NCBI GenBank assembly: GCA_028281925.1
Contig: JANQIX010000082.1
Location: 1-64,000, forward strand
Length of the DNA: 64,000 nucleotides
DNA from: Alphaproteobacteria bacterium
Lineage (GTDB): Bacteria; Pseudomonadota; Alphaproteobacteria; DSM-16000; Inquilinaceae
Direction of reading: 5' to 3'
Within the stretch, counting starts at the first letter, position 1. Each line of letters opens with the position of its first letter. Positions 1 to 64,000 of this stretch are shown here, in pieces. The notes beneath the pieces were generated by a model. It was not told where the DNA came from and did no database searches. It saw nothing but the letters and a program-made list of their open reading frames with translations. A program made the position numbers and the translations under genes.

Positions 1-1110
1 ATAGATGTCGCCGTTCTCGCCACCGTCCAGCGTGTCCATTCCGGTGCCGCCGACCAGGGTGTCGTTGTTGGCGCCGCCGTTCAGGATGTCGTCCTTCGAG
101 CCACCCTTCAGCGTGTCGTTGCCGCCACCGCCGTTCAGCGTGTCCTTGCCGTCGCCACCCTCGATCGTCTCGGCGCCGTTGGAGCCGGTGATGACATCGT
201 CGCCGTTTTCGCCCTTGATCGTGGTGGTGTCGGTGAAAGTGACGGCGGAGAAGTCCCATTCATCGGCGCTGTTGTTGCCGATGATGTTCAGGCTGTTGCC
301 GCCGTTGCGCTCGATCTGGTCGATGCCATTGGTGGTGGAGTCGAAATCGGTCTTGAGGCCGGCGAAGTCCTTCACCTGGCTCTCGATCGTGTCGGTGCCA
401 CCGGCGCCGGTGTCGTCATAGACATCGCGGCCGTCACCGGCGTTCCAGACATAGGTGTCGCCGTTGTCGCCGCCGTCCAGCGTGTCCATGCCCGTGCCGC
501 CGACCAGCGTGTCGTTGCCGCCATCGCCGTTCAGGGTGTCGTCCTTGGCACCCCCCTTCAGCGTATCGTTGCCCCCGCCGCCGTTCAGCGTGTCCTTGCC
601 GTCGCCGCCTTCGATCGTCTCACCGCCGTTGGAGCCGGTGATGATGTCGTCGCCGTTGCCCGCTTGGATCGTCGTGGTGTCGGCGAAGGTAACGGCCGAG
701 AAATCCCATCTGTCGGCGGCATTGTTGCCGATGATGTTCAGGCTGCTGCCGCCGTCACGCTCAATCCGGTCGATGCCGTTATTGGCGTTGGAGCCGGTGT
801 TGAATTCCGTCTTGAGACCGGCGAAGTCCTTCACCGTGCTCTTGATCACGTCGGTCCCGCTGGAGCCTGTGTCGTCGTAGATGTCGCGGTCGTCACCGGC
901 GTTCCAGATGTAGGTATCGCCGTTCTCGCCGCCATCGAGGGTGTCCATGCCGTCGCCACCGATCAGGGTGTCGTTGCCCTCTTCACCCTTCAGGACGTCG
1001 TCGCCGCCCAGACCGGACAGCACGTCATTGCCTTCCCTGCCTTCGATGCACTCTCCGGCACCCGTGCCGGGTAGGATGTTGTCGGTCGCGTCCCCAATGA
1101 TGTCAGCCAT
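1..1110 (-). CDS. RTX calcium-binding repeat protein (partial, C-terminus outside window)
   Basis: The 370 visible residues are almost entirely RTX-type nonapeptides of the form GGxGxDxLx (for example GGDGKDTLN, GGGGNDTLK, GGTGMDTLD), which fold as Ca2+-binding beta-rolls in proteins secreted by type I systems. The ATG at 1110-1108 follows a GGGAGG ribosome binding site and the frame stays open to the left edge. Nonapeptide blocks alternate with a non-RTX segment containing DxYDDTG, KDFAGLKT and WDFSAVTF, giving modules of about 150 residues. Two complete copies of the module boundary are 450 and 459 bp apart. The protein is probably extracellular (adhesin, S-layer-like or enzyme carrier). 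The C-terminus, where the secretion signal and any enzymatic domain would sit, is not visible. No type I secretion genes are in the window. Confidence 0.85.
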   Translation of the reverse strand, partial: MADIIGDATDNILPGTGAGECIEGREGNDVLSGLGGDDVLKGEEGNDTLIGGDGMDTLDGGENGDTYIWNAGDDRDIYDDTGSSGTDVIKSTVKDFAGLKTEFNTGSNANNGIDRIERDGGSSLNIIGNNAADRWDFSAVTFADTTTIQAGNGDDIITGSNGGETIEGGDGKDTLNGGGGNDTLKGGAKDDTLNGDGGNDTLVGGTGMDTLDGGDNGDTYVWNAGDGRDVYDDTGAGGTDTIESQVKDFAGLKTDFDSTTNGIDQIERNGGNSLNIIGNNSADEWDFSAVTFTDTTTIKGENGDDVITGSNGAETIEGGDGKDTLNGGGGNDTLKGGSKDDILNGGANNDTLVGGTGMDTLDGGENGDIY

Positions 1111-1433
1111 GATGCCCTCCCGATTCTTGCTGTCCTGTCGTGCCGTGCTTCGCTCAAGACGCTCGGGTCGGCGGTCGCTTCCGTCGAACCGGGGCAACAC
1201 CCATGGGCCACCGGATTTGCCAGCCGAGCGCTGGATCTAACAAAAAGTAAACAATCCGTTAACACGGGCCCGCAAATTCCGATATACCCCGATTGGGGTA
1301 TATCCCGTTTTTGTTGGTTAACTTCAGGGGGTTAACGAAGTATTTTTGAGCTCATAAAAGAAAATCAGCAATTTAGAATGATCTCTTGTGCTGGTACGTG
1401 TAATGAGGGTGGGAGATAGATAAATCGCTAAGA
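1111..1433. other. Intergenic region with dyad and GTTAAC sites
   Basis: This gap lies upstream of the RTX gene and downstream of the LuxR-type regulator gene (both minus strand). It is AT-rich compared with its neighbours and has no credible gene. It holds a perfect dyad at 1282-1303 and three GTTAAC palindromes at 1258-1263, 1317-1322 and 1331-1336, so it probably carries the regulated promoter of the RTX gene. Confidence 0.6.
1282..1303. promoter_or_regulatory. Perfect inverted repeat, candidate operator
   Basis: ATATACCCC and GGGGTATAT are perfectly complementary 9-bp arms around the 4-nt spacer GATT. The dyad lies about 170 bp upstream of the RTX start. Its size and symmetry suit a dimeric regulator, and the LuxR-type protein encoded next door is an obvious but untested candidate. 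Confidence 0.5.
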
Positions 1434-2726
1434 TCAGGAGCATTCTGCGGCGCCAGCGAATTGCAGCAGCAGATCGCTGCGGCCGCGAACGCCCAGCCGC
1501 CGGTACAGATCCTTCTGATGGGTCCGCACAGTCTCAATTGAAAGGCCGAGTGTCACGGCCGTCTCCCGCGTCGATCTGCCTGCCAGAATCTCCGCGGCGA
1601 TCTGCCGCTGTCTGGCGGTCAGAACGTCGGGCAGACAATCCGTCGCAGTGCGGCTGAGCACGGATCGCAGCGATCCCGGCAAGGCCGGTTCGCCGCACCA
1701 CCGCATCAACGCGGAAATGATGCCCAGGCTCTCTGCGACCTGCGCGGCGGCGCGCCGGGCTTCGCCAAACGACTGATCGCGGGTCGCCGCCGTCTCCATC
1801 GGCATGAACGCGTGGAGCCTGGCGGTCGGCTCCTCGCATGCGTCCGGCAGTGCGGCGGTCGCCATCATGCAGGCCGTACTCTCCCCGTCGCTGCCGAGCA
1901 TCCGGCAGGGGGCGCTTCCGGGCACGTCCTCCGCCGCCCGCGCCCGGTCAACCATCTCCACGATGTCTTCCAGCGGGTGATCGATGACGTCCTGAACAGC
2001 GAAACCCACCAGCGCGAGCAGGCGGACATTGGCATAGACGATCCGTCCATCGCCTCTGGTCAACGCCACGGCCGTCTCGAAGCTGTCGACCGCCGTCATG
2101 AGACGGGCGACCAGGGCATCACGTTCGCCCGGCAGTTCGAACGGCCTCAGCAGGCCGTGGAGCCGGACGGCAGATCCGACACCGGGCTGGGTCGCGCAGA
2201 TCGGCATCTCAAGGAACAGCCGCTGGCCGGATGCGCTAAGGCCGGACACGATCAAGGGGTCATACCGCTGGCCCGCAATGGCATTGCCAAGCACCGTAGC
2301 CAGATCGCCCAAAAGCGGTGACGCGATCAGGTGCACCACTTCGGTTAGCTGCGTACCGGTTCCGCCGCCGCCCAAATCCGTCAAGAGGCCGGCTGTCTGC
2401 GGTGAGACATAGGTCAACCGCAGCGCGCCGTCGCAGGTCCACAGTCCGCCCCCGCTCAATTCGACAAGCTGGAGCAGATCGCTCTCCGAAGGTTGTGCCT
2501 GTGTTGCCGGCTGTGTCCGGGCGACCGAACCGGGAGATCTCGTCAGCGGTGTCGATGCCGGCCGCGCGATCGCTTCGGCCTGTGCGCCTTCGACCATGAT
2601 CCCATCGCGCGATCGCTGCGGGTGGCGCGTCTTCGCAGCCGGCACCTTGCTGGCACGTCGCGGCGCTTCGGTTCCGGACGGCGTTCCGGTAGGGGTGACG
2701 ATGTTGCTGCCGTCGAGCGTGCCCAT
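1434..2726 (-). CDS. LuxR-family transcriptional regulator with PAS-like sensor region
   Basis: A 430-residue predicted cytoplasmic regulator. The last 65 residues form a LuxR/GerE-type helix-turn-helix: LTARQRQIAAEILAGRST, then LGLSIETVRTHQKDLYRRLGV. The first 75 residues are polar and low complexity. The centre (about 80-310) resembles two PAS-like folds (GLWTCDGALRLTYVSPQ; ALTRGDGRIVYANVRLLALVG), which suggests small-molecule or redox sensing, but no cofactor residue can be assigned. The ATG at 2726 has AGAGG upstream. An internal ATG near residue 44 is a possible shorter start. The gene lies in the same direction as, and upstream of, the RTX gene, with a dyad between them, so control of the RTX gene is plausible but inferred. 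Confidence 0.75.
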   Translation of the reverse strand: MGTLDGSNIVTPTGTPSGTEAPRRASKVPAAKTRHPQRSRDGIMVEGAQAEAIARPASTPLTRSPGSVARTQPATQAQPSESDLLQLVELSGGGLWTCDGALRLTYVSPQTAGLLTDLGGGGTGTQLTEVVHLIASPLLGDLATVLGNAIAGQRYDPLIVSGLSASGQRLFLEMPICATQPGVGSAVRLHGLLRPFELPGERDALVARLMTAVDSFETAVALTRGDGRIVYANVRLLALVGFAVQDVIDHPLEDIVEMVDRARAAEDVPGSAPCRMLGSDGESTACMMATAALPDACEEPTARLHAFMPMETAATRDQSFGEARRAAAQVAESLGIISALMRWCGEPALPGSLRSVLSRTATDCLPDVLTARQRQIAAEILAGRSTRETAVTLGLSIETVRTHQKDLYRRLGVRGRSDLLLQFAGAAECS

Positions 2727-3101
2727 GTAACCTCTGAGTTGATGGGAGTCGCTTTTTCGTTCAGCGCCTTGTTGAAATTCAGAGCCGAGTTGCCCTGCCG
2801 CGATGTCCGGGAGCAGTCAGTCGGAGACTGTGCGATCCGACGGTCCTGCAACCATAAGGTATGCTGACAATTAGCGCCACGCGGGACAGGAGTCATCTGA
2901 AAAATTTGTCACAAAAGCCAGATTTTGCGAATTGCTTAACGTGTCGCATCGGCCAATGGGGCATGAGGTCAGCCGGCGTAACGTGGGTGGATTGCCCTCA
3001 ACCGGTGATGGCCCCAACCGGTGATGGCGTGGAAAAGCACCGCCGTTCCCAGGCAACCGGCGATCGGCGGCCCGGAAACGGCGGCAGTGGCGGAGGGGAG
3101 G
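2727..3101. other. Intergenic region, no gene seen
   Basis: About 375 bp between the symporter stop and the LuxR-type regulator start, both minus strand. It contains the symporter terminator (3031-3084), a 14-nt direct repeat CAACCGGTGATGGC at 2999-3012 and 3015-3028, and presumably the regulator promoter. Short open frames here lack ribosome binding sites and family features. Confidence 0.6.
3031..3084 (-). terminator. Rho-independent terminator of the symporter gene
   Basis: Read on the minus strand, CCGCCGTTTCC pairs with GGGAACGGCGG (11 bp with one G-U pair) around a 23-nt GC-rich loop. TGCTTTT follows at once. It begins 18 nt after the stop at 3102, the right place for the end of the transcript. 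Confidence 0.7.
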
Positions 3102-4571
3102 CTACTCCGCCGGCGCCGGTTTCGGCGTTGCTTCCTCACCGGCGATGGCCTGCTGTCCGGCGTCCGTCCAAGCGGTCCGATCGATATTCAAATCCGGGAA
3201 CTTGTCCGGGTCGAACACGGGACGGTCGATGCCGGCCTTCAACTGCGCCCGGAAGTCGTTCAGGACGCGCAACCCCACCGGGAACAGCATGGTGATCGCC
3301 AGCAGGTTGACGACCGCCAGGATGCCCATCATCGGGTCTGAGAAGAAGAAGACGTCCGTTGCCCCTTCGGCCATCGCGCCGAGGAAGACCAGACCCGCGA
3401 TCAAGACCCGGAAGATATGCATCGATGCCGGGTGCTTGGTCAGGTTGGTCAGCGCATTCTCGCCCAGATAGTAGTTGTAGATGATGGAACTGAAGGCGAA
3501 GAGCAGGATCGCCGCCGTCAGGAAGTACTGGGTCCATGCACCCAGATGCGACACCAACGACTGCTGCGTCAGCACGATGCCGTCGATATCCGCGCCGGGC
3601 TCGTAGACATCGCCCAACAGGATCACGAAGGCCGTGCACGAGCAGATGATGATGGTGTCGATGAACACCGACAGCGACTGCACAATGCCCTGGCTGATTG
3701 GATGCCGGACATGGGCCACGGCCGCGACGTTGGGGGCGGAGCCGAGGCCGGCTTCGTTGGAGAACAAGCCGCGGCGCATGCCCTGCGCGATCGCCGCACC
3801 CATGCCGCCGCCCACGGCTTCCTCGAAGCCGAACGCGTTGGCGAAGATCGAGGCGAAGACGCCCGGCAGGCTGCCGATGTTCAGCACGATGATGATGATG
3901 GCGATGGCCATATAGCCGAGCGCCATGATCGGGACGATGACGTCGGCCGCCTTGGCGATCCGCTTGATGCCGCCATAGATGATGAACAGGGTCGCCACGC
4001 CCAAGAGGATGGCCGACCAGATGCGGTCGACGCCCAGGCTGTCCTGCACCGCGCCCGCCACCGTGTTGCCCTGGAAGGCGTTGAAGCCGAGGCCGAAGGC
4101 AGCGATCAGGCAGATGGCATAGACCACCGCCAGCCAGCGATAGGATGGCCCGAGGCCGAACATGATGTAGCGGGCAGGTCCGCCGCGATAGGACCCGTCC
4201 GGTTCCGTGCGCTTGAAGAGCTGGGCCAGCGAACATTCGAACAGGCTGGTCGCCATGCCGACCACCGCGATCGCCCACATCCAGAAGATCGCACCGGGTC
4301 CGCCAAGCGTAACGGCAACGGCCACGCCGGCAATGTTGCCGCCGCCTACCCGGCCGCCGACGCTGACCAGCAGGGCAGCGCGGGAACTGATGTGGCCTTC
4401 GACCTCCGGCCTGCTCTCGGTCAGCACCCGGAACATGCGCTTGAAGAACTCGAACTGGACGAAACCGGATGTCAGCGTGTGAAAGATGCCCAGCACGACA
4501 AGGAATGGGATCAACGACCATCCCCATGTCAGGTCGCCGATGACACCAAAGACGGATTGTAGGAATTCCAC
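3102..4571 (-). CDS. Alanine/glycine:cation symporter (AGCS family)
   Basis: A 489-residue inner-membrane protein with about ten hydrophobic segments that imports alanine and/or glycine with Na+. Family marks include GGRVGGGNIAGVAVAVTLGG near residue 75, GAIFWMWAIAVVGMATSLFE, the YRGGPARYIMFGLG loop and GLFSNEAGLGSAPNVAA near residue 280. The GTG start at 4571 is chosen because AGGGAGGT lies 5 nt upstream; a TTG eight codons earlier lacks such a site. The C-terminal tail (from about 450) is cytoplasmic and ends in a proline/alanine/glutamate stretch. The gene is alone between its own terminator and a long hairpin-rich leader. Confidence 0.92.
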   Translation of the reverse strand: MEFLQSVFGVIGDLTWGWSLIPFLVVLGIFHTLTSGFVQFEFFKRMFRVLTESRPEVEGHISSRAALLVSVGGRVGGGNIAGVAVAVTLGGPGAIFWMWAIAVVGMATSLFECSLAQLFKRTEPDGSYRGGPARYIMFGLGPSYRWLAVVYAICLIAAFGLGFNAFQGNTVAGAVQDSLGVDRIWSAILLGVATLFIIYGGIKRIAKAADVIVPIMALGYMAIAIIIIVLNIGSLPGVFASIFANAFGFEEAVGGGMGAAIAQGMRRGLFSNEAGLGSAPNVAAVAHVRHPISQGIVQSLSVFIDTIIICSCTAFVILLGDVYEPGADIDGIVLTQQSLVSHLGAWTQYFLTAAILLFAFSSIIYNYYLGENALTNLTKHPASMHIFRVLIAGLVFLGAMAEGATDVFFFSDPMMGILAVVNLLAITMLFPVGLRVLNDFRAQLKAGIDRPVFDPDKFPDLNIDRTAWTDAGQQAIAGEEATPKPAPAE

Positions 4572-5032
4572 AGTAGACCTCCCTAGGATTCCCAAGGCTT
4601 ACGGCCCGTTCGGAATTCAGACGGGCCGTGGGAAGATTGGATCGCTAGAAATCCTGTCGCCGGCACGACAGACAGGATCGGGCAGCGTTTTGGCCCGATT
4701 GTGTTCCTAGCTGTGCTTGTCTTGATTGGGCCGTATTGCGCCGCCCGACTTGGTTGGCGCTCTGCGCCTAGGCAGATCTTTCAGAAAACCGATCATGCGC
4801 CTCTCCCTTGTTTATCGCGCACCGTATTGGCCGGTGCGCTTTCCTGAGTGCTGACGATGCCCACGCCCGGTCTGCTTCGGATAACTTTCCGATCCGAAGC
4901 GAAGCATCAGTTAAATCCGACGCAAGCATTGATTGTGTATTCCGGCATACTAAGGAATGTACTGTCAACTCTGCTGGCGGATGCTTGGCGGTGCCGATCG
5001 GCGCTCAAACAGCGCCAGGTGGAGCCAGGCTT
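4572..5032 (-). promoter_or_regulatory. Long hairpin-rich leader upstream of the symporter gene
   Basis: This 460-bp gap between the asparaginase stop and the symporter start has no convincing gene but several perfect inverted repeats: ACGGCCCGT/ACGGGCCGT (4601-4609/4621-4629), ATCCTGTC/GACAGGAT (4651-4658/4671-4678), GCGCACCG/CGGTGCGC (4817-4824/4832-4839), GCTTCGGAT/ATCCGAAGC (4874-4882/4892-4900), plus GGCCC/GGGCC at 4692-4696/4728-4732. A TTGACA lies at 4968-4963 on the minus strand, but I could not find a good -10 box at normal spacing. It could be a structured 5' untranslated region, a riboswitch-like element or a small RNA. Glycine-riboswitch core sequences were looked for and not found. 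Confidence 0.45.
5000..5016 (-). terminator. Short hairpin after the asparaginase gene
   Basis: GGCGCT and AGCGCC pair around a 5-nt loop, 16 nt after the asparaginase stop. There is no U-run, so it is at best a weak intrinsic terminator or a 3'-end stabiliser. Confidence 0.35.
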
Positions 5033-6076
5033 TCAATCCGTCCACGTTTCGGCCGTAGGACGTGTCGGCGCAGTGAGTTCGCCGCGCAGATCCCGCTGCA
5101 TCTCATGCTTTATCTCGGCCACGGGAAGTTGCCGTCCCAGAAGGTAGAGCAGCTTGCCTAATGCCGCCTCGACCGTCATGTCGTATCCGCTGATCACGCC
5201 GGCGTCGGCCAGCCGCGAGCCGGCGGCGTAGCCGCTGAGATCGACGCTGCCCCGGATGCATTGCGTGACGTCGACGATGACTACGCCGCGGTCGTTCGCT
5301 TCCGTCAGCGCATCCAGGATACCGGGCCCGTGGCTCGGCGCATTGCCGACGCCATAGCATTCCAGCACCAGCCCCCTTAACGGGGGCTTCGCGATGTTGC
5401 GGATGACGTCGCCTGTGATGCCGGGAAACACGCGCAAGGCCGCCACGGGATCGGTACCGGACCGAACCAGGCGAAAGGGCTCGGCATTCGGCTTCAACAG
5501 GCGATCGGCATGGATGTCGAGGCCGATACCGATATCGCCGAGGGCGGGGTAGTTCGGTGACGTGAATGCGTCGAACCCGACGGAATGCACCTTGGTCGAC
5601 CGGTTGCCGCGCAGCAGCAAGCCGTTGAAGTAGAGGCAGACTTCGCGGATATCGCGAGAGTCGGCCAGGATGAGCGAGGTGATCAGGTTGTTGCGCGCAT
5701 CGTTGCGCACCTCGCAGATAGGGATCTGGGATCCCGTGAAAATGACGGGCTTGGCCAGACCTTCCAGCATGAAGGAGAGCGCCGATGCCGTGTAGGTCAT
5801 GGTGTCCGTGCCGTGCAGGATGACGAAGCCGCCATAGGCGTCATAGTTTGCGGCAATGTCCTCGCCGATGGCGGTCCAGTCGGCTGGCGACATGTCGGCG
5901 CTGTCTTTCAGCGTGTCGTATTCCTTGACGACGAAGTCGGGCACCTGATCGCCGTATAGCTCGGGCAGCCTGCGCATCATGCGTTCCAGCAGACCCGGCT
6001 CCGGTGCATAGCCGTTCGCGGTCCGCGCCATGCCGATGGTGCCCCCGGTGTAGGCCACATAGACGGTGTTCTTCAT
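5033..6076 (-). CDS. ansA: L-asparaginase, type I (cytoplasmic)
   Basis: A 347-residue enzyme hydrolysing L-asparagine to aspartate and ammonia. It carries both threonine signatures of the family: VAYTGGTIGM near the N-terminus and GGFVILHGTDTMTYTASALS near residue 80. FTGSQIP and RNDARNNL follow. It lacks a signal peptide and its length matches the type I AnsA group (about 340 residues). The ATG at 6076 is preferred to upstream in-frame starts because it begins the beta-strand before the catalytic TGGTIG; GGAGG lies 11-12 nt upstream. An XRE-type regulator gene diverges from it, which suggests, without proving, local control. Confidence 0.9.
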   Translation of the reverse strand: MKNTVYVAYTGGTIGMARTANGYAPEPGLLERMMRRLPELYGDQVPDFVVKEYDTLKDSADMSPADWTAIGEDIAANYDAYGGFVILHGTDTMTYTASALSFMLEGLAKPVIFTGSQIPICEVRNDARNNLITSLILADSRDIREVCLYFNGLLLRGNRSTKVHSVGFDAFTSPNYPALGDIGIGLDIHADRLLKPNAEPFRLVRSGTDPVAALRVFPGITGDVIRNIAKPPLRGLVLECYGVGNAPSHGPGILDALTEANDRGVVIVDVTQCIRGSVDLSGYAAGSRLADAGVISGYDMTVEAALGKLLYLLGRQLPVAEIKHEMQRDLRGELTAPTRPTAETWTD

Positions 6077-6445
6077 CGTCGGACGAGCCTCCGTGCGGTC
6101 ATTGTCCGATCGCCGGAGCGCCCTCAGCAGCAGTGGGCAAGGACGCTTGAGGCGGAGCTCTGCGATCTGCCGAATGTGACAGGCTCCAATTGCAGCAAAG
6201 GCCCGCCAATCGTTCAATTTGGCGTCGCGTCCGCATTCGGCGCGAGTTGATGCTTTGGTCGCATCACTTCGCGTCGCTTCCTTGTGCCGACGAAACCTGA
6301 ATGATAGCGTTTCAGCTGACGGTATGCCTTAGATCCCAGCCGGTTGCCGTAAACGGACGCATGGGGATCTGGCCATTTCTGGATGGCCGGAGAGGCCGCA
6401 AACATCCGTCAATCGGACCGGATACCTTGGAAGTCGACCGGATCA
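6077..6445. other. Divergent promoter region, no gene seen
   Basis: About 370 bp between the divergent asparaginase and XRE regulator genes. It should contain both promoters. Open frames here have no usable start context. No strong dyad stands out; GAAAC/GTTTC arms near 6295-6315 are short. Confidence 0.5.
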
Positions 6446-7267
6446 ATGAATGAGAACTTTGCAGAGAATCTCAAATTCCTCAGTTCCCATTACAAGTCCG
6501 TTGCGGAAGTGTGCCGGCGCCTGGACTTGAACCGGTCACAGTTCAACAAGTATCTGAGTGGACGGTCGACGCCCTCGCGACACGTATTCCGGTCCATCTG
6601 CGATTTCTTCGGTGTGGAGGAATACGAGATCCTATTACCCCATGCCGAATTCCAGAAGATCGTGAGCGTGAAATCGACGGGCGCGCCCGCGGACGGCACG
6701 CCTCGGCCCTATGTCGCCTATCTCGACCAGCTGGTGCGCCGGTCACGCAAGGATCTGGCCGAATACGAGGGCTACTACTTCGAATACAGCTATTCCATGA
6801 CCTGCCCGGGCCTGATCCTCCGCTCTTTGATGAAGGTCTCGGACGAGGCGGGCGGCACGACCTATCAGCGCATGGAAAACATGGCCCGGGCCGGCACGGG
6901 CGAGCCGCGGGTCAAGTGCAAGTACAGAGGCATGGGGTTCTATCTGAACGACCGCATCTTCATGATCGACTATGACAGCCTGACCGGCAACGAGATCAGC
7001 CAGACGGTGCTCTACCCCAACTACCAGCACCGCTTGACCCGGCTTTCGGGCCTCAAGCTCGGTGTATCGACCGGCCATCGGCGCGAGCCGCTCTGTGCGC
7101 GCGTGTTGTGGGAAGCCCTCGGCCGCCGCATCAGCGTGAAGAAGGCGCTCAGGGTCTGCGGCCTTTTCGAACCGGACACCTCCGAGATCGAGCCGGACAT
7201 CAAGGCGATGATCGAGAACCGCACGGAAGACAGCGGTTACCACTTCCGTGTCTTCGCGCGGGGGTGA
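6446..7267 (+). CDS. XRE-type helix-turn-helix regulator with large C-terminal domain
   Basis: A 273-residue predicted DNA-binding protein. Residues about 5-60 form an XRE/Cro-like helix-turn-helix (VAEVCRRLDLNRSQFNKYLSG then STPSRHVFRSICDFFGV). The remaining 200 residues are a soluble domain I do not recognise, rich in aromatic residues (YEGYYFEYSYSM; YRGMGFYLNDRIFMIDYDS), and could sense a ligand. The ATG at 6446 starts cleanly before the helix-turn-helix, but the ribosome binding site is weak. It diverges from ansA, so nitrogen or amino-acid control is a reasonable guess only. Confidence 0.75.
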   Translation: MNENFAENLKFLSSHYKSVAEVCRRLDLNRSQFNKYLSGRSTPSRHVFRSICDFFGVEEYEILLPHAEFQKIVSVKSTGAPADGTPRPYVAYLDQLVRRSRKDLAEYEGYYFEYSYSMTCPGLILRSLMKVSDEAGGTTYQRMENMARAGTGEPRVKCKYRGMGFYLNDRIFMIDYDSLTGNEISQTVLYPNYQHRLTRLSGLKLGVSTGHRREPLCARVLWEALGRRISVKKALRVCGLFEPDTSEIEPDIKAMIENRTEDSGYHFRVFARG

Positions 7268-7321
7268 GCGGCGGACAGTCCAAACCTCGGATGCCTCGCC
7301 TCCGGTCGACCATGGGTGCCG

Positions 7322-8086
7322 TCACGTCCGGTTGATCGAGATGCCGCCGTCCACCAACAGCGCCGCACCCGTCGTGAAACTGGAAGCATCCGTGGCAAGA
7401 TAGAGCACTGTACGTGCGATCTCGTCCGGGCTCGCCAGCCGCTTCAGGGCGTGCAGGCCTTCAACGAAAGCGCGGTCTTCCGGCGTACCGTTCATGGCAT
7501 GGGCCATGGGGGTATCCGTGCCCCCCGGCAGAATGGCGTTTGCGCGAATGCCGCGGGCGCCGAACTCGGCGGCGAGCACCTGCGTCAGGCCGATGATGCC
7601 GGCCTTGCTTGCCGCATAGGCGGCCGTGCCCGGCATTCCAGCGGTGTAGCCCACGAAGGTGGAGGTGAAGATGACCGAGCCGCCGCCCCTCGGCACCATC
7701 GCCGGGATCTGATGCTTTGCCCCGAGAAAGGCGCCCGTCAGATTGGTCTCGACCGTCTCATGCCAGTCTGCGAGCGACAGCTCGGTCGCGGTGCCTAGCG
7801 TGCCCATGGTGCCGGCATTGTTGAAGGCGACATCGAGACCGCCGAACCGCCCGGTGGCCAACGCGACCAGTTCGTGGGCATAGGTCTCGTCTCTGACGTC
7901 TCCGGCAAGCGCGACGGCCATGCCGCCGGCAGCCTTGATGTCGGCAACGAGAGCGTCCAACTCCTGCAGACGCCGCCCAGCGGCGACGACGCTTGCGCCT
8001 TCCTGCGCAAACAGTCTCGCGGTCGCATGGCCAATGCCGGAGCTTGCGCCGGTTACGATGGCGACCTTGCCCGCCAAAGCTTGCAT
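7322..8086 (-). CDS. Short-chain dehydrogenase/reductase (SDR)
   Basis: A 254-residue NAD(P)-dependent oxidoreductase of the classical SDR family. It has the Rossmann motif TGASSGIG near residue 14, NNAG near 90, the catalytic S (FTSTFVG), YAASK (Y-x3-K) near 160, and the usual C-terminal GGTDTPM and LLVDGG. The Arg of GRRLQEL at the end of strand 2 suggests NADP(H) preference. The ATG at 8086 has GGAGAG upstream. The substrate cannot be told from sequence. The gene is convergent with the XRE regulator and divergent from the desaturase. Confidence 0.88.
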   Translation of the reverse strand: MQALAGKVAIVTGASSGIGHATARLFAQEGASVVAAGRRLQELDALVADIKAAGGMAVALAGDVRDETYAHELVALATGRFGGLDVAFNNAGTMGTLGTATELSLADWHETVETNLTGAFLGAKHQIPAMVPRGGGSVIFTSTFVGYTAGMPGTAAYAASKAGIIGLTQVLAAEFGARGIRANAILPGGTDTPMAHAMNGTPEDRAFVEGLHALKRLASPDEIARTVLYLATDASSFTTGAALLVDGGISINRT

Positions 8087-8307
8087 ATCATCTCTCCGTT
8101 CCACGGTCTGTCCCTGGCCGGAGAAGATCGCCAGGCAGGCGGTGATTGCGTCCCGTTTGTTGCGCTTGATTTCAAGGCAGGGGCCCTGGAGGATCGTGCG
8201 AGGGTGTCGTCGTCGAGGCGCTGCCGGCCTGAGTGGCAGCAGGCATGCGCGCCCGATCTCCCAACGGCGGGAATGGGTAACGCCGATCGACGGCAACGGA
8301 GGGCGGA

Positions 8308-9201
8308 TTGGATCACCGCAGCTTCATTGCATCGTTGCCGGCGGCCGAACGCCAGCGATTGACCCGCCGGTTGAACGTGCCGGGGCTTGTGCGCCTGGCT
8401 CTGCATTGTGGCGGCATCGTCTGTGTGGCGTGGCTGATTGCCGAACGTGTGCCCTTCTGGCCGATCCTGATGCCGCTGCAGGGGATACTGATCGTCTTCC
8501 TGTTCACCACGATGCACGAAGCAATCCATCGGACCGCCTTTGCCACGCGCAGGCTCAACGACGTCGTTGCCGCCCTTTGTGGGTTCGTGGTCGCGCTACC
8601 GCCGGCATGGTTCCGGCATTTCCATTTCGCCCATCACCGCCACACCCAGGATCCTGAGCGGGACCCCGAACTGGCTCGGCCGAAGCCTGAGACGTGGGGG
8701 CAATACCTCTGGCACCTCTCCGGCCTGCCGATGTGGTGGAGCCATGGCCGAACGCTTGTCCGCAATGCTCTGGGCCGATGCGGCGACACCTTCGTGCCCG
8801 CCTTCGCGCGCTACGGGGTCCGCGCCGAGGCCCGTCTGATGATCGCGGGGTATCTGCTGGCCGTGGCCGGTTCGGCCGTCGCGGGATCTGCAGACCTGAT
8901 GTTGCTATGGATCCTGCCGGCCTTCCTCGGGCAGCCGTTCCTGCGCCTCTACCTTATGGCCGAGCACGGTCGCTGTCCGTTCGTCTCGAACATGTTCGAG
9001 AACAGCCGGACGACCTTCACCAACGCTCCGGTGCGCTTTCTTGCGTGGAATATGCCGTTCCATGCGGAGCACCACGCCTATCCTGCGGTGCCCTTCTACC
9101 GACTGCCGGAACTGCATGCTCTTATCCGGCCGCATCTTCGGGTGACGGAACGGGGATACACGGCATTTCACCGTCGTTACGCAGCTGGGCTGCGGAGCTG
9201 A
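8308..9201 (+). CDS. Membrane fatty acid desaturase family protein
   Basis: A 297-residue integral membrane di-iron enzyme. The three histidine clusters of the family are present: HEAIHR near residue 72, HFAHHRHT near 111 and HAEHHAYP near 253, on a chain with paired hydrophobic segments. It probably inserts a double bond or hydroxyl into an acyl chain or related lipid; the substrate is unknown. The start is TTG at 8308, supported by GGAGG 6 nt upstream and no ATG before the first membrane segment. It stands alone, divergent from the SDR gene. Confidence 0.85.
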   Translation: MDHRSFIASLPAAERQRLTRRLNVPGLVRLALHCGGIVCVAWLIAERVPFWPILMPLQGILIVFLFTTMHEAIHRTAFATRRLNDVVAALCGFVVALPPAWFRHFHFAHHRHTQDPERDPELARPKPETWGQYLWHLSGLPMWWSHGRTLVRNALGRCGDTFVPAFARYGVRAEARLMIAGYLLAVAGSAVAGSADLMLLWILPAFLGQPFLRLYLMAEHGRCPFVSNMFENSRTTFTNAPVRFLAWNMPFHAEHHAYPAVPFYRLPELHALIRPHLRVTERGYTAFHRRYAAGLRS

Positions 9202-9260
9202 TCACCCGCCGATCCTGATGCTCGCCTGTGGAATGGACCTTGCGTCCCCCGGTGAGGCCG

Positions 9261-9914
9261 TCAGCTTTCGACCACGCGTCGACGGGTGCGCCACTGGGCC
9301 TGGTCTTCGCGGCAAGCGATGCCCGTCACGGTGGCCGGCACGTTGTCGAGCATGGATGTCGCAGTGAACTCTCTGCAGTACTGGCCCTGGGCCGTCTGGA
9401 AGGTGCGTACAACCGTAATGGTACCGCTGTTGCCGGTGTCATCGTTGTGCCAGTCGGCGGTGGTGCCGCTCAACTGGTTCTCCAGAAGATTGACCAGGGC
9501 CGCCATCTCCACCTGACGGTCCGTCTTGACCGCCTGGTGGATCTGCGGCTGCCCCTCGACGGTCGGCGCCGTAAGATGGACCATCGAGGCGCCGAAGATG
9601 ATCCCGGCAAGTCCGGCGGCCATCGCCATGTGCCAGGCGGCCCGCCGGGGAACGGAGGTTCGCTGGGGTGGGCGCTGCGCAGCCGGCAGCATGGTAGTTC
9701 GCGCGCCTTCGCCTTCTATCCTGAGCGGCGGCAACTGGTGATGCAGCATCGGCTCGAACGCCGCACGGACCAGGTCGGTGTCGGCCCTCAGCGCCCGGAC
9801 CATCCGGTCAAGACCGGCATCCGACTTCATCGCCTCTTCGACGGCAGCAGCCGCTTCGGCGTCGAGCTCGTCATCGACATAGGCGACGAGCGTCGCATCA
9901 TCAAAGCTGGTCAT
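9261..9914 (-). CDS. Anti-sigma factor with periplasmic surface-antigen-like domain
   Basis: A 217-residue membrane-spanning protein. Residues 1-55 are an acidic helical domain (DDATLVAYVDDELDAEAA) typical of ECF anti-sigma factors that lack a zinc HxxxCxxC motif. One membrane segment lies around 92-112 (MAMAAGLAGIIFGASMV). The periplasmic C-terminus carries WHNDDTGNSG, VRTF, YCREF and ACRED, a pattern like the RT0821/Lpp0805 (17-kDa surface antigen) domain. The lipoprotein at 11351 has the same domain. Its ATG shares one base with the stop of the ECF sigma gene (TGATG), so the two are translationally coupled. Likely role: hold the sigma factor at the membrane until an envelope signal arrives. 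Confidence 0.82.
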   Translation of the reverse strand: MTSFDDATLVAYVDDELDAEAAAAVEEAMKSDAGLDRMVRALRADTDLVRAAFEPMLHHQLPPLRIEGEGARTTMLPAAQRPPQRTSVPRRAAWHMAMAAGLAGIIFGASMVHLTAPTVEGQPQIHQAVKTDRQVEMAALVNLLENQLSGTTADWHNDDTGNSGTITVVRTFQTAQGQYCREFTATSMLDNVPATVTGIACREDQAQWRTRRRVVES

Positions 9915-10462
9915 CAGCAGCCTCCCGCGGCGATCATGCCGCCCGTTGTCTGATGGGCGTCGTCGTCCAACGCGGCTCGCAACGCGATGCGCGCGCGGGC
10001 CAGACGACTGGTGACCGTGCCCACCGATACCTCCAGAATGTCCGCCGCTTCGCGGTACGACAGCCCCTCAACCACAATCAGCAGCAGCGCCATGCGCTGG
10101 TCGTGCGGCAGCTTCTCGATCAGCCGGCGCACCAGCGCCAGTGTGATGCGCGATTCCGCCGTCCGTACCCCATCCTCTTCGGTCGCCACCAGCGACAGCG
10201 CCGGGCGGTGCTGTCTCCTGACATTGTCCGCCGACAGCCTGTTCAGCCACAAATTGTGGACGATCTTGAACAGCCAGCTGTCGAGCCTGGTCCCCTCTTG
10301 CCACTGCTCATGGCGGGTCATCGCCCGTTCAAGCGCAGCCTGCGCCAGATCGTCGGCTTCATCCGGCGACCGCACCAACACATAGGCAAATCTGTACACG
10401 CGAGGACGAAGCGCCACGATCTGGTCCCACAGGCGCCGGCTCGGATCTATTGTTTCACCCAT
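9914..10462 (-). CDS. ECF RNA polymerase sigma factor
   Basis: A 182-residue sigma-70 family protein of extracytoplasmic-function type. Region 2 is at about 20-85 (YRFAYVLVRSPDEADDLAQAALERA; SWLFKIVHNLW) and region 4 at about 115-170 (LPHDQRMALLLIVVEGLSYREAADIL; VGTVTSRLARAR). It lacks regions 1.1 and 3. The ATG at 10462 follows AAAGGCGGGG. It is co-transcribed with the anti-sigma gene. A promoter motif shared with the divergent glycine-rich gene suggests autoregulation. Confidence 0.92.
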   Translation of the reverse strand: MGETIDPSRRLWDQIVALRPRVYRFAYVLVRSPDEADDLAQAALERAMTRHEQWQEGTRLDSWLFKIVHNLWLNRLSADNVRRQHRPALSLVATEEDGVRTAESRITLALVRRLIEKLPHDQRMALLLIVVEGLSYREAADILEVSVGTVTSRLARARIALRAALDDDAHQTTGGMIAAGGC

Positions 10463-10523
10463 CCCCGCCTTTCTTTGGCCGGTGGTCCCATACTCTGGCC
10501 CCAGGATCACCACACACCCCACA

Positions 10524-10551
10524 GATAACAGGCGGGAGCGATCATACTTCC
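10524..10551 (-). promoter_or_regulatory. Candidate ECF-type promoter for the sigma/anti-sigma operon
   Basis: On the minus strand GGAAGTAT (10551-10544) lies upstream of CGCCTGTTATC (10534-10524). The same two elements in the same relative position occur in the opposite direction at 10622-10649. Spacing from GAAG to GTTATC is about 17 nt, as expected for an ECF -35/-10 pair. It lies about 60 bp upstream of the sigma start. Confidence 0.5.
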
Positions 10552-10621
10552 CGCACTGGCGCAAACAATCTCATGCGGCGTGCAAAATGGCATGGCGTAC
10601 GGACCTATTTGACGCCGACGC

Positions 10622-10649
10622 GAAAGAATCGGGGGACTCGCCTGTTATC
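10622..10649 (+). promoter_or_regulatory. Candidate ECF-type promoter for the glycine-rich gene
   Basis: GAAAGAAT (10622-10629) and CGCCTGTTATC (10639-10649) match the element pair facing the other way at 10524-10551; the 11-nt downstream element is identical. It lies about 80 bp upstream of the GTG start at 10728. Confidence 0.5.
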
Positions 10650-10727
10650 AGGTCGGGACTGATGAACAAAGCCGTCAACGGAACTCGATCGGGCCAACGA
10701 GATCGAGCCAACGACAAGGAGAATGCC

Positions 10728-11252
10728 GTGACCATACGGCGGAAGGGAAATCGGGTTGCCGTCTCGGCCGGCGTCAGCGTGGTTGCGCTGATGGCGGTCG
10801 TGGCTCCGGTGGCCGTGGATTTGGACGGTAACCATATCGCGCTTTCGCAGGCTCTCGCCGATGAGGGCGGAGGCGAGGGTGGCGGCGGCGGTGAAGGCGG
10901 TGGCGGTGGATCTGGCGGCGGCGAAGGCGGTGGCGGTGGATCCGGCGGTGGCGGCGGCGGTGCCGGCGGCGGCGGTGACAACGACGGCGGCGGTGACGGC
11001 GGAGGCGGGGGCCGCGGCGGCAATGACGACGATCGCGACGGTGTTGAAGCCCGCGGCGGCGGCCCGACCGGTGGGCCCAGTGCTGGATCGGGCCAGAATG
11101 CGGGAGGCGCATCGGGTCAGAGCGGTAGCGGTGCCGGCACAGGCGCAAGCGGTTCAGGAGATGGCTTTGGCCGCTCCGGCGGACTGGAGCAGGTCGGACC
11201 GGATCTCAGCCAGGATGAAGAAAGAGATATGATTTCAAGGGGTTGGGAGTGA
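10728..11252 (+). CDS. Glycine-rich exported protein
   Basis: A 174-residue protein with a hydrophobic N-terminal segment (VSAGVSVVALMAVVAPVAV, about 13-31) that may be a signal peptide or anchor. A low-complexity tract of Gly with Ser, Glu and Asp runs from about 48 to 150 (GGGEGGGGG, DDDRDG). It ends in an acidic tail (QDEERDMISRGWE). The GTG at 10728 is chosen because AAGGAG lies 6 nt upstream; an in-frame ATG at 10662 has no ribosome binding site. It appears to share its promoter type with the divergent ECF operon and may be a sigma target in the envelope. No known family was recognised. The proline-rich frame on the other strand is an artefact of the repeat. Confidence 0.65.
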   Translation: MTIRRKGNRVAVSAGVSVVALMAVVAPVAVDLDGNHIALSQALADEGGGEGGGGGEGGGGGSGGGEGGGGGSGGGGGGAGGGGDNDGGGDGGGGGRGGNDDDRDGVEARGGGPTGGPSAGSGQNAGGASGQSGSGAGTGASGSGDGFGRSGGLEQVGPDLSQDEERDMISRGWE

Positions 11253-11350
11253 GGAGATACAGTGCCGATCATCCGCGCAGTAGGCGTCCCGTATCCCAGG
11301 GCAGGCACGCGGAGCCGGTTTGCCGCAGTAGAGATAGCCGAGGTCCGGCG

Positions 11351-11734
11351 ATGGCGTCGCGCCCAGGATTGACTCTGCTGATGGTGGCGGTGACCGCGAT
11401 CGGGGCATGTGCATCCGCAGGAACTGTAGGAACGTCGGGAACGAACCGGTCGGCGGATCGTAGAGCACTTCCTCCGTTGATGACTGAGATAGACGTGCAG
11501 ATGGCAGAGCGGACGCTGCAGACGGCTCTGGAAGCCGAGGTCAGCGACACCAGCCGCAGATGGCACAACCCCCAATCTGGCGCAGCCGGGAGCGTAACCC
11601 CGGTCAGGACCTACCGGACGGTCAGCGGTGTCTTCTGTCGGGAATTTGAAGAGACGATCACGACCAATGGCAACACTGAGACCCGCCGCGATACCGCCTG
11701 CCGCGACCGGCAGGGCGTTTGGCAACCCCTTTAG
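11351..11734 (+). CDS. Lipoprotein with RT0821/Lpp0805-like surface domain
   Basis: A 127-residue lipoprotein: signal segment LTLLMVAVTAIGAC with the lipobox ending at Cys about residue 20. The C-terminal half (about 60-125) has RRWHNPQSGAAGSVTPVRTY, FCREFEE and ACRDRQGVW, the same pattern as the periplasmic part of the anti-sigma factor at 9261, including two cysteines placed alike. The ATG at 11351 has GAGG upstream. It sits between the glycine-rich gene and the pentapeptide gene on the same strand, probably one transcript. It may act as outer-membrane partner, decoy or signal for the sigma system. Confidence 0.75.
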   Translation: MASRPGLTLLMVAVTAIGACASAGTVGTSGTNRSADRRALPPLMTEIDVQMAERTLQTALEAEVSDTSRRWHNPQSGAAGSVTPVRTYRTVSGVFCREFEETITTNGNTETRRDTACRDRQGVWQPL

Positions 11735-11750
11735 GGCGAGGGTCGACGGC

Positions 11751-13046
11751 ATGACGCAAGAGATCGCACGCCCCCCCAGCGACGAAGACTTGACGCGTCA
11801 TCGGTTGTGGACCGAGGGCGCCGAGGGCGGCGTGCGCGGCGATTTCTCCTTCGCCGACCTTAATGGCCGGGACCTGTCGCGCCGTGAACTGAGCGGCGCG
11901 AAGTTGACGGGTGCCCAGCTGGTGTCCGCCCGCCTGACGCATAGCCGGTTGAGGGGCTCGGACCTGTTCGGGGCCAATCTGAGGGATTGCGACCTTCAAG
12001 GCGCCGATCTGTCCGAGGCGGATTTGCGTGGGACGCTGCTCGCCGGTGCGCGGTTCCGGCATGCGCGGATGCGACGTGCCGATCTGCGAGCCGGCGCGCT
12101 GATGGACCGCAATGTCGACGATGCGGAGGTGCGCCACGGTCCCGCGGATGGGCGCGATGTCACCATCGTCGATGCCGATCTCGCCCATGCCAATCTGGCA
12201 GGAAGCCGCCTGTCTCACGCAACGGTCAGCGGCAGCGACCTGACGGGCGCACGGCTGCAGCGCATCGACCTGCGCGAGGCCGATCTTTCAGGCTGCGTTC
12301 TGCAGAACGCGGATTTGAGTAATGCCGATCTTCGCGGCGCCGATCTCTCCGGCGCGCGACTTATTGGCGCAATCCTCGACGATGCGAGCCTTGATGGCTG
12401 CTCGCTGCGGGATGCCGACCTGGTGGGCATCGATCGTTGGCGCTGCGATCTTTCCGGCGCCGACACCACGGGGGCACGCTTTGCCAAGCGCCTGGATACG
12501 ATGGCCAGCGAGCTCTTGCGCACGATCTTCGATCACGAGCGCTGGATCTCAAGTCTTGGCCGTAAGGGCATGCGCGCGGATCTGGAAGGCAGCGATCTGA
12601 GTGAGGTCGACTTGCGCCACGCCAACTTGGCCGGGGCGAACCTGCGCGGCGCCCAATTGACGGGTGCCATGCTGGATGCGGCCAATCTCATGCTGGCCGA
12701 CCTTTCCGGCGCCAATCTGGATGGGGCGAGCTTGCGCGGTACCGAACTGGCGGGCGCCAATCTGAGCTATGCCAGCCTGGTGGGCGCGGATCTGTCGGGT
12801 GCGCGGATGAACCCGGCGCCGTTGCGGACAGCGACGGGCAAGCCGACCGGCCGCTTCTGGTCAACGAACCTGCAGGGCGCGGGCCTCAGGCACGCCCACA
12901 TGCCGGATTGCTCGCTGGTCGGCGCCAATCTGACCAACTCGGACCTTTCCCTCGCGGACCTGCATGGTGCCGACCTGCGGGCTGCCAATCTTGCCGGGGC
13001 GCGGTTCAACGAAAACGATATGGCTCACGCGATCCGTCCGGCATAG
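11751..13046 (+). CDS. Pentapeptide-repeat protein with helical interruption
   Basis: A 431-residue protein made mostly of A(D/N)LxG-type pentapeptides (for example ADLSE ADLRG; ANLAG ANLRG AQLTG), expected to fold as a right-handed quadrilateral beta-helix. The repeats run from about 30 to 240 and 275 to 425, interrupted at about 244-271 by a non-repeat segment (KRLDTMASELLRTIFDHERW) that looks helical. No signal peptide is visible, so it is probably cytoplasmic. The ATG at 11751 follows GAGGG, 16 nt after the lipoprotein stop, so they are likely co-transcribed. The function of this class is usually unknown (some mimic DNA and protect gyrase); nothing here shows that role. Confidence 0.8.
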   Translation: MTQEIARPPSDEDLTRHRLWTEGAEGGVRGDFSFADLNGRDLSRRELSGAKLTGAQLVSARLTHSRLRGSDLFGANLRDCDLQGADLSEADLRGTLLAGARFRHARMRRADLRAGALMDRNVDDAEVRHGPADGRDVTIVDADLAHANLAGSRLSHATVSGSDLTGARLQRIDLREADLSGCVLQNADLSNADLRGADLSGARLIGAILDDASLDGCSLRDADLVGIDRWRCDLSGADTTGARFAKRLDTMASELLRTIFDHERWISSLGRKGMRADLEGSDLSEVDLRHANLAGANLRGAQLTGAMLDAANLMLADLSGANLDGASLRGTELAGANLSYASLVGADLSGARMNPAPLRTATGKPTGRFWSTNLQGAGLRHAHMPDCSLVGANLTNSDLSLADLHGADLRAANLAGARFNENDMAHAIRPA

Positions 13047-13117
13047 GACCTCCCATCGTCGGCCGCGGAGAGTGCCAGGCGGCGCCGGGTACCGGAGAGC
13101 GGGCGGTCATCAGGGTG

Positions 13118-13705
13118 TTATGGCCCGAACCTGAGAGAACCCACGACGCTGTCGAACACGGGGCGGAATTCGTCCAGACGCCGCACCACGGTGTTGCACG
13201 TGAACGTATAGACCGTTCCGTCGGCCGGCCTGAGCAGCATCCGGGAATAGACCGCCTGATCGGGCGCCTCGAAGGTGAATTCCAGCGAGGCCCAGTCGAC
13301 GGCATTCACGGTGATGACCTCCCGTTCCTTCCAGTTGACGTCCGGCAGCACCGATTCCAGTCCCCGGGCGACTTCGTCGACGAAGCGGTCCAGATTTATG
13401 GGCTCCGTCCCGCCGAAGGGCAGCCGGCCCACCGCGATCGATATGCCCAGCGTGTCGTCCGCGGTGTAGGCGAACTCCGGCGGCGAACCATGGCGCGAAT
13501 ACTTCAAAGCCAGTTCCTGTGCCGTCATCGATCGGAACTGCGCCGGCAGAGCGAACGACACCCGGCCGCCATAGAAGCTCACCGCCTCCGTCCGCGCCGT
13601 CTCAGGCAGGCAGAGCATCGCAACCACGATCAGCGCCAGGGTCCATGCCCAGCGCATCACAGCGGCACACCGTCTGTCCCGGTTGATCGCCGAAGGCCGG
13701 GCCAT
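13118..13705 (-). CDS. Exported hypothetical protein
   Basis: A 195-residue protein with a signal peptide (WAWTLALIVVAMLCLPETARTEA). The mature part is a mixed alpha/beta domain with SFALPAQFRSMTAQELALKY and YSRMLLRPADGTVYTFTCNT. The layout loosely recalls DcrB/PsbP-like exported domains, but I would not assign that family. The ATG at 13705 has GGAGGGG at ideal spacing and gives a long signal-peptide N-region; a second ATG at 13657 starts directly at the hydrophobic part. It is convergent with the pentapeptide gene and divergent from the gamma-glutamyltranspeptidase gene. Confidence 0.65.
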   Translation of the reverse strand: MARPSAINRDRRCAAVMRWAWTLALIVVAMLCLPETARTEAVSFYGGRVSFALPAQFRSMTAQELALKYSRHGSPPEFAYTADDTLGISIAVGRLPFGGTEPINLDRFVDEVARGLESVLPDVNWKEREVITVNAVDWASLEFTFEAPDQAVYSRMLLRPADGTVYTFTCNTVVRRLDEFRPVFDSVVGSLRFGP

Positions 13706-13895
13706 GCTACCCCTCCGCGCTTCAGGGAACAGGTCGCGATCCCTGCTGGCGGGAGCCATGTGCCTTGCCGCTGCCACCCCGCAGAGCTACGCTACCAAAG
13801 TAATTTCGCCTGGTTGTCGCAAGCGCCCCATCGGGGCCCATGTAGCCGACCGACGGGACGAAGCCAACCACCATCTAAAATCAGGGAGACCGCCA

Positions 13896-15635
13896 ATGAA
13901 CACGCGCAGGCATATCGGCTTGGTGTTGACGGTCGCCGCATTGGCCGGTGCTTCCGTCGCGGCGGACGCCCAGCAATCCGCAATCTACAGCTCCCTGGAT
14001 CGCTTCCATCCGGTGATCGCCGAGAATGGGATGGTGGCGACGCAAGAGGCGATAGCGACCGAAATCGGTGTCGACGTCCTGAGGCGCGGCGGCAATGCGG
14101 TCGACGCAGCCGTGGCGGTCGGATTTGCGCTGGCCGTGACCCTGCCGCGGGCCGGCAATCTCGGCGGTGGCGGTTTCATGATGGTGCATCTCGCCGAGAC
14201 GGGAGAGACCGTCGCCATCGACTATCGCGAGCGCGCACCTTCCGCATCGTTCCGCGACATGTACCTGGATGCCGAAGGCAATGCCGATCCTGAGCTTTCC
14301 CGCTTCACGCAGCTTGCCGTCGGCGTGCCGGGCACGGTGGCGGGTCTGGCCCTGGCGTATGAGCGCTACGGCAGTGGTGCATTGACGCTGGCGGATCTGA
14401 TCGAGCCTGCGATCGGCCTCGCCCAAGACGGCATCGTTGTCACGGGCGATCTGGCAAACTCCCTGTCCGGGCTGCGCGAACGGCTGACCCGCTGGCCCAC
14501 CAGTGCCGCGATCTTCTATCGCGACGACGGTTCGGTTTTCGCCGTCGGCGACACCTTGATCCAGGCCGATCTTGCGGCTTCGCTCAGCCTGATTGCCGAG
14601 AACGGGCCGGAGGCCTTCTACGACGGGCCGATCGGCGAAGCGATCGTCGCCGAACTCGCCAAAGGCAACGGCATCATGACCATGGACGATCTGCGGGCCT
14701 ACGAGCCTGTCGTGCGCGAGCCGGCAGAAGGCGACTACCGCGGCTACCGCATCGTCTCGATGCCGCCGCCCAGTTCCGGGGGCATTCACATCGTCCAGAT
14801 CCTGAACATTCTGGAAGACGTGCCGATGGGCGAACTGGGGCACAACAGCGCGCAGGCGATCCACTGGATGGCCGAGGCGATGAAGCTGGCCTATGCCGAC
14901 CGCAGCGAGTATCTCGGCGACCCGGATCACTGGGACGTGCCCATGGCCGGGCTGACGGCGCAGGAATACGCCGATGCTTTGCGGGCCGAAATCGACGCCG
15001 ACAGCGCACGGCCGGCAGAAGAGATCGGGCCCGGGGACCCGGTCCCCTATGAGAGCGAAGAGACGACGCATTTCTCCATCGTCGACGCCGATCGCAATGC
15101 CGTGGCCAACACCTATACGCTGAACTTCAGCTATGGCACCGGACTGGTGGCGGATGGCACGGGCATCTTGCTGAACAACGAGTTGGACGACTTTTCCGCC
15201 AAGCCAGGCGTGCCCAATGCCTATGGCCTGATCGGTGGCGATGCCAATGCCGTGGGGCCCGACAAGCGGCCTCTAAGCTCGATGAGCCCGACCTTCGTCT
15301 TCGATCCCGAGGGCGGGCTGTTCCTTGTGACGGGCAGCCCCGGCGGCAGCCGCATCATCACGACGACCTTGCAGGTGATCATGAACGTAATCGATCACGG
15401 CATGAACATCGCCGAAGCGACGAATGCCGTCCGGATCCATCACCAATGGCTTCCCGACCAGCTTCGGATCGAAGAGGGACTGAGTCTCGATACCGTGCGG
15501 CTGTTGGAAGGGATGGGTCATGCCGTGGAGGTTCGCGATGCCATGGGCAGTACCCAGTCGATCCTGGTGACTGAGGGTGGTTTGACCGGTGCGTCCGACC
15601 CCCGCCGGGCCGGCGCGATGACCCTCGGCTATTGA
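13896..15635 (+). CDS. ggt: Gamma-glutamyltranspeptidase
   Basis: A 579-residue periplasmic enzyme that cleaves or transfers the gamma-glutamyl group of glutathione and related peptides. It is made as a precursor that splits itself into two subunits. A signal peptide (GLVLTVAALAGASVAADAQ) is present. Thr390 in EETTHFSIVD is the expected cleavage point and catalytic nucleophile. RRGGNAVDAAVA, DYRERAP, PPPSSGG and the late SPGGSRIITT are family motifs. The ATG at 13896 has GGGAG upstream. No glutathione genes are adjacent; it appears monocistronic. Confidence 0.95.
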   Translation: MNTRRHIGLVLTVAALAGASVAADAQQSAIYSSLDRFHPVIAENGMVATQEAIATEIGVDVLRRGGNAVDAAVAVGFALAVTLPRAGNLGGGGFMMVHLAETGETVAIDYRERAPSASFRDMYLDAEGNADPELSRFTQLAVGVPGTVAGLALAYERYGSGALTLADLIEPAIGLAQDGIVVTGDLANSLSGLRERLTRWPTSAAIFYRDDGSVFAVGDTLIQADLAASLSLIAENGPEAFYDGPIGEAIVAELAKGNGIMTMDDLRAYEPVVREPAEGDYRGYRIVSMPPPSSGGIHIVQILNILEDVPMGELGHNSAQAIHWMAEAMKLAYADRSEYLGDPDHWDVPMAGLTAQEYADALRAEIDADSARPAEEIGPGDPVPYESEETTHFSIVDADRNAVANTYTLNFSYGTGLVADGTGILLNNELDDFSAKPGVPNAYGLIGGDANAVGPDKRPLSSMSPTFVFDPEGGLFLVTGSPGGSRIITTTLQVIMNVIDHGMNIAEATNAVRIHHQWLPDQLRIEEGLSLDTVRLLEGMGHAVEVRDAMGSTQSILVTEGGLTGASDPRRAGAMTLGY

Positions 15636-15767
15636 CGGGCCGCTCACGGCTCGGTTGATATGAGGCGCTGGCGCTTTCAGAAAAGGCCGACTGTGGCGCG
15701 CTGCGGCGCCGCACCTCACAACCACGTCCGGCATGATGCCCCAGCCGGCGGTCGACGGACGGTGTCG

Positions 15768-16295
15768 ATGGCCAATGAAACAGGCTTCTGGGATGGCGAA
15801 CTGCCGAAGGTCGCGGTCTCGGAGAAGATCCGGTCTTTCTATCGTCTGTGGCAGGACAAGCGCGGCGATCGGGTTGCGCCGGCCAGATCCGATTTCGAGG
15901 TCGAGGACTTCAGGCCGTGGATCGGCCGGCTCATCATCTATGAGGTGGTCGGTGAGGCTGAGGATTTCCGGTATCGACTGGTCGGCACCGATCTGGTTCG
16001 CGTTCATGGCCTCGATCTGACCGGCCGTGTCGTCAGCGAAGCCTGCTATACCGCCGGGAACGAACGGACGCTCGTCAATCTGGCCGAAGTCTGCCGCAAA
16101 TGCGAACCCAGGTACCGCAATGATGGTCAGGTGACGGTCAAACAATGGGCGCGGGCGATGGAGCGCCTGTTTCTGCCGCTGTCCAGCGATGGACGGACGG
16201 TGGACAAGATCATCTGCTTCGTCGCCATGGAAGAAGAGCTTGTTCCCCGCTACGAACGCCCGGACGCATCCTCGATCTCGTGGCCGTTCGGATAG
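15768..16295 (+). CDS. PAS_5/DUF1457-type PAS domain protein
   Basis: A 175-residue soluble protein with a single PAS-like fold of the alphaproteobacterial PAS_5 type: FYRLWQDKRGDRVAPARSDF then RPWIGRLIIYEVV, DFRYRLVGTDLVRVHG, and late LFLPLSSDGRTVDKIICFV. No output domain is attached, so it may bind a ligand and act through a partner. ATG at 15768, with a GTG two codons earlier as alternative. It is convergent with the Dps gene across a strong hairpin. Confidence 0.75.
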   Translation: MANETGFWDGELPKVAVSEKIRSFYRLWQDKRGDRVAPARSDFEVEDFRPWIGRLIIYEVVGEAEDFRYRLVGTDLVRVHGLDLTGRVVSEACYTAGNERTLVNLAEVCRKCEPRYRNDGQVTVKQWARAMERLFLPLSSDGRTVDKIICFVAMEEELVPRYERPDASSISWPFG

Positions 16296-16303
16296 GGGCA
16301 GCG

Positions 16304-16330
16304 GGGCCGGCGGCGATAGACCGCCGGCCC
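16304..16330. terminator. Bidirectional terminator hairpin
   Basis: GGGCCGGCGG and CCGCCGGCCC pair perfectly (10 bp) around a 7-nt loop between the convergent PAS and Dps genes. A weaker GGCC-ACC-GGCC followed by TTTT lies just beyond (about 16351-16366). Position favours a shared terminator, though a U-run directly after the main stem is missing. Confidence 0.5.
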
Positions 16331-16367
16331 TGGCACTGCAGATCGGCAGGGGCCACCGGCCTTTTGG

Positions 16368-16841
16368 CTATTGCCCTCTGACCAGGCTCTTCAACATCCA
16401 CGCCGCCTTCTCGTGCTGCGCAATCCGGTCCACCGCCAAGCCCTCGGTCACCGCGTCCCCGGCTTCCCGCGCCGCGTCCATGACCGCACGGGCGGTGCCG
16501 ATGACATTGTGCTGGCCTGCCAGCAGGTCGCCCACAAGCTCTGCGGCCGGCGCCTGCTGCAGCGGGGGGGCCAGCGTCCCGAGCCGCTGGAACTCCGCAA
16601 AGCTGCCGGGGGCCGGCGCCCCGAGCGCACGGATCCGCTCTGCGATCTCATCGACGGTGGTGGCTAGGTCGTTGTACTGCTCTTCGAACAGGCTGTGCAG
16701 CTGGGCGAACTGTGGACCCTCGACGTTCCAGTGGTAGTTCTGCGTCTTCAGATAGAGCGCATAAGTGTCGGCCAGAAACCGGGCGAGGGACTCCACGACG
16801 GGCCCGTGGCCATGGTTCGACCCTGCGTTCATGCTGTTCAC
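16368..16841 (-). CDS. dps: Dps family DNA-binding ferritin-like protein
   Basis: A 157-residue four-helix protein of the Dps group, which stores iron and shields DNA under starvation or peroxide stress. Ferroxidase residues are visible: LKTQNYHWNVEGPQFAQLHSLFEEQY (H, H, D/E pattern) and VDEIAERIRALG. The GTG at 16841 is chosen because GGAGG lies 8 nt upstream; the ATG at 16832 would be 17 nt away. The length matches the family. The N-terminus is short with little positive charge, so direct DNA binding is uncertain. Confidence 0.88.
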   Translation of the reverse strand: MNSMNAGSNHGHGPVVESLARFLADTYALYLKTQNYHWNVEGPQFAQLHSLFEEQYNDLATTVDEIAERIRALGAPAPGSFAEFQRLGTLAPPLQQAPAAELVGDLLAGQHNVIGTARAVMDAAREAGDAVTEGLAVDRIAQHEKAAWMLKSLVRGQ

Positions 16842-16982
16842 GATGCTGTCCTCCGATAAGCGGTATGGCGGTAACGCCGGTTGCCCATAACGTGGACATG
16901 GCCGACCGCAGCGTCCAATCGCAAATCCGGATCGACGCAATAGGCCGCACCAATCGTAGGGTTATCGATCGCCGCAGCGCGC

Positions 16983-18122
16983 CTAAGGGGAAGTGCCGTC
17001 GTCGCCGCCGATCCATGTCCCGCTCACGCGCAGCGCGTCGTCCAGCAGCACGAGATCGGCCCGGTATCCGGGCGCTATGCGGCCGAGCTCGGTGTCGAGG
17101 CCAAGGAAGGCTGCAGGGACGCGTGACGCCATGCGCAGCGCCTCGTCAAGCGGCACCCCGCAATAGTCCACCACGTTGCGCAGGGCCGTGGCCATGTCCA
17201 GCACGGACCCGGCCAGCGTTCCGTCTTCGGTCAGGCACGCGCCGCCATCGACAAAGATCTCGTCGTCATAGAGCCGAAACTGCGCCTCGTCGGTCCCGAC
17301 CGGCGGCATGGCGTCGGTCACCAGCATGACGCGCCCGCCTTTCGCCCTTATGGCTAGGGTGAGGCTGGCCGGATGGACATGGTGCATATCAGCGATGATG
17401 CCGGACCAGACGCTTGGGCCTTGCAGGGCGGCACCAACCGCACCCGGCTCCCGCGAGCCCAACTGGCTCATGGCGTTAAAGAGATGCGTGATACCGCTGG
17501 CCCCGGCGCGGAACGCCTCCAGCATCGTCGCGTACGAGGCCTCGGTGTGACCGAGGCTGACGATCACCCCGGCCTCGGCCAGCCGCTCGATGGTGCCGGG
17601 CCGCACCATTTCCGGGGCCAGTGTGACCAGCGTCTTGCCAGTCCGCGGCGCCGCCAGCAGATCCAGGTCGTCAGGCTCCGGCAGGCGAATGTGCCAGGCG
17701 GCGTGCACCCCGCGCCGGTCGGGGTTGAGGAACGGGCCTTCGACATGGATGCCCAGCACGCCCGGCACCCCGGCCTCGATAGCGGCCTCGGTCGCGGCAA
17801 TGGCCGCCGCCGTCACCGACGGCTCGTCGCTGATCACCGTCGGCAGCAGCCCTGTCGTCCCGAACCGGCGATGGGCGGCGGCGATGCGCCGGATGCCATC
17901 CACCGTAGGCTCGGCGTTGAACAGCACGCCGCCACCGCCGTTCGCCTGCACGTCGATGAAGCCCGGCGCCAGCAGCCCGCCGCCGAGATCGATGCTGTTC
18001 GCATCCGCCGGCACATCCGATGCCATGACGACCGCGGCGATCCGGGTGCCGTCAATCAGCACCGCCGCATCGTCGCAGAACACATCGCCGGTGTAGATGC
18101 GGGCCCCTGTCAGCGCGCGCAT
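16983..18122 (-). CDS. nagA: N-acetylglucosamine-6-phosphate deacetylase
   Basis: A 379-residue amidohydrolase converting GlcNAc-6-phosphate to glucosamine-6-phosphate and acetate. It has LLAPGFIDVQANGGGG, the metal-binding HVEGPFL, LGHTEAS, THLFNAMS and the catalytic VTDAMPPVG. Its start lies inside the upstream kinase gene (13-nt overlap), so translation is coupled. With the kinase and divergent murQ it takes sugars from cell-wall turnover back to metabolism. No glucosamine-6-phosphate deaminase gene is visible. Confidence 0.93.
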   Translation of the reverse strand: MRALTGARIYTGDVFCDDAAVLIDGTRIAAVVMASDVPADANSIDLGGGLLAPGFIDVQANGGGGVLFNAEPTVDGIRRIAAAHRRFGTTGLLPTVISDEPSVTAAAIAATEAAIEAGVPGVLGIHVEGPFLNPDRRGVHAAWHIRLPEPDDLDLLAAPRTGKTLVTLAPEMVRPGTIERLAEAGVIVSLGHTEASYATMLEAFRAGASGITHLFNAMSQLGSREPGAVGAALQGPSVWSGIIADMHHVHPASLTLAIRAKGGRVMLVTDAMPPVGTDEAQFRLYDDEIFVDGGACLTEDGTLAGSVLDMATALRNVVDYCGVPLDEALRMASRVPAAFLGLDTELGRIAPGYRADLVLLDDALRVSGTWIGGDDGTSP

Positions 18123-18985
18123 GATCGCCGTGCCAGCAACAGGGCGCCCGACAGCGGATCGCCCATCGGTGCATCGAGGTTCTCCGTGAGGCTGTCCGGA
18201 AGCCAGGGGTCAATGGGCTCCGCCAGGCCGCCCAGCAGGGACAGGCGCGGCGCGCCGGTGGCCCGGAGGCGTTCCGCCATCTGTGCCACGTCCGTTGCCG
18301 CATCGCGCAGGATGGCCGCGGCCTCTGCATCTCCGGCACCCCCATGTTCGAAGACGAGAGGCGCCAGACGGCCATAGTCGGCCGGTCCTGCGGTCGACTG
18401 CCAAGCCACAGCCTGCTCCGGATCGTTGTCGAAGGTGGTCATCACCGCATTTATCAGTGCCGTAGGGTCCACAATGCCGTCATGGGCCAACAGAGCCCGG
18501 CGGACGGCTGAAAGGCCGATCCAGGCACCGCTTGCCTGATCGGAGACGGGGAAGCCCCAGCCACCGATGCGCGTGACCTGCCCCGCCACCATGGCGATGC
18601 CGCACGATCCGGTGCCCAGCACGATCACCGCACCGTCTTCGCCGCCATGGGCCCCGAGGCAGGCGATCTCCGCGTCGGTCATCAGGGCATAAGACTGGAA
18701 CGGGTGCGCCCATTCCAGGAACTGGCGTCGATCCGCCGCCTGCCCGACGCCGGCCAGGCCGAGGCCGGCATGGACGCGGTCCACTGCCGTTGCCGTTAGG
18801 GCTGCCGCGTCCAGTGCATGGTGGGTCGCGGCCAGAATGGCCTGGCACGCCGCAGCCTGCCCATGGCGCGGGTTCGCCGGGCCCGCCAAGCCTTCGCCGA
18901 TCGTCTCTCCGGCGGCCGTCTGCAGGCGCGCCCGGCATTGGGTCGCGCCGCCATCGATTCCCAGATAGAGCGCAGTGTCCGTCAA
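18110..18985 (-). CDS. N-acetylglucosamine kinase, BadF/BadG ATPase family
   Basis: A 291-residue sugar kinase of the ASKHA fold. Seen are the N-terminal phosphate motif YLGIDGGATQCRARL, VIVLGTGSCGIAM (phosphate 2), GGWGFPVSDQASGAWIG, and LSLLGGLA near the C-terminus. It probably phosphorylates GlcNAc to feed nagA, which overlaps its 3' end. Start choice is uncertain: TTG at 18985 fits the usual family N-terminus and leaves a promoter gap to murQ. An ATG at 19066 would add 27 residues of non-conserved look. Confidence 0.82.
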   Translation of the reverse strand: MTDTALYLGIDGGATQCRARLQTAAGETIGEGLAGPANPRHGQAAACQAILAATHHALDAAALTATAVDRVHAGLGLAGVGQAADRRQFLEWAHPFQSYALMTDAEIACLGAHGGEDGAVIVLGTGSCGIAMVAGQVTRIGGWGFPVSDQASGAWIGLSAVRRALLAHDGIVDPTALINAVMTTFDNDPEQAVAWQSTAGPADYGRLAPLVFEHGGAGDAEAAAILRDAATDVAQMAERLRATGAPRLSLLGGLAEPIDPWLPDSLTENLDAPMGDPLSGALLLARRSCAR

Positions 18986-19089
18986 GGCCGCCGTACCAAA
19001 GTGACCGGGTGTGTCGACGACATTTGCCCGTGCCGTTCGGGGATGTAAACCTCTGCGGGCGCTCATGTGGAATGGAAGGACACTGCCCC

Positions 19090-19971
19090 TTGACGACCGA
19101 GAGCTGGAGCCCGCGCAGCCGCGGGCTGGACGCTTGGCCAGTGCGCGACGTGCTGGACGCCTTTCTCGACGCGCAGCTGGCGGGTGTTGCGGCCGTGCGC
19201 GCCGCCATGGACGAGGTCGAGCGGGCTGCCGACGGAGTTGCGGGCCGGCTGGCGGAGGGCGGCCGGCTCGCTTATGCCGGTGCCGGCACGTCCGGCCGCC
19301 TTGCCTTGCAGGATGGAGTGGAACTGACCCCCACCTTCAACTGGCCGCAGGACCGGCTGGTGTTCTTGCTGGCTGGCGGCGATGCGGCGCTCAGCCAGGC
19401 CGTGGAAGGGGCGGAAGACGATACGGGCGCGGCCGAGGCTGCCGTCGATGCTGCTGATTTGGGGGCGGCGGACGCGCTGATCGCCCTGAGCGCCAGCGGC
19501 GCCACGCCCTATACCGTGGCCGCGGTGAAACGGGCGCGGGCGCGGGGTGCCCTGACTGTGGGGGTAGCCAACAATCCCGATTCCCTGCTGTTGAATTCGG
19601 CCGATCTGCCGATCGCGCTGATCACGGGGGCGGAGGCCATCGCCGGGTCGACCCGCATGAAGGCCGGCACGGCGCAGCGCGCCCTGCTGACTGTGCTGTC
19701 TTCCGCCGTGATGGTCCGGCTGGGGCGTGTCTATGACGGCCTGATGGTCGATGTGCGCGCGACCAACGCCAAGCTGGTGCGACGCAGCCTCCGCATGCTG
19801 CAGAAGCTGACGGACTGCGATGAGGCGGCTGCGAAGGCCGCACTCGACGCCGCCGACGGCAACGTCAAACAGGCGGTGCTTGTGCTGCACGGCATGGCAC
19901 CGGAGGACGCCGCAGAGGCGCTGGCGGCTGCCGCCGGCCATCTGCGCACCGTGCTGGCGACCCGCGGTTAG
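19090..19971 (+). CDS. murQ: N-acetylmuramic acid 6-phosphate etherase
   Basis: A 293-residue SIS-domain enzyme that cleaves the lactyl ether of MurNAc-6-phosphate, giving GlcNAc-6-phosphate and lactate. Motifs: start TTESWSPRSRGLD, GAGTSGRLALQDGVELTPTF with the catalytic Glu, SASGATPYT (phosphate-binding SIS loop), and GSTRMKAGTAQ near residue 185. The TTG start at 19090 gives the standard family N-terminus and has AAGGA 9 nt upstream. It is transcribed away from the nag genes and overlaps the convergent hydrolase gene by four bases. Confidence 0.93.
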   Translation: MTTESWSPRSRGLDAWPVRDVLDAFLDAQLAGVAAVRAAMDEVERAADGVAGRLAEGGRLAYAGAGTSGRLALQDGVELTPTFNWPQDRLVFLLAGGDAALSQAVEGAEDDTGAAEAAVDAADLGAADALIALSASGATPYTVAAVKRARARGALTVGVANNPDSLLLNSADLPIALITGAEAIAGSTRMKAGTAQRALLTVLSSAVMVRLGRVYDGLMVDVRATNAKLVRRSLRMLQKLTDCDEAAAKAALDAADGNVKQAVLVLHGMAPEDAAEALAAAAGHLRTVLATRG

Positions 19972-20987
19972 CCTCGCCAGAGCGCAGACAGGCGGTTCGA
20001 CACGCTGCGCCGCAGATCCATGATCCCGGTCTCCTTGTGGCGGGTGGGGTGCACGCGGTTGGTCAGCAGCGTCCAGGCGATGCCCCGTTCCCGGTCGGTC
20101 CACAAACCCACGCCGGGAAAGCCGGTGTGCCCCAATGTGCCGGGCGAACAGAGGTTGCCGCCGGTCCAGGCGGCATGGCGGATCTGCCAACCCAGCGCCC
20201 GTTCCTCCCAGTGCGGCCGGCACATCTCCGCCATCGCGGCCGGGCTCAGCATCGAGCCGTCCAGTACCTTCGCCGCCTGGTCCAGCACGGCGTCGACCGT
20301 GCCGAACAGTCCGGCATGCCCGGCGACACCGCCCAGCGCGAACGCCGTTTCATCATGCACCTCGCCGCGCAGCAGGCGCCGGCGCCACGGGCAGTCTTCG
20401 GTCGCTGCGGTTGACTGCGGCGGTGGCGCGGTCGAAAGACCCGACGGGGTGAGGTCGGTGAGCGGCCGGCCATGCCGGCGCTCCAGTACCAGCCCCAACA
20501 AGATGAAGTTGATGTCGGAATAGACCGGTGGGCCTTCGGGCCACGGATGCCGCAGCACCATGGCCTTCAACCCCTCCGGCCCCTCGCCCCATTGCCAGAT
20601 GGGCGCGACAGCGGGCAGGAAGGTCTGGTGCGTCAGGCATTGGCGCAAGGTCAGGCTGCGCACCGGCGCGTCGGCCTGATCGGCGGCGAGGTCGGGCAGG
20701 TGCTTGGCCAGCGGATCGTCGAGATCGGCGTCGCCATGTTCCACCAGCCGCAGCACCTCCGGCGTGGTCAGCAGCACCTTGGTGAGGCTCGCAATGTCGA
20801 ACCAGGTGTCGCGCGTGAGCGGCTCCGGCGCCGGCATCAGTGTGGCATGCCCGGTCCATTCGACGGCTCGCGCCCCGTCCCGCGAGATTACGCCCAGGGC
20901 CGCACCGGGGATCCGACCCTCCGCCACGGCACCCGCCACCGGCTCGAACGCCCGGCGCGCCATCGCGTCGAGAATAGCCCCGGTCAC
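19968..20987 (-). CDS. Serine hydrolase, beta-lactamase/penicillin-binding family
   Basis: A 339-residue protein of the class C beta-lactamase/DD-peptidase fold. The nucleophile motif SLTK (ASLTKVLL, near residue 62), a YSD in place of YxN (VYSDINF, near 150) and HTGFPG in place of KTG are present. No signal peptide is visible, unusual for a beta-lactamase, so it is probably cytoplasmic. The GTG start overlaps the anmK stop by four bases (GTGA) with AGGGA upstream, so it is coupled to anmK. Context suggests action on an anhydro-muropeptide or related murein fragment, perhaps as esterase or peptidase. That is inference. Confidence 0.82.
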   Translation of the reverse strand: MTGAILDAMARRAFEPVAGAVAEGRIPGAALGVISRDGARAVEWTGHATLMPAPEPLTRDTWFDIASLTKVLLTTPEVLRLVEHGDADLDDPLAKHLPDLAADQADAPVRSLTLRQCLTHQTFLPAVAPIWQWGEGPEGLKAMVLRHPWPEGPPVYSDINFILLGLVLERRHGRPLTDLTPSGLSTAPPPQSTAATEDCPWRRRLLRGEVHDETAFALGGVAGHAGLFGTVDAVLDQAAKVLDGSMLSPAAMAEMCRPHWEERALGWQIRHAAWTGGNLCSPGTLGHTGFPGVGLWTDRERGIAWTLLTNRVHPTRHKETGIMDLRRSVSNRLSALWRG

Positions 20988-22063
20988 GCGGCGTCCCTGG
21001 CCCGGAACAGGCGCCCGCCCGGCATCGGCCGCGGCACACCAGTGGTTGAGGGCAGACTGAGCGGCAGGCCCTTCAGCGAGCGCACGGCGAGGAAGGCAAA
21101 CGCCTGCGCCTCCAGCGCATCGCCCTGCCAGCCGACGGCCTCGACAGGTTCGACGGGTACGGCAAGGATCTCGGCCAGCGCGGCCATGATCGTCGGATTG
21201 TGCCGTCCGCCCCCGGTCACCAGCCATCTGAGAGGCGCCTGCGGCAGGTGCTCCCGCACCCGCGCGACCGAGACGGCGACAGACGCTGCCAGCGTCGCGG
21301 CCCCGTCGGCCAGGGTCATCCCATCTGCCAGTTCGGCCGTGAAGTCGTTGCGGTCGAGCGATTTTGGCGGTGGTGCGGTGAAGAACGGATGGTCCAGCCA
21401 TCGTGCCAGCCGCGCCTGATCGGGTATGCCGGCAGCGGAGATGCGCCCGTCGCGGTCGCAGTCTCCAACCCCATGCCGGCGCACCCAGTCATCCAGCGGG
21501 GCATTCGCCGGCCCGGTATCGCAGGCGATCACCGCGTCGTCGTCCCCCAGCCAGGTGATGTTGGCCACCCCACCGAGATTGAGAACACCCAAAGGCTTCG
21601 GCAGGCCCCGCGCCAGCGCCTGGTGGTAGAGCGGCGCAAAGGGTGCCCCTTGTCCGCCGGCCGACACATCGGCGCTGCGAAAATCCCCGACCACATCGAT
21701 CCCCAGCCGCCGCGCCAGCCGCGCCCCGTCGCCGACCTGACAGGTCCGCCGCTCTTCCGGGCGGTGGTAGAGCGTGTGGCCGTGGAAGCCGACGACGGCG
21801 ATATCGGTTCGGGAAATGGCATTGTCAGCGAGGAAGGCTCCCACCGTTCTTTCATGACTGTCCGTGAGCGCTCGCTCCAGCGCGGCCAAGTTGTTCGCTG
21901 CACCGCGGCCGGCCACCGCCTGGCCAAGCAGCGCGCGAACGGAGTCCTCATACGGTGTCGTGGTGCCGGGGCTCGTTTCGGCAATGCGTTCCCCATCGGT
22001 ATCGATGCAGGCGATGTCGACACCGTCCATGGATGTCCCGCTCATAAGCCCCAAAGCCCTCAT
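20984..22063 (-). CDS. anmK: Anhydro-N-acetylmuramic acid kinase
   Basis: A 359-residue kinase that hydrolyses the 1,6-anhydro ring of anhMurNAc and phosphorylates it to MurNAc-6-phosphate, the substrate of MurQ. Family motifs are clear: LGLMSGTSMDGVD at the start, VGFHGHTLYHRP, GDFRSADVSAGGQGAPFAPLYH near residue 130, LNLGGVANIT and DTGPAN. First gene of an operon with the serine hydrolase; murQ faces it from the other side. Confidence 0.95.
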   Translation of the reverse strand: MRALGLMSGTSMDGVDIACIDTDGERIAETSPGTTTPYEDSVRALLGQAVAGRGAANNLAALERALTDSHERTVGAFLADNAISRTDIAVVGFHGHTLYHRPEERRTCQVGDGARLARRLGIDVVGDFRSADVSAGGQGAPFAPLYHQALARGLPKPLGVLNLGGVANITWLGDDDAVIACDTGPANAPLDDWVRRHGVGDCDRDGRISAAGIPDQARLARWLDHPFFTAPPPKSLDRNDFTAELADGMTLADGAATLAASVAVSVARVREHLPQAPLRWLVTGGGRHNPTIMAALAEILAVPVEPVEAVGWQGDALEAQAFAFLAVRSLKGLPLSLPSTTGVPRPMPGGRLFRARDAA

Positions 22064-22250
22064 GTCGCTGCCATCCCATTGTTGCTACCCGCAGAGACGA
22101 TGACAGCATGGTGCGCCCGCCTGCGGCAACGGCGCTGTGTTGCGGGCCGATATCGATCGGCGCGCAGCCTTGTCGGCGGCATGAGGGGCTCTCACTTAAA
22201 GATCGCGGCGTCGAACCGCCGGCCAACGAACCGGTTGTGGGGGCGACTCA

Positions 22251-23432
22251 ATGAATCCAAGCGTTGCTGCAGCCGTCGCGCCATGGCGAATCGTTCCGGT
22301 CGCCATCGGTTTGATGATCGTCTCGGCTGCCTGCACCCAGCCGGCCCTGTCCGTCGATACTGTGATCCAAACCGAACAGGCAGCCGTCCGTGCCGAGACG
22401 GTGACCACCGGTCTCGTCCACCCATGGGCGATCGCGCTTCTGCCGGACGGCAGCGCGCTGGTGACGGAGCGGCCGGGGCGGCTCAGGCTGCTGGGCGCCG
22501 ACGGCGCGCTCTCAGCCCCCATCGCCGGAGTGCCCACAGTGTTCGCGCGGGACCAGGGCGGGCTGCTCGACGTGGCGCTGGATCCCAACTTCAGCGCCAA
22601 CCGGCTGATTTATCTCAGCTATGCAGAGCCGGGACCCGGCGACGTCAACGGCACGGCGGTGATGCGCGCGCGCCTGTCGGATGATGCGGCGAGCCTGGAA
22701 AATGGCGCGGTGATCTTCCGCCAGCAGCCGCAGGTGGACAGCACCAAGCATTTCGGCTCGCGCCTGGTGTTCGACGAAGCCGGATACCTGTTCATCGCCC
22801 TCGGCGAGCGGTCGGACCGGGAGTTTCGCGGCCAGTCCCAGGATCTCGACAGCCATCTCGGCAAGGTCGTGCGCCTGTGGCCCGACGGCACCGTTCCCGA
22901 CGACAATCCGTTCGTCGGCCGGGCCGGTGCCCTGCCGGAGATCTGGTCGTACGGCCATCGCAACATCCAGGCGGCGGCCATCAATCCGGCGACTGGTGAG
23001 CTCTGGGAGATCGAGCATGGGCCCTGGGGCGGGGATGAGCTGAACATCGTGGAGCCCGCGGCGAATTATGGCTGGCCGCTGGTCTCCCACGGACGCAACT
23101 ATATCGGCACACCCGTTGGCACCGGCGAACGGACCATGGAGGGCGTGACGGATCCGATCTATACGTGGTCGCCGGTCATCGCGCCGTCGGGCATGATCTT
23201 CTACACGGGCACGGCATTCCCCGAATGGCAGGGCGACCTGTTCGTTGGCGGCTTGGCCTCGACCGCGCTGGTACGCCTTGAGATCCATAACGGGCGTGTG
23301 ATTGCGGAAGAACGCCTGCTTGAAGATTTCTCCCGCCGCATCCGCGATGTCGCCCAAGCGCCCGACGGATCCGTCTATGTCGTGACCGACCAGGCGGACG
23401 GCGAGGTCATCCGGATCAGCCCGGCGCCGTGA
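22251..23432 (+). CDS. PQQ-dependent aldose sugar dehydrogenase-like lipoprotein
   Basis: A 393-residue beta-propeller of the soluble glucose dehydrogenase/YliI family. It carries a lipoprotein signal (VAIGLMIVSAAC). Seen are GLVHPWAIALLPDGSALVTERPG, RDQGGLLDVALDP, KHFGSRLVFDEAGYLFIALG, IWSYGHRNIQ and EHGPWGGDELN, which match PQQ- and calcium-binding positions of the family. It would oxidise aldoses in the periplasm and pass electrons to the respiratory chain. ATG at 22251; divergent from anmK; the META protein gene follows 21 bp later. Confidence 0.88.
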   Translation: MNPSVAAAVAPWRIVPVAIGLMIVSAACTQPALSVDTVIQTEQAAVRAETVTTGLVHPWAIALLPDGSALVTERPGRLRLLGADGALSAPIAGVPTVFARDQGGLLDVALDPNFSANRLIYLSYAEPGPGDVNGTAVMRARLSDDAASLENGAVIFRQQPQVDSTKHFGSRLVFDEAGYLFIALGERSDREFRGQSQDLDSHLGKVVRLWPDGTVPDDNPFVGRAGALPEIWSYGHRNIQAAAINPATGELWEIEHGPWGGDELNIVEPAANYGWPLVSHGRNYIGTPVGTGERTMEGVTDPIYTWSPVIAPSGMIFYTGTAFPEWQGDLFVGGLASTALVRLEIHNGRVIAEERLLEDFSRRIRDVAQAPDGSVYVVTDQADGEVIRISPAP

Positions 23433-23453
23433 CTCCGCAGATGGGATCAGACC

Positions 23454-23867
23454 ATGGACCCAAGACCGATCGGATTGCTGACCGCGGGTGTTCTGTTGCT
23501 CTCGCCAAGCGTTGCGGCGGAGGAGCCCGCCCTTGCCGGCAGCGAATGGCGCCCGGTTGCGCTCGGCGAGGTGACGCTGCCGGACGATGTCGACGTCTTC
23601 GTTCAGTTCAGAGGCGAGGGGGAACTGGGCGGCTTCGGCGGCTGCAATCGGTTCTTCGGCACCTGGCAGATCGACGGCGACGCTATCGCGATTGGGCCGC
23701 TTGGCGCCACGCGCATGGCGTGTCCGCCGCCGCTGATGGTGCATGAAGCGGCGCTGTTCGCCGCGCTGGAGGCTGCCCGCAGATTTGAGAGGGATCGGAT
23801 AGACCTGCGGTTGCTCGACGGGGAGGGGAACGAACTCGCGCGCTTCGCACAGACCGACGCGGATTGA
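23454..23867 (+). CDS. META domain exported protein
   Basis: A 137-residue protein with a signal peptide (GLLTAGVLLLSPSVAA) and one META/HslJ-type domain: LAGSEWRPVAL, GFGGCNRFFGTWQIDGDAIAIGPLGATRMACP. The two cysteines in GGCNRF and MACPP are typical of the family. Such proteins are exported and of unknown biochemical role, sometimes linked to drug tolerance or motility. Probably co-transcribed with the sugar dehydrogenase. Confidence 0.82.
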   Translation: MDPRPIGLLTAGVLLLSPSVAAEEPALAGSEWRPVALGEVTLPDDVDVFVQFRGEGELGGFGGCNRFFGTWQIDGDAIAIGPLGATRMACPPPLMVHEAALFAALEAARRFERDRIDLRLLDGEGNELARFAQTDAD

Positions 23868-23886
23868 CGCGATCGCGCGGTAGCAC

Positions 23887-24531
23887 TCAGCCGGGCAGAG
23901 TCGACGCTGCCAGGGACTTGGCACCCGCGACGGCCGCATCGGCCAGGTTGGAGACCGCGAGATCCACCGCCGCCTCATCGGGATCCGGGCCCAGCATGTC
24001 CCGCAGGCCGATGGCCACGGGCGGCGGCGGAAGGGTCGATGTCAGGAACCAGCGGGCCGTGAACGCCTTCTGCCGGACCGTCGCTTCCGGCCCGAACAGC
24101 GGCGACAACAGAACGATCAACGGCCCCTCGGCCGCCTCCATCTTCTTCTTCATCAGGGTCTTCATGCCCATGATGGGATTGACGATCTCCCACCCCAACA
24201 GTCGTGGCGGTTCGGACTTGAAGGTGGCGATGCCGGAACGGATGCGCGTCTTGGCAAAGGCGTGAATATGGGCCAGCGGATCGGTGGCATCGCCCAAATC
24301 GGCCACGATGGACTGAACGTCCGTCGCGAAATGGGATAGCGCCGCTTCCACCACTTCCTTGTACAGCGCTTCCTTGTTGCCGAAGTGGTAGTTCACCGAT
24401 GCGATATTGGTTCCCGCCCTGCCGACGATCTGCCGAACGCTGGCACCGTTGTAGCCTGCCTCAGAGAACACCTCGTAGGCGGCATCCAGGATCCTCTTCC
24501 TAGTCTCTGACGTATAGGCGTCGTTCGCCAT
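23887..24531 (-). CDS. TetR/AcrR-family transcriptional regulator
   Basis: A 214-residue repressor-type protein. Residues about 5-55 are the TetR helix-turn-helix (TRKRILDAAYEVFSEAGYNGASVRQI, then GTNIASVNYHFGNKEALY). The C-terminal ligand-binding domain resembles CerR/DUF1956-type regulators (WEIVNPIMGMKTLMKKKMEA). The ATG at 24531 has GAGGGG upstream. Its target is not evident: convergent with the META gene and divergent from the EF-hand gene. Confidence 0.88.
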   Translation of the reverse strand: MANDAYTSETRKRILDAAYEVFSEAGYNGASVRQIVGRAGTNIASVNYHFGNKEALYKEVVEAALSHFATDVQSIVADLGDATDPLAHIHAFAKTRIRSGIATFKSEPPRLLGWEIVNPIMGMKTLMKKKMEAAEGPLIVLLSPLFGPEATVRQKAFTARWFLTSTLPPPPVAIGLRDMLGPDPDEAAVDLAVSNLADAAVAGAKSLAASTLPG

Positions 24532-24734
24532 GCGGATCTTTCCCCTCGATAACGCTGTGGTCCGGGGCCCGTGACCGGACCACAGGCGTCCATGCACTGC
24601 GTGTTCCGCCGCTGTTTCAAACAGACGATTGAAACGATGCTGGCGCACGCACTGCGTGCATTTCAGCGGTGCCGGAGAGGCCGGCATCCATTCCCAAGGG
24701 GGGAATGCTGACACAGCCTGAAAGGATCAGAGTG

Positions 24735-25193
24735 ATGTCAATTGGTGCAGTTTCGGGCGGTATGTCCGATTTCTCCAGCATGCAGGTCCGCATGCAGGAC
24801 ATGATGGCGCAGAAATTCGCTGCTGCCGACGCAGATGGCAGCGGCGGTGTCAGTCTCGATGAATTCGAAGGCATGCAGGCCGACAGCCCGATGGGATCGG
24901 CAAGACCTGCCGGGGCGCCGTCTGCGGCGGAAGCTTTTGCCCAGTTGGATGCCGACGGCGACGGGGAAGTGACCTCGGCGGAATTTGAGTCTGCAAGACC
25001 ACCGTCGCCGGCCGGCAGCTTCTCGCCGGACATGCTCGCCAGCCTGCTGCAGACGCAGGAAGTGTCGGGTCAGGCGACGACGCTGGACAGTCTTGCTGCC
25101 ACCGCCGAGACGGAGGTGAGCACGGAAGACGATCTGGTTGACGACCTCTTGGATCTTCTCACCGGATCAGAGGACGAGTCCGAGGCCGCCTAA
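24735..25193 (+). CDS. EF-hand calcium-binding protein
   Basis: A 152-residue acidic protein with two canonical EF-hand loops: DADGSGGVSLDEF (about 34-46) and DADGDGEVTSAEF (about 72-84), each with Asp/Ser/Glu at coordinating positions. The N-terminus has no signal peptide. The C-terminus is Asp/Glu-rich (DDLVDDLLDLL). The ATG at 24735 has AAAGGA upstream. It could buffer or sense calcium; the RTX gene at the left edge is the only other obvious calcium binder. Confidence 0.82.
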   Translation: MSIGAVSGGMSDFSSMQVRMQDMMAQKFAAADADGSGGVSLDEFEGMQADSPMGSARPAGAPSAAEAFAQLDADGDGEVTSAEFESARPPSPAGSFSPDMLASLLQTQEVSGQATTLDSLAATAETEVSTEDDLVDDLLDLLTGSEDESEAA

Positions 25194-25229
25194 GGTCGGA
25201 CAAAGTTGACTTTTGGGAGCGCATCATCC

Positions 25230-25260
25230 GCCGCCCGGTTCGGAGAAGCCTCCGGGCGGC
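25230..25260 (+). terminator. Hairpin after the EF-hand gene
   Basis: GCCGCCCGG and CCGGGCGGC pair perfectly (9 bp) around a 13-nt loop, 37 nt after the EF-hand stop. It lacks a proper U-run, so it may be a weak terminator or 3'-end protector. Confidence 0.4.
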
Positions 25261-25354
25261 GCCATGGTTTGATGGACGCAACCGGGCTTCCGGCGCTTGC
25301 TGTCGGCGCTCCAGATCGGCCGCAGCGCAAATCGCCGCTATTCGCGGATGGGCG

Positions 25355-26236
25355 TTACGCGTAACGCCGACGATCGAAAATCAACCGACGGAAAAAATAG
25401 ATTGGCGCCAGCACGGCCAAGCAGAAGAACTTGAACGCGACGAAAAGGAAGCCCAGCACGGCGCCGACGCGGTCAAGACTGCGAAGGCCGCGGCCACTGG
25501 CAAGCGTGGTCGCCGCCGCGGCGAGGCCGAATCCTGCGACCTCGTCGCCTTCCATGAAGTCGGCATATCGTGCGCCGTCGTCATACCGGAATGGGGCCAT
25601 CGCGGCCTCGAGGGTCCGTCGCCCCTGGAAACGGCTGACGGGCCCGGCCCAGACTAGATGCGTCAGCCCACTTCTGGACAGCTTGAGCACGTTGCCCGTG
25701 ACGTAATAGCTTCCGTTGCTGCTCAGATACCGCATTGCCCAATAGACCGCGTTTTCTTCTTCGTAGTATTCGGGCTCGAGGGCAAATCCCGCCAGATCCC
25801 CGGTGGGATAGTGCTGGCGTCGCCTTTCCTCGTTGGCGTTCTCCAATGTTTCCTGCGCCTTCTCAAGGACACCGGCCGTGTCGAGCTCCAGCCAATCGGC
25901 ATCATCCACATGGCCCACATCGTAGTGTTCGATAACGATCTGGGTCTGATTGTAGATGTCCAGCGCCACAGCGGTGTCGTCCTGCCACTGGTCGCTGCCG
26001 GTGAGCAGAGTCATGGCCCTGACCGCGTTCTCGCCGGCGAGCCATCTCTCATCGCGCGACTGCCGGTAAGTTGCGCTTGCGCCTGGAACCGCTTGAACCG
26101 CCGGCCCCATGGCCCAGGGCAGCGACGTCAGTTCGGCTTCGATTTGGCGCAGGGTTGCCGGATCTTGTCCTACTGCTGGGACCGTCCAAACTAAGAGTGC
26201 CAGGATGATGACCGCACGATGGACAAGCGTATGCAT
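25355..26236 (-). CDS. DUF2167-type membrane-anchored protein
   Basis: A 293-residue protein with a signal peptide (AVIILALLVWTVPAVGQ) and a C-terminal membrane segment (VGAVLGFLFVAFKFFCLAVLAPIYFF, about 260-285). The periplasmic part has NEERRRQHYP, ENAVYWAMRYL, and RYADFMEGDEVAGFGLAAAATTLASG, which match the pattern I know for DUF2167. The function of the family is unknown. It stands alone, divergent from msrP across a long gap. Confidence 0.75.
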   Translation of the reverse strand: MHTLVHRAVIILALLVWTVPAVGQDPATLRQIEAELTSLPWAMGPAVQAVPGASATYRQSRDERWLAGENAVRAMTLLTGSDQWQDDTAVALDIYNQTQIVIEHYDVGHVDDADWLELDTAGVLEKAQETLENANEERRRQHYPTGDLAGFALEPEYYEEENAVYWAMRYLSSNGSYYVTGNVLKLSRSGLTHLVWAGPVSRFQGRRTLEAAMAPFRYDDGARYADFMEGDEVAGFGLAAAATTLASGRGLRSLDRVGAVLGFLFVAFKFFCLAVLAPIYFFRRLIFDRRRYA

Positions 26237-26772
26237 TCGAAGCCTCCTGCTCGGCGATACTCGAAACTGAAGAAGGACGCACTAAGGTCGCGCAAATCGA
26301 TTAAGAATGGATTTCTGTATGGGAATTTCTCGAGTATTCTTCATCTCATAGTATAGACTGTTTGCAAACGTCGCCCGATCCCGCCATTCGCGCATTGGTG
26401 CAATGCGATCTCGCCGCTACGCACGTCAGCGTGCACGGGTCGGTTGGCAAGAACACAAGCGAAGCCGCTGCCAATTGAGCGGTTTCGGCAAGGCGGAGCG
26501 CCCGGTTTGCTTGGTCCAGACGGTTGGTGCAGGGTCTTCATTGCATGCGATCTGCGCGACGTTCACCCGTGGGAGTCTTCGAGGCCGTGCGGCGGCACGG
26601 CGGGGGCCGCCGGGGACGCTGCGACAGTCTGAGATGCCGCGCCGGCGGCGGCAGACCAGGGCCAAGCTCCCGCGATGGTCACGGGCTGTTGATTTCTTGG
26701 ATCGCGACCTAGCCTCTATTTCCGTGTCGGGCTTGGAGAATAGATGCGCGGCGAGACGGAGGAGTTTGGGCG
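26237..26772. other. Long intergenic region with several short perfect dyads
   Basis: 536 bp between the divergent DUF2167 and msrP genes. Its left part is AT-rich. It contains the palindrome GTTTGCAAAC (26360-26369), CGCATTG-GTG-CAATGCG (26391-26407), GCACG-TCAG-CGTGC (26421-26434) and GCCGTGC-GGCG-GCACGGC (26583-26600). Open frames here look like noise and have no ribosome binding sites. It may hold two promoters, operators or a small RNA. Confidence 0.45.
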
Positions 26773-27753
26773 ATGCTGGTGAAGATCAAACGCGGCTGGG
26801 AACTGCCGGAGTCCGCAGTGACGCCGCAGAGCGTCTACCTCAACCGGCGGCGGTTCCTGCAGGGCGCGGGCTCCGTCGCGGCCGGTGCCATGGTCGCCGG
26901 TGGCCTGCCGACCAGGGCCCGCGCCTATGCGCCCGAGGATGATCCGACGGCCGACCTGTACCCCGTCGAACGCAATCCCCGCTATACGGTCGAGCGCCCA
27001 CTGACGTCCTATGAGGACGCCGCAACCTATAACAACTTCTACGAGTTCGGATCGCACAAGCAGATCTGGCGCGCCGCACAGGACCTGCCGATCCGCCCCT
27101 GGACCGTGACCTTCGACGGGTTGGTCGAGGAAGAGCGCACGGTAGACATCGATACCCTGATCCGTGCCATGCCGCTGGAAGAGCGGGTGTACCGCCTGCG
27201 CTGCGTGGAAGCCTGGTCGATGGTGATCCCGTGGTCCGGCTTCCCCATGGCTGAGCTGGTGAACTATGCCCGACCGCTGGGCAGCGCACGCTATGTCCGC
27301 ATGCAGACCTTCGGCGCCGACGAGTTTCCCGATGCGCCGGGCCTGCGCCAGTTCTGGTATCCCTGGCCCTATATCGAAGGTCTGACCATCGAAGAGGCGA
27401 CGAACGAGCTCGCCTTCATGGTCACCGGGCTCTATGGCACTCCGGTACCGAAGCAGAACGGTGCACCGCTGCGCCTGCATACACCCTGGAAGTACGGATT
27501 CAAATCGGTCAAGTCGATCGTACGCTTCACCTTCACCGAAGAACGTCCGGTCAGCTTCTGGGAGGAGATCCAGGGCAGCGAGTACGGCTTCTGGGCGAAT
27601 GTGAACCCCGAAGTGCCGCATCCGCGCTGGAGCCAGGCGACCGAACGCGTGATCGGCACTGACGAGCGCATCCCCACCCAGCTCTACAACGGCTATGGCG
27701 AATTCGTCTCTGGCCTGTACGAAGGCATGGAGGGCGAGCGGCTGTTCATGTGA
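26773..27753 (+). CDS. msrP: Protein-methionine-sulfoxide reductase, catalytic molybdenum subunit
   Basis: A 326-residue periplasmic molybdoenzyme (YedY/MsrP) that repairs oxidised methionines in envelope proteins. A twin-arginine signal (NRRRFLQGAG) precedes a hydrophobic stretch. Cys144 in RLRCVEAWSMV is the expected molybdenum ligand. NNFYEFG and HTPWKYGFKSVKSI are family motifs. The ATG at 26773 has GGAGGAG upstream. The usual partner gene msrQ (haem membrane subunit) is not next to it. Confidence 0.95.
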   Translation: MLVKIKRGWELPESAVTPQSVYLNRRRFLQGAGSVAAGAMVAGGLPTRARAYAPEDDPTADLYPVERNPRYTVERPLTSYEDAATYNNFYEFGSHKQIWRAAQDLPIRPWTVTFDGLVEEERTVDIDTLIRAMPLEERVYRLRCVEAWSMVIPWSGFPMAELVNYARPLGSARYVRMQTFGADEFPDAPGLRQFWYPWPYIEGLTIEEATNELAFMVTGLYGTPVPKQNGAPLRLHTPWKYGFKSVKSIVRFTFTEERPVSFWEEIQGSEYGFWANVNPEVPHPRWSQATERVIGTDERIPTQLYNGYGEFVSGLYEGMEGERLFM

Positions 27754-28115
27754 GGGTTCGCAGGCTGGCGGCGGCGAAGGCTCGCCTGAGATGGGGTGAG
27801 CCGTCGCCGCTGCACGTGTGCCGCTTGAGGATCAAGCACCGTCCCTTGCGAGAGCCGGTGCGGTCTCGTGCCGTCGGATCGCGCGACTGCTTCGGGCTCT
27901 GCGCCGCCTGATCTCGTTTGCGCCGTTGCCGGGCCCACCGGCCGGATGGGCAGGCGGCCGCTCGATCGCCCTGGCCCTTTCCCATTGACAGACCCTGCGG
28001 AACCGCCCCGTGCCCTTGGTGCACTGCACCTATGCAACTGAAAAACGAATATGCTATACTAACATCCCGCCTATTTAGTGTCTTCCCAACTTAAGACGAA
28101 GCTCCTGGAGGCAAG
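27754..28115. other. Intergenic region, no gene seen
   Basis: About 360 bp between msrP and the first paralogous lipoprotein gene. GGCTC/GAGCC arms soon after msrP could form a weak terminator. TATACT at 28055-28060 is a possible -10 box for the downstream gene, but no matching -35 was found. No coding potential was seen. Confidence 0.45.
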
Positions 28116-28808
28116 ATGGGCTGCCGGACCGTGATCGCTTGCCTGGCGATCCTGCCGATCGGACTGCTCTGTGCGTGCAGCGGGGACTCATCGGGACCAC
28201 CACGATCGAGTCCCCATTTCATATCCTTCGATTCTTTTTCTGATATGGAGGTCGTTTCTCCCGACGCGTTGCCGTTTTCCATTGATTCGTCGTCAATGTT
28301 CACCACTCCGCTTCTCGCGGGATACGTACCGCTCCCGGGGGCCGTAGAGGGATATGCCCTCGGCCATGGCAGAGACGACAACGACCGCACCCTCCACATC
28401 GCCTATTTCGAGTTCCCGTCACCCATGCCCGAGGAATTCCGCCGTTCGATAGCGTCGCGCAGCCTCCTCAATTCCATGATGGACACCGCGCCGGAAGATC
28501 GTGCGGATGTCAGGGTCCTGAGCCGTGGACGGGCCAATCTGTGGAACGGGGAGGTCCGATATGAACAGGCTACCCAGCTCATGGATTTGAGCCCGGAGAT
28601 ACCGCCGATCAATGTTGATCCCAGCCAATACATGACGGGCCGCGGGATCGAACGCGAGCATTGTGTCATTTTCGCCTGGACGAATGAAATCGCGCTGCAG
28701 TTCATCAGCGGCCGGATATGCCAGTTCACGAACGCTAACCCACGTCCGATGTCGGACAACGAGATCGTGTCCATGCTTCAGCTGTTGGACATCCAGGTGC
28801 GGGGATAG
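28116..28808 (+). CDS. Lipoprotein of unrecognised family, paralogue A
   Basis: A 230-residue lipoprotein: signal segment ACLAILPIGLLCAC with lipobox Cys near residue 20. The mature part contains EGYALGHGRDDNDRT, VRVLSRGRANLW, IPPINVDPSQYM, HCVIFAW and ICQF, then PMSDNEIVSMLQLLDI. All of these recur in the next gene (29024), so the two form a tandem duplication. I do not recognise the family. Two cysteines in the C-terminal third are conserved between the copies and could form a disulfide. The ATG at 28116 has GGAG upstream. Confidence 0.7.
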   Translation: MGCRTVIACLAILPIGLLCACSGDSSGPPRSSPHFISFDSFSDMEVVSPDALPFSIDSSSMFTTPLLAGYVPLPGAVEGYALGHGRDDNDRTLHIAYFEFPSPMPEEFRRSIASRSLLNSMMDTAPEDRADVRVLSRGRANLWNGEVRYEQATQLMDLSPEIPPINVDPSQYMTGRGIEREHCVIFAWTNEIALQFISGRICQFTNANPRPMSDNEIVSMLQLLDIQVRG

Positions 28809-29023
28809 CGCCACCTCGAACGGGGCGCCGGCGGGCCCGGCGCGGCGTCCGCGCATCTCGGGGCAGGTGCGCCGCCGCGACCTGTCCGCACATAACGGAT
28901 GCACCCCCTTCACTGTGTCCACCCAGTTAAGATAGCTTCCCGTCTGCCGGAGCGAGGTCACGCTGCGATGCTGGCAGCATGGCGCGTCCGTCCGGTCGAA
29001 GGCACGTTGTTGCGGAGGACTGG

Positions 29024-29710
29024 ATGGACCACCGGGCCAAGCGCGTCGGCGGCATGATGCTGGCGACCGCTCTGCTTGCGGGCTGTGTTGACGGAAGGGC
29101 GGGGTCGGCAGGCGGCAGCCGTCCGCTCGTCTCCTCGGCTGTTGGCAATGCATGGCTGGAGATCGCGCCGGCTGCGATGCCGCTGTCGATCGACCCCTTG
29201 CTGTTCACGAACGCGCCCGTCATTCAGCACCACCCGTCCAGGGGCGATTTCGAGGGGTACGGGCTCGCCCATTTCCGGGACGACAACGACCGCAGCATCC
29301 GGCTTGTCTACATCATCAACGACGAGCCCCTGCCGATTTCCGATCAGGAGCTGATGGACCCCAACGAGTACCAGGCCGTCGTCCTGAGAACGCAGCCGGA
29401 CAATAACGATCACGTTCGCATCCTGAGCCGGGGGACGGCCCAGCTGTGGGGCCGGCCGCTGGAGTACCAGTTCACGACCGAGCGCATCTATTCGGGCCCT
29501 TTTCTGCCGCCCATCAACATCGGCACGGAAGACTACATGAGCCTTCCCGGGGCCGAGCTGAGGCAGTGCGTGAACTTCGTCTGGCACGATGCCGATTGGC
29601 TGACCATGCTGATCGGCAATATCTGTGAGTACGCGAACCAGGTTCCCGAGCCGGTCTCAGATGTCGACGTCACCCGGATCCTGCAGGTTCTCGATATCAG
29701 CATACGGTAG
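29024..29710 (+). CDS. Lipoprotein of unrecognised family, paralogue B
   Basis: A 228-residue lipoprotein with signal MMLATALLAGC and the same conserved blocks as the preceding gene: EGYGLAHFRDDNDRS, VRILSRGTAQLWG, LPPINIGTEDYM, QCVNFVW, ICEY, and PVSDVDVTRILQVLDI. The ATG at 29024 has GGAGG 5 nt upstream, better than an earlier in-frame ATG at 28979. The copies are clearly diverged, so the duplication is old. Role unknown, probably envelope. Confidence 0.72.
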   Translation: MDHRAKRVGGMMLATALLAGCVDGRAGSAGGSRPLVSSAVGNAWLEIAPAAMPLSIDPLLFTNAPVIQHHPSRGDFEGYGLAHFRDDNDRSIRLVYIINDEPLPISDQELMDPNEYQAVVLRTQPDNNDHVRILSRGTAQLWGRPLEYQFTTERIYSGPFLPPINIGTEDYMSLPGAELRQCVNFVWHDADWLTMLIGNICEYANQVPEPVSDVDVTRILQVLDISIR

Positions 29711-29783
29711 CCGCCGGTCTCTTTGCGGCCGCTCGGCCCGCTATCATATATCCCAGTTATCGTCATTGCGCGGAGCTTCAGTG

Positions 29784-30440
29784 ATGCCCGTCCGTGTGAC
29801 CGTCGTGTCCGATTTCATCTGCCCGTGGTGCTATATCGGCAAGGCGCGGCTGTCGGCCGCCCTGGCGGATCTGGGGGACGCGGTTCCGGCCCAGGTGCAC
29901 TGGCGGCCTTTCGAACTGAACCCGGATCTGCCCCCCGGGGGCATCGACCGGCGGACGTACCGGACCCAGAAATTCGGCAGTTGGGAACGGTCACTGAAGC
30001 TCGACGCCCAGGTGATCGAAGCGGCCGCGGGCGACGGCATCGTCTTCGACTATGACCGGCAGCCGCGGACGCCGAACACACGGGCCGCCCATCGGCTGGT
30101 CTGGCTGGCGCAGCATGCGGTGGACGCCACGCCGCTGGCCGACGCGATCTTCCGCGCGTATTTCACCGAGGGGCGGGACATCGGAAGACACGAAGAGCTG
30201 GCGGCGATCGCCGGTGACATCGGCTACGAGGCCGACCAGGTGCTGGGCTTTCTCGCCAGCGGCGACGGCGCCGAAGCGGTGCACGAGTCTGAGTTGCAGG
30301 CAACGGCCAGCGGCATCGACGGTGTGCCCTATGTGCTGATCGATCGTGAGGCCCTGGTCGGCGCCCACCCCGCGGTCAGCTATCGTGATGCTCTGCTGCG
30401 GGCAGCAGGACGCGCTGCGGCCGAAGCGCTGGCTGACTAG
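29784..30440 (+). CDS. DsbA-family oxidoreductase (FrnE-like)
   Basis: A 218-residue thioredoxin-fold protein of the DsbA/2-hydroxychromene-isomerase superfamily. The active site CPWC lies near residue 13 (SDFICPWCYIGK), followed by the helical insertion, and the cis-proline loop is GIDGVPYVLID near 185. No signal peptide, so it is cytoplasmic, as in FrnE-type dithiol oxidoreductases. The ATG at 29784 has CGGAG upstream. It ends seven bases before the convergent CueR-like gene. Confidence 0.88.
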   Translation: MPVRVTVVSDFICPWCYIGKARLSAALADLGDAVPAQVHWRPFELNPDLPPGGIDRRTYRTQKFGSWERSLKLDAQVIEAAAGDGIVFDYDRQPRTPNTRAAHRLVWLAQHAVDATPLADAIFRAYFTEGRDIGRHEELAAIAGDIGYEADQVLGFLASGDGAEAVHESELQATASGIDGVPYVLIDREALVGAHPAVSYRDALLRAAGRAAAEALAD

Positions 30441-30447
30441 CCCAGCG

Positions 30448-30852
30448 CTAACCTTCCTTCCCCGCCCCCTCGCCCGCCAGGTCATCCAGAATTGGGCAGT
30501 CGGGTCGGTCGTCGCCGTGGCAGGCCTCGACCAGATCGGCCAGGGTTGTGCGCATGCTTTCCAGTTCGGCGATCTTACGGTCGATATGCGCCAGCTTCTC
30601 CTTTGCCAGGGCGCGGACATCGGCGCTGGCGCGGCTGCGGTCCTGATAAAGCGATAACAGGCTGCGGCATTCTTCGACCGTAAAGCCCAGCCCCCGTGCC
30701 CGCGCCAGGAATCGCAGCAGGTGCACGTGACGGTCGCCATAGTCGCGATAGCCGTTGGCCTGCCGGTCGGCGACCAGCAGGCCGATGTCCTCGTAGTACC
30801 GGATGGTCTTGACCGGCAGGCCCGAGAGGTCTGCCGCTTGGCCGATGTTCAA
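30448..30852 (-). CDS. MerR-family, CueR-like Cu(I)-responsive regulator
   Basis: A 134-residue MerR-type activator. The N-terminal winged helix reads MNIGQAADLSGLPVKTIRYYEDIGLL, followed by the long dimerisation helix. The metal loop CHGDDRPDC (Cys-x7-Cys) near the C-terminus matches the arrangement of CueR/HmrR copper sensors. A dyad of MerR-operator size lies about 50 bp upstream. No copper ATPase, chaperone or oxidase gene is adjacent, so its targets must be elsewhere. Confidence 0.85.
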   Translation of the reverse strand: MNIGQAADLSGLPVKTIRYYEDIGLLVADRQANGYRDYGDRHVHLLRFLARARGLGFTVEECRSLLSLYQDRSRASADVRALAKEKLAHIDRKIAELESMRTTLADLVEACHGDDRPDCPILDDLAGEGAGKEG

Positions 30853-30904
30853 GGGCGTGCCCCTGTCATGGATCTCACGGTGCCCTCCATGATGAACGCT
30901 CCGG

Positions 30905-30925
30905 TGACCTGTCTGTCAAAGGTCA
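30905..30925. promoter_or_regulatory. Candidate CueR/MerR-type operator
   Basis: TGACCT and AGGTCA form perfect arms around a 9-nt centre (GTCTGTCAA), a 21-bp dyad of the kind found between the -35 and -10 boxes of MerR-family promoters. It lies upstream of the CueR-like gene and may serve autoregulation. Confidence 0.5.
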
Positions 30926-30940
30926 GATTCGATCGTTGAC

Positions 30941-30958
30941 AATTCGATAAATCTAGTT
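30941..30958. promoter_or_regulatory. Candidate ArsR operator, copy 1
   Basis: AATTCGATAAATCTAGTT just upstream of the ArsR-type gene. A closely similar 18-mer (15 of 18 identical) lies upstream of the permease gene at 31329, so the pair is a natural candidate for binding by the ArsR protein. Confidence 0.5.
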
Positions 30959-30988
30959 ATATCGTCTTATGCGGATGGGAGATTACAG

Positions 30989-31312
30989 GTGAACGACGAA
31001 CAGGCCAGCCAGCTGTTGTCCGCCCTCGGAAACCCGACGCGCATTCGGCTCTACCGGTTGCTGGTCCGCGCCGGCCCCGACGGGCTGACGGTGGGGGAGG
31101 TGCAGCGGCATCTGGAGGTGCCGGCTTCGACCTTGGCCCACCATTTCTCGGCGCTGGTTTCCGCCGGTCTCGTGCGACAGGCGCGCCATGGCCGGGAAGT
31201 GCTTTGTACGGCCGACTTCCCGGCCATGAACGGGCTGATCGCCTATCTGAGCGACGAGTGCTGCCTGGGCGTCGGTACGCTGGAGGAAGCGGCCGCCGAA
31301 AGCGGGGGTTGA
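30989..31312 (+). CDS. ArsR-family metal(loid)-responsive repressor
   Basis: A 107-residue winged-helix repressor: LLSALGNPTRIRLYRLLVRAG, GLTVGEVQRHLEVPASTLAHHFSAL, ending with an ECC pair (SDECCLGV, about residues 91-93). The C-terminal vicinal cysteines resemble As(III)/Sb(III) sensing sites, but the ligand is not certain. The GTG at 30989 has GGGAG 7 nt upstream. It is followed 44 bp later by an ArsP-like permease, making a regulator-transporter operon with a candidate operator before each gene. Confidence 0.88.
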   Translation: MNDEQASQLLSALGNPTRIRLYRLLVRAGPDGLTVGEVQRHLEVPASTLAHHFSALVSAGLVRQARHGREVLCTADFPAMNGLIAYLSDECCLGVGTLEEAAAESGG

Positions 31313-31328
31313 TTTTTTTTGCCCCAAT

Positions 31329-31346
31329 AATTCGACAAACCTAGTG
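31329..31346. promoter_or_regulatory. Candidate ArsR operator, copy 2
   Basis: AATTCGACAAACCTAGTG in the short gap between the ArsR gene and the permease, 15 of 18 positions identical to the copy at 30941. It suggests a second, internal regulated promoter or cooperative binding. Confidence 0.5.
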
Positions 31347-31356
31347 GAGTGGAGCG

Positions 31357-32391
31357 ATGACCAGTCTTGAGCTTGCGCAGAGCCCCTGGCGCCGACGCTT
31401 CGCCGCGGTCGACCGCGTGTGGCTGGCCTTCGGCCTGCTCTTCTTAATCTTGGCGGCGGCCAGCCCAGACCAAGCCTGGGAAAGCGGCGTTTTCGTCGTC
31501 GACGCGGTGATTGCGACCGGCGCCTATCTGCTGCTGGCAGTTCTGATCGCGGCCTATGCCAAGGCCAGCGGCGCCGATGCCCTGATCGCCCGTGTGTTTC
31601 GCGGAAACATGGCCGGCATGACGGTGTTGGCCGCCCTGTTTGGCGCGCTCTCGCCGTTCTGTTCCTGCGGCGTCATCCCGCTGATCGCGGCCCTTCTGGC
31701 CATGGGCGTCCCATTGCCGCCGGTGATGGCATTCTGGCTCGCCTCGCCGATCATGGATCCGTCCATGTTCGTGCTTACGGCCGGCACGCTGGGCACCGAT
31801 TTTGCCATCGCCAAGACTGTCGCGGCGATCGCCATGGGCCTGTTCGGCGGCTTCGGCGCGCTGGCGATGATGCGGCTTGGCCTGATCAACGGCGTGTTGC
31901 GCGAGGGCGTAGGCGACGGTGGCTGTGCGGGGTCGAAGATGCGCGCGCCAAAGCCGATCCTGTGGCCGTTCTGGCGCGAGCCGGCACGCCGCAGCACCTT
32001 CGTTGGCGAGACGCGGTCGGTCTTGCTGTTCCTCGGCAAATGGCTGGCGTTCGCCTTCCTCTTGGAGAGCCTGATGCTGGCCTATGTGCCGGCAGAGTGG
32101 ATCGCATCGGCCCTGGGCAGCGAAGGTATCTGGGTGACGCTCCTGGCCGTGGTTACCGGCGTGCCCGCCTATCTGAACGGCTACGCCGCCCTTCCCTTGG
32201 TCGGTGGGCTGATCGAAGGCGGCATGAACCCCGGCGCGGGTATGGCGTTCCTGGTGGCGGGTGGCGTGACCAGCATCCCGGCGGCCATTGCGGTGTTCGC
32301 GCTGGCGCGGCCGCGGGTGTGCGCCGCCTATATCGGCTTCGCCCTGGTCGGCAGCGTGGCCGCTGGACTAGCCTACGGGACGCTGGCCTGA
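31357..32391 (+). CDS. ArsP-like permease (UPF0718/DUF318 family)
   Basis: A 344-residue membrane protein with about eight hydrophobic segments. The hallmark FCSCGVIPLI (about residue 100) and the second half-repeat (GVPAYLNGYAALPLV, near 270) identify the DUF318 permease family, which includes ArsP, an exporter of trivalent organoarsenicals. The ATG at 31357 has GGAG upstream. Pairing with an ArsR-type repressor supports a role in arsenic or related metalloid resistance; the true substrate is not proven. The CSC cysteines are likely substrate-binding. Confidence 0.85.
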   Translation: MTSLELAQSPWRRRFAAVDRVWLAFGLLFLILAAASPDQAWESGVFVVDAVIATGAYLLLAVLIAAYAKASGADALIARVFRGNMAGMTVLAALFGALSPFCSCGVIPLIAALLAMGVPLPPVMAFWLASPIMDPSMFVLTAGTLGTDFAIAKTVAAIAMGLFGGFGALAMMRLGLINGVLREGVGDGGCAGSKMRAPKPILWPFWREPARRSTFVGETRSVLLFLGKWLAFAFLLESLMLAYVPAEWIASALGSEGIWVTLLAVVTGVPAYLNGYAALPLVGGLIEGGMNPGAGMAFLVAGGVTSIPAAIAVFALARPRVCAAYIGFALVGSVAAGLAYGTLA

Positions 32392-32440
32392 GGGGCGACG
32401 GCGAAGATCAAGGACGATCCGGATCGCGAGGGATCTGATT

Positions 32441-32482
32441 GCGGGTGGTATCGGGCGTCGTCTTGGGCCCGATACCACCCGC
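32441..32482. terminator. 16-bp perfect hairpin after the ArsP-like gene
   Basis: GCGGGTGGTATCGGGC pairs perfectly with GCCCGATACCACCCGC around a 10-nt loop. It lies 50 nt after the permease stop. There is no U-run on either side, so it may be a processed or Rho-linked transcript end, or a protein-binding dyad instead. Confidence 0.45.
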
Positions 32483-32514
32483 ATGATTCTGAAAGAGAAG
32501 CCTGAAGGGGAGTG

Positions 32515-32539
32515 AAGACCTTAATCGAATCAAGGTCTT
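32515..32539. promoter_or_regulatory. 8-bp dyad upstream of the sigma-54 activator
   Basis: AAGACCTT and AAGGTCTT are perfect arms around 9 nt, 160 bp upstream of the start codon. It is a possible operator for the activator itself. Confidence 0.35.
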
Positions 32540-32697
32540 TGACCGAATGCATACGGTTATTCTAGTCTGGACCGGTTGGCGCACTACCGTCGTAGTGGGA
32601 CCTGTCGGACAGGCAGCATGGCGATAATCGCCCCCGGTTCCTGGTTGAGACTCAGCAAGTCCGCGCCCCGCCGAACACCGCACGGCGTCGCGCATTG

Positions 32698-34119
<1,422 letters not shown>

Positions 34120-34229
34120 CCATGGGCAGAGCCGCCGGTGACCGCGTCTGCGGTGTCGTGAATGCGTGCCTTAAGACGGCCGCAGAATCGGCTATGGTGT
34201 CGGCCTCTTGAAATCGCAGGGCGGCACAG

Positions 34230-34544
34230 ATGATCCTCAGCACACTCGAGTATGTACCGGGAAAGACCGTGACGAGCCATCTGGGCATCGTCCAGGGCAG
34301 TACCGTCCGCGCCAAGAATGTGGGGCGGGATATCCTGTCCGGTCTGAAGAACCTCGTCGGCGGCGAGCTGAAGGCCTACACGGAACTCCTGGGCGATGCG
34401 CGGGAGGAATCGCTGCAGCGCATGCAGCAGCAGGCCCAGTCCATCGGTGCGAATGCCGTGCTGAACGTCCGCTTCGCGACCTCTTCCGTCGCCCAGGGCG
34501 CGGCAGAGCTTCTGGCCTATGGCACGGCCGTGGTGGTGGAGTAG
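34230..34544 (+). CDS. YbjQ-family protein
   Basis: A 104-residue protein of the YbjQ (UPF0145/DUF74) family, a small fold that assembles into rings. Typical motifs: GIVQGSTVRAKNVGRDI, AREESLQRMQQQAQSIGANAVLNVRF, LAYGTAVVV. No signal peptide. The next gene encodes a second YbjQ-type domain fused to a membrane anchor, 7 bp downstream, and an M48 protease follows, so the three probably form one operon linked to membrane-protein quality control. Confidence 0.88.
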   Translation: MILSTLEYVPGKTVTSHLGIVQGSTVRAKNVGRDILSGLKNLVGGELKAYTELLGDAREESLQRMQQQAQSIGANAVLNVRFATSSVAQGAAELLAYGTAVVVE

Positions 34545-34551
34545 CCGGCCG

Positions 34552-35046
34552 ATGCTCTCCAGTCCGCTCTTCTGGCAGCTCGCCATCCCGGTTCTGTTGA
34601 TCGTGCTTGGCTTCCTGGTCGGCAGCGGGCGCGAACGGGCCCACTACCGGTCCATCCTGGCGCGGGAAGACGCGATGCGTGACCTGCCGATCATTTCCAT
34701 CCGCCGCGTGCCGGAGGATCTGCCCGATCTGGGGCCGGCGCCCGATACCCGTATGGTGCGCGGCAACGCGGTCATCTCCGTCGACTATTTCAAACGCTTC
34801 CTCGCGGGCCTCAGGATGCTCTTCGGCGGCCGGGTGACGACCTATGAGAGCCTGGTCGACCGGGCCCGGCGCGAGGCTCTGTTGCGGATGCGCCAGCAAG
34901 CCCGGGACCTCGGCGCGCGCATGATCGTGAATGTCCGCATGGAAACGGCGTCCATCTCCAAAGGGGCCGGCGGTGCCGTCGGCTCGATCGAAGTGCTGGC
35001 CTACGGCACCGCCGCCATACCGGCCGGCGGCGGGCGCACATCCTGA
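34552..35046 (+). CDS. Membrane-anchored YbjQ-type protein
   Basis: A 164-residue protein with an N-terminal membrane segment (LFWQLAIPVLLIVLGFLVGSG, about 6-26). A linker follows, then a YbjQ-like domain: VRGNAVISVDYFKRFLAGLRMLFGGR, RREALLRMRQQARDLGARMIVNVRME, VEVLAYGTA-like end (IEVLAYGTA). ATG at 34552, 7 bp after the first ybjQ-type gene. Its TGA overlaps the CTG start proposed for the protease by four bases. Confidence 0.85.
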   Translation: MLSSPLFWQLAIPVLLIVLGFLVGSGRERAHYRSILAREDAMRDLPIISIRRVPEDLPDLGPAPDTRMVRGNAVISVDYFKRFLAGLRMLFGGRVTTYESLVDRARREALLRMRQQARDLGARMIVNVRMETASISKGAGGAVGSIEVLAYGTAAIPAGGGRTS

Positions 35047-35879
35047 GATACGACAACCCGAGGATCCCGGAGGGGATCAACGTCAGCCCCCGCAGCGTCT
35101 GGCGCGAACTGGCAGTCTTGACGGCGGGGGCCGCAGCCTTGTTCGCGGCGCTGTTTGCCGTCGCACTCTGGCTTGGCGGCCACATCGCGGCTTTGACCCC
35201 GTTCGCCTGGGAACGGGCGCTGGCGGACGCCGTGCTGGATCCGCCCGATCCCGAAGACCGGAGGGCGGTTGAACTGCAAGCGCTGGCTGACCGCCTGGCT
35301 GCACATATGGACCTGCCCGAAGGCATGACGTTGACGGTTCACTTCGTCGACGACCCTTTGGTCAACGCGCTCGCGACCTTGGGCGGGAACATCTACATGT
35401 TCCGCGGCCTGATCGACCGTCTGGACAGCGAGAATGCCCTGGCGACTGTGCTGGCACATGAGATCGCCCATGTCCGTTACCGTGACCCGGCGCGCGCCCT
35501 CGGCGGCGGTCTGCTGGCAGGTCTTGTCATGTCCGTGGTGTTGGGCAACACCTCCGGTTGGGGGGAAGAGGCGATCGGCGGCAGCGGCCGCCTGATCCAG
35601 CTGCGCCACGGGCGCGATGCCGAACGCCGGGCCGACAGGGCGGCGCTGGCAGCCGTCGCGGCGGAGTACGGCCATGTCAATGGCGCTACGCATCTGTTCG
35701 AAGCGCTGCTGTCCGTCTCCGCCGCCCGCGAGGAGGATACGCCGGCCATCCTGTCGACCCACCCGATGACGCGAGCGCGCATCGCCGCCGTGGAAGCGCT
35801 GGCGCAAGCCGAAGGATGGGCCACGACCGGGACCTTGACGCCGCTGGGACAGGCTCTTTCGGCATCCTCGCCCAACTGA
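35043..35879 (+). CDS. M48-family metalloprotease, apparent CTG start
   Basis: A 278-residue zinc protease. It has a membrane segment near residues 28-50 (AALFAALFAVALWLGGHIAAL), the zinc motif HEIAH at 139-143, and the downstream ERRADRAAL Glu ligand. No ATG, GTG or TTG lies before residue 26 in frame. The upstream codons nevertheless encode RYDNPRIPEGIN, an N-terminus seen in relatives of this protease, so translation must begin further up. CTG at 35043 overlaps the preceding stop as CTGA, the usual coupling geometry. The TTG at 35118 is the alternative and would remove this conserved part. It probably degrades misfolded envelope proteins, with the YbjQ-type proteins as partners. Confidence 0.8.
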   Translation: MRYDNPRIPEGINVSPRSVWRELAVLTAGAAALFAALFAVALWLGGHIAALTPFAWERALADAVLDPPDPEDRRAVELQALADRLAAHMDLPEGMTLTVHFVDDPLVNALATLGGNIYMFRGLIDRLDSENALATVLAHEIAHVRYRDPARALGGGLLAGLVMSVVLGNTSGWGEEAIGGSGRLIQLRHGRDAERRADRAALAAVAAEYGHVNGATHLFEALLSVSAAREEDTPAILSTHPMTRARIAAVEALAQAEGWATTGTLTPLGQALSASSPN

Positions 35880-35932
35880 TGCCACGCTCTTCACAGTTGA
35901 TGCAGTCCAGGCGGACGGCAGGAGCGTCGGCA

Positions 35933-36310
35933 ATGAGACTTTCAGCAAAGGCATTTCTCGGCGCGGCAATCACCGCCGCGTGCGTTACCGCAGCCGTCGC
36001 ACCCGCTGCCGGCCAGACGCTCACCCGGGAATACTTCGTCGGCCTCTGGAGCTTCGACGGCACCTGCGCCAGCGGTTGGGGGATGGGCCTGCAGGCGGAC
36101 GGCGCGGTCTGGTACGACGAATGGGGCAGCGGCTTGTGGCTTCTTCAGGACGGTGCCATCCGCATGATCCTGCAGGAAAGCGAGATGGGCGTGGACGAGG
36201 TGCTGGGTGTGCTGCCTCTGACCATCGAGATCGAGACTGTGGAGAAGGATGGGTTCACGGGACGATACGTGGAGGACGGAGAGGCGGTTACCGCAACGCG
36301 GTGCGAGTGA
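35933..36310 (+). CDS. Small exported hypothetical protein
   Basis: A 125-residue protein with signal peptide (AFLGAAITAACVTAAVAPAAGQ). The mature 100 residues read like a small beta-sheet domain (LWSFDGTCASGWGMGLQADG; FTGRYVEDGEAVTATRC) with two cysteines that could pair. No family recognised. The ATG at 35933 has AGGAG upstream. Possibly the tail of the ybjQ-protease operon. Confidence 0.65.
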   Translation: MRLSAKAFLGAAITAACVTAAVAPAAGQTLTREYFVGLWSFDGTCASGWGMGLQADGAVWYDEWGSGLWLLQDGAIRMILQESEMGVDEVLGVLPLTIEIETVEKDGFTGRYVEDGEAVTATRCE

Positions 36311-36480
36311 ACGTCTTCCGCGGGAAGGGGCCGCCGCGAGCGATCATCGAACCTCTTCTCATTTCCGCCACATCTTGATGGCGACTCTTCAGGATCGTTT
36401 GCCCTTCGCCCAAACATGGTGCTTTTCGGCTTCCGTGATTGGGAATCTCCAGCCCACTCAAGCGAACGGAACAATCCGCC

Positions 36481-37191
36481 ATGACGCCGCCCCGATCCTG
36501 GACCGGACCAGCCTTGCTCGCAGCCGCGCTTGCGTTCTCCGCCACTCCGGCCGCGGGTCAGCCTGCCGGCTTCGAAGCCCTTGGCGGCATCTGGCATGAG
36601 AATGACTGGGTCTCCATCGAGATCGGGCCCGAGGTCGTGACGACCATTACGCCGGACAGTCGCTGGGTCATGGACGCGGCGTCCTGTCCCAACGCGTTCG
36701 AGCACCAATTTCAGGCGCGCACCCGTGCCGACTTTATGGAGTTCTTCGGCCTGGACAGCGGCGACCCGTATGCGGGCTTGATCGATGAGGACGGTGCCTC
36801 CATCAACGATCAGGTTCTGGCCGCATGGCCGGCCGGCGACGGGACCGTGAATACGCTGTGGTCGTACTGCGCCGCCGAACTGCATGGCGGCAGCCTCTAT
36901 TTCCTGGACGACAGCGGTGGTCTGACCGCAGTGCGCTACGGCGACGGCATTGCGAAACTGGTGACCTTCAGCCGCGATGTACCGCCGCCATCGCACGACT
37001 CGCTGTCTTTCTATCAGCGTCAGGAGGTGCAGACAGCGCTGCAGCAGCGAGGTCTTTACGACGGCGCCATTGACGGCATCTTCGGTCCCGGCACGGAGGC
37101 AGCCATCATGGCTTATCAGAAGTCGATCGACGAGGAGGCGACAGGCATCCTCACCCGCCAGCAGATGGACGGACTACTGTACGGGCCGTGA
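36481..37191 (+). CDS. Exported protein with C-terminal peptidoglycan-binding domain
   Basis: A 236-residue protein: signal peptide (ALLAAALAFSATPAAGQ), an unassigned domain starting GGIWHENDWVSIEIGPE (similar in style to the previous gene's FVGLWSFDG), and a C-terminal PG_binding_1-type helical domain from about 175 (QEVQTALQQRGLYDGAIDGIFGPGTEAAIMAYQ). It should bind murein in the periplasm. The ATG at 36481 has only a weak GGA-type site. No catalytic motif seen. Confidence 0.78.
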   Translation: MTPPRSWTGPALLAAALAFSATPAAGQPAGFEALGGIWHENDWVSIEIGPEVVTTITPDSRWVMDAASCPNAFEHQFQARTRADFMEFFGLDSGDPYAGLIDEDGASINDQVLAAWPAGDGTVNTLWSYCAAELHGGSLYFLDDSGGLTAVRYGDGIAKLVTFSRDVPPPSHDSLSFYQRQEVQTALQQRGLYDGAIDGIFGPGTEAAIMAYQKSIDEEATGILTRQQMDGLLYGP

Positions 37192-37216
37192 CCGTCGCAG
37201 CCATTCCCTAAAGGGT

Positions 37217-38299
37217 TCAGAGAAACTGGCCGCCACGATGGCCCGCATGGCTATCTTGGGAGAGGGCTTCCAGGTCGTCCGTCGATCGAACGCCGAGAGC
37301 CGAGAAATTGTGCGTCAGCCACTCATCCGCTGCCCGATAGCCGACATCGTGCAAGTGTTTCAGGAACGCCCATTCGGCGTTCATCTTTGACGAGACGCTG
37401 AGCGGCCTCAGGTCCTCTTCGGCGTGGATGCGGTGCACGCGCATGCGCCGGAATTCCTGCGACGGCAGTGCATCGCGGTCCAGCAGCCTGCCGATCTGGT
37501 CCAGCGCGCGAACGTCCCTCAGCAGGGCATCGTTGAAGGCGATTTCGTTGACGCGGTTCAGGATGTCGCGCGCCGATTTCGGCGTTTCCTGCCGCTGGAT
37601 CGGGCCGACTTGAACGAGAACGATGTCCTCCGCGGCGCAGTCTTCCACCAGCGGAAACAAGCTCGGATTGCCGGTGAAGGCGCCGTCCCAATAGTCTTCG
37701 CCGTCGATCTCCACGGCCTTGAAGAGGAACGGCAGGCAGCCGGCGGCCAAGACCACATCGGCATTGATCTCGCCGTTGCGGAACACCCGTGGCCTGCCGG
37801 TGCGGACATTCGTGGCGTTCACGAACAGCTTCACGTCGGTGCAGGCGCGCACTGCCGCGAAGTCCACGTTCCGCAGCAACAGATCCCGCAACGGATTGAT
37901 CGCGAAGGGATTGACCTCGTACGGGCTGACCATGCGCGAGACCAGATCGAACAGCACGAAGCCGGGCGAATGGTCCAGGCTCCAGCCGCCGGTCAGCAGA
38001 TCGACCGGCGTGCGGCGCGTCGGGCTCCAGCTCGCGGCACGGCTGACCTCGTGCCAGAACCGGTCGAGTGCCGCGCGGGCGCCGGTACGCCCCCCCTTCG
38101 CCAGCCCCGCTGCCATGACCACGGCCGTCATGGCGCCACCGCTGGTGCTGGCCACCGCTTCGACGGTCAGCCGGTCTTCCTCCAGCAGCCGGTCCAGCAC
38201 ACCCCAGGAAAACGCTCCGTGTGCACCGCCGCCCTGCAACGCAAGGCTTACCGTCTTCCCCCCGCGGCTCTGCCCGGCCGCTTGGTCCTTTCGGGCCAT
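37217..38299 (-). CDS. Patatin-like phospholipase family protein
   Basis: A 360-residue lipid acyl hydrolase with a Ser-Asp dyad. The oxyanion loop GGGAHGAFSWG lies near residue 24, nucleophile Ser in STSGGAM near 50, and catalytic Asp in WDGAFTGNP near 207. No signal peptide. The ATG at 38299 has GGGGAAGGG upstream. Substrate unknown (phospholipid or storage lipid). Convergent with the peptidoglycan-binding protein gene. Confidence 0.88.
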   Translation of the reverse strand: MARKDQAAGQSRGGKTVSLALQGGGAHGAFSWGVLDRLLEEDRLTVEAVASTSGGAMTAVVMAAGLAKGGRTGARAALDRFWHEVSRAASWSPTRRTPVDLLTGGWSLDHSPGFVLFDLVSRMVSPYEVNPFAINPLRDLLLRNVDFAAVRACTDVKLFVNATNVRTGRPRVFRNGEINADVVLAAGCLPFLFKAVEIDGEDYWDGAFTGNPSLFPLVEDCAAEDIVLVQVGPIQRQETPKSARDILNRVNEIAFNDALLRDVRALDQIGRLLDRDALPSQEFRRMRVHRIHAEEDLRPLSVSSKMNAEWAFLKHLHDVGYRAADEWLTHNFSALGVRSTDDLEALSQDSHAGHRGGQFL

Positions 38300-38440
38300 C
38301 CCTTCCCCTCTCCGCCCGCGGCCCGGTTTCCGTCCGGGAAGGTCCGCGTGCACAAGGGATCTAGTTTGGCCCCCGCAGACGGCCTCTGCCAAGCAAATGA
38401 ACAATCATTTGCCGACAATTGAAACTATCTGAGACGAATG

Positions 38441-38496
38441 CGGACGTCCGGGGCGCCGGCCGGCGTCGTCGCCGGGCCCGCGCCCCGCTTCGTCCG
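38441..38496 (-). terminator. Large GC-rich hairpin after the superoxide dismutase gene
   Basis: CGGACG (38441-38446) pairs with CGTCCG (38491-38496), with GGGGCG/CGCCCC (38450-38455/38481-38486) nested inside. It lies 38 nt after the sodB stop. No U-run was seen, so it is a possible Rho-dependent or stabilising end. Confidence 0.35.
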
Positions 38497-38533
38497 GTTG
38501 CCGCCGCAGGGATTGGCGGCAGACGATGCCGAC

Positions 38534-39136
38534 TCAGCCGGCCTGGCCGAACAGCTCGGCCACATACTCCCAGTTCACGAGGCTGTTGACCCAGGCCTCG
38601 AGGTATTTCGGGCGCGCGTTGCGGTAGTCGAGGTAGTACGAGTGCTCCCACACATCGCAGCCCAACAGCGCGACGCTGCCATAGGCGATCGGGCTCTCGC
38701 CGTTGGGGGTCTTGGTCACGGCCAGCTTGCCGTTTTTCATGGTCAGCCAGCACCAGCCTGACCCGAACTGAGTCACGCCGGCCTGAATGAACTGCGCCTT
38801 GAATTCATCGACGCTGCCGAAATCCTCCGTCAGCTTGGCTTCCAGCTCGCCCGGAATGGACCCGCCGCCGTTCGGCTTCATCCATTTCCAGAAATGCAGA
38901 TGGTTGAGATGCTGGCTGGCATTGTTGAACAGGCCGGTGAGCTCAGGCTTGCCATAGCTGGCCTGCACGACCTCCTCCAGCGTCTTGCCCTCCAGCCCAG
39001 TGCCCTGGATTAGATTGTTGGACTGGGTGACATAGGCCTGGTGATGCTTGCCGTGATGGTATTCCAGGGTTTCGGCACCCATGAAGGGCTGCAGCGCATC
39101 TTGCGCATACGGGAGCGGCGGTAGTTCGAAGCTCAT
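38534..39136 (-). CDS. sodB: Superoxide dismutase, Fe/Mn family
   Basis: A 200-residue cytoplasmic enzyme that dismutates superoxide. Metal ligands are visible: His27 (LEYHHGKHH), His in ASQHLNHLHFW, Asp and His in GCDVWEHSYYLDY. FELPPLPYAQDAL at the start is standard. The sequence around GVTQFGSGWCWL suggests the iron-type clade typical of alphaproteobacteria, but metal use is not certain. The ATG at 39136 has AGAGG upstream. Confidence 0.95.
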   Translation of the reverse strand: MSFELPPLPYAQDALQPFMGAETLEYHHGKHHQAYVTQSNNLIQGTGLEGKTLEEVVQASYGKPELTGLFNNASQHLNHLHFWKWMKPNGGGSIPGELEAKLTEDFGSVDEFKAQFIQAGVTQFGSGWCWLTMKNGKLAVTKTPNGESPIAYGSVALLGCDVWEHSYYLDYRNARPKYLEAWVNSLVNWEYVAELFGQAG

Positions 39137-39378
39137 GTCTCTGACCTCTTTCCTGTCGGTAACCCGTCTTCGGTGCTGCTGTTTGGTCTTTGTCATCTCA
39201 CCCGCCGGCGACCGCCGAGGGTTTTCCCGCAAGGGTCTTTCGCCTTTGGGGGTTGCTGGTATTTAAGCGTTCCGGTCTGCCTGGGCAATCGGCCGTCACA
39301 ACGCATTTGGCTCGCCTTGCCAACACCCGGGGCGGCGGCATAGCCTCGCTCTCTCTACCAGCGCCAGCGAGGGCCGCT

Positions 39379-39885
39379 ATGGCAGGCCAGACGCCCTCTT
39401 CCATTGCCGCCCGACGAAAGCCGGGGGCTCGTCCGCCGCGTCTCGCCAGGCGCGGTGAGGCGCAGGTGCTGGGCGCGCTGGTGACATCCGCCTTCGCCCC
39501 CTACCGGCCCCGCTTCGGCCAGACGCCGCCGGCGATGATGGTCGATTTCGACCGGGCCATCACCCAGCGACACGTCTATGTGCTGGAGGAAGATGACGGG
39601 CCGGCCGCGCTGATGGTGGCACGGGCCCATGAAGGGACGCTTGTCATCGATCTCTTGGCGGTGCCGCCTGAGCGCCTGCGGCGCGGACTGGGGAGGGCTC
39701 TGATCGCCTATGCGGAGACGCTGGCCCGCCTCGGCGGTCTGCGCCGTGTCGAACTGTCGGTTGAAGAGGAATTCTGGGAAGCGATCGCCCGATATCAGCG
39801 TCTCGGCTACCAGGAAGTCGACCGGCTGGAGCAGGACGGCCTGAACCGCGTCTGTTTCCGCAAGCATCTCGGCTGGCAGAAGTAA
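39379..39885 (+). CDS. GNAT-family N-acetyltransferase
   Basis: A 168-residue acetyltransferase. The acetyl-CoA pyrophosphate loop is in VPPERLRRGLGRALIAYAE (R/Q-x-x-G-x-G/A) near residue 100, and the C-terminal YQRLGYQEVDRL is a standard GNAT ending. The ATG at 39379 has GAGGG 5 nt upstream; longer in-frame starts give a non-conserved N-terminus. Acceptor unknown. Confidence 0.83.
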   Translation: MAGQTPSSIAARRKPGARPPRLARRGEAQVLGALVTSAFAPYRPRFGQTPPAMMVDFDRAITQRHVYVLEEDDGPAALMVARAHEGTLVIDLLAVPPERLRRGLGRALIAYAETLARLGGLRRVELSVEEEFWEAIARYQRLGYQEVDRLEQDGLNRVCFRKHLGWQK

Positions 39886-40177
39886 CCGATCAGATACCCG
39901 GGCACCATCACGACCAATCGCGATTGCAGGTGCGAATAGGGGCTTGTTCCGCAGCAAGGGCGTCGATATCGTTGCTCAAAACTGCGTTCAGGGCGGCCCG
40001 GACTTGCTTAGTGTTGCGTAAAGCCAGTTCGGATACCGGCTTGGCCGCCAATAATCCTTCGGCCCACCAGGACAGTTCGTTTCCAGCCGCCGAGGTGACG
40101 TCCATCGGCTCGGCGGGAGGGTAGACCCATAGGTTGCGCCATACCCATTCGGCGCATGTGCGAGTGCAGATCCCCTC
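39886..40177. other. Intergenic region with possible crotonase-family remnant
   Basis: This 290-bp gap precedes livH and should contain the liv promoter. On the minus strand (40153-39908) an open stretch includes AAKPVSELALRNTKQ and NDIDALAAEQ. By eye this recalls the C-terminal helices of enoyl-CoA hydratases, but there is no start, active site or full domain. If real it is a decayed fragment. Confidence 0.3.
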
Positions 40178-41095
<918 letters not shown>

Positions 41096-41102
41096 CGCGC
41101 CG

Positions 41103-42676
<1,574 letters not shown>

Positions 42677-42680
<4 letters not shown>

Positions 42681-43519
42681 CCGACGCGAGCCGTCCGCTG
42701 CTGACCGTCGACCACCTGACCATGCGCTTCGGCGGTCTGGTTGCGATCGATGACGTCTCGTTCGACGCCCATCCCAGCGAAATCACGGCCATCATCGGCC
42801 CGAACGGCGCCGGCAAGACCACGGTCTTCAACTGCCTGACCGGCTTCTACAAGCCGACCGAGGGCATGCTGACGCTCAACCGCGGGAAGCGCAGCTTTCT
42901 CTTGGAACGCATGGAGGGCCACGACATTGCCGGACATGCCGGCATCGCGCGAACCTTTCAGAACATCCGGCTGTTTTCGGCCATGAGCGTGCTGGAGAAC
43001 CTGCTGGTGGCGCAGCACCGGTCGCTGATGGCCGCGTCCGCCGGCTCTTTCGCCGGGCTGTTTGGCCTGCCCAGCTATCGCCATGCCCACCGAACTGCCA
43101 TCGACAAGGCCAAGGGGTGGCTGGACCGCGTCGGCCTTACGCACCGCGCGGACGAGGACGCCGGCAACTTGCCCTATGGCGACCAGCGGCGGCTGGAGAT
43201 TGCGCGTGCCATGTGCTCCGACCCGGTGCTGTTGTGCCTGGACGAGCCGGCAGCCGGCCTGAATCCGCGCGAGACTCAGGGCCTGAACGAGTTGATCGTG
43301 GGCATCCGCAAGGATTTCGGCACCGGCATCCTCTTGATCGAGCACGATATGAGCGTGGTCATGCAGATCTCCGACCACGTCATCGTTCTCGACTACGGCC
43401 GCAAGATCTCCGACGGCACGCCGGACCAGGTGCGGGCCGATCCTGCCGTCATCCGCGCCTATCTGGGCGAGGAGGATGAAGATACCGCGGTCACGGCCAA
43501 CGCGGCCGCCGGACCCTGA
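42677..43519 (+). CDS. livG: Branched-chain amino acid ABC transporter ATPase LivG
   Basis: A 280-residue ATP-binding subunit. Walker [10 protein letters not shown] near residue 39, Q-loop in [10 protein letters not shown], a signature degenerated to [15 protein letters not shown] (typical of LivG), Walker [14 protein letters not shown], and H-loop EHDMSVVM. Coupled to livM by a four-base overlap. Confidence 0.96.
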
Positions 43520-43533
43520 ACCAGAGGCAGGCG

Positions 43534-44253
43534 ATGGCACTCTTGTCCATATCCGGCGTTCACACCTTCTATGGCGCCATCGAGGCCCTGAAGGGCGTCG
43601 ACATGGAGGTCGAAGAAGGCGAGATCGTCACCCTGATCGGCGCCAACGGCGCCGGCAAGTCGACGCTGCTGATGACGATCTGCGGCAACCCGCGGGCGGC
43701 ACGCGGAAGCATCCAGTTCGACGGCCGCGATATCACCACTACGGCTACGAACCAGATCATCCGCAGGGGCATCGCCCAGGCACCGGAGGGCCGGCGCATC
43801 TTTCCGCGCATGACGGTGTTGGAAAATCTGCAGATGGGGGCGCTCTCAGCCGATCCCGCCTATTTCGAGGAAGATCTGAACCGCGTCTACGAACTCTTTC
43901 CCCGTCTGAAGGAGCGGCAGATCCAACGCGGCGGAACCCTGTCTGGCGGCGAACAGCAGATGCTGGCGATCGGACGCGCGCTGATGAGCCGCCCGCGCCT
44001 CTTGCTGCTGGACGAACCGTCGCTGGGCCTGGCGCCGATGATCGTCAAGCAGATCTTCCACGTGGTCGCCGAGATCAACGAGAAACAGGGCGTCACGGTG
44101 TTCCTTGTCGAGCAGAACGCCTTTCATGCGCTGCGGCTCGCGCACCGCGCCTATGTGATGGTGACGGGCGAGATCACGCTGACGGGCACGGGGCAGGAAC
44201 TGCTGGCGAACGAGGAAGTGCAGGCCGCGTACCTGGAGGGTGGCCATGGCTGA
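43534..44253 (+). CDS. livF: Branched-chain amino acid ABC transporter ATPase LivF
   Basis: A 239-residue second ATPase. Walker A GANGAGKST, Q-loop GIAQAPEGRRIFPRMTVLENL (LivF hallmark), signature LSGGEQQMLAIGRAL, Walker B LLLLDEPSLGLAP, H-loop EQNAFHAL. 14 bp after livG with AGGCAGG upstream. Confidence 0.96.
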   Translation: MALLSISGVHTFYGAIEALKGVDMEVEEGEIVTLIGANGAGKSTLLMTICGNPRAARGSIQFDGRDITTTATNQIIRRGIAQAPEGRRIFPRMTVLENLQMGALSADPAYFEEDLNRVYELFPRLKERQIQRGGTLSGGEQQMLAIGRALMSRPRLLLLDEPSLGLAPMIVKQIFHVVAEINEKQGVTVFLVEQNAFHALRLAHRAYVMVTGEITLTGTGQELLANEEVQAAYLEGGHG

Positions 44254-44283
44254 CGGCACCAACGCGAAACAGGCACGACGGCC

Positions 44284-44634
44284 ATGATCGAACTGATCGG
44301 AACGACGATCGACGTCTATATCGGGCTGACGGTGATCATCGCCGGCGGGGCAGCCTTCCTGACCGGCCAGGCGCTGGCCAATGCCTGGCAGCCCCTGGCG
44401 AAGGGTGTGGCCTATGCGCTCTTGCTGGCCGCCGGCAATCGCTTCCTCATCTATGGCCTGTTCGACGGCGAACTGCTGACACTCAGCGGCTTCATCGTCG
44501 ATTTCCTGGTGATGCTGGTCATCATCGTCTTCGCCTACCGCCTGACCAAGGCGCGCAAGATGGTCTCGCAATATCCCTGGCTGTATGAACGCACGGGCCC
44601 GTTCAGCTGGCGCGAACGCCATCCGCATACCTGA
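44284..44634 (+). CDS. DUF6867-type small membrane protein
   Basis: A 116-residue protein with three hydrophobic segments (TVIIAGGAAFLTGQALA; GVAYALLLAAGNRFLIYGL; FIVDFLVMLVIIVFAYRL) and a charged C-terminal tail ending SQYPWLYERTGPFSWRER. This matches, from memory, the DUF6867-type proteins found after livF in alphaproteobacteria. Its role in transport is unknown. It follows livF by 30 bp. In relatives a substrate-binding protein often comes next; here it does not. Confidence 0.75.
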   Translation: MIELIGTTIDVYIGLTVIIAGGAAFLTGQALANAWQPLAKGVAYALLLAAGNRFLIYGLFDGELLTLSGFIVDFLVMLVIIVFAYRLTKARKMVSQYPWLYERTGPFSWRERHPHT

Positions 44635-44646
44635 TCACGCCGCTGT

Positions 44647-45999
44647 TCAGGCCGCGCTGCGCTTGCCCTGAATTGTCTCGGTGAAACTGGCGACAGCCGA
44701 GCTGAGGTCAGCTGCGGAGGTGTCGAGCGTGGCCGCCGACTGTTGAAGCTTCTCCGCGGCACCGGCCGTCGCGACCGCCTGCTCGTCCAGTGAAATCACA
44801 TTGCGGGAGACGATGGAGGAGCCCTCTGCAGCATGGTCCACGCTGCGGGCGATGTCTTTCGTCGCCACCGACTGTTCCTCCACCACCGATGCGATGGCGG
44901 TCGCAGTTTCGCGGGTGGTGCCGACGACCTGCTGGATCGCCCCCAAGGCCGCCACAACGGCTTCGGTGCTGCTGCGCACGGCGGTGATCGATTCGTCGAT
45001 GCTGGCGGTCGCTTCCGCCGTCTGCCGGGCCAGGGTCTTCACTTCCGATGCGACGACGGCAAACCCGCGGCCCGCCTCTCCGGCGCGCTGCGCCTCGATG
45101 GTGGCGTTCAGGGCGAGCAGGTTCGTCTGCTTGGCGATGCCCTGGATCAGGTTCAGGACCTCGCCGATGCGGGCCGCAGATTCCACCAATGTCTCTGCGT
45201 GCACGCCGCCTTCGTCGACGCGGCTTACGGCGGCTTCCGCGACCCCTGAGAGATTGTGGATCTGTTCGCTGACTTCCCGGATCGCGGCGGAGAGCTCTTC
45301 GGTCGCGGCCGAGATCGACTGCGTGTTGCCGCTGACCTCTTCTGCCCCAGACGACACCGACGAGGTCTGCGTCCGCGTCGATCCGGCCATGATCGCGATC
45401 TTGTCGGCGTATTTGCGGGTGTTCGCGGCTTCGTTCGTGACGTTGTCGACGACGGCTGCAACCTGTTCGTTGAAGGCCGTCATCATCTCGGCGAGTTTCT
45501 GGTCGTACTCAGCACGCGCCTCTTCCAGATAGACGGTCACGCTGGTTTCGGCATCCAGCATCACGGCACGGTCGACGGCTTCGACGATGTCCATCGCAAG
45601 ATCGGGCTTGCGCCGGTAGGCCTTGAAGATGGCCCGGTGCAGCATTGGCAGGATGTATCCGTACGCACCCAGGTACCAGTTTGGCTCAAGCCCGATGCGG
45701 ACATGGGCCCGCCCCACCCGGCGCACCGACTGAAAGTAGCTGTCGCCGAATTCCGCCTGGAACAACGTCATCCAATGGCGCTTCTGGGCCGCGATCAGGG
45801 TCGGCACCTTCATGTCACCGCCGATGAAATGCCACGCATCGGGGAAGTTGCGGACGTTGCCATAGAATTTGTCGAGAATCGGCTCAATCTCGTCGGAGAT
45901 AATGTTTTTGAACAACCGCAGGTGATCGCACGTCTTGGCATCAAGCCCGATGAACTGCAGTCGGGTGGCTTCGTTGATCATTTCTGATGTCCTATCCAT
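44647..45999 (-). CDS. Globin-coupled methyl-accepting chemotaxis protein (HemAT-like)
   Basis: A 450-residue soluble chemoreceptor. The N-terminal protoglobin domain (about 1-165) has the expected haem-binding His99 in [20 protein letters not shown]. The C-terminal signalling domain has the hairpin tip [27 protein letters not shown], which contacts CheA/CheW. No membrane segments, so it senses oxygen (or another gas) in the cytoplasm. ATG at 45999 chosen; a TTG at 46041 is possible. No che genes are adjacent. Ala/Ser-rich helical repeats suggest the usual methylation helices. Confidence 0.92.
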
Positions 46000-46552
46000 G
46001 CCAGCGTTTTTGCCGAAAGTCGCAAAGCCCGAGGAATGCAAACGGCATGCGATGTATTTCAGTGTCGAAACCCTAAAATATGATGAATACGATTTGGATG
46101 GCCGTTGGCAAGAAATACTCCTTTATAATCTCATCTGCTCGGTTGTGAGGCCATAGGTCGCATCATGGATATCGATACACCAAATCGGATGTGTGCCAGA
46201 GCCCAGAGGCCGGTTGCCAGTCGGCGATGATCTGGTCGCCAATCTATGGAGATGCTATTGGGCAGAATTCACTTTTTAAGAGTATAAGACAAAAATAATA
46301 AAATCAGCAATAATCTCGCCGTTCGTTATCGTGCTGCCTTTTTGGGAAGGCAGTCATTCAGGATAGTCGCACTTTCCCAGCTTTCCGGGCCCCAGTCACG
46401 AGAATGGTGGGCTGCAGTGGTTGTAACCTGCAGCGTGGTCCATCCAGCATGATGGGGCCGGCATCTTGCCCGGCGGCTCCGGTCCGGGCGGGATCAGGTC
46501 AGACGGGGCTCAGTCGCCGCAACCGGACCGTGCAGCCTACGCGGCGCCTAGA
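46000..46552. other. Long AT-rich intergenic region
   Basis: 553 bp between the globin receptor start and the end of the acyl-CoA synthetase gene, both minus strand. The part at 46060-46330 is clearly more AT-rich than its surroundings and probably holds the receptor promoter. A perfect hairpin lies at 46334-46353. No gene could be supported. Confidence 0.5.
46334..46353. terminator. 7-bp hairpin in the long intergenic region
   Basis: CTGCCTT and AAGGCAG pair perfectly around TTTGGG. It lies about 200 nt downstream of the acyl-CoA synthetase stop on that gene's strand. Weak support for a terminator since no U-run follows. Confidence 0.3.
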
Positions 46553-49267
46553 CTATGCAGCCGGCGCCTGCGTCGACATGGGCACCGTCAGGTCGACCGT
46601 CACGACGGCCATGCGCGGCTCGTCGGCGTGGACCTCCCGCTTGAAACCCAGCTCTTCACACATCTTCAGCATGGTGCGGTTCTCGCGCAGCACCTCGCCA
46701 TAGACCTCCTGGATGCCGCGATCCCGGGCGTAGTCCAGGATCTCGTGCATCAGCTGCCAGCCGAGCCCGTTGCCCTTCATGTCGGACCGGACCATCACGG
46801 CATATTCCGCCCGCTCGTTGTTGGGGTCGGCGGCAATGCGCACCACGCCGAAGATCTTGCTCTCGCCTTCCTCCTCGCCGATCGCAACCAGAGCCATTTC
46901 ACGGTCATAGTCTATCTGGGTCAGGCGCTGGGCCGCGCTCAGCGGCAGCTCCTTAAGCGGCGCGAAGAAGCGCAGCCTAGTGTCCTCGATCGTGCACCGG
47001 CCCACCATCTCCTGGATCAGCGGCAGGTCTTCCGGGACGATCGGCCGCAGCAGGAATTCCGCCCCGTCTTCGATGGTCAGTGTCTTGGTCAGCCAGTGCG
47101 GCACCGGGCGGATGGCCGTGCGGCGCGGGCTGCCCTTTTCCAAGGGAGGCCGGACCTTGATGCGGGCGTCCAGCGCCAACACGCCTTCGTCATTGGCGAA
47201 TAGCGGGTTGATGTCCAGCTCTTCCACCTCGGTCAGGTCGGTGACCATCTGCGACAGCTTGATCATGGTCAGCCCGACGGCATCGAGATCGACGGCCTTG
47301 ACGTTGCGGTAGGCCTGCATCTCCCGGTAGATGCGCGTGTGCGTCATCATCTCGCGCGCCAGCACCATGTTCAGCGGCGGCAGCGCGATCACCTTGTCCT
47401 GCACCACCTCTACTTTGGTGCCGCCCTGGCCGAACAGCAGCACGGCGCCGAAGATCGGGTCTTCGGCGATGCCCAGGATCAGCTCGCGCGCGCCCGGCAT
47501 GTTCGCCATCTCTTGCACGGTGAAGCCTTCGATGCGGGCATCCGGCTCCAGCGACTGCAGGTTGGAGAGCATGCGCGCGGCCGCCCAGTGCACCTCGTCC
47601 GGCGAGCGCAGGTTCAGGCGCACGCCCCCCTTGTCGGTCTTGTGCGTGATGTCCGGCGAAAGGATCTTCAGCGCAACGGGCTTGCCGAATTCTTCCGCGA
47701 CCTTGGCGGCCTCTTCCGGATTGGCCACCGAGACGGTGCGGACCACCGGAATTTCGTAGGCGCCGAGAACGTCCTTCGCTTCGGGCTCGGTCAGAATGTC
47801 GCGGCCGTCCGCCATCGCCTTCTGGATCACGGCCCTGGCGCGGTCCGGATCGGCGGTGAACAGCTCCGCCACCGAGGGCGGCGTCTGCACCAGCAGCTCT
47901 TGGTTGCGTTTGTAGTGCACCAGATGCATGAACGCCCGGGCCGCCTGCCCCGGTGTTTCGTAAGTCGGGATCTTGTTGCGCGCGAACAGCCGGCGGGCCT
48001 CGACGGCCGCGCCTTCACCCAGCCAGCTGGTCAGCACCGAGGCTGACCGCCGCTTCTCCAAGGTGCTCACCACGGCCTCGGCCGCTTCCAGACTGTCGGC
48101 GATCGCCTGCGGGCAGTTCAGCACCAGGATCGCGTCGGTGTTGGGATCTTCCAAGAGGCCTTCCAGGGCGTCGGCGTACCGCTGCCCGGGCGCGTCCCCG
48201 ATGATGTCGACCGGGTTGGCCTTGGACCAAGTTGGCGGCAGCACCTTGTTGAGCGTCTCCACCGTTTCCGGTGCGACCACAGCCGGCATGCCGCCGGCGT
48301 CCACTAGCGATTCCGTGGCCAGCACGCCCATGCCGCCGCCATTGGTCAGGATGCTCAGCCGTTCGCCCTTGATCTTCATGCCGGTGGCCAGCGTCTCCAC
48401 CGCGTCGAACAGCTCCACCATGGTGTAGACGCGCAGCATGCCGGCGCGCCGGATGGCAGCGTCATAGACGGCGTCGGCACCGGCCAGTGCGCCGGTGTGG
48501 CTGGCGGCGGCCTTGGCGGCCGCCTCGGTCCGGCCGGCCTTCAGCACGATCACCGGCTTGGTGCGAGCAGCCGCACGGCCGGCGGACATGAACTTCCGCG
48601 CCTCGCTGATGGATTCGATATACATCAGGATGGCGCGCGTGTTGGGGTCGGCGGCCAGATAGTCCAGCATGTCGCCGAAATCGACATCGGCCATGTTGCC
48701 GAGCGAGATCATGTGCGAGAAGCCGATGCCGCGCGCGGTTGCCCAGTCGACCACCGATGTGGCGATGGCGCCCGACTGCGTCAGGAAGGCAATGTTCCCC
48801 GGCAGCGGGTTGATGTGCACAAAGCTGGCGTTCACGCCGTGATGCGGCACCATGATACCCAGGCAGTTCGGGCCGATGATGCGGATCAGGTGCGGCTTGG
48901 CCGCGTCCAGCGCCTGCTGCACCAGCGCCTTGCCCTCTGTGTCGCCGCCCTCGCCGAAGCCGGCGGTGACGACAACCACCCCCTTGGTGCCGCGTGCGCC
49001 CAGCTCGGCGATCACGCTCGGCACCGTCTCCGGTGGCGTGACGACGATGCCGAGATCCGGCGTGATCGGCAGATCGGCGATGGAGTTGTAGCAGAGCGTC
49101 GACTCGATCGACTGCTCGCGCGGATTGACCGCCATGACCGGCCCGTCAAATCCCGCGTTGAACAGGTTGTGCGAGAGCACGGCGCCGACCGATCGGGGCC
49201 GCTTGCTGGCGCCGATCACGGCGATGGATTGCGGCTTGAACAGATATTCAAGATTGCGGACGGACAT
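46553..49267 (-). CDS. ADP-forming acyl-CoA synthetase / GNAT fusion (Pat-like)
   Basis: A 904-residue protein with the layout of bacterial protein lysine acetyltransferase Pat/PatZ. CoA-binding domain (about 5-100: IAVIGASKRPRSVGAVLSHNL), succinyl-CoA ligase-like domains (IRIIGPNCLGIMVP; FLTQSGAIATSVVDWA), ATP-grasp (about 480-700: VALKILSPDITHKTDKGGV) and a C-terminal GNAT domain (about 735-890: YAVMVRSDMKGNGLGWQLMHEIL). SHTGALAGADAVYDAA keeps the His normally phosphorylated in ADP-forming synthetases, so the synthetase part may be active. ATG at 49267 with GGGGAG upstream. Confidence 0.88.
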   Translation of the reverse strand: MSVRNLEYLFKPQSIAVIGASKRPRSVGAVLSHNLFNAGFDGPVMAVNPREQSIESTLCYNSIADLPITPDLGIVVTPPETVPSVIAELGARGTKGVVVVTAGFGEGGDTEGKALVQQALDAAKPHLIRIIGPNCLGIMVPHHGVNASFVHINPLPGNIAFLTQSGAIATSVVDWATARGIGFSHMISLGNMADVDFGDMLDYLAADPNTRAILMYIESISEARKFMSAGRAAARTKPVIVLKAGRTEAAAKAAASHTGALAGADAVYDAAIRRAGMLRVYTMVELFDAVETLATGMKIKGERLSILTNGGGMGVLATESLVDAGGMPAVVAPETVETLNKVLPPTWSKANPVDIIGDAPGQRYADALEGLLEDPNTDAILVLNCPQAIADSLEAAEAVVSTLEKRRSASVLTSWLGEGAAVEARRLFARNKIPTYETPGQAARAFMHLVHYKRNQELLVQTPPSVAELFTADPDRARAVIQKAMADGRDILTEPEAKDVLGAYEIPVVRTVSVANPEEAAKVAEEFGKPVALKILSPDITHKTDKGGVRLNLRSPDEVHWAAARMLSNLQSLEPDARIEGFTVQEMANMPGARELILGIAEDPIFGAVLLFGQGGTKVEVVQDKVIALPPLNMVLAREMMTHTRIYREMQAYRNVKAVDLDAVGLTMIKLSQMVTDLTEVEELDINPLFANDEGVLALDARIKVRPPLEKGSPRRTAIRPVPHWLTKTLTIEDGAEFLLRPIVPEDLPLIQEMVGRCTIEDTRLRFFAPLKELPLSAAQRLTQIDYDREMALVAIGEEEGESKIFGVVRIAADPNNERAEYAVMVRSDMKGNGLGWQLMHEILDYARDRGIQEVYGEVLRENRTMLKMCEELGFKREVHADEPRMAVVTVDLTVPMSTQAPAA

Positions 49268-49417
49268 GGTCAGGGTCTCCCCGTTTTGCCCACGGCATTC
49301 GACGCTCGATCAAGAGCGAGGGTCTACCGTCAAGCAGCCCGACGTTCCGCGGCCGCGCCTCGCTTTCGCCCTCGCAAGGCACAACGACAGAGACGAGCCT
49401 TCGGCTCCCGCTCGCCA

Positions 49418-49978
49418 TCACTTCACGGGATCGTCCCGTCCCCTCCCCAGCGCCGCCAGTTCTTGTCTGTAGTGGTCGGCAGCCGCGTCGTTAAAGCAGA
49501 CAAAGGTTACACATTCGATACGATCATATTTCTTAAGTTCTTTAAGAACTGTGGACACTGCAATCGTGGCCGCCCGATCGGCTGGAAACCCATAGATGCC
49601 GGTGCTGATCGCCGGGAACGCCACCGTCGCGATCCCGTTCTCGGCCGCCAGCGCCAGGGCTCGGGCGTAACAGCGCGCCAATTGACCGTCTTCGCCTTCA
49701 GAGCCGCCGCGCCAGACCGGGCCGACACAGTGAAGCACATGCCTGGCCTTAAGGGCGAAGCCCGGGCTGATCACGCAATCGCCGGTCGGACACCCACTAT
49801 GGTTGGCATCCGTGTACCGCATCAGCTCCGGCCCGGCGGCGCGATGGATGGCACCGTCGACCCCACCGCCGCCGGCCAGCGCACTGTTCGCCGCATTGAC
49901 GATGGCGTCGACCGCAAGGCCGGTAATATCGCCGATAAACAGATCCAGGCGATCGGCGGGTGCAACCGAGTCGGGCAT
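49418..49978 (-). CDS. Macro-domain protein (O-acetyl-ADP-ribose deacetylase-like)
   Basis: A 186-residue macro domain. ADP-ribose binding motifs: GDITGLAVDAIVNAANSALAGGGGVDGAIH (MacroD-type loop 1), GCPTGDCVISPGF, VLHCVGP, FPAISTGIYGFP (loop 2). It probably removes ADP-ribose from proteins or deacetylates O-acetyl-ADP-ribose. ATG at 49978 preferred over one at 50041 because it begins just before the fold. Next to a putative protein acetyltransferase on the same strand; a functional link is only a thought. Confidence 0.9.
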   Translation of the reverse strand: MPDSVAPADRLDLFIGDITGLAVDAIVNAANSALAGGGGVDGAIHRAAGPELMRYTDANHSGCPTGDCVISPGFALKARHVLHCVGPVWRGGSEGEDGQLARCYARALALAAENGIATVAFPAISTGIYGFPADRAATIAVSTVLKELKKYDRIECVTFVCFNDAAADHYRQELAALGRGRDDPVK

Positions 49979-50181
49979 GGGGTCCGCAGATGGTGGACCG
50001 GAATACGCGAAAGTGTAAACCAAACTGCGCTCAGCCGCCATCTCAGCGTAGGCGAATGGCGGTATGCTGCATAATCGTGGCGTCGATGATCGATGGACCG
50101 CTGCGGCATTGGAGCGTTCTTGCGATTGCAGCGCCCGATCCGATCTCTGAACAAGGTGATCGACAAGAAGGGGGACGCGTC

Positions 50182-51279
50182 ATGGCGAAGGTGCTCGCAA
50201 GCGCGGTTCTTGGGCTGGGCATGGTGGCCGTGCCGATCTTCGGCACGTTCGCTCAGGACCCGGGCCTGGAGGTGGTGGCGGAATTCGGCGCGGAGAACCC
50301 GCCCGGCAACATCGCGGTCACGCCGGACGGCCGCATCATCATGAGCCAGCATCCCTTCTACGGCCCGGACTGGCGCGTGGTCGAAGTGATGCCGGACGGG
50401 TCGGTAGCGCCGTTCCCGAATGAGGCCTGGGCCGGACCCATGGATGCGAACGGGATCGGCCTTGTCGGCCCGCTCGGTCTGCGCTCGGACCCGCAGGGCG
50501 TGATCTGGATGCTGGACCGCACACCGGCGGAAGGGCAGGCCGGGCGGATCGTTGCCTGGGACACCGAGAGCGACAGCCTGCATCGGATCATCTATCTGGC
50601 ACCGCCGGTGATCCGTCCCGACAGCTTTCTGAACGATCTTGCCGTCGATCCGGTGAACAACGCCGTCTACATCACCGACACGGCCGGCGACCACTCCGCA
50701 CTTCTGGTGGTGGATCTCACCACGGGCCTGGCGCGCCGTGTGCTGGACGGCCACGAAACGATGCGGCCAGAGGATATCGATATGGTGATCGACGGCCGGA
50801 CCGTGACACTGGGCGGGGCACCGGCCCGCGTCGGCGCCAATCCGATCACGGTCGATCCCACCTACAGCTGGGTCTACTACGCACCGATGAACGGGACTTC
50901 GCTCTATCGTCTACCGGCGCGCGACTTGGCCGATCCGTCGCTGACGGACGAAGACCTGGCCACACGTGTGGAACGCTATGGTGACAAGCCGATCAGCGAC
51001 GGGATCACCGTCGATGGCGGCGGCAATGTCTACATCACTGCGATCACCGACAATGCCGTTGGGGCAACGCTGCCCGCAGGCGGGTACGAGACGCTCCATC
51101 AGGACGACACGCTTTTGAGCTGGGCCGACGGCATGGCCTTCGGGCCCGACAACCACGTCTACGTAACCGTGAACCAGCTGCACCGTTCGCCACCTCTGAA
51201 CGACGGCGAGGATGCGTCGGTGCCGCCCTATTACATCGTCCGCTTCCCCGCGCTGACCTCGGGCACGCCCGGACGCTGA
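50182..51279 (+). CDS. Exported beta-propeller, major royal jelly/yellow-related
   Basis: A 365-residue secreted protein with a signal peptide (VLGLGMVAVPIFGTFAQ). Repeating propeller blades are visible: GNIAVTPDGRIIMSQHP, GLRSDPQGVIWMLDRT, FLNDLAVDPVNNAVYITDT, GANPITVDPTYSWVYYAPMNGTSLYRL, SDGITVDGGGNVYITAI. The blend matches the MRJP/yellow family known also in bacteria. Ligand or enzyme activity unknown. The ATG at 50182 has GGGGGA upstream; a hydrolase gene follows 24 bp later. Confidence 0.82.
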   Translation: MAKVLASAVLGLGMVAVPIFGTFAQDPGLEVVAEFGAENPPGNIAVTPDGRIIMSQHPFYGPDWRVVEVMPDGSVAPFPNEAWAGPMDANGIGLVGPLGLRSDPQGVIWMLDRTPAEGQAGRIVAWDTESDSLHRIIYLAPPVIRPDSFLNDLAVDPVNNAVYITDTAGDHSALLVVDLTTGLARRVLDGHETMRPEDIDMVIDGRTVTLGGAPARVGANPITVDPTYSWVYYAPMNGTSLYRLPARDLADPSLTDEDLATRVERYGDKPISDGITVDGGGNVYITAITDNAVGATLPAGGYETLHQDDTLLSWADGMAFGPDNHVYVTVNQLHRSPPLNDGEDASVPPYYIVRFPALTSGTPGR

Positions 51280-51303
51280 CACCCGCTTCCAATGGAGATC
51301 CAC

Positions 51304-51906
51304 ATGACGGGACCTCAGACCCTGCTGCAGATGGTGGGTGCGTCGTCGTCGCCGGCGCCGCTCTCGCAGGCCGCGGTGATCGTGATCGATGCGCAGAACG
51401 AATATGTCGATGGCCGATTGCCCTTGGCGGGCGTGGACGAGAGCCTTGAGGCCATTGCGCATCTGTTAGTGCGCGCCCGTGGGGCGGAGGCGCCGGTGAT
51501 CCATGTGCGGCATATCGGACGTCCGGGCGGCGCCTTCGACCCGGAGGGCCGGTCCGGCGCCTTTGCGCCGCAGGCCATGCCGGAAGCCGGCGAGATCATC
51601 GTCGGCAAGGGACTGCCCAACGCTTTTGCCGGCACCGACCTGATGGAGGCGCTGACCGCGATCAACCGCAAGCAGCTGATCGTCGCCGGCTTCATGACGC
51701 ATATGTGCGTCAGCTCCACCGTCCGCTCGGCGCTCGACCACGGCTTTGCCAGCACCGTGGTGGCCGGGGCGACTGGAACGCGGGATCTGCCCGGCGCGAC
51801 AGGCGGCGGTGTGGTGCCCGCGGCGGCACTTCACGCGGCCAGTCTGGCGGCGCTGGCCGACCGGTTCGCCGTGATCGTTCCGGGCGTGGACGACGTACCG
51901 GACTGA
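51304..51906 (+). CDS. Isochorismatase-like cysteine hydrolase
   Basis: A 200-residue hydrolase of the nicotinamidase/isochorismatase family. Catalytic Asp in VIVIDAQNEYVDG, Lys in IIVGKGLPNAF and nucleophile Cys in FMTHMCVSSTVRSA are all present. Substrate unknown. The ATG at 51304 has GGAG 6 nt upstream; an ATG four codons earlier is less well placed. Probably co-transcribed with the propeller gene. Confidence 0.88.
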   Translation: MTGPQTLLQMVGASSSPAPLSQAAVIVIDAQNEYVDGRLPLAGVDESLEAIAHLLVRARGAEAPVIHVRHIGRPGGAFDPEGRSGAFAPQAMPEAGEIIVGKGLPNAFAGTDLMEALTAINRKQLIVAGFMTHMCVSSTVRSALDHGFASTVVAGATGTRDLPGATGGGVVPAAALHAASLAALADRFAVIVPGVDDVPD

Positions 51907-51931
51907 AGTGAGCGCGCCGAGGGTTCTCGGT

Positions 51932-52402
51932 TCAGATCTCGCGCCCGATCAGGCGGTCGATGGAGAACCGGCCGCCACCGCGGATCACGAAGGCAAACGC
52001 CAGGATGCCCCACATCATGGGATATTCGTAACCGCCATCGGTCCAGAAGTATCCCATCGGCTTGTGCACGCCGATCACGGCCACGGCCATGAAGGCCGTG
52101 ACGGCAAGCGCGACCGGACGGGTCAGTACGCCCAGCATCAGCATCAGGCCACCGACGAATTCCAGCAGGCCGGCAGCCGTCGCGAACAGCCAGCCGGGCG
52201 CAAAACCCATGCCGGCGAAGGCCTCCGCAGTGCCCTGCAGACCGGCGCCGTCGAACCAGCCGAACAGCTTCTGCGCGCCGTGCGGCACCAGCAAGAGGCC
52301 GGCGGTTACCCGCAGCATCGGCTCCACGATCACACCGAGAATGCGATAGACGGGGCCGAGCGGCCGAATGATCAGACGTTGTGATGGCTGTTGTTCGCTC
52401 AA
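51932..52402 (-). CDS. DoxX-family membrane protein
   Basis: A 156-residue membrane protein with four hydrophobic segments. Family motifs: LRVTAGLLLVPHGAQKLFGWFDG, GLLEFVGGLMLMLGVLTRPVAL, and MMWGILAFAFVIRGGGRFSIDR near the end. DoxX proteins are linked to thiol and oxidative stress responses, mechanism unclear. Convergent with the hydrolase gene. Confidence 0.85.
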   Translation of the reverse strand: MSEQQPSQRLIIRPLGPVYRILGVIVEPMLRVTAGLLLVPHGAQKLFGWFDGAGLQGTAEAFAGMGFAPGWLFATAAGLLEFVGGLMLMLGVLTRPVALAVTAFMAVAVIGVHKPMGYFWTDGGYEYPMMWGILAFAFVIRGGGRFSIDRLIGREI

Positions 52403-52487
52403 TGCCCGCTCCGGTGTTCTTCAGCGCCGATGGTCTACAGCTAGTCCAATAGGCGAGATCGCTGGGAGACCAATCCCTGCTTCCAGC

Positions 52488-52703
52488 TCATTTTGTCCTG
52501 TTGCGTCGTCCTGCGGACAGGCGACTCAGGGTCACGCCTATCACCAGGAGAACTCCGAAAAAGACAAGAGGAATTCCCGAATAACATAGCAGGTGTCTTC
52601 CAAAATCAGCCTCAATTCCAATTGAGATCAGCCAATCATTACAGCTATCCGTGCCAAGAGCTATCCAAGAAATTACGGCACCAACTGCGATTATGTTCTC
52701 CAA
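52488..52703 (-). CDS. Possible small two-segment membrane protein
   Basis: From a TTG at 52703 the frame gives 71 residues with two hydrophobic segments (NIIAVGAVISWIALG; SGIPLVFFGVLLVIGVTL) and a basic tail (RRNRTK). Two cysteines lie between. The region is less GC-rich than its neighbours. There is no good ribosome binding site and no family known to me. It could be noise or a remnant of transferred DNA. Confidence 0.35.
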   Translation of the reverse strand: MENIIAVGAVISWIALGTDSCNDWLISIGIEADFGRHLLCYSGIPLVFFGVLLVIGVTLSRLSAGRRNRTK

Positions 52704-52712
52704 TATCGGGTG

Positions 52713-52750
52713 TCTGCTTTGCAACTTGGGTTCAATTCCCACGGGCGTCA
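52713..52750 (+). other. tRNA-like fragment (anticodon loop plus T-arm)
   Basis: CTGCTTTGCAA resembles the anticodon arm of tRNA-Ala(UGC), and GGGTTCAATTCCC is a textbook T-arm. A D-arm and 5' acceptor strand are missing and the acceptor end does not lead to CCA, so this is not a functional tRNA. It ends at the fcl stop. It may be chance or the scar of an integration at a tRNA 3' end. Confidence 0.3.
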
Positions 52751-53725
52751 CACAGGCTCGATGCCGCGCAGCTGTTCCACGTTGTCCAGAAACCACCGAT
52801 ACGTCCGTCGAAGCCCCTCTTCGAGAGTCGTCGGCGATTGCCAGCCGAGCGATGAAAGGCGGCTGACGTCGAGCAGCTTCCGCGGCGTGCCGTCAGGCTT
52901 CGTGCGATCCAACACGAACCGGCCCTGGTAGCCGACGACCTCCGCCACCTTGTGGGCGAGATCCAGGATCGTCACATCCTCTCCGGTGCCGACATTCACG
53001 ATCTCGGGGGAGGAATAGCGCTTCAACAGAAACACCAGCGCGTCGGCGAGATCGTCGACATTGAGGAACTCTCGCCGCGGCGTGCCGGAGCCCCAGATCA
53101 CAACTTCGCCGTCACCGCGCTCTTTGGCCTCGTGCACCTTGCGCAACAGGGCCGGGATCACGTGGCTGCCGGCCAGATCGAAATTGTCGCCGGGGCCGTA
53201 GAGGTTCGTTGGCATGGCGCTGATCATGTCGGCGCCGTGCTGGCGGCGATAGGCCTGGGCCAGCTTGATGCCGGCGATCTTGGCGACGGCATACCACTGG
53301 TTGGTCGGCTCCAGCGGCCCGCTCAGCAGCGCGTCTTCCGGCATGGGCTGCGGGGCCAGCCGGGGGTAGATGCACGACGACCCCAGGAACAAGAGCTTGG
53401 CGACCCCAACCTGATGGGCTGCCGCGATCACATTCGCCTCGATCATCAGGTTGTCGTAGAGGAAGTCGACCGGGCGCGTGTCGTTGGCGAGGATGCCGCC
53501 GACGGTGGCCGCCGCCAGCACGACGGCGTCGGGCCGGGCCTCCGCCATCCAGGCCTCAACCTCGGCCTGGCGCCTCAGGTCGACCGCGTCGCGCCCAGCG
53601 GTGACGACCGCGCAGTCTTCCGATGCCAGCCGTCGTGCGACGGCGCTGCCGACCATGCCGCGATGGCCGGCCACGAAGACCCGTCGGCCGGCGAGGGGGA
53701 ACAGGTCGTCAGCCACTGCGGTCAC
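52748..53725 (-). CDS. fcl: GDP-L-fucose synthase
   Basis: A 325-residue SDR-type epimerase/reductase turning GDP-4-keto-6-deoxy-mannose into GDP-L-fucose with NADPH. Motifs: [43 protein letters not shown] (Y-x3-K), [12 protein letters not shown], and [19 protein letters not shown]. The GTG at 53725 overlaps the end of gmd by 17 bases and has AGGAG upstream; GTG at 53716 is an alternative. Second step after Gmd, for fucosylated surface polysaccharide. Confidence 0.94.
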
Positions 53726-54779
53726 GGCGCCCGAGCTCCTGCGCCACGGCGACAAGATCGGCCGCCACCATATCGCGAACCAGCCGGCCGAACGAGGTCT
53801 TGTGCTGCCACCCCAGCCGCTCGCGCGCCTTGGTGGGATCACCCAGCAGCAGCTCGACTTCCGTCGGGCGGAAATAGCGGGGATCGATCTGCACCAGAAC
53901 GTCGCCGGTCACGCCGTCGCGCCCCGTCTCGTCGGCGCCCTCGCCCTGCCAGACGATGCGGCGGCCGATCTCGGCAAAGGCCAGCTCCACGAACTCGCGC
54001 ACGGAATGGCATTCGCCGGTGGCCAACACATAGTCGTCCGGCTCCGGCTGCTGCAGCATCCGCCACATGCCGTCCACATAGTCGCGGGCATGGCCCCAGT
54101 CGCGGCGCGCATCCAGATTGCCGAGATAGAGCCTGTCCTGCAGGCCGAGCGCGATCGCCGCGACACCGCGCGTGATTTTGCGGGTCACGAAGGTCTCGCC
54201 GCGGATCGGGCTTTCATGGTTGAAGAGGATGCCGTTGGAGGCGTGAAGGCCATAGGCCTCCCGATAGTTCACGGTGATCCAATAGGCATAGAGCTTCGCC
54301 GCTGCGTAGGGGCTGCGGGGATAGAAGGGCGTCGTCTCACTCTGCGGCGTTTCCCGGACGGCCCCGTAAAGTTCCGAGGTTGAGGCCTGGTAGAACCGCA
54401 CCGTCTTCTCCAGGCCGAGGATGCGGATAGCCTCCAGCAGCCTCAGGCAGCCGAGGGCATCGGCGTTGGCCGTATATTCCGGCGTCTCGAAGCTGACGCT
54501 GACATGGCTCTGGGCGGCGAGGTTATAGATCTCCGTCGGCTGTGCGTCGGCGATCAGGCGAATCAGATTTGTCGCGTCCGTCATGTCGCCGTAGTGCAGG
54601 CGGAAATGGACGTCGCTCTCATGCGGATCGCGATAGAGATGGTCGATCCGCTCGGTGTTGAACGAGGAAGACCGGCGCTTGACGCCGTGGACCTCGTATC
54701 CCTTTTCCAGCAGCAACTCGGCCAGATACGCGCCGTCCTGCCCGGTAATGCCCGTGATCAGTGCAACCTTGTCTGCCAC
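53709..54779 (-). CDS. gmd: GDP-mannose 4,6-dehydratase
   Basis: A 356-residue SDR enzyme making GDP-4-keto-6-deoxy-mannose. Motifs: [89 protein letters not shown], and [14 protein letters not shown]. The GTG at 54779 gives the family N-terminus and has GAGG just upstream; the longer frame beyond is not conserved. Operon with fcl. No glycosyltransferase is adjacent. Confidence 0.95.
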
Positions 54780-54883
54780 CCCAGCCTCGACGCCCGATAA
54801 CCGGCGGCTCCCATGCCGCCGCGAAGGACCGCTAGCTGGACCGCCGGTCGTGCCGATGTCAATGCGGGCGTGCGGGTTGCCGT

Positions 54884-57355
54884 CTACTCGGCCACGGCAG
54901 CGAAATTGGGCGTGTCGGCCCGCCAGATCTCGTGCTTGTACTGGTCGACCGCGCGGTCGGCGGAGAACCAGCCGACGCGCGCAATGCTCAGGATGGCTGC
55001 GCGCTGCCACGCGGCCGGTTGGGCATAGCGCAGCGGGACCGCGTTCTGGGTGTTGCAGTAGTCGCGGAAATGGCCGGCCACGAAAAACAGATCGTCGGTC
55101 CAAAGCGAGGCCATGAAGGCACGATAACGGTCGCGCTCCTCACGCGAGAACGTGCCGGAATTGATCATCTCGATCGCCCCGCGCAACGTCTCGTCCGACC
55201 GGATCGCCGCGCGGCCGTCAACCTCTCCGGCCGCCCGACGGGCCGTCACGGTCGCAGCGTCCGGGCCGAACAGGAACATGTTCTCCGCACCGATGCGGTC
55301 GCGGATTTCCAGCGTCGCCCCATCCAACGACCCAAGGATCAGCGCACCGTTCAGCGCCATCTTCATGTTGCCGGTGCCCGAGGCTTCCGTGCCGGGGGTC
55401 GAGATCTGCTCCGACAGCTCTGCCGCGGGGATCACATGTTCGGCCACGGTCACGCTGTAGTCCGGCAGATAGACGACCTTCAAGAGATCGGCGACCCGAT
55501 GGTCGGCGTTGACCAGCCGGGCAATGTCGTTCGCCAGTTTGATGATCAGCTTCGCTGCCGGGTTCTGCGGCGGCGCCTTGCCGGCGAAGATCTTCACCCG
55601 CGGCTGCCAGTCGCCGCCGGGATCCTGGCGCATGGCCTGGTAGAGCGCGACCGTGTGCAGCAGGTTCATCAGCTGCCGTTTGTGCCGGTGGATCGGCTTG
55701 ATCTGCACGTCGAACAGCGCATCCGGATCGATGGTCACATCCGAGACGCGCTTCACATAGCTCGCCAGCTCTTCCTTGGTCTGGCGCTTGGCGCCGTCGT
55801 AGTCGGCGCGGAAGCCGGCATCGGCCGCAAACGGCTCCAGCTCCTCCAGCCGTGTGAGATCCCCGATCCACTGGTCGCCGATGGCGGAGGAAATCAGCCG
55901 GGCCAGCGGCCGGTTGCAGTCATAGAGCCATCGGCGCGGCGTGATGCCGTTGGTGATGCAGGCGACGCGTCCGGGGAAGGCGGCGCTGAGCTCGGGGAAC
56001 TGCTCCGACTTCAACAGCTCTGTCTGCATCGCCGACACGCCGTTGACCGCGTGACTGCCGGCGAAGCCGAGATGGCCCATGCGCACCTCCGGCTCCTCAG
56101 CCTGACAGTCGATCAACCGTTGCGTTCCGATGCCGGGCGGCATGCCGATGGAGGTGCGGGCCGCGAGGTCTGCGTCCAGTCGCTGGATAATCTGCAGGTG
56201 GCGTGGCAGCACCCGACCCAGCAACGACAGGGGCCAGCGTTCCTGCGCTTCGTCCAGCAGGGTGTGGCTGGTGTAGGCGAAGGTCTCGCCGGTCAGCCGC
56301 CACGCCTCGGACCAACCGATGTCATGGCGGTCGACCAGAAGGCGCATCATCTCGGCAATAGCCAGGGCGCAGGGACTGTCGTTGAGCTGGATTGCGGCCG
56401 TATCAGGCAGCCCGCTCAGGTTCCGATGGAAGCCGAGATGCCGGCGCAGGATGTCCTGTACGGAGGCGGAGACGAAGAAATGCTCCTGCTTCAGCCGCAT
56501 TTCCCGCTCCACCGGCCCATTGTCGCTCCGGTAGAGCAGACGGGTCAGCCCACGGGCCATCTCATGCTCGTCGAACGCAGCGGCATAGTCGCCGCGGTTG
56601 AAGGCGGCCAGGTCCAACACGTTGAGCGGTACCGCGGACCAGAGCCGGAGCGTGTTGACCCAGCGGCCCTGCCAGCCGATCACCGGTGTGTCGAAGGCCG
56701 TCGCCAGCACCCGTCGGCCGCCATGCCAGACGGACCGGCCGTCGGCCGTCGGCGTCTCGGCATGGCCGTAGAAGTCGACGGTATGGATGATGTCCTGCCG
56801 CTCGAACTCCCACGGATTGCCGTGAGCCAGCCAGCTCTCCGGCACCTCCACCTGCCAGCCGTCGTCCAGCCGCTGGCGGAATGAGCCGTAGTCATAGCGC
56901 AGGCCGTAGCCGAGCCCCGGAATCCCGAGATTGGCCATGCTGTCCAGAGTGCAGGCGGCCAGCCGGGCCAGCCCGCCGTCCCCGAGCGGCGCGTCGGGTT
57001 CGCATTCGTACAGGCGGTCGAGTTCGATCCCGAAGTCGTCAAGCGCCTGTTTGCAGACTTCCGTCAGTCCCAGGCTCGACAGCCCGCCCTTGAGACGGCG
57101 CCCAACCAGGAATTCCAGTGAGAGGTAGTAGGCCCGCTTCACGCCCGTGTCGAACCGGTGCGCCGAGGTTTCCCACCACGCATCTACGGTGCATTCACGG
57201 ACCGCACGCGCGACCGCGACGTACCAGTCATGCGGGGTCGCAGTCAGCGGGTTCTTGCCGACGCAGGACTTCAGCCAGTGCAGAATGCACCGCTGCAGAG
57301 ACTCCTGATCGTGTGCCGGGCGGTGGGGGCCGCCGGCCGAACACAATGGGCGCAT
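54884..57355 (-). CDS. glgP: Glycogen/alpha-glucan phosphorylase
   Basis: An 823-residue enzyme releasing glucose-1-phosphate from alpha-1,4-glucans. The PLP lysine is in [61 protein letters not shown] and [13 protein letters not shown] are family marks. ATG at 57355 with CGGAG upstream; an earlier ATG at 57436 would add a non-conserved stretch. No other glycogen gene nearby; it precedes gmd on the same strand. Confidence 0.95.
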
Positions 57356-57556
57356 TGAGGAAACTCCGACAAAGCGCAGTATGTTAAGAATACGAAGGTC
57401 CCCGCCAACGGCAAGAGGGGACTTTAGTTTATCCACAATCGGCGCTGCAGATCAGCGTTGCGCCGCATGCAGAATAGGGCTGACCACCCTTCGCACAATA
57501 CCGCCGTTCGGCTAATGAAGGTGGCATTGTTTGGTTAACGATTGGTTATCGAAGCG

Positions 57557-58381
57557 TCAGATGATCAGCTTGCGCAGGCGCTGCGACGCAATGTCCAGCA
57601 GGCTGACGGTGACGATGATGATGATCAGGATGGCCGCTGTCTGGTCGTAGTAGAAGCCGCGGATGACCTCGTACAGCAGCTGGCCGATGCCGCCCGCACC
57701 GACGATGCCCAGCACGGTGGCCGACCGCACATTGCTCTCGAACCGGTAGAGGGCATACGAGATCCAGAGCGGCAGCACCTGGGGAATTACGCCGAACACA
57801 ATCTCTTGCACACTGGTGGCGCCGGTCGCGCGGATGCCTTCGACGGGTCGGGGATCGATCGCCTCCACGGCCTCTGAGAACAGCTTGGCCAGGACCCCGA
57901 CGGTGTGGACGAACAGGGCCAGCGTGCCGGCGAAGGGGCCGAGCCCGACCGCCACCACGAACAGCATGGCGAACACCATCTCATTGACGGCGCGGAACAC
58001 GTCCATCAGCCGGCGCACCGGGTGGTAGACCCACCACGGCACCAGGTTCTCAGAACACAGGATGCCGAGCGGGACAGAACAGACGACCGCCAGCACCGTT
58101 CCCCAAACGGCGATCTGCACGGTGATCATCATTTCTTCGAGATAGAGCCGCCAATCGTGGAAGTCCGGCGGGAAAAATCCCCGGACGAACCGGATCATGT
58201 TGTCGCCGTGTTCAACCAGCGCCAACGGGCGCATATCCGCGCCTTCCCACGACCAGATCAGCAGGGCGAAGAACAGCCCCCAGCCGATCGCCCAGCCCCA
58301 GGTCCGCTTCAGGTCGCGGGGCGGCAGCTTCACCTCCGGCGCGGCCCTGTCCGCCGTGTCCGATCGCGTCACTTCGGCCAT
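57557..58381 (-). CDS. phnE: Phosphonate ABC transporter permease PhnE
   Basis: A 274-residue permease with about six hydrophobic segments and the inner-membrane coupling motif in [34 protein letters not shown]. It forms the channel for uptake of phosphonates, phosphite or phosphate esters with PhnC and PhnD. The ATG at 58381 has GGGAGG 5 nt upstream. Separated from phnD by a strong hairpin. Confidence 0.92.
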
Positions 58382-58473
58382 TGCGGCCTCCCGCCAATTC
58401 CCGCTCTGTCCCCGGCACAATCAAGGCCGCCCCGGCGAGGGGACGGCCCAAACCAAACCATCATGCCGAAACA

Positions 58474-58501
58474 CGGCCGGTCCCGCACCAGGGACCGGCC
58501 G
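58474..58501 (-). terminator. Hairpin between phnD and phnE
   Basis: CGGCCGGTCCC and GGGACCGGCCG pair perfectly (11 bp) around a 6-nt loop, 13 nt after the phnD stop. On the coding strand a short TGTTT follows. Such hairpins often limit read-through into the permease or protect the upstream message, so more binding protein than permease is made. Confidence 0.55.
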
Positions 58502-58514
58502 CGTCCAGTACTTG

Positions 58515-59537
58515 TCAATGCTCGACGTTCGCGATCAGCATCTCAAGCAGGGCGAGTTCCGCGTCGATCTCGGCAACCCGCTCCTCCTTCTCGGCATCGT
58601 CCAGGTTCTCGTCGGCCAGGATGCCGAGACGGTCACGGAACAGCCGAAGCTGGCGGATGGGATAGAGCTGCGCGTTCGACGCGTGGGTGTAGGGCTGGTG
58701 ACCGTCGCTCAGGCCCGCGAGGGCCTCTAACGCCCCTTCCACATCGTCGCCGATACGACCGTAAGACAGGAAGAAGGCGCGGATGCGATTCTTCAGGTCT
58801 TCGCTGAGATCGGCGCGGAACACCAGCGGATCACTGGGGATCAGCGGCGAGGTCCAGATGACGCGCACCTGGGCGGCGGCCTCGGGCACGTTGGCCTCGC
58901 TGCGTGCCACCTGTTCGCTGTTGTTGGTGGCGGCTGTGACCTGACCGTTGGCGACCGCCATCAGGTTGGTCTCATGATTGGCGTTGCGGACGGTCGAGAA
59001 GCATTCCTGCGGGTCGATGCCGTTCTGGGCAAAGACGTAATAGCTCGGCACCAGGAAGCCCGAGGTGGAGTTCGGGTCGCCCATGCCGAAATCGATGGTG
59101 CCGTCGCCGCAATGGGCGAACAGGTCGTCCAGCGACTGGATCTCGCTGTCGGTGTGCACAAGGATATGGGAATAGTAGCCCTGGGTGCCGTCCAGCTTGA
59201 CCTGGCGGGCGAAGATCTCGCCGCCGGCACGGTCGACGGCCTGGATCGCAGACGCGTTGCCGAACCAGGCGACGGTGACCTGGCCGAAGCGCATCGCCTC
59301 GATCACGCCGGCATAGTCGCTGGCATAAAAGGCGTTCACGGTCATGCCCAGGGTCTCTTCCATGTCTTCCAGAAGCGGCTCCCACTGACGGCGGAGGTTC
59401 TGGGTCGACTCGGTAGAGATGATGCCGAAGTTGATTTCTTCGGGATCGCCCTCCAGCGGCTCCGGCTCTGCCAGAACGGGTGTCGCGGTCATCGCCGTCG
59501 CAGCGACTGCGGCGACAGACAGCATCCTGCTTAACAT
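58515..59537 (-). CDS. phnD: Phosphonate/phosphite ABC transporter substrate-binding protein PhnD
   Basis: A 340-residue periplasmic binding protein with signal peptide (MLSVAAVAATAMTATPVLA). Motifs: INFGIISTESTQNLRRQWEPLL, VNAFYASDYAGVIEAMRFGQVTVAWFG and FGMGDPNSTSGFLVPSYY are those of PhnD. It captures the phosphorus compound in the periplasm. The ATG at 59537 follows GGAGGAGG. The C-terminus ends in acidic helices (DENLDDAEKEERVAEID). Confidence 0.93.
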   Translation of the reverse strand: MLSRMLSVAAVAATAMTATPVLAEPEPLEGDPEEINFGIISTESTQNLRRQWEPLLEDMEETLGMTVNAFYASDYAGVIEAMRFGQVTVAWFGNASAIQAVDRAGGEIFARQVKLDGTQGYYSHILVHTDSEIQSLDDLFAHCGDGTIDFGMGDPNSTSGFLVPSYYVFAQNGIDPQECFSTVRNANHETNLMAVANGQVTAATNNSEQVARSEANVPEAAAQVRVIWTSPLIPSDPLVFRADLSEDLKNRIRAFFLSYGRIGDDVEGALEALAGLSDGHQPYTHASNAQLYPIRQLRLFRDRLGILADENLDDAEKEERVAEIDAELALLEMLIANVEH

Positions 59538-59576
59538 TGTGATACCTCCTCCGGTAGAAGCTCTCTTTTCTGGTGT

Positions 59577-59599
59577 GGGCCCGGACGGCACCCGGGCCC
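59577..59599 (-). terminator. Hairpin between phnC and phnD
   Basis: GGGCCCGG and CCGGGCCC pair perfectly (8 bp) around 7 nt, 42 nt after the phnC stop and about 20 nt before the phnD ribosome binding site. Possible processing or attenuation signal within the operon. Confidence 0.4.
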
Positions 59600-59641
59600 T
59601 TGGGAATTCGGCGCCTCGCACCGCTCTGATCGGGGGAGCGC

Positions 59642-60493
59642 CTAGATGGATCCGACGGCTACCGGCTGCGCGACCGGAGCGGCGGTATCCACATCCTGTT
59701 CGGATTGCTGGCCCCAGCTGCCGGGCAGGATCAGTTCCTCGCTCTGGGCGCCGTAGAGTTCTGTGAGGAAGGCCGGCGTGAGCGCGCGCGACGGTCCGTC
59801 ATAGACAATGCGTCCGTCACGCAACGCCAAGGTGCGCGGGCAATAGGCGAAGGCATAGTCGACCTGGTGCAGCGACACGACCACGGTGATGCCGAAGGCC
59901 TGGTTGATGTGGGACAAGATCTCCATCACGCGGCGTGCCGATTTCGGGTCCAGCGAAGCAATCGGCTCATCGGCCAGCAGGATTTCCGCCTGCTGGACCA
60001 GTGCGCGCGCGATGGCGCCGCGCTGCTGCTGCCCGCCCGACAGGGTCGATGCGCGCTGCGTGGCAAATTCCGCCATGCCGACCTGGTGCAGCGCCTGCAT
60101 CGCCAGCAGCCGCTCGGCCTTGGTGAACAGGCCCAGCGCACCGCGCCATGCGGGTACGCGCCCCAGCACACCCAGCACCGCATTGGTCAGCAGAGACAGC
60201 CGGGTCACGAGGTTGAATTGCTGAAAGATGACGCCGATGCGCGACCGCACATGGCGCGCCTCGGGAGTCAGCGCCCCGTCTTCCTGGACCGTCTCACCCA
60301 ACACCGAGACGGACCCGCCTCGGTCGCCTATGACGAGGCCGGAGATGTGGCGGATCAAGGTCGACTTTCCGGAACCCGAAGCCCCGATCAGACCGACCAT
60401 CTCGCCGCGTTGGACGGTCAGATCGATCCCGTCTAGGGCCTTGCTGCCCCGACCGAAAGTCTTGCTCAGCTGACGGATTTCGATGGCGTGCAT
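59642..60493 (-). CDS. phnC: Phosphonate ABC transporter ATPase PhnC
   Basis: A 283-residue ATP-binding subunit. Walker [11 protein letters not shown]-loop [10 protein letters not shown], signature [15 protein letters not shown], Walker [14 protein letters not shown] and H-loop VSLHQVDYA. First gene of phnCDE. ATG at 60493 with GGGGG upstream; a TTG ten codons earlier is less likely. No C-P lyase or phosphite dehydrogenase gene is next to it, so what is imported cannot be told. Confidence 0.94.
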
Positions 60494-60595
60494 GCCGACG
60501 CCGGCCCCCAAAGATTGACCCAATCCTTAAGGCGACACCGGCGGCGGTTTGGCGTCAGTTGAATGAACTTTCAGTGACACCCCTTCTGGCGGTTC

Positions 60596-61057
60596 CTAGT
60601 CGGCGGCATCCGCGGCCATTTGCATCCGGACAATCACGTCGGGTTCTGCCGGCGGCTCGCCCCGCGTGATCGCATCGACATGCTCCATGCCTTCAACCAC
60701 TTGGCCCCACACGGTGTATTTGCCGTTCAGGAACGAACACGGGACGAAGGTGATGAAGAACTGGCTGTTGGCCGTGTCGGGATGCTGGGTACGCGCCATA
60801 CCCAAGGTGCCCCGGACATAGGGTTCGCCGGAGAATTCCGCCGGCAGATCCGGCAGCTCCGAACCGCCGCGCCCGGTGCCGGTCGGATCGCCCGTCTGTG
60901 CCATGAAGTCGTCGATGACGCGGTGGAAGACGATGCCGTCGTAGAACCCCTCGCGCGTCAACGTCGTAATGCGTTCGACATGTTTGGGGGCGAGGTCGGG
61001 GCGAAGCTGTATGACGACGCGGCCGCCCTTAAGGTCCAGATAGATGCGGTCTTCCAA
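60596..61057 (-). CDS. Cyclophilin-type peptidyl-prolyl isomerase
   Basis: A 153-residue cytoplasmic prolyl isomerase. Typical stretch: LRPDLAPKHVERITTLTREGFYDGIVFHRVIDDFMAQTGDP in parts, then GTLGMARTQHPDTANSQFFITF and YTVWGQVVEGM. The TTG at 61057 is chosen because GGGAG lies 6 nt upstream and it gives the normal N-terminus; the ATG at 61150 would add a non-conserved leader. Helps protein folding. Confidence 0.9.
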   Translation of the reverse strand: MEDRIYLDLKGGRVVIQLRPDLAPKHVERITTLTREGFYDGIVFHRVIDDFMAQTGDPTGTGRGGSELPDLPAEFSGEPYVRGTLGMARTQHPDTANSQFFITFVPCSFLNGKYTVWGQVVEGMEHVDAITRGEPPAEPDVIVRMQMAADAAD

Positions 61058-61156
61058 AGTAATCTCCCGAGCCAGCGCGTGATCTGCACGAATTCGGGAG
61101 ACCCTAGAGATCGGGCAGGGCGACTGCAAGCCGACGCATTGCATTCGCAAATGGGG

Positions 61157-61188
61157 ACGCCCGGCAACGATATGTCGCGGCCGGGCGT
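61157..61188 (-). terminator. Hairpin after the transmembrane chemoreceptor gene
   Basis: ACGCCCGG and CCGGGCGT are perfect 8-bp arms around 16 nt, 36 nt after the chemoreceptor stop. On the minus strand it is followed by CCCCATTT. Weak intrinsic terminator. Confidence 0.4.
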
Positions 61189-61224
61189 GGTGGCCATCGC
61201 GCGTTTCGAGCTCCGTCTTCGCGG

Positions 61225-63240
61225 TCAGGCCGCGCGCACCTGTTCGATGAAGGCGGAAACCTCTGCCGAAAGTGTGTCGGCCTGACGCGACAGTCCCCGC
61301 GCCGCATTCAGAACCTCAGTGGCGCCCTGGCCGGCTTCGCCCGCGGCCTGGCTTACCCCCGTGATCGCGGCGGTGACCTGTTGGGTGCCTGCCGACGCTT
61401 CCTGCGCATTGCGGCCGATTTCCTGCGTCGCGACGTTCTGCTCTTCGATCGCCGAGGCGACGGCGACCGACACCTCTTTCATCGCAGCGATCTTGTCGTT
61501 GATCAGGTGGATGGCATCGACGGTCGAGCCCGTCTGGTCCTGGATCGCCTTGATCTGGCCGGCGATCTCTTCCGTTGCCTTGGCAGTCTGATTGGCCAGC
61601 GACTTCACCTCGCTGGCGACTACGGCGAAGCCCTTGCCCGCATCGCCGGCACGGGCCGCCTCGATCGTGGCGTTGAGCGCCAGCATATTGGTCTGCTCGG
61701 CGATGTTGGTGATCAGGCCGATGACTTCGCCGATGCTATCGGCCCGCTGGGCCAAGTTCTGCACCTGACCATTGCTGGTCTCTGCCGCATCGGCTGCCTG
61801 CTCAGCCATGTCGGCCTGGCGCTGCACCTGCTGGCTGATTTCGGCGATGGAACTGCCAAGCTCGTGGGCCGCAGATGCCACGTTCTCCACATTCGCTTTC
61901 GCCTGTTCCGAGGCGCTGGCCACCGTCGTCGACTGGCCGCTGGTCTCTTCTGAGATCGCCGACATGGATTCCGCCGTGGCCTGCAGTTCCGTCGCAGAGC
62001 TCGACACACCCTGCACGACATGACCGACCTTCGCCTCGAACTCACCAGCAAGGCGGTGCATGACGGCGTGCCTTTCCTCCTCTGCCTTCTTCTCCGCTTC
62101 TTCCTGCTCCAGGCGCATGCGCTCTATTCGGATGGCGTTGTCCTTGAATACCTGGACGGCCGCGGCCATCTCGCCGATCTCATCGCGCTGGTTCCGGGCG
62201 GGCACTTCGGCAGCAGTGTCGCCGTCGGCGATCCGCCGCATGGCGGCAGTCATGCTGACGACCGGCAGGGAAATGCCGCGGCCGATGACGAAGGCGGCGA
62301 CGGCGCCGATCGCCAACGCGATACCGGCCACGATCAGCATGGTGATCACCGCGTTCCTAATGGCGGCGGTGGCCTGCGGGCCCAGCGTGTCCTGCTCGGC
62401 TTTGATGGCCAGCTTGAACTCTTCGATCTCGGTCGCGATCTGCGGGCCGATCACATCGAGCTGGCCGACAATGATGGCATTGCGTTCGTTGATGACATCG
62501 TACACCTCGTCGAAGGCCGCCCCGTATTGAGAGACCAGGTCTTCGACTTCCGCGGCCAGCATGCGACGCTGCGGGTTCTGCAGGCTCTCCAGAAGGATGT
62601 GCGCATTCTCCTCCAGTGCGCCGAATTCCTGGATCACACGCTCGTACGATGCGCTGTCGTTGTCGACGAGGAAGCGCATCACGTACAGGCGGCCCAGCAG
62701 CAGGTTGCGCAGCACGCGGCCTGCATAAACGGCCGCCTCCGCGTCGTCCGCCTGGAAGGCGCTTTCCATGATTTCGGTCAGCTTGCGTTCGATTTGCGGG
62801 CCGATCTGGTTGAGCTGGCCGTTGACGATCTCATTGCGCTGCTCCTGACGTCCGACCACCAGTTCGAACTGCTCCGTGTAGTGCGCGAGATCCGCCTTGA
62901 TCTCCTCCAAGAGGGCGATGTGCTCCGCTTCGACGACCAGGTGAAGTGCGTCTTCGATCAACTCGGAGGTCAGTTCCTCGAAGTGGCGGACCTCGTCAGC
63001 CTCCTCGGCGGTGCCGCGGATGATGAAGTCCTTCACGTTCATCCGCGTCATCAGCATGTTGGCCTGAACACGCCCGATCGCGTTGGTGACCCGGGCCAGG
63101 CCGCGATAGGTGCTGAAACTCTGATCGGCACCATTGAGCGAGACGTAGCCGACACCGCTCGTCACCACCAGCAACGTCAGCACAACAGCGAAGCCAGCCC
63201 AAATCTTGGCGCCAATCCTTAGTTTCAGAACCATTTTCAT
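61225..63240 (-). CDS. Transmembrane methyl-accepting chemotaxis protein
   Basis: A 671-residue chemoreceptor. Membrane segments lie at about 13-33 ([21 protein letters not shown]) and about 293-317 ([20 protein letters not shown]). The periplasmic domain between (about 260 residues, helical, with two repeats around [10 protein letters not shown] and [10 protein letters not shown]) resembles the helical bimodular (HBM) sensor fold. A HAMP domain and a signalling hairpin ([27 protein letters not shown]) follow. HBM sensors bind organic acids, but the ligand here is unknown. Start ATG at 63240, with another two codons later. Confidence 0.92.
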
Positions 63241-63462
63241 CTGCTTATGCCCGTTTCATCATGTGATCGCCAGAGGCTCGAAAGCGCCTTGATTGAGAAG
63301 CACTGTAGCAAGCGCATATAAAAATTTTGTGAAGAGGCTACCTTGAATCAGAAAAAATACCGACCTATATGGCAATCGGGCGGAAATTGCGCCTATTCAT
63401 AGTGGAAACTCTCTTTATTGGTTAACAAAAATACTATAATATATGGACAATTCTCCTTCCAG

Positions 63463-63490
63463 TTACATGTTTTACTTTACTTTTACATGT
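63463..63490. repeat. Two TTACATGT repeats 20 bp apart
   Basis: TTACATGT occurs at 63463-63470 and 63483-63490, exactly 20 bp apart (about two helical turns), each containing the palindrome ACATGT. This spacing suits cooperative binding by a regulator on one face of the DNA. Confidence 0.4.
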
Positions 63491-63720
63491 GCATGATATT
63501 GGATTTTCAGCGACTTTTTTTGACTGTGGTTTACGGTTTTATCCGCTTGGGCGCCAGCGGAACGGGCACTTGGGTCGGTGTGGGCAGGGAGCTCGAGGGC
63601 AAGGACTAGGGGGGAGATGAGCAGGCGGGCGGATCGAGAGACCGACGACTTCGGCGTTCGGCGCTTGATCGGCCGCCTATGTGGAGAACGAACGGCGGTG
63701 AGGGTGTGACAGTCTGCGTC

Positions 63721-63757
63721 ATCATTGAGAGTGCATATGCGGAAAACTCTTAATGAT
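63721..63757. terminator. 12-bp hairpin near the right edge
   Basis: ATCATTGAGAGT pairs with ACTCTTAATGAT (12 bp with one G-U type mismatch) around a 13-nt loop holding GCATATGC. It lies just after the stop of the possible minus-strand gene at 63769 and could end its transcript, though no U-run follows. Confidence 0.4.
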
Positions 63758-63768
63758 CTTCGGATAGA

Positions 63769-64000
63769 CTATCTGCCTTCGCCGCTTGGAACCCTGGGCG
63801 GACTGTAGAAGACCGCCACAAGGTGATCGGAGTCGTGGCGAATGTTTGCGTTTCGGATCAGAAGGCCGGCGATGTCCGCGGGCAACGGCACACCACGCCC
63901 GGGTGGGAAGGCCTCGCACCATGGCGATGCGGATGACCGGCAGCCGACGGCCGTCCCTTCGATCATCCGCGATGTCGCAATCTGGGTCGTCATGTTCGTG
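63769..64000 (-). CDS. Possible partial gene of unknown function
   Basis: The minus-strand frame ending at 63769 stays open to the right edge (77 codons visible). The visible end reads RNANIRHDSDHLVAVFYSPP. SDHLVAVF faintly recalls the last active-site strand of endonuclease/exonuclease/phosphatase proteins, but this is too short to rely on. A hairpin right after the stop gives some support that it is real. Confidence 0.3.
   Translation of the reverse strand, partial: TNMTTQIATSRMIEGTAVGCRSSASPWCEAFPPGRGVPLPADIAGLLIRNANIRHDSDHLVAVFYSPPRVPSGEGR

What the first reader, a model, noticed from the sequence alone, without database searches (positions are those of the whole stretch)
9261..11734. 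Anti-sigma factor and neighbouring lipoprotein share one periplasmic domain
Both proteins carry WHN, VRT(F/Y), CREF and ACR in the same order and spacing, with two aligned cysteines. A free lipoprotein copy of the sensor domain beside its membrane-bound copy suggests a decoy, competitor or disulfide-based sensing scheme. I know of no described system built this way.
Basis: partly seen in the sequence, partly recalled or inferred. Interest (0 to 1): 0.65.

Follow-up and report, generated by a model that had tools for sequence, protein, structure and literature searches.

The report
Anti-sigma sensor with free domain twin
A membrane switch that holds back a gene-activating protein shares its outward-facing domain with a neighbouring lipoprotein, and a third protein made beside the lipoprotein carries a short tail that relatives of the switch carry themselves, which suggests that the tail plugs into both copies of the domain and lets the cell monitor a surface protein it exports.

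Summary
The anti-sigma factor (9261-9914 -) and the lipoprotein (about 11351-11734 +) both end in Pfam PF16998 (17kDa_Anti_2). They are the only two copies found in the 6.3 Mb genome, and the four motifs have identical spacing. The domain is a known family and both cysteines are invariant across 68 members, so they argue for a structural disulfide rather than a special redox sensor.

A survey of relatives shows two kinds of locus. In most, the anti-sigma carries a C-terminal tail (EEA-LI--GW) and sits beside an exported S8 protease; none has a free PF16998 gene nearby. In the window's kind there is no S8 protease, the anti-sigma lacks the tail, and a similar tail ends an exported Gly/Asp-rich protein encoded beside the lipoprotein. 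Six of seven such genera have the free PF16998 protein.

AlphaFold predicts that the tail is ordered and adds a strand to the PF16998 sheet in cis. ECF-type promoters face both operons.

Best guess: the exported protein's tail docks in trans on the anti-sigma domain and on the lipoprotein, giving feedback on assembly. Binding and its sign are untested. This is a new variant of envelope ECF signalling.

The parts
9261..9914 (-). Membrane anti-sigma factor (217 aa): cytoplasmic anti-sigma domain, one TM helix, periplasmic PF16998 domain, no C-terminal tail
   Evidence: ORF and translation; PF16998 42.0 bits and NF052375 antisigma 28.8 bits, sub-threshold; start overlaps the stop of the sigma gene
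9573..9641 (-). Predicted TM helix of the anti-sigma (residues about 92-114, AAWHMAMAAGLAGIIFGASMVHL)
   Evidence: read from sequence
9285..9539 (-). PF16998 domain of the anti-sigma
9914..10462 (-). ECF sigma factor (start ATG 10462)
   Evidence: Sigma70_r2 and Sigma70_r4_2 in Pfam; TIGR02937 83.9 bits, above cut-off
10524..10551 (-). Candidate ECF promoter of the sigma/anti-sigma operon, GGAAGTATGATCGCTCCCGCCTGTTATC
   Evidence: GGAA-N15..19-CTGTTATC has one match in the 6.3 Mb genome, this one; the same arrangement in relatives
10622..10648 (+). Candidate ECF promoter of the Gly-rich/lipoprotein operon, GAAAGAATCGGGGGACTCGCCTGTTAT (weaker -35)
   Evidence: GAA-N17-CTGTTAT has one match in the genome, this one; CGCCTGTTATC is shared with the opposite promoter
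10728..11252 (+). Exported Gly-rich low-complexity protein (GTG start after AAGGAG) ending in the tail
   Evidence: same position and make-up in L036, L079, L080, L083, L084, L195
11202..11249 (+). C-terminal tail DLSQDEERDMISRGWE, the counterpart of the anti-sigma C-terminus in S8-class relatives
11351..11734 (+). Lipoprotein (lipobox TAIGAC) carrying a free PF16998 domain; GTG 11249, overlapping the Gly-rich stop codon, is an alternative start
11483..11725 (+). PF16998 domain of the lipoprotein
   Evidence: AlphaFold model

Best explanation
The locus is an autoregulated ECF sigma/anti-sigma module that monitors an exported Gly-rich protein. The PF16998 domain is the receptor for a short C-terminal tail (strand plus amphipathic helix ending in GW). 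In most relatives the tail is part of the anti-sigma and folds back onto its own domain. In the window's lineage it sits on the exported Gly-rich protein, whose gene is followed by a lipoprotein with the same receptor domain. Inferred mechanism: the tail of newly exported Gly-rich protein docks on the anti-sigma domain at the inner membrane and keeps it locked against proteolysis, so the sigma stays off. The lipoprotein, probably in the outer membrane, takes the tail over. Shown by computation: shared domain, tail in cis or in trans, operon order, recurrence, matching divergent promoters. Predicted: tail docking in cis. Inferred: docking in trans, competition with the lipoprotein, proteolysis, and the sign of the response.
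For: The shared domain is real. The tail is C-terminal on the anti-sigma in most S8-class loci and on a low-complexity exported protein in the window, L036, L079, L080, L083, L084 and L195; a tail regex hits 8 of 5200 ORFs, all 8 in module genes, about 1 expected. AlphaFold2 of the cis-tail anti-sigma L044 gives the tail pLDDT 88-96, with strand 251-256 whose only possible partner in the model is the PF16998 sheet, after a poorly ordered linker. A free PF16998 gene lies nearby in 6 of 7 trans-tail/no-S8 genera and 0 of 26 S8 genera, Fisher p 6e-6. ECF-like promoter pairs occur in the divergent spacers: 5 matches against 0.04 in shuffles, and the window's sites are rare in the genome. The Gly-rich and lipoprotein genes abut or overlap in the window, L083, L084 and L195.
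Against: The cis docking rests on one model with 40 rows (13 with a cis tail), with no PAE values. The tail is short and its regex was made after seeing the data. L239 has a free PF16998 protein and a low-complexity protein but no tail that I could find, and in genus g2 the tail motif is internal and no free PF16998 gene lies nearby. Some S8-class anti-sigmas (L081, L129, L140-142) lack the tail. The sign of the signal is a guess.
Confidence: 0.4

Rival explanations
1. Same receptor and ligand, opposite sign: free tail in the periplasm is the inducer. It binds the anti-sigma domain and triggers its cleavage, as DegS senses OMP C-termini, while the lipoprotein sequesters tails and shuts the response off.
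For: The same facts on tail, domain and operon; both genes lie under the candidate sigma promoter, as expected for negative feedback by the lipoprotein.
Against: In cis-tail relatives the tail would be bound permanently, which fits an off state better than an induced state.
Confidence: 0.2
2. Plain decoy or co-sensor: both PF16998 domains bind the same envelope ligand (for example peptidoglycan, LPS or a misfolded protein); the Gly-rich protein is only a regulated output and its tail does something else, such as surface sorting.
For: PF16998 occurs widely in lipoproteins with no sigma factor nearby, so it may have a general envelope ligand.
Against: It does not explain why the tail is C-terminal on the anti-sigma where the exported protein lacks it, nor the predicted docking.
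Confidence: 0.2
3. Direct domain-domain contact between the anti-sigma and lipoprotein PF16998 domains, as STN domains pair in cell-surface signalling; the lipoprotein protects or presents the anti-sigma.
For: The CSS precedent: FoxR and FoxA contact each other through STN-like domains (PMC11637429).
Against: S8-class loci work without a free PF16998 gene nearby; no evidence of PF16998 dimers was sought or found.
Confidence: 0.12
4. Neutral by-product: the lipoprotein is an ordinary 17 kDa family member duplicated or inserted next to the anti-sigma, with no regulatory role.
For: PF16998 lipoproteins are common in the class.
Against: Recurrence in six genera of five families and none in 26 S8 genera; the window lipoprotein groups with that of L195, moderate support 81/86, and not with its own anti-sigma domain, so it is not a recent local copy; it lacks the Gly-zipper of the common lipoproteins.
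Confidence: 0.08

Closest known systems
S8-class ECF modules of the same anti-sigma family (found here; for example Paracoccus denitrificans PD1222 PDEN_RS27890 / RS22705 / RS25775)
   Same: ECF sigma, anti-sigma with TM and a PF16998-like periplasmic domain, neighbouring exported protein with a low-complexity region (usually divergent)
   Different: They have an S8 protease, most carry the tail on the anti-sigma, and none has a free PF16998 gene nearby; annotated only as S8 peptidase, sigma factor and hypothetical protein in P. denitrificans, whose tail lacks the final GW
Cell-surface signalling (FecIRA, FoxI/FoxR/FoxA, PupR)
   Same: The anti-sigma's C-terminal periplasmic domain resembles a domain of its outer-membrane partner, and the partner controls its proteolysis (PMC11637429)
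   Different: STN domain rather than PF16998; the partner is a TonB-dependent receptor rather than a small lipoprotein; no detached tail
RpoE/RseA/RseB/DegS
   Same: Inner-membrane anti-sigma read out by periplasmic factors and by C-terminal peptides of exported proteins (PMC8103513)
   Different: RseB is not homologous to the RseA domain (from memory); no PF16998
17 kDa surface antigen lipoproteins (RT0821/Lpp0805 family, PF16998)
   Same: Same domain and the same invariant cysteine pair
   Different: The usual members have a Gly-zipper segment and are not linked to sigma factors

Membership tests
PF16998 17kDa_Anti_2 | Profile match above the curated cut-off of 26.6 bits | tested here: met
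   P0001 42.0 bits, P0002 43.4 bits
PF16998 17kDa_Anti_2 | Invariant C-R ... C pattern | tested here: met
   C77, R78 and C98 invariant in 68 aligned members, including both window proteins
Canonical 17 kDa surface antigen lipoprotein | Gly-zipper segment (Rick_17kDa_Anti type) before PF16998 | tested here: not met
   No such match in P0002
Membrane-bound anti-sigma factor of an ECF sigma | Gene directly after an ECF sigma; N-terminal anti-sigma domain; one TM helix | tested here: met
   Position, hydrophobic segment and NF052375 28.8 bits, which is below that model's cut-off of 100
Zinc-binding anti-sigma (zf-HC2) | Match above cut-off and HxxxCxxC motif | tested here: not met
   17.9 bits against 22.2; the only two Cys of P0001 are in the periplasmic domain
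Membrane-bound anti-sigma factor of an ECF sigma | Binds and inhibits its sigma | not testable with these tools
   needs biochemistry
Cell-surface signalling (FecR type) | FecR/STN-type periplasmic domain | tested here: not met
   Only PF16998 and DUF5061 match the periplasmic part
S8-class module of this anti-sigma family | S8 protease gene adjacent | tested here: not met
   No S8 match within 6 kb in the window locus
S8-class module of this anti-sigma family | C-terminal tail on the anti-sigma | tested here: not met
   P0001 ends WRTRRRVVES; a similar tail is on the Gly-rich protein
RseA/RseB | RseB-family partner | tested here: not met
   P0002 has no RseB match in Pfam

The most novel reading that the evidence does not exclude
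A signalling scheme in which a small receptor domain and its tail ligand, joined in one anti-sigma protein in most relatives, have been split: the ligand became the C-terminus of an exported surface protein and the receptor was copied as an outer-membrane lipoprotein, so that the cell counts its own unassembled surface protein by competition between two copies of one domain.
Probability: 0.35. Interest if true: 0.78.

Novelty: new variant of a known kind. Interest (0 to 1): 0.62.

Why it matters
I found no description of PF16998-type anti-sigma factors, the S8-class modules or the tail in the literature held here. If the tail is the ligand, the locus gives a function to a very common but unexplained domain (the 17 kDa surface antigen domain), offers a large family of uncharacterised ECF systems a testable mechanism, and shows a natural experiment in which a built-in ligand was moved onto another protein. 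P. denitrificans PD1222, a cultured strain, holds a relative of the S8 class.

Tried and rejected
Disulfide-based sensing specific to this pair: rejected as a special feature, since both cysteines are invariant family-wide. Recent tandem duplication: not supported by the domain tree, though its resolution is low. Known fold for PF16998: no PDB sequence relative, best Foldseek E 0.12, best Z about 5; this is inconclusive and does not show a new fold. The ECF reclassification paper (10.1093/nar/gkaa1229) is not held, so the ECF group number is not given. Literature searches for 17 kDa antigen or PF16998 with anti-sigma, and for ECF with S8 peptidase, gave no description. One origin of the trans-tail class: the sigma tree forces at least 3 changes of the label, but L032 (genus g2) was mislabelled S in that tree, so the count is rough. 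Regulon search: GAA-N16-CTGTTAT gives four further sites in the genome, with control counts of similar size, so they were not pursued.

Full report
What is there. The window holds two divergent operons. On the minus strand lie an ECF sigma factor (9914-10462) and, overlapping it, a membrane anti-sigma factor (9261-9914). On the plus strand lie a Gly-rich exported protein (10728-11252) and a lipoprotein (11351-11734, or from GTG 11249). The anti-sigma's periplasmic part and the lipoprotein both match Pfam PF16998, 17kDa_Anti_2, at 42.0 and 43.4 bits against a cut-off of 26.6. They align at 38% identity over 81 residues, E 4e-16, with WHN, VRT, CREF and ACR at identical spacing. No third PF16998 match exists in the 6.3 Mb genome.

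What the domain is. PF16998 is a described family, annotated elsewhere as RT0821/Lpp0805 family surface protein. The two cysteines are invariant in 68 members. In the AlphaFold model (mean pLDDT 86, above 90 over most of the domain) the domain is a helix followed by an antiparallel sheet, and the cysteines lie on neighbouring strands at cross-strand register (the register is my arithmetic). I read this as a structural disulfide. No relative of known structure was found.

The wider family. Searches in relatives, the class and the phylum, followed by annotation of neighbourhoods, show that anti-sigma factors with this domain are widespread and fall into two kinds. In the S8 kind (26 genera in the sample) the neighbouring gene encodes a signal peptide, a low-complexity Asp/Gly/Asn-rich stretch and a subtilisin-like protease (Pfam Peptidase_S8 in the three tested). 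Most of these anti-sigmas end in a tail after the PF16998-like domain, with the pattern ..EEA.L...GW (alignment). None has a free PF16998 gene within 6 kb. P. denitrificans PD1222 has such a locus, with a tail that stops short of the GW. The window's own genome has a second system of this kind at G000:C36 (L133). In the other kind there is no S8 gene, the anti-sigma has no tail, and the neighbouring divergent gene encodes a signal peptide, a Gly/Asp-rich stretch and a C-terminal tail..DLSQDEERDMISRGWE in the window..NLSEEEEQDMISRGWQ in L083..ISPDEEAALVGNW in L079..NLSPAEEAQAIADGFSQ in L080..DLSSEAEAAAIGSGWSN in L195. In genus g2 a similar motif is internal and followed by a dockerin-like segment.

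Co-occurrence. Six of seven genera without S8 have a free PF16998 protein beside the module: the window genus (shown in the window; in G009 the two genes lie on different contigs that both end in this region), G017, G242, G278 with G056, G397, and G739. The S8 kind has it in 0 of 26; Fisher p 6e-6. One further locus, L235, has a cis tail but neither an S8 gene nor a free PF16998 gene and was left out of both counts. The genus lists were made by hand, genera are not fully independent, and the query was built from window-like members, so the p-value is indicative. With about 1.5 PF16998 genes per genome a chance neighbour within 6 kb would be expected in well under 1% of loci. In the domain tree the window lipoprotein groups with that of G397 rather than with its own anti-sigma (81/86), which fits old co-inheritance, though few columns were available. 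In the sigma tree the no-S8 kind is not one clade; at least three changes are forced (one g2 row, L032, carried the wrong label there).

Is the tail similarity real? A strict regex, written after seeing the sequences, hits 8 of 5200 open frames of 80 aa or more, all 8 in module genes, against 1.0 expected from shuffled C-termini. Two of the 8 are near-identical same-genus copies. In the AlphaFold model of the cis-tail anti-sigma L044 (40 rows) the tail is ordered (pLDDT 88-96), with a strand at 251-256 and a helix at 258-266, after a poorly ordered linker. The only other strands in the model belong to the PF16998 sheet, so the tail strand must pair with it (PAE not available, so this last step is inference).

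Regulation. In divergent spacers of the no-S8 kind, GGGAATA-like -35 boxes stand at about the spacing of ECF promoters from CGTT/TGTT-like -10 boxes: 5 matches in six spacers against 0.04 in block shuffles. In the window, CGCCTGTTATC occurs in front of both operons. GGAA-N15..19-CTGTTATC has one match in the genome, in front of the sigma gene. GAA-N17-CTGTTAT has one match, in front of the Gly-rich gene. GAA-N16-CTGTTAT has five matches, one of them in front of the sigma gene. Autoregulation of both operons is likely but not shown.

Mechanism. The simplest reading is that the PF16998 domain is a receptor for the tail: in cis in most relatives, in trans here. The lipoprotein then is a second receptor, translated with the tail protein, and would compete for or accept the tail at the outer membrane. 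I favour tail-bound as the off state, because a built-in tail would be bound by default, and because in cell-surface signalling the partner domain protects the anti-sigma from proteolysis (PMC11637429). The opposite sign is a live rival. Neither binding, nor localisation, nor proteolysis was tested.

Comparison. Cell-surface signalling is the closest working analogue: PupR and FoxR end in an STN-like domain that resembles the transducer's signalling domain. The window proteins are not members of that family: no FecR or STN match. They are PF16998 members and an ECF anti-sigma pair by position and domain; sigma binding was not tested. The novelty lies in the tail, its two placements, and the free receptor copy. 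My literature searches found no description, but the held library lacks most subscription papers and the main ECF classification paper.

Noticed in passing
G000:C36:5444-8166 (locus L133): The window's own genome holds a second module of the family, of the S8 kind: sigma, anti-sigma ending LLPDEEATLLEGGWN, and an exported low-complexity S8 protease.
   Followed up: partly
window 11751-13046 (+): A pentapeptide-repeat protein gene starts 16 bases after the lipoprotein and is conserved in that place in the same-genus genome (L036), but was not seen after the lipoprotein in L083 or L195; it may belong to the operon.
   Followed up: partly
L028 (JANQQD010000098.1): The only named same-genus record is titled Anaerolineae bacterium, although lipoproteins of the 17 kDa family and its relatives point to an alphaproteobacterium; the name is probably wrong.
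   Followed up: no
L029-L031 (genus g2): The tail motif (DDDTTAALIGSGW) is internal in a Gly/Asn-rich exported protein that ends in a dockerin-like DVDGNGVVDDRDL segment.
   Followed up: no
L079:6713-7675, L080:6786-7688, L239:6577-7611: In three lineages the free PF16998 domain is the C-terminus of a larger exported protein with a shared N-terminal part (GDxFxYxxGR...; weak DUF3108-like match in L080) encoded downstream of the anti-sigma.
   Followed up: partly
L241, L242, L243: S8-kind modules with a PF16998-like anti-sigma also occur in another class of the same phylum.
   Followed up: no
L144-L147: Anti-sigmas with the same N-terminal domain but an unrelated periplasmic domain and no S8 gene form a sister type.
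   Followed up: no
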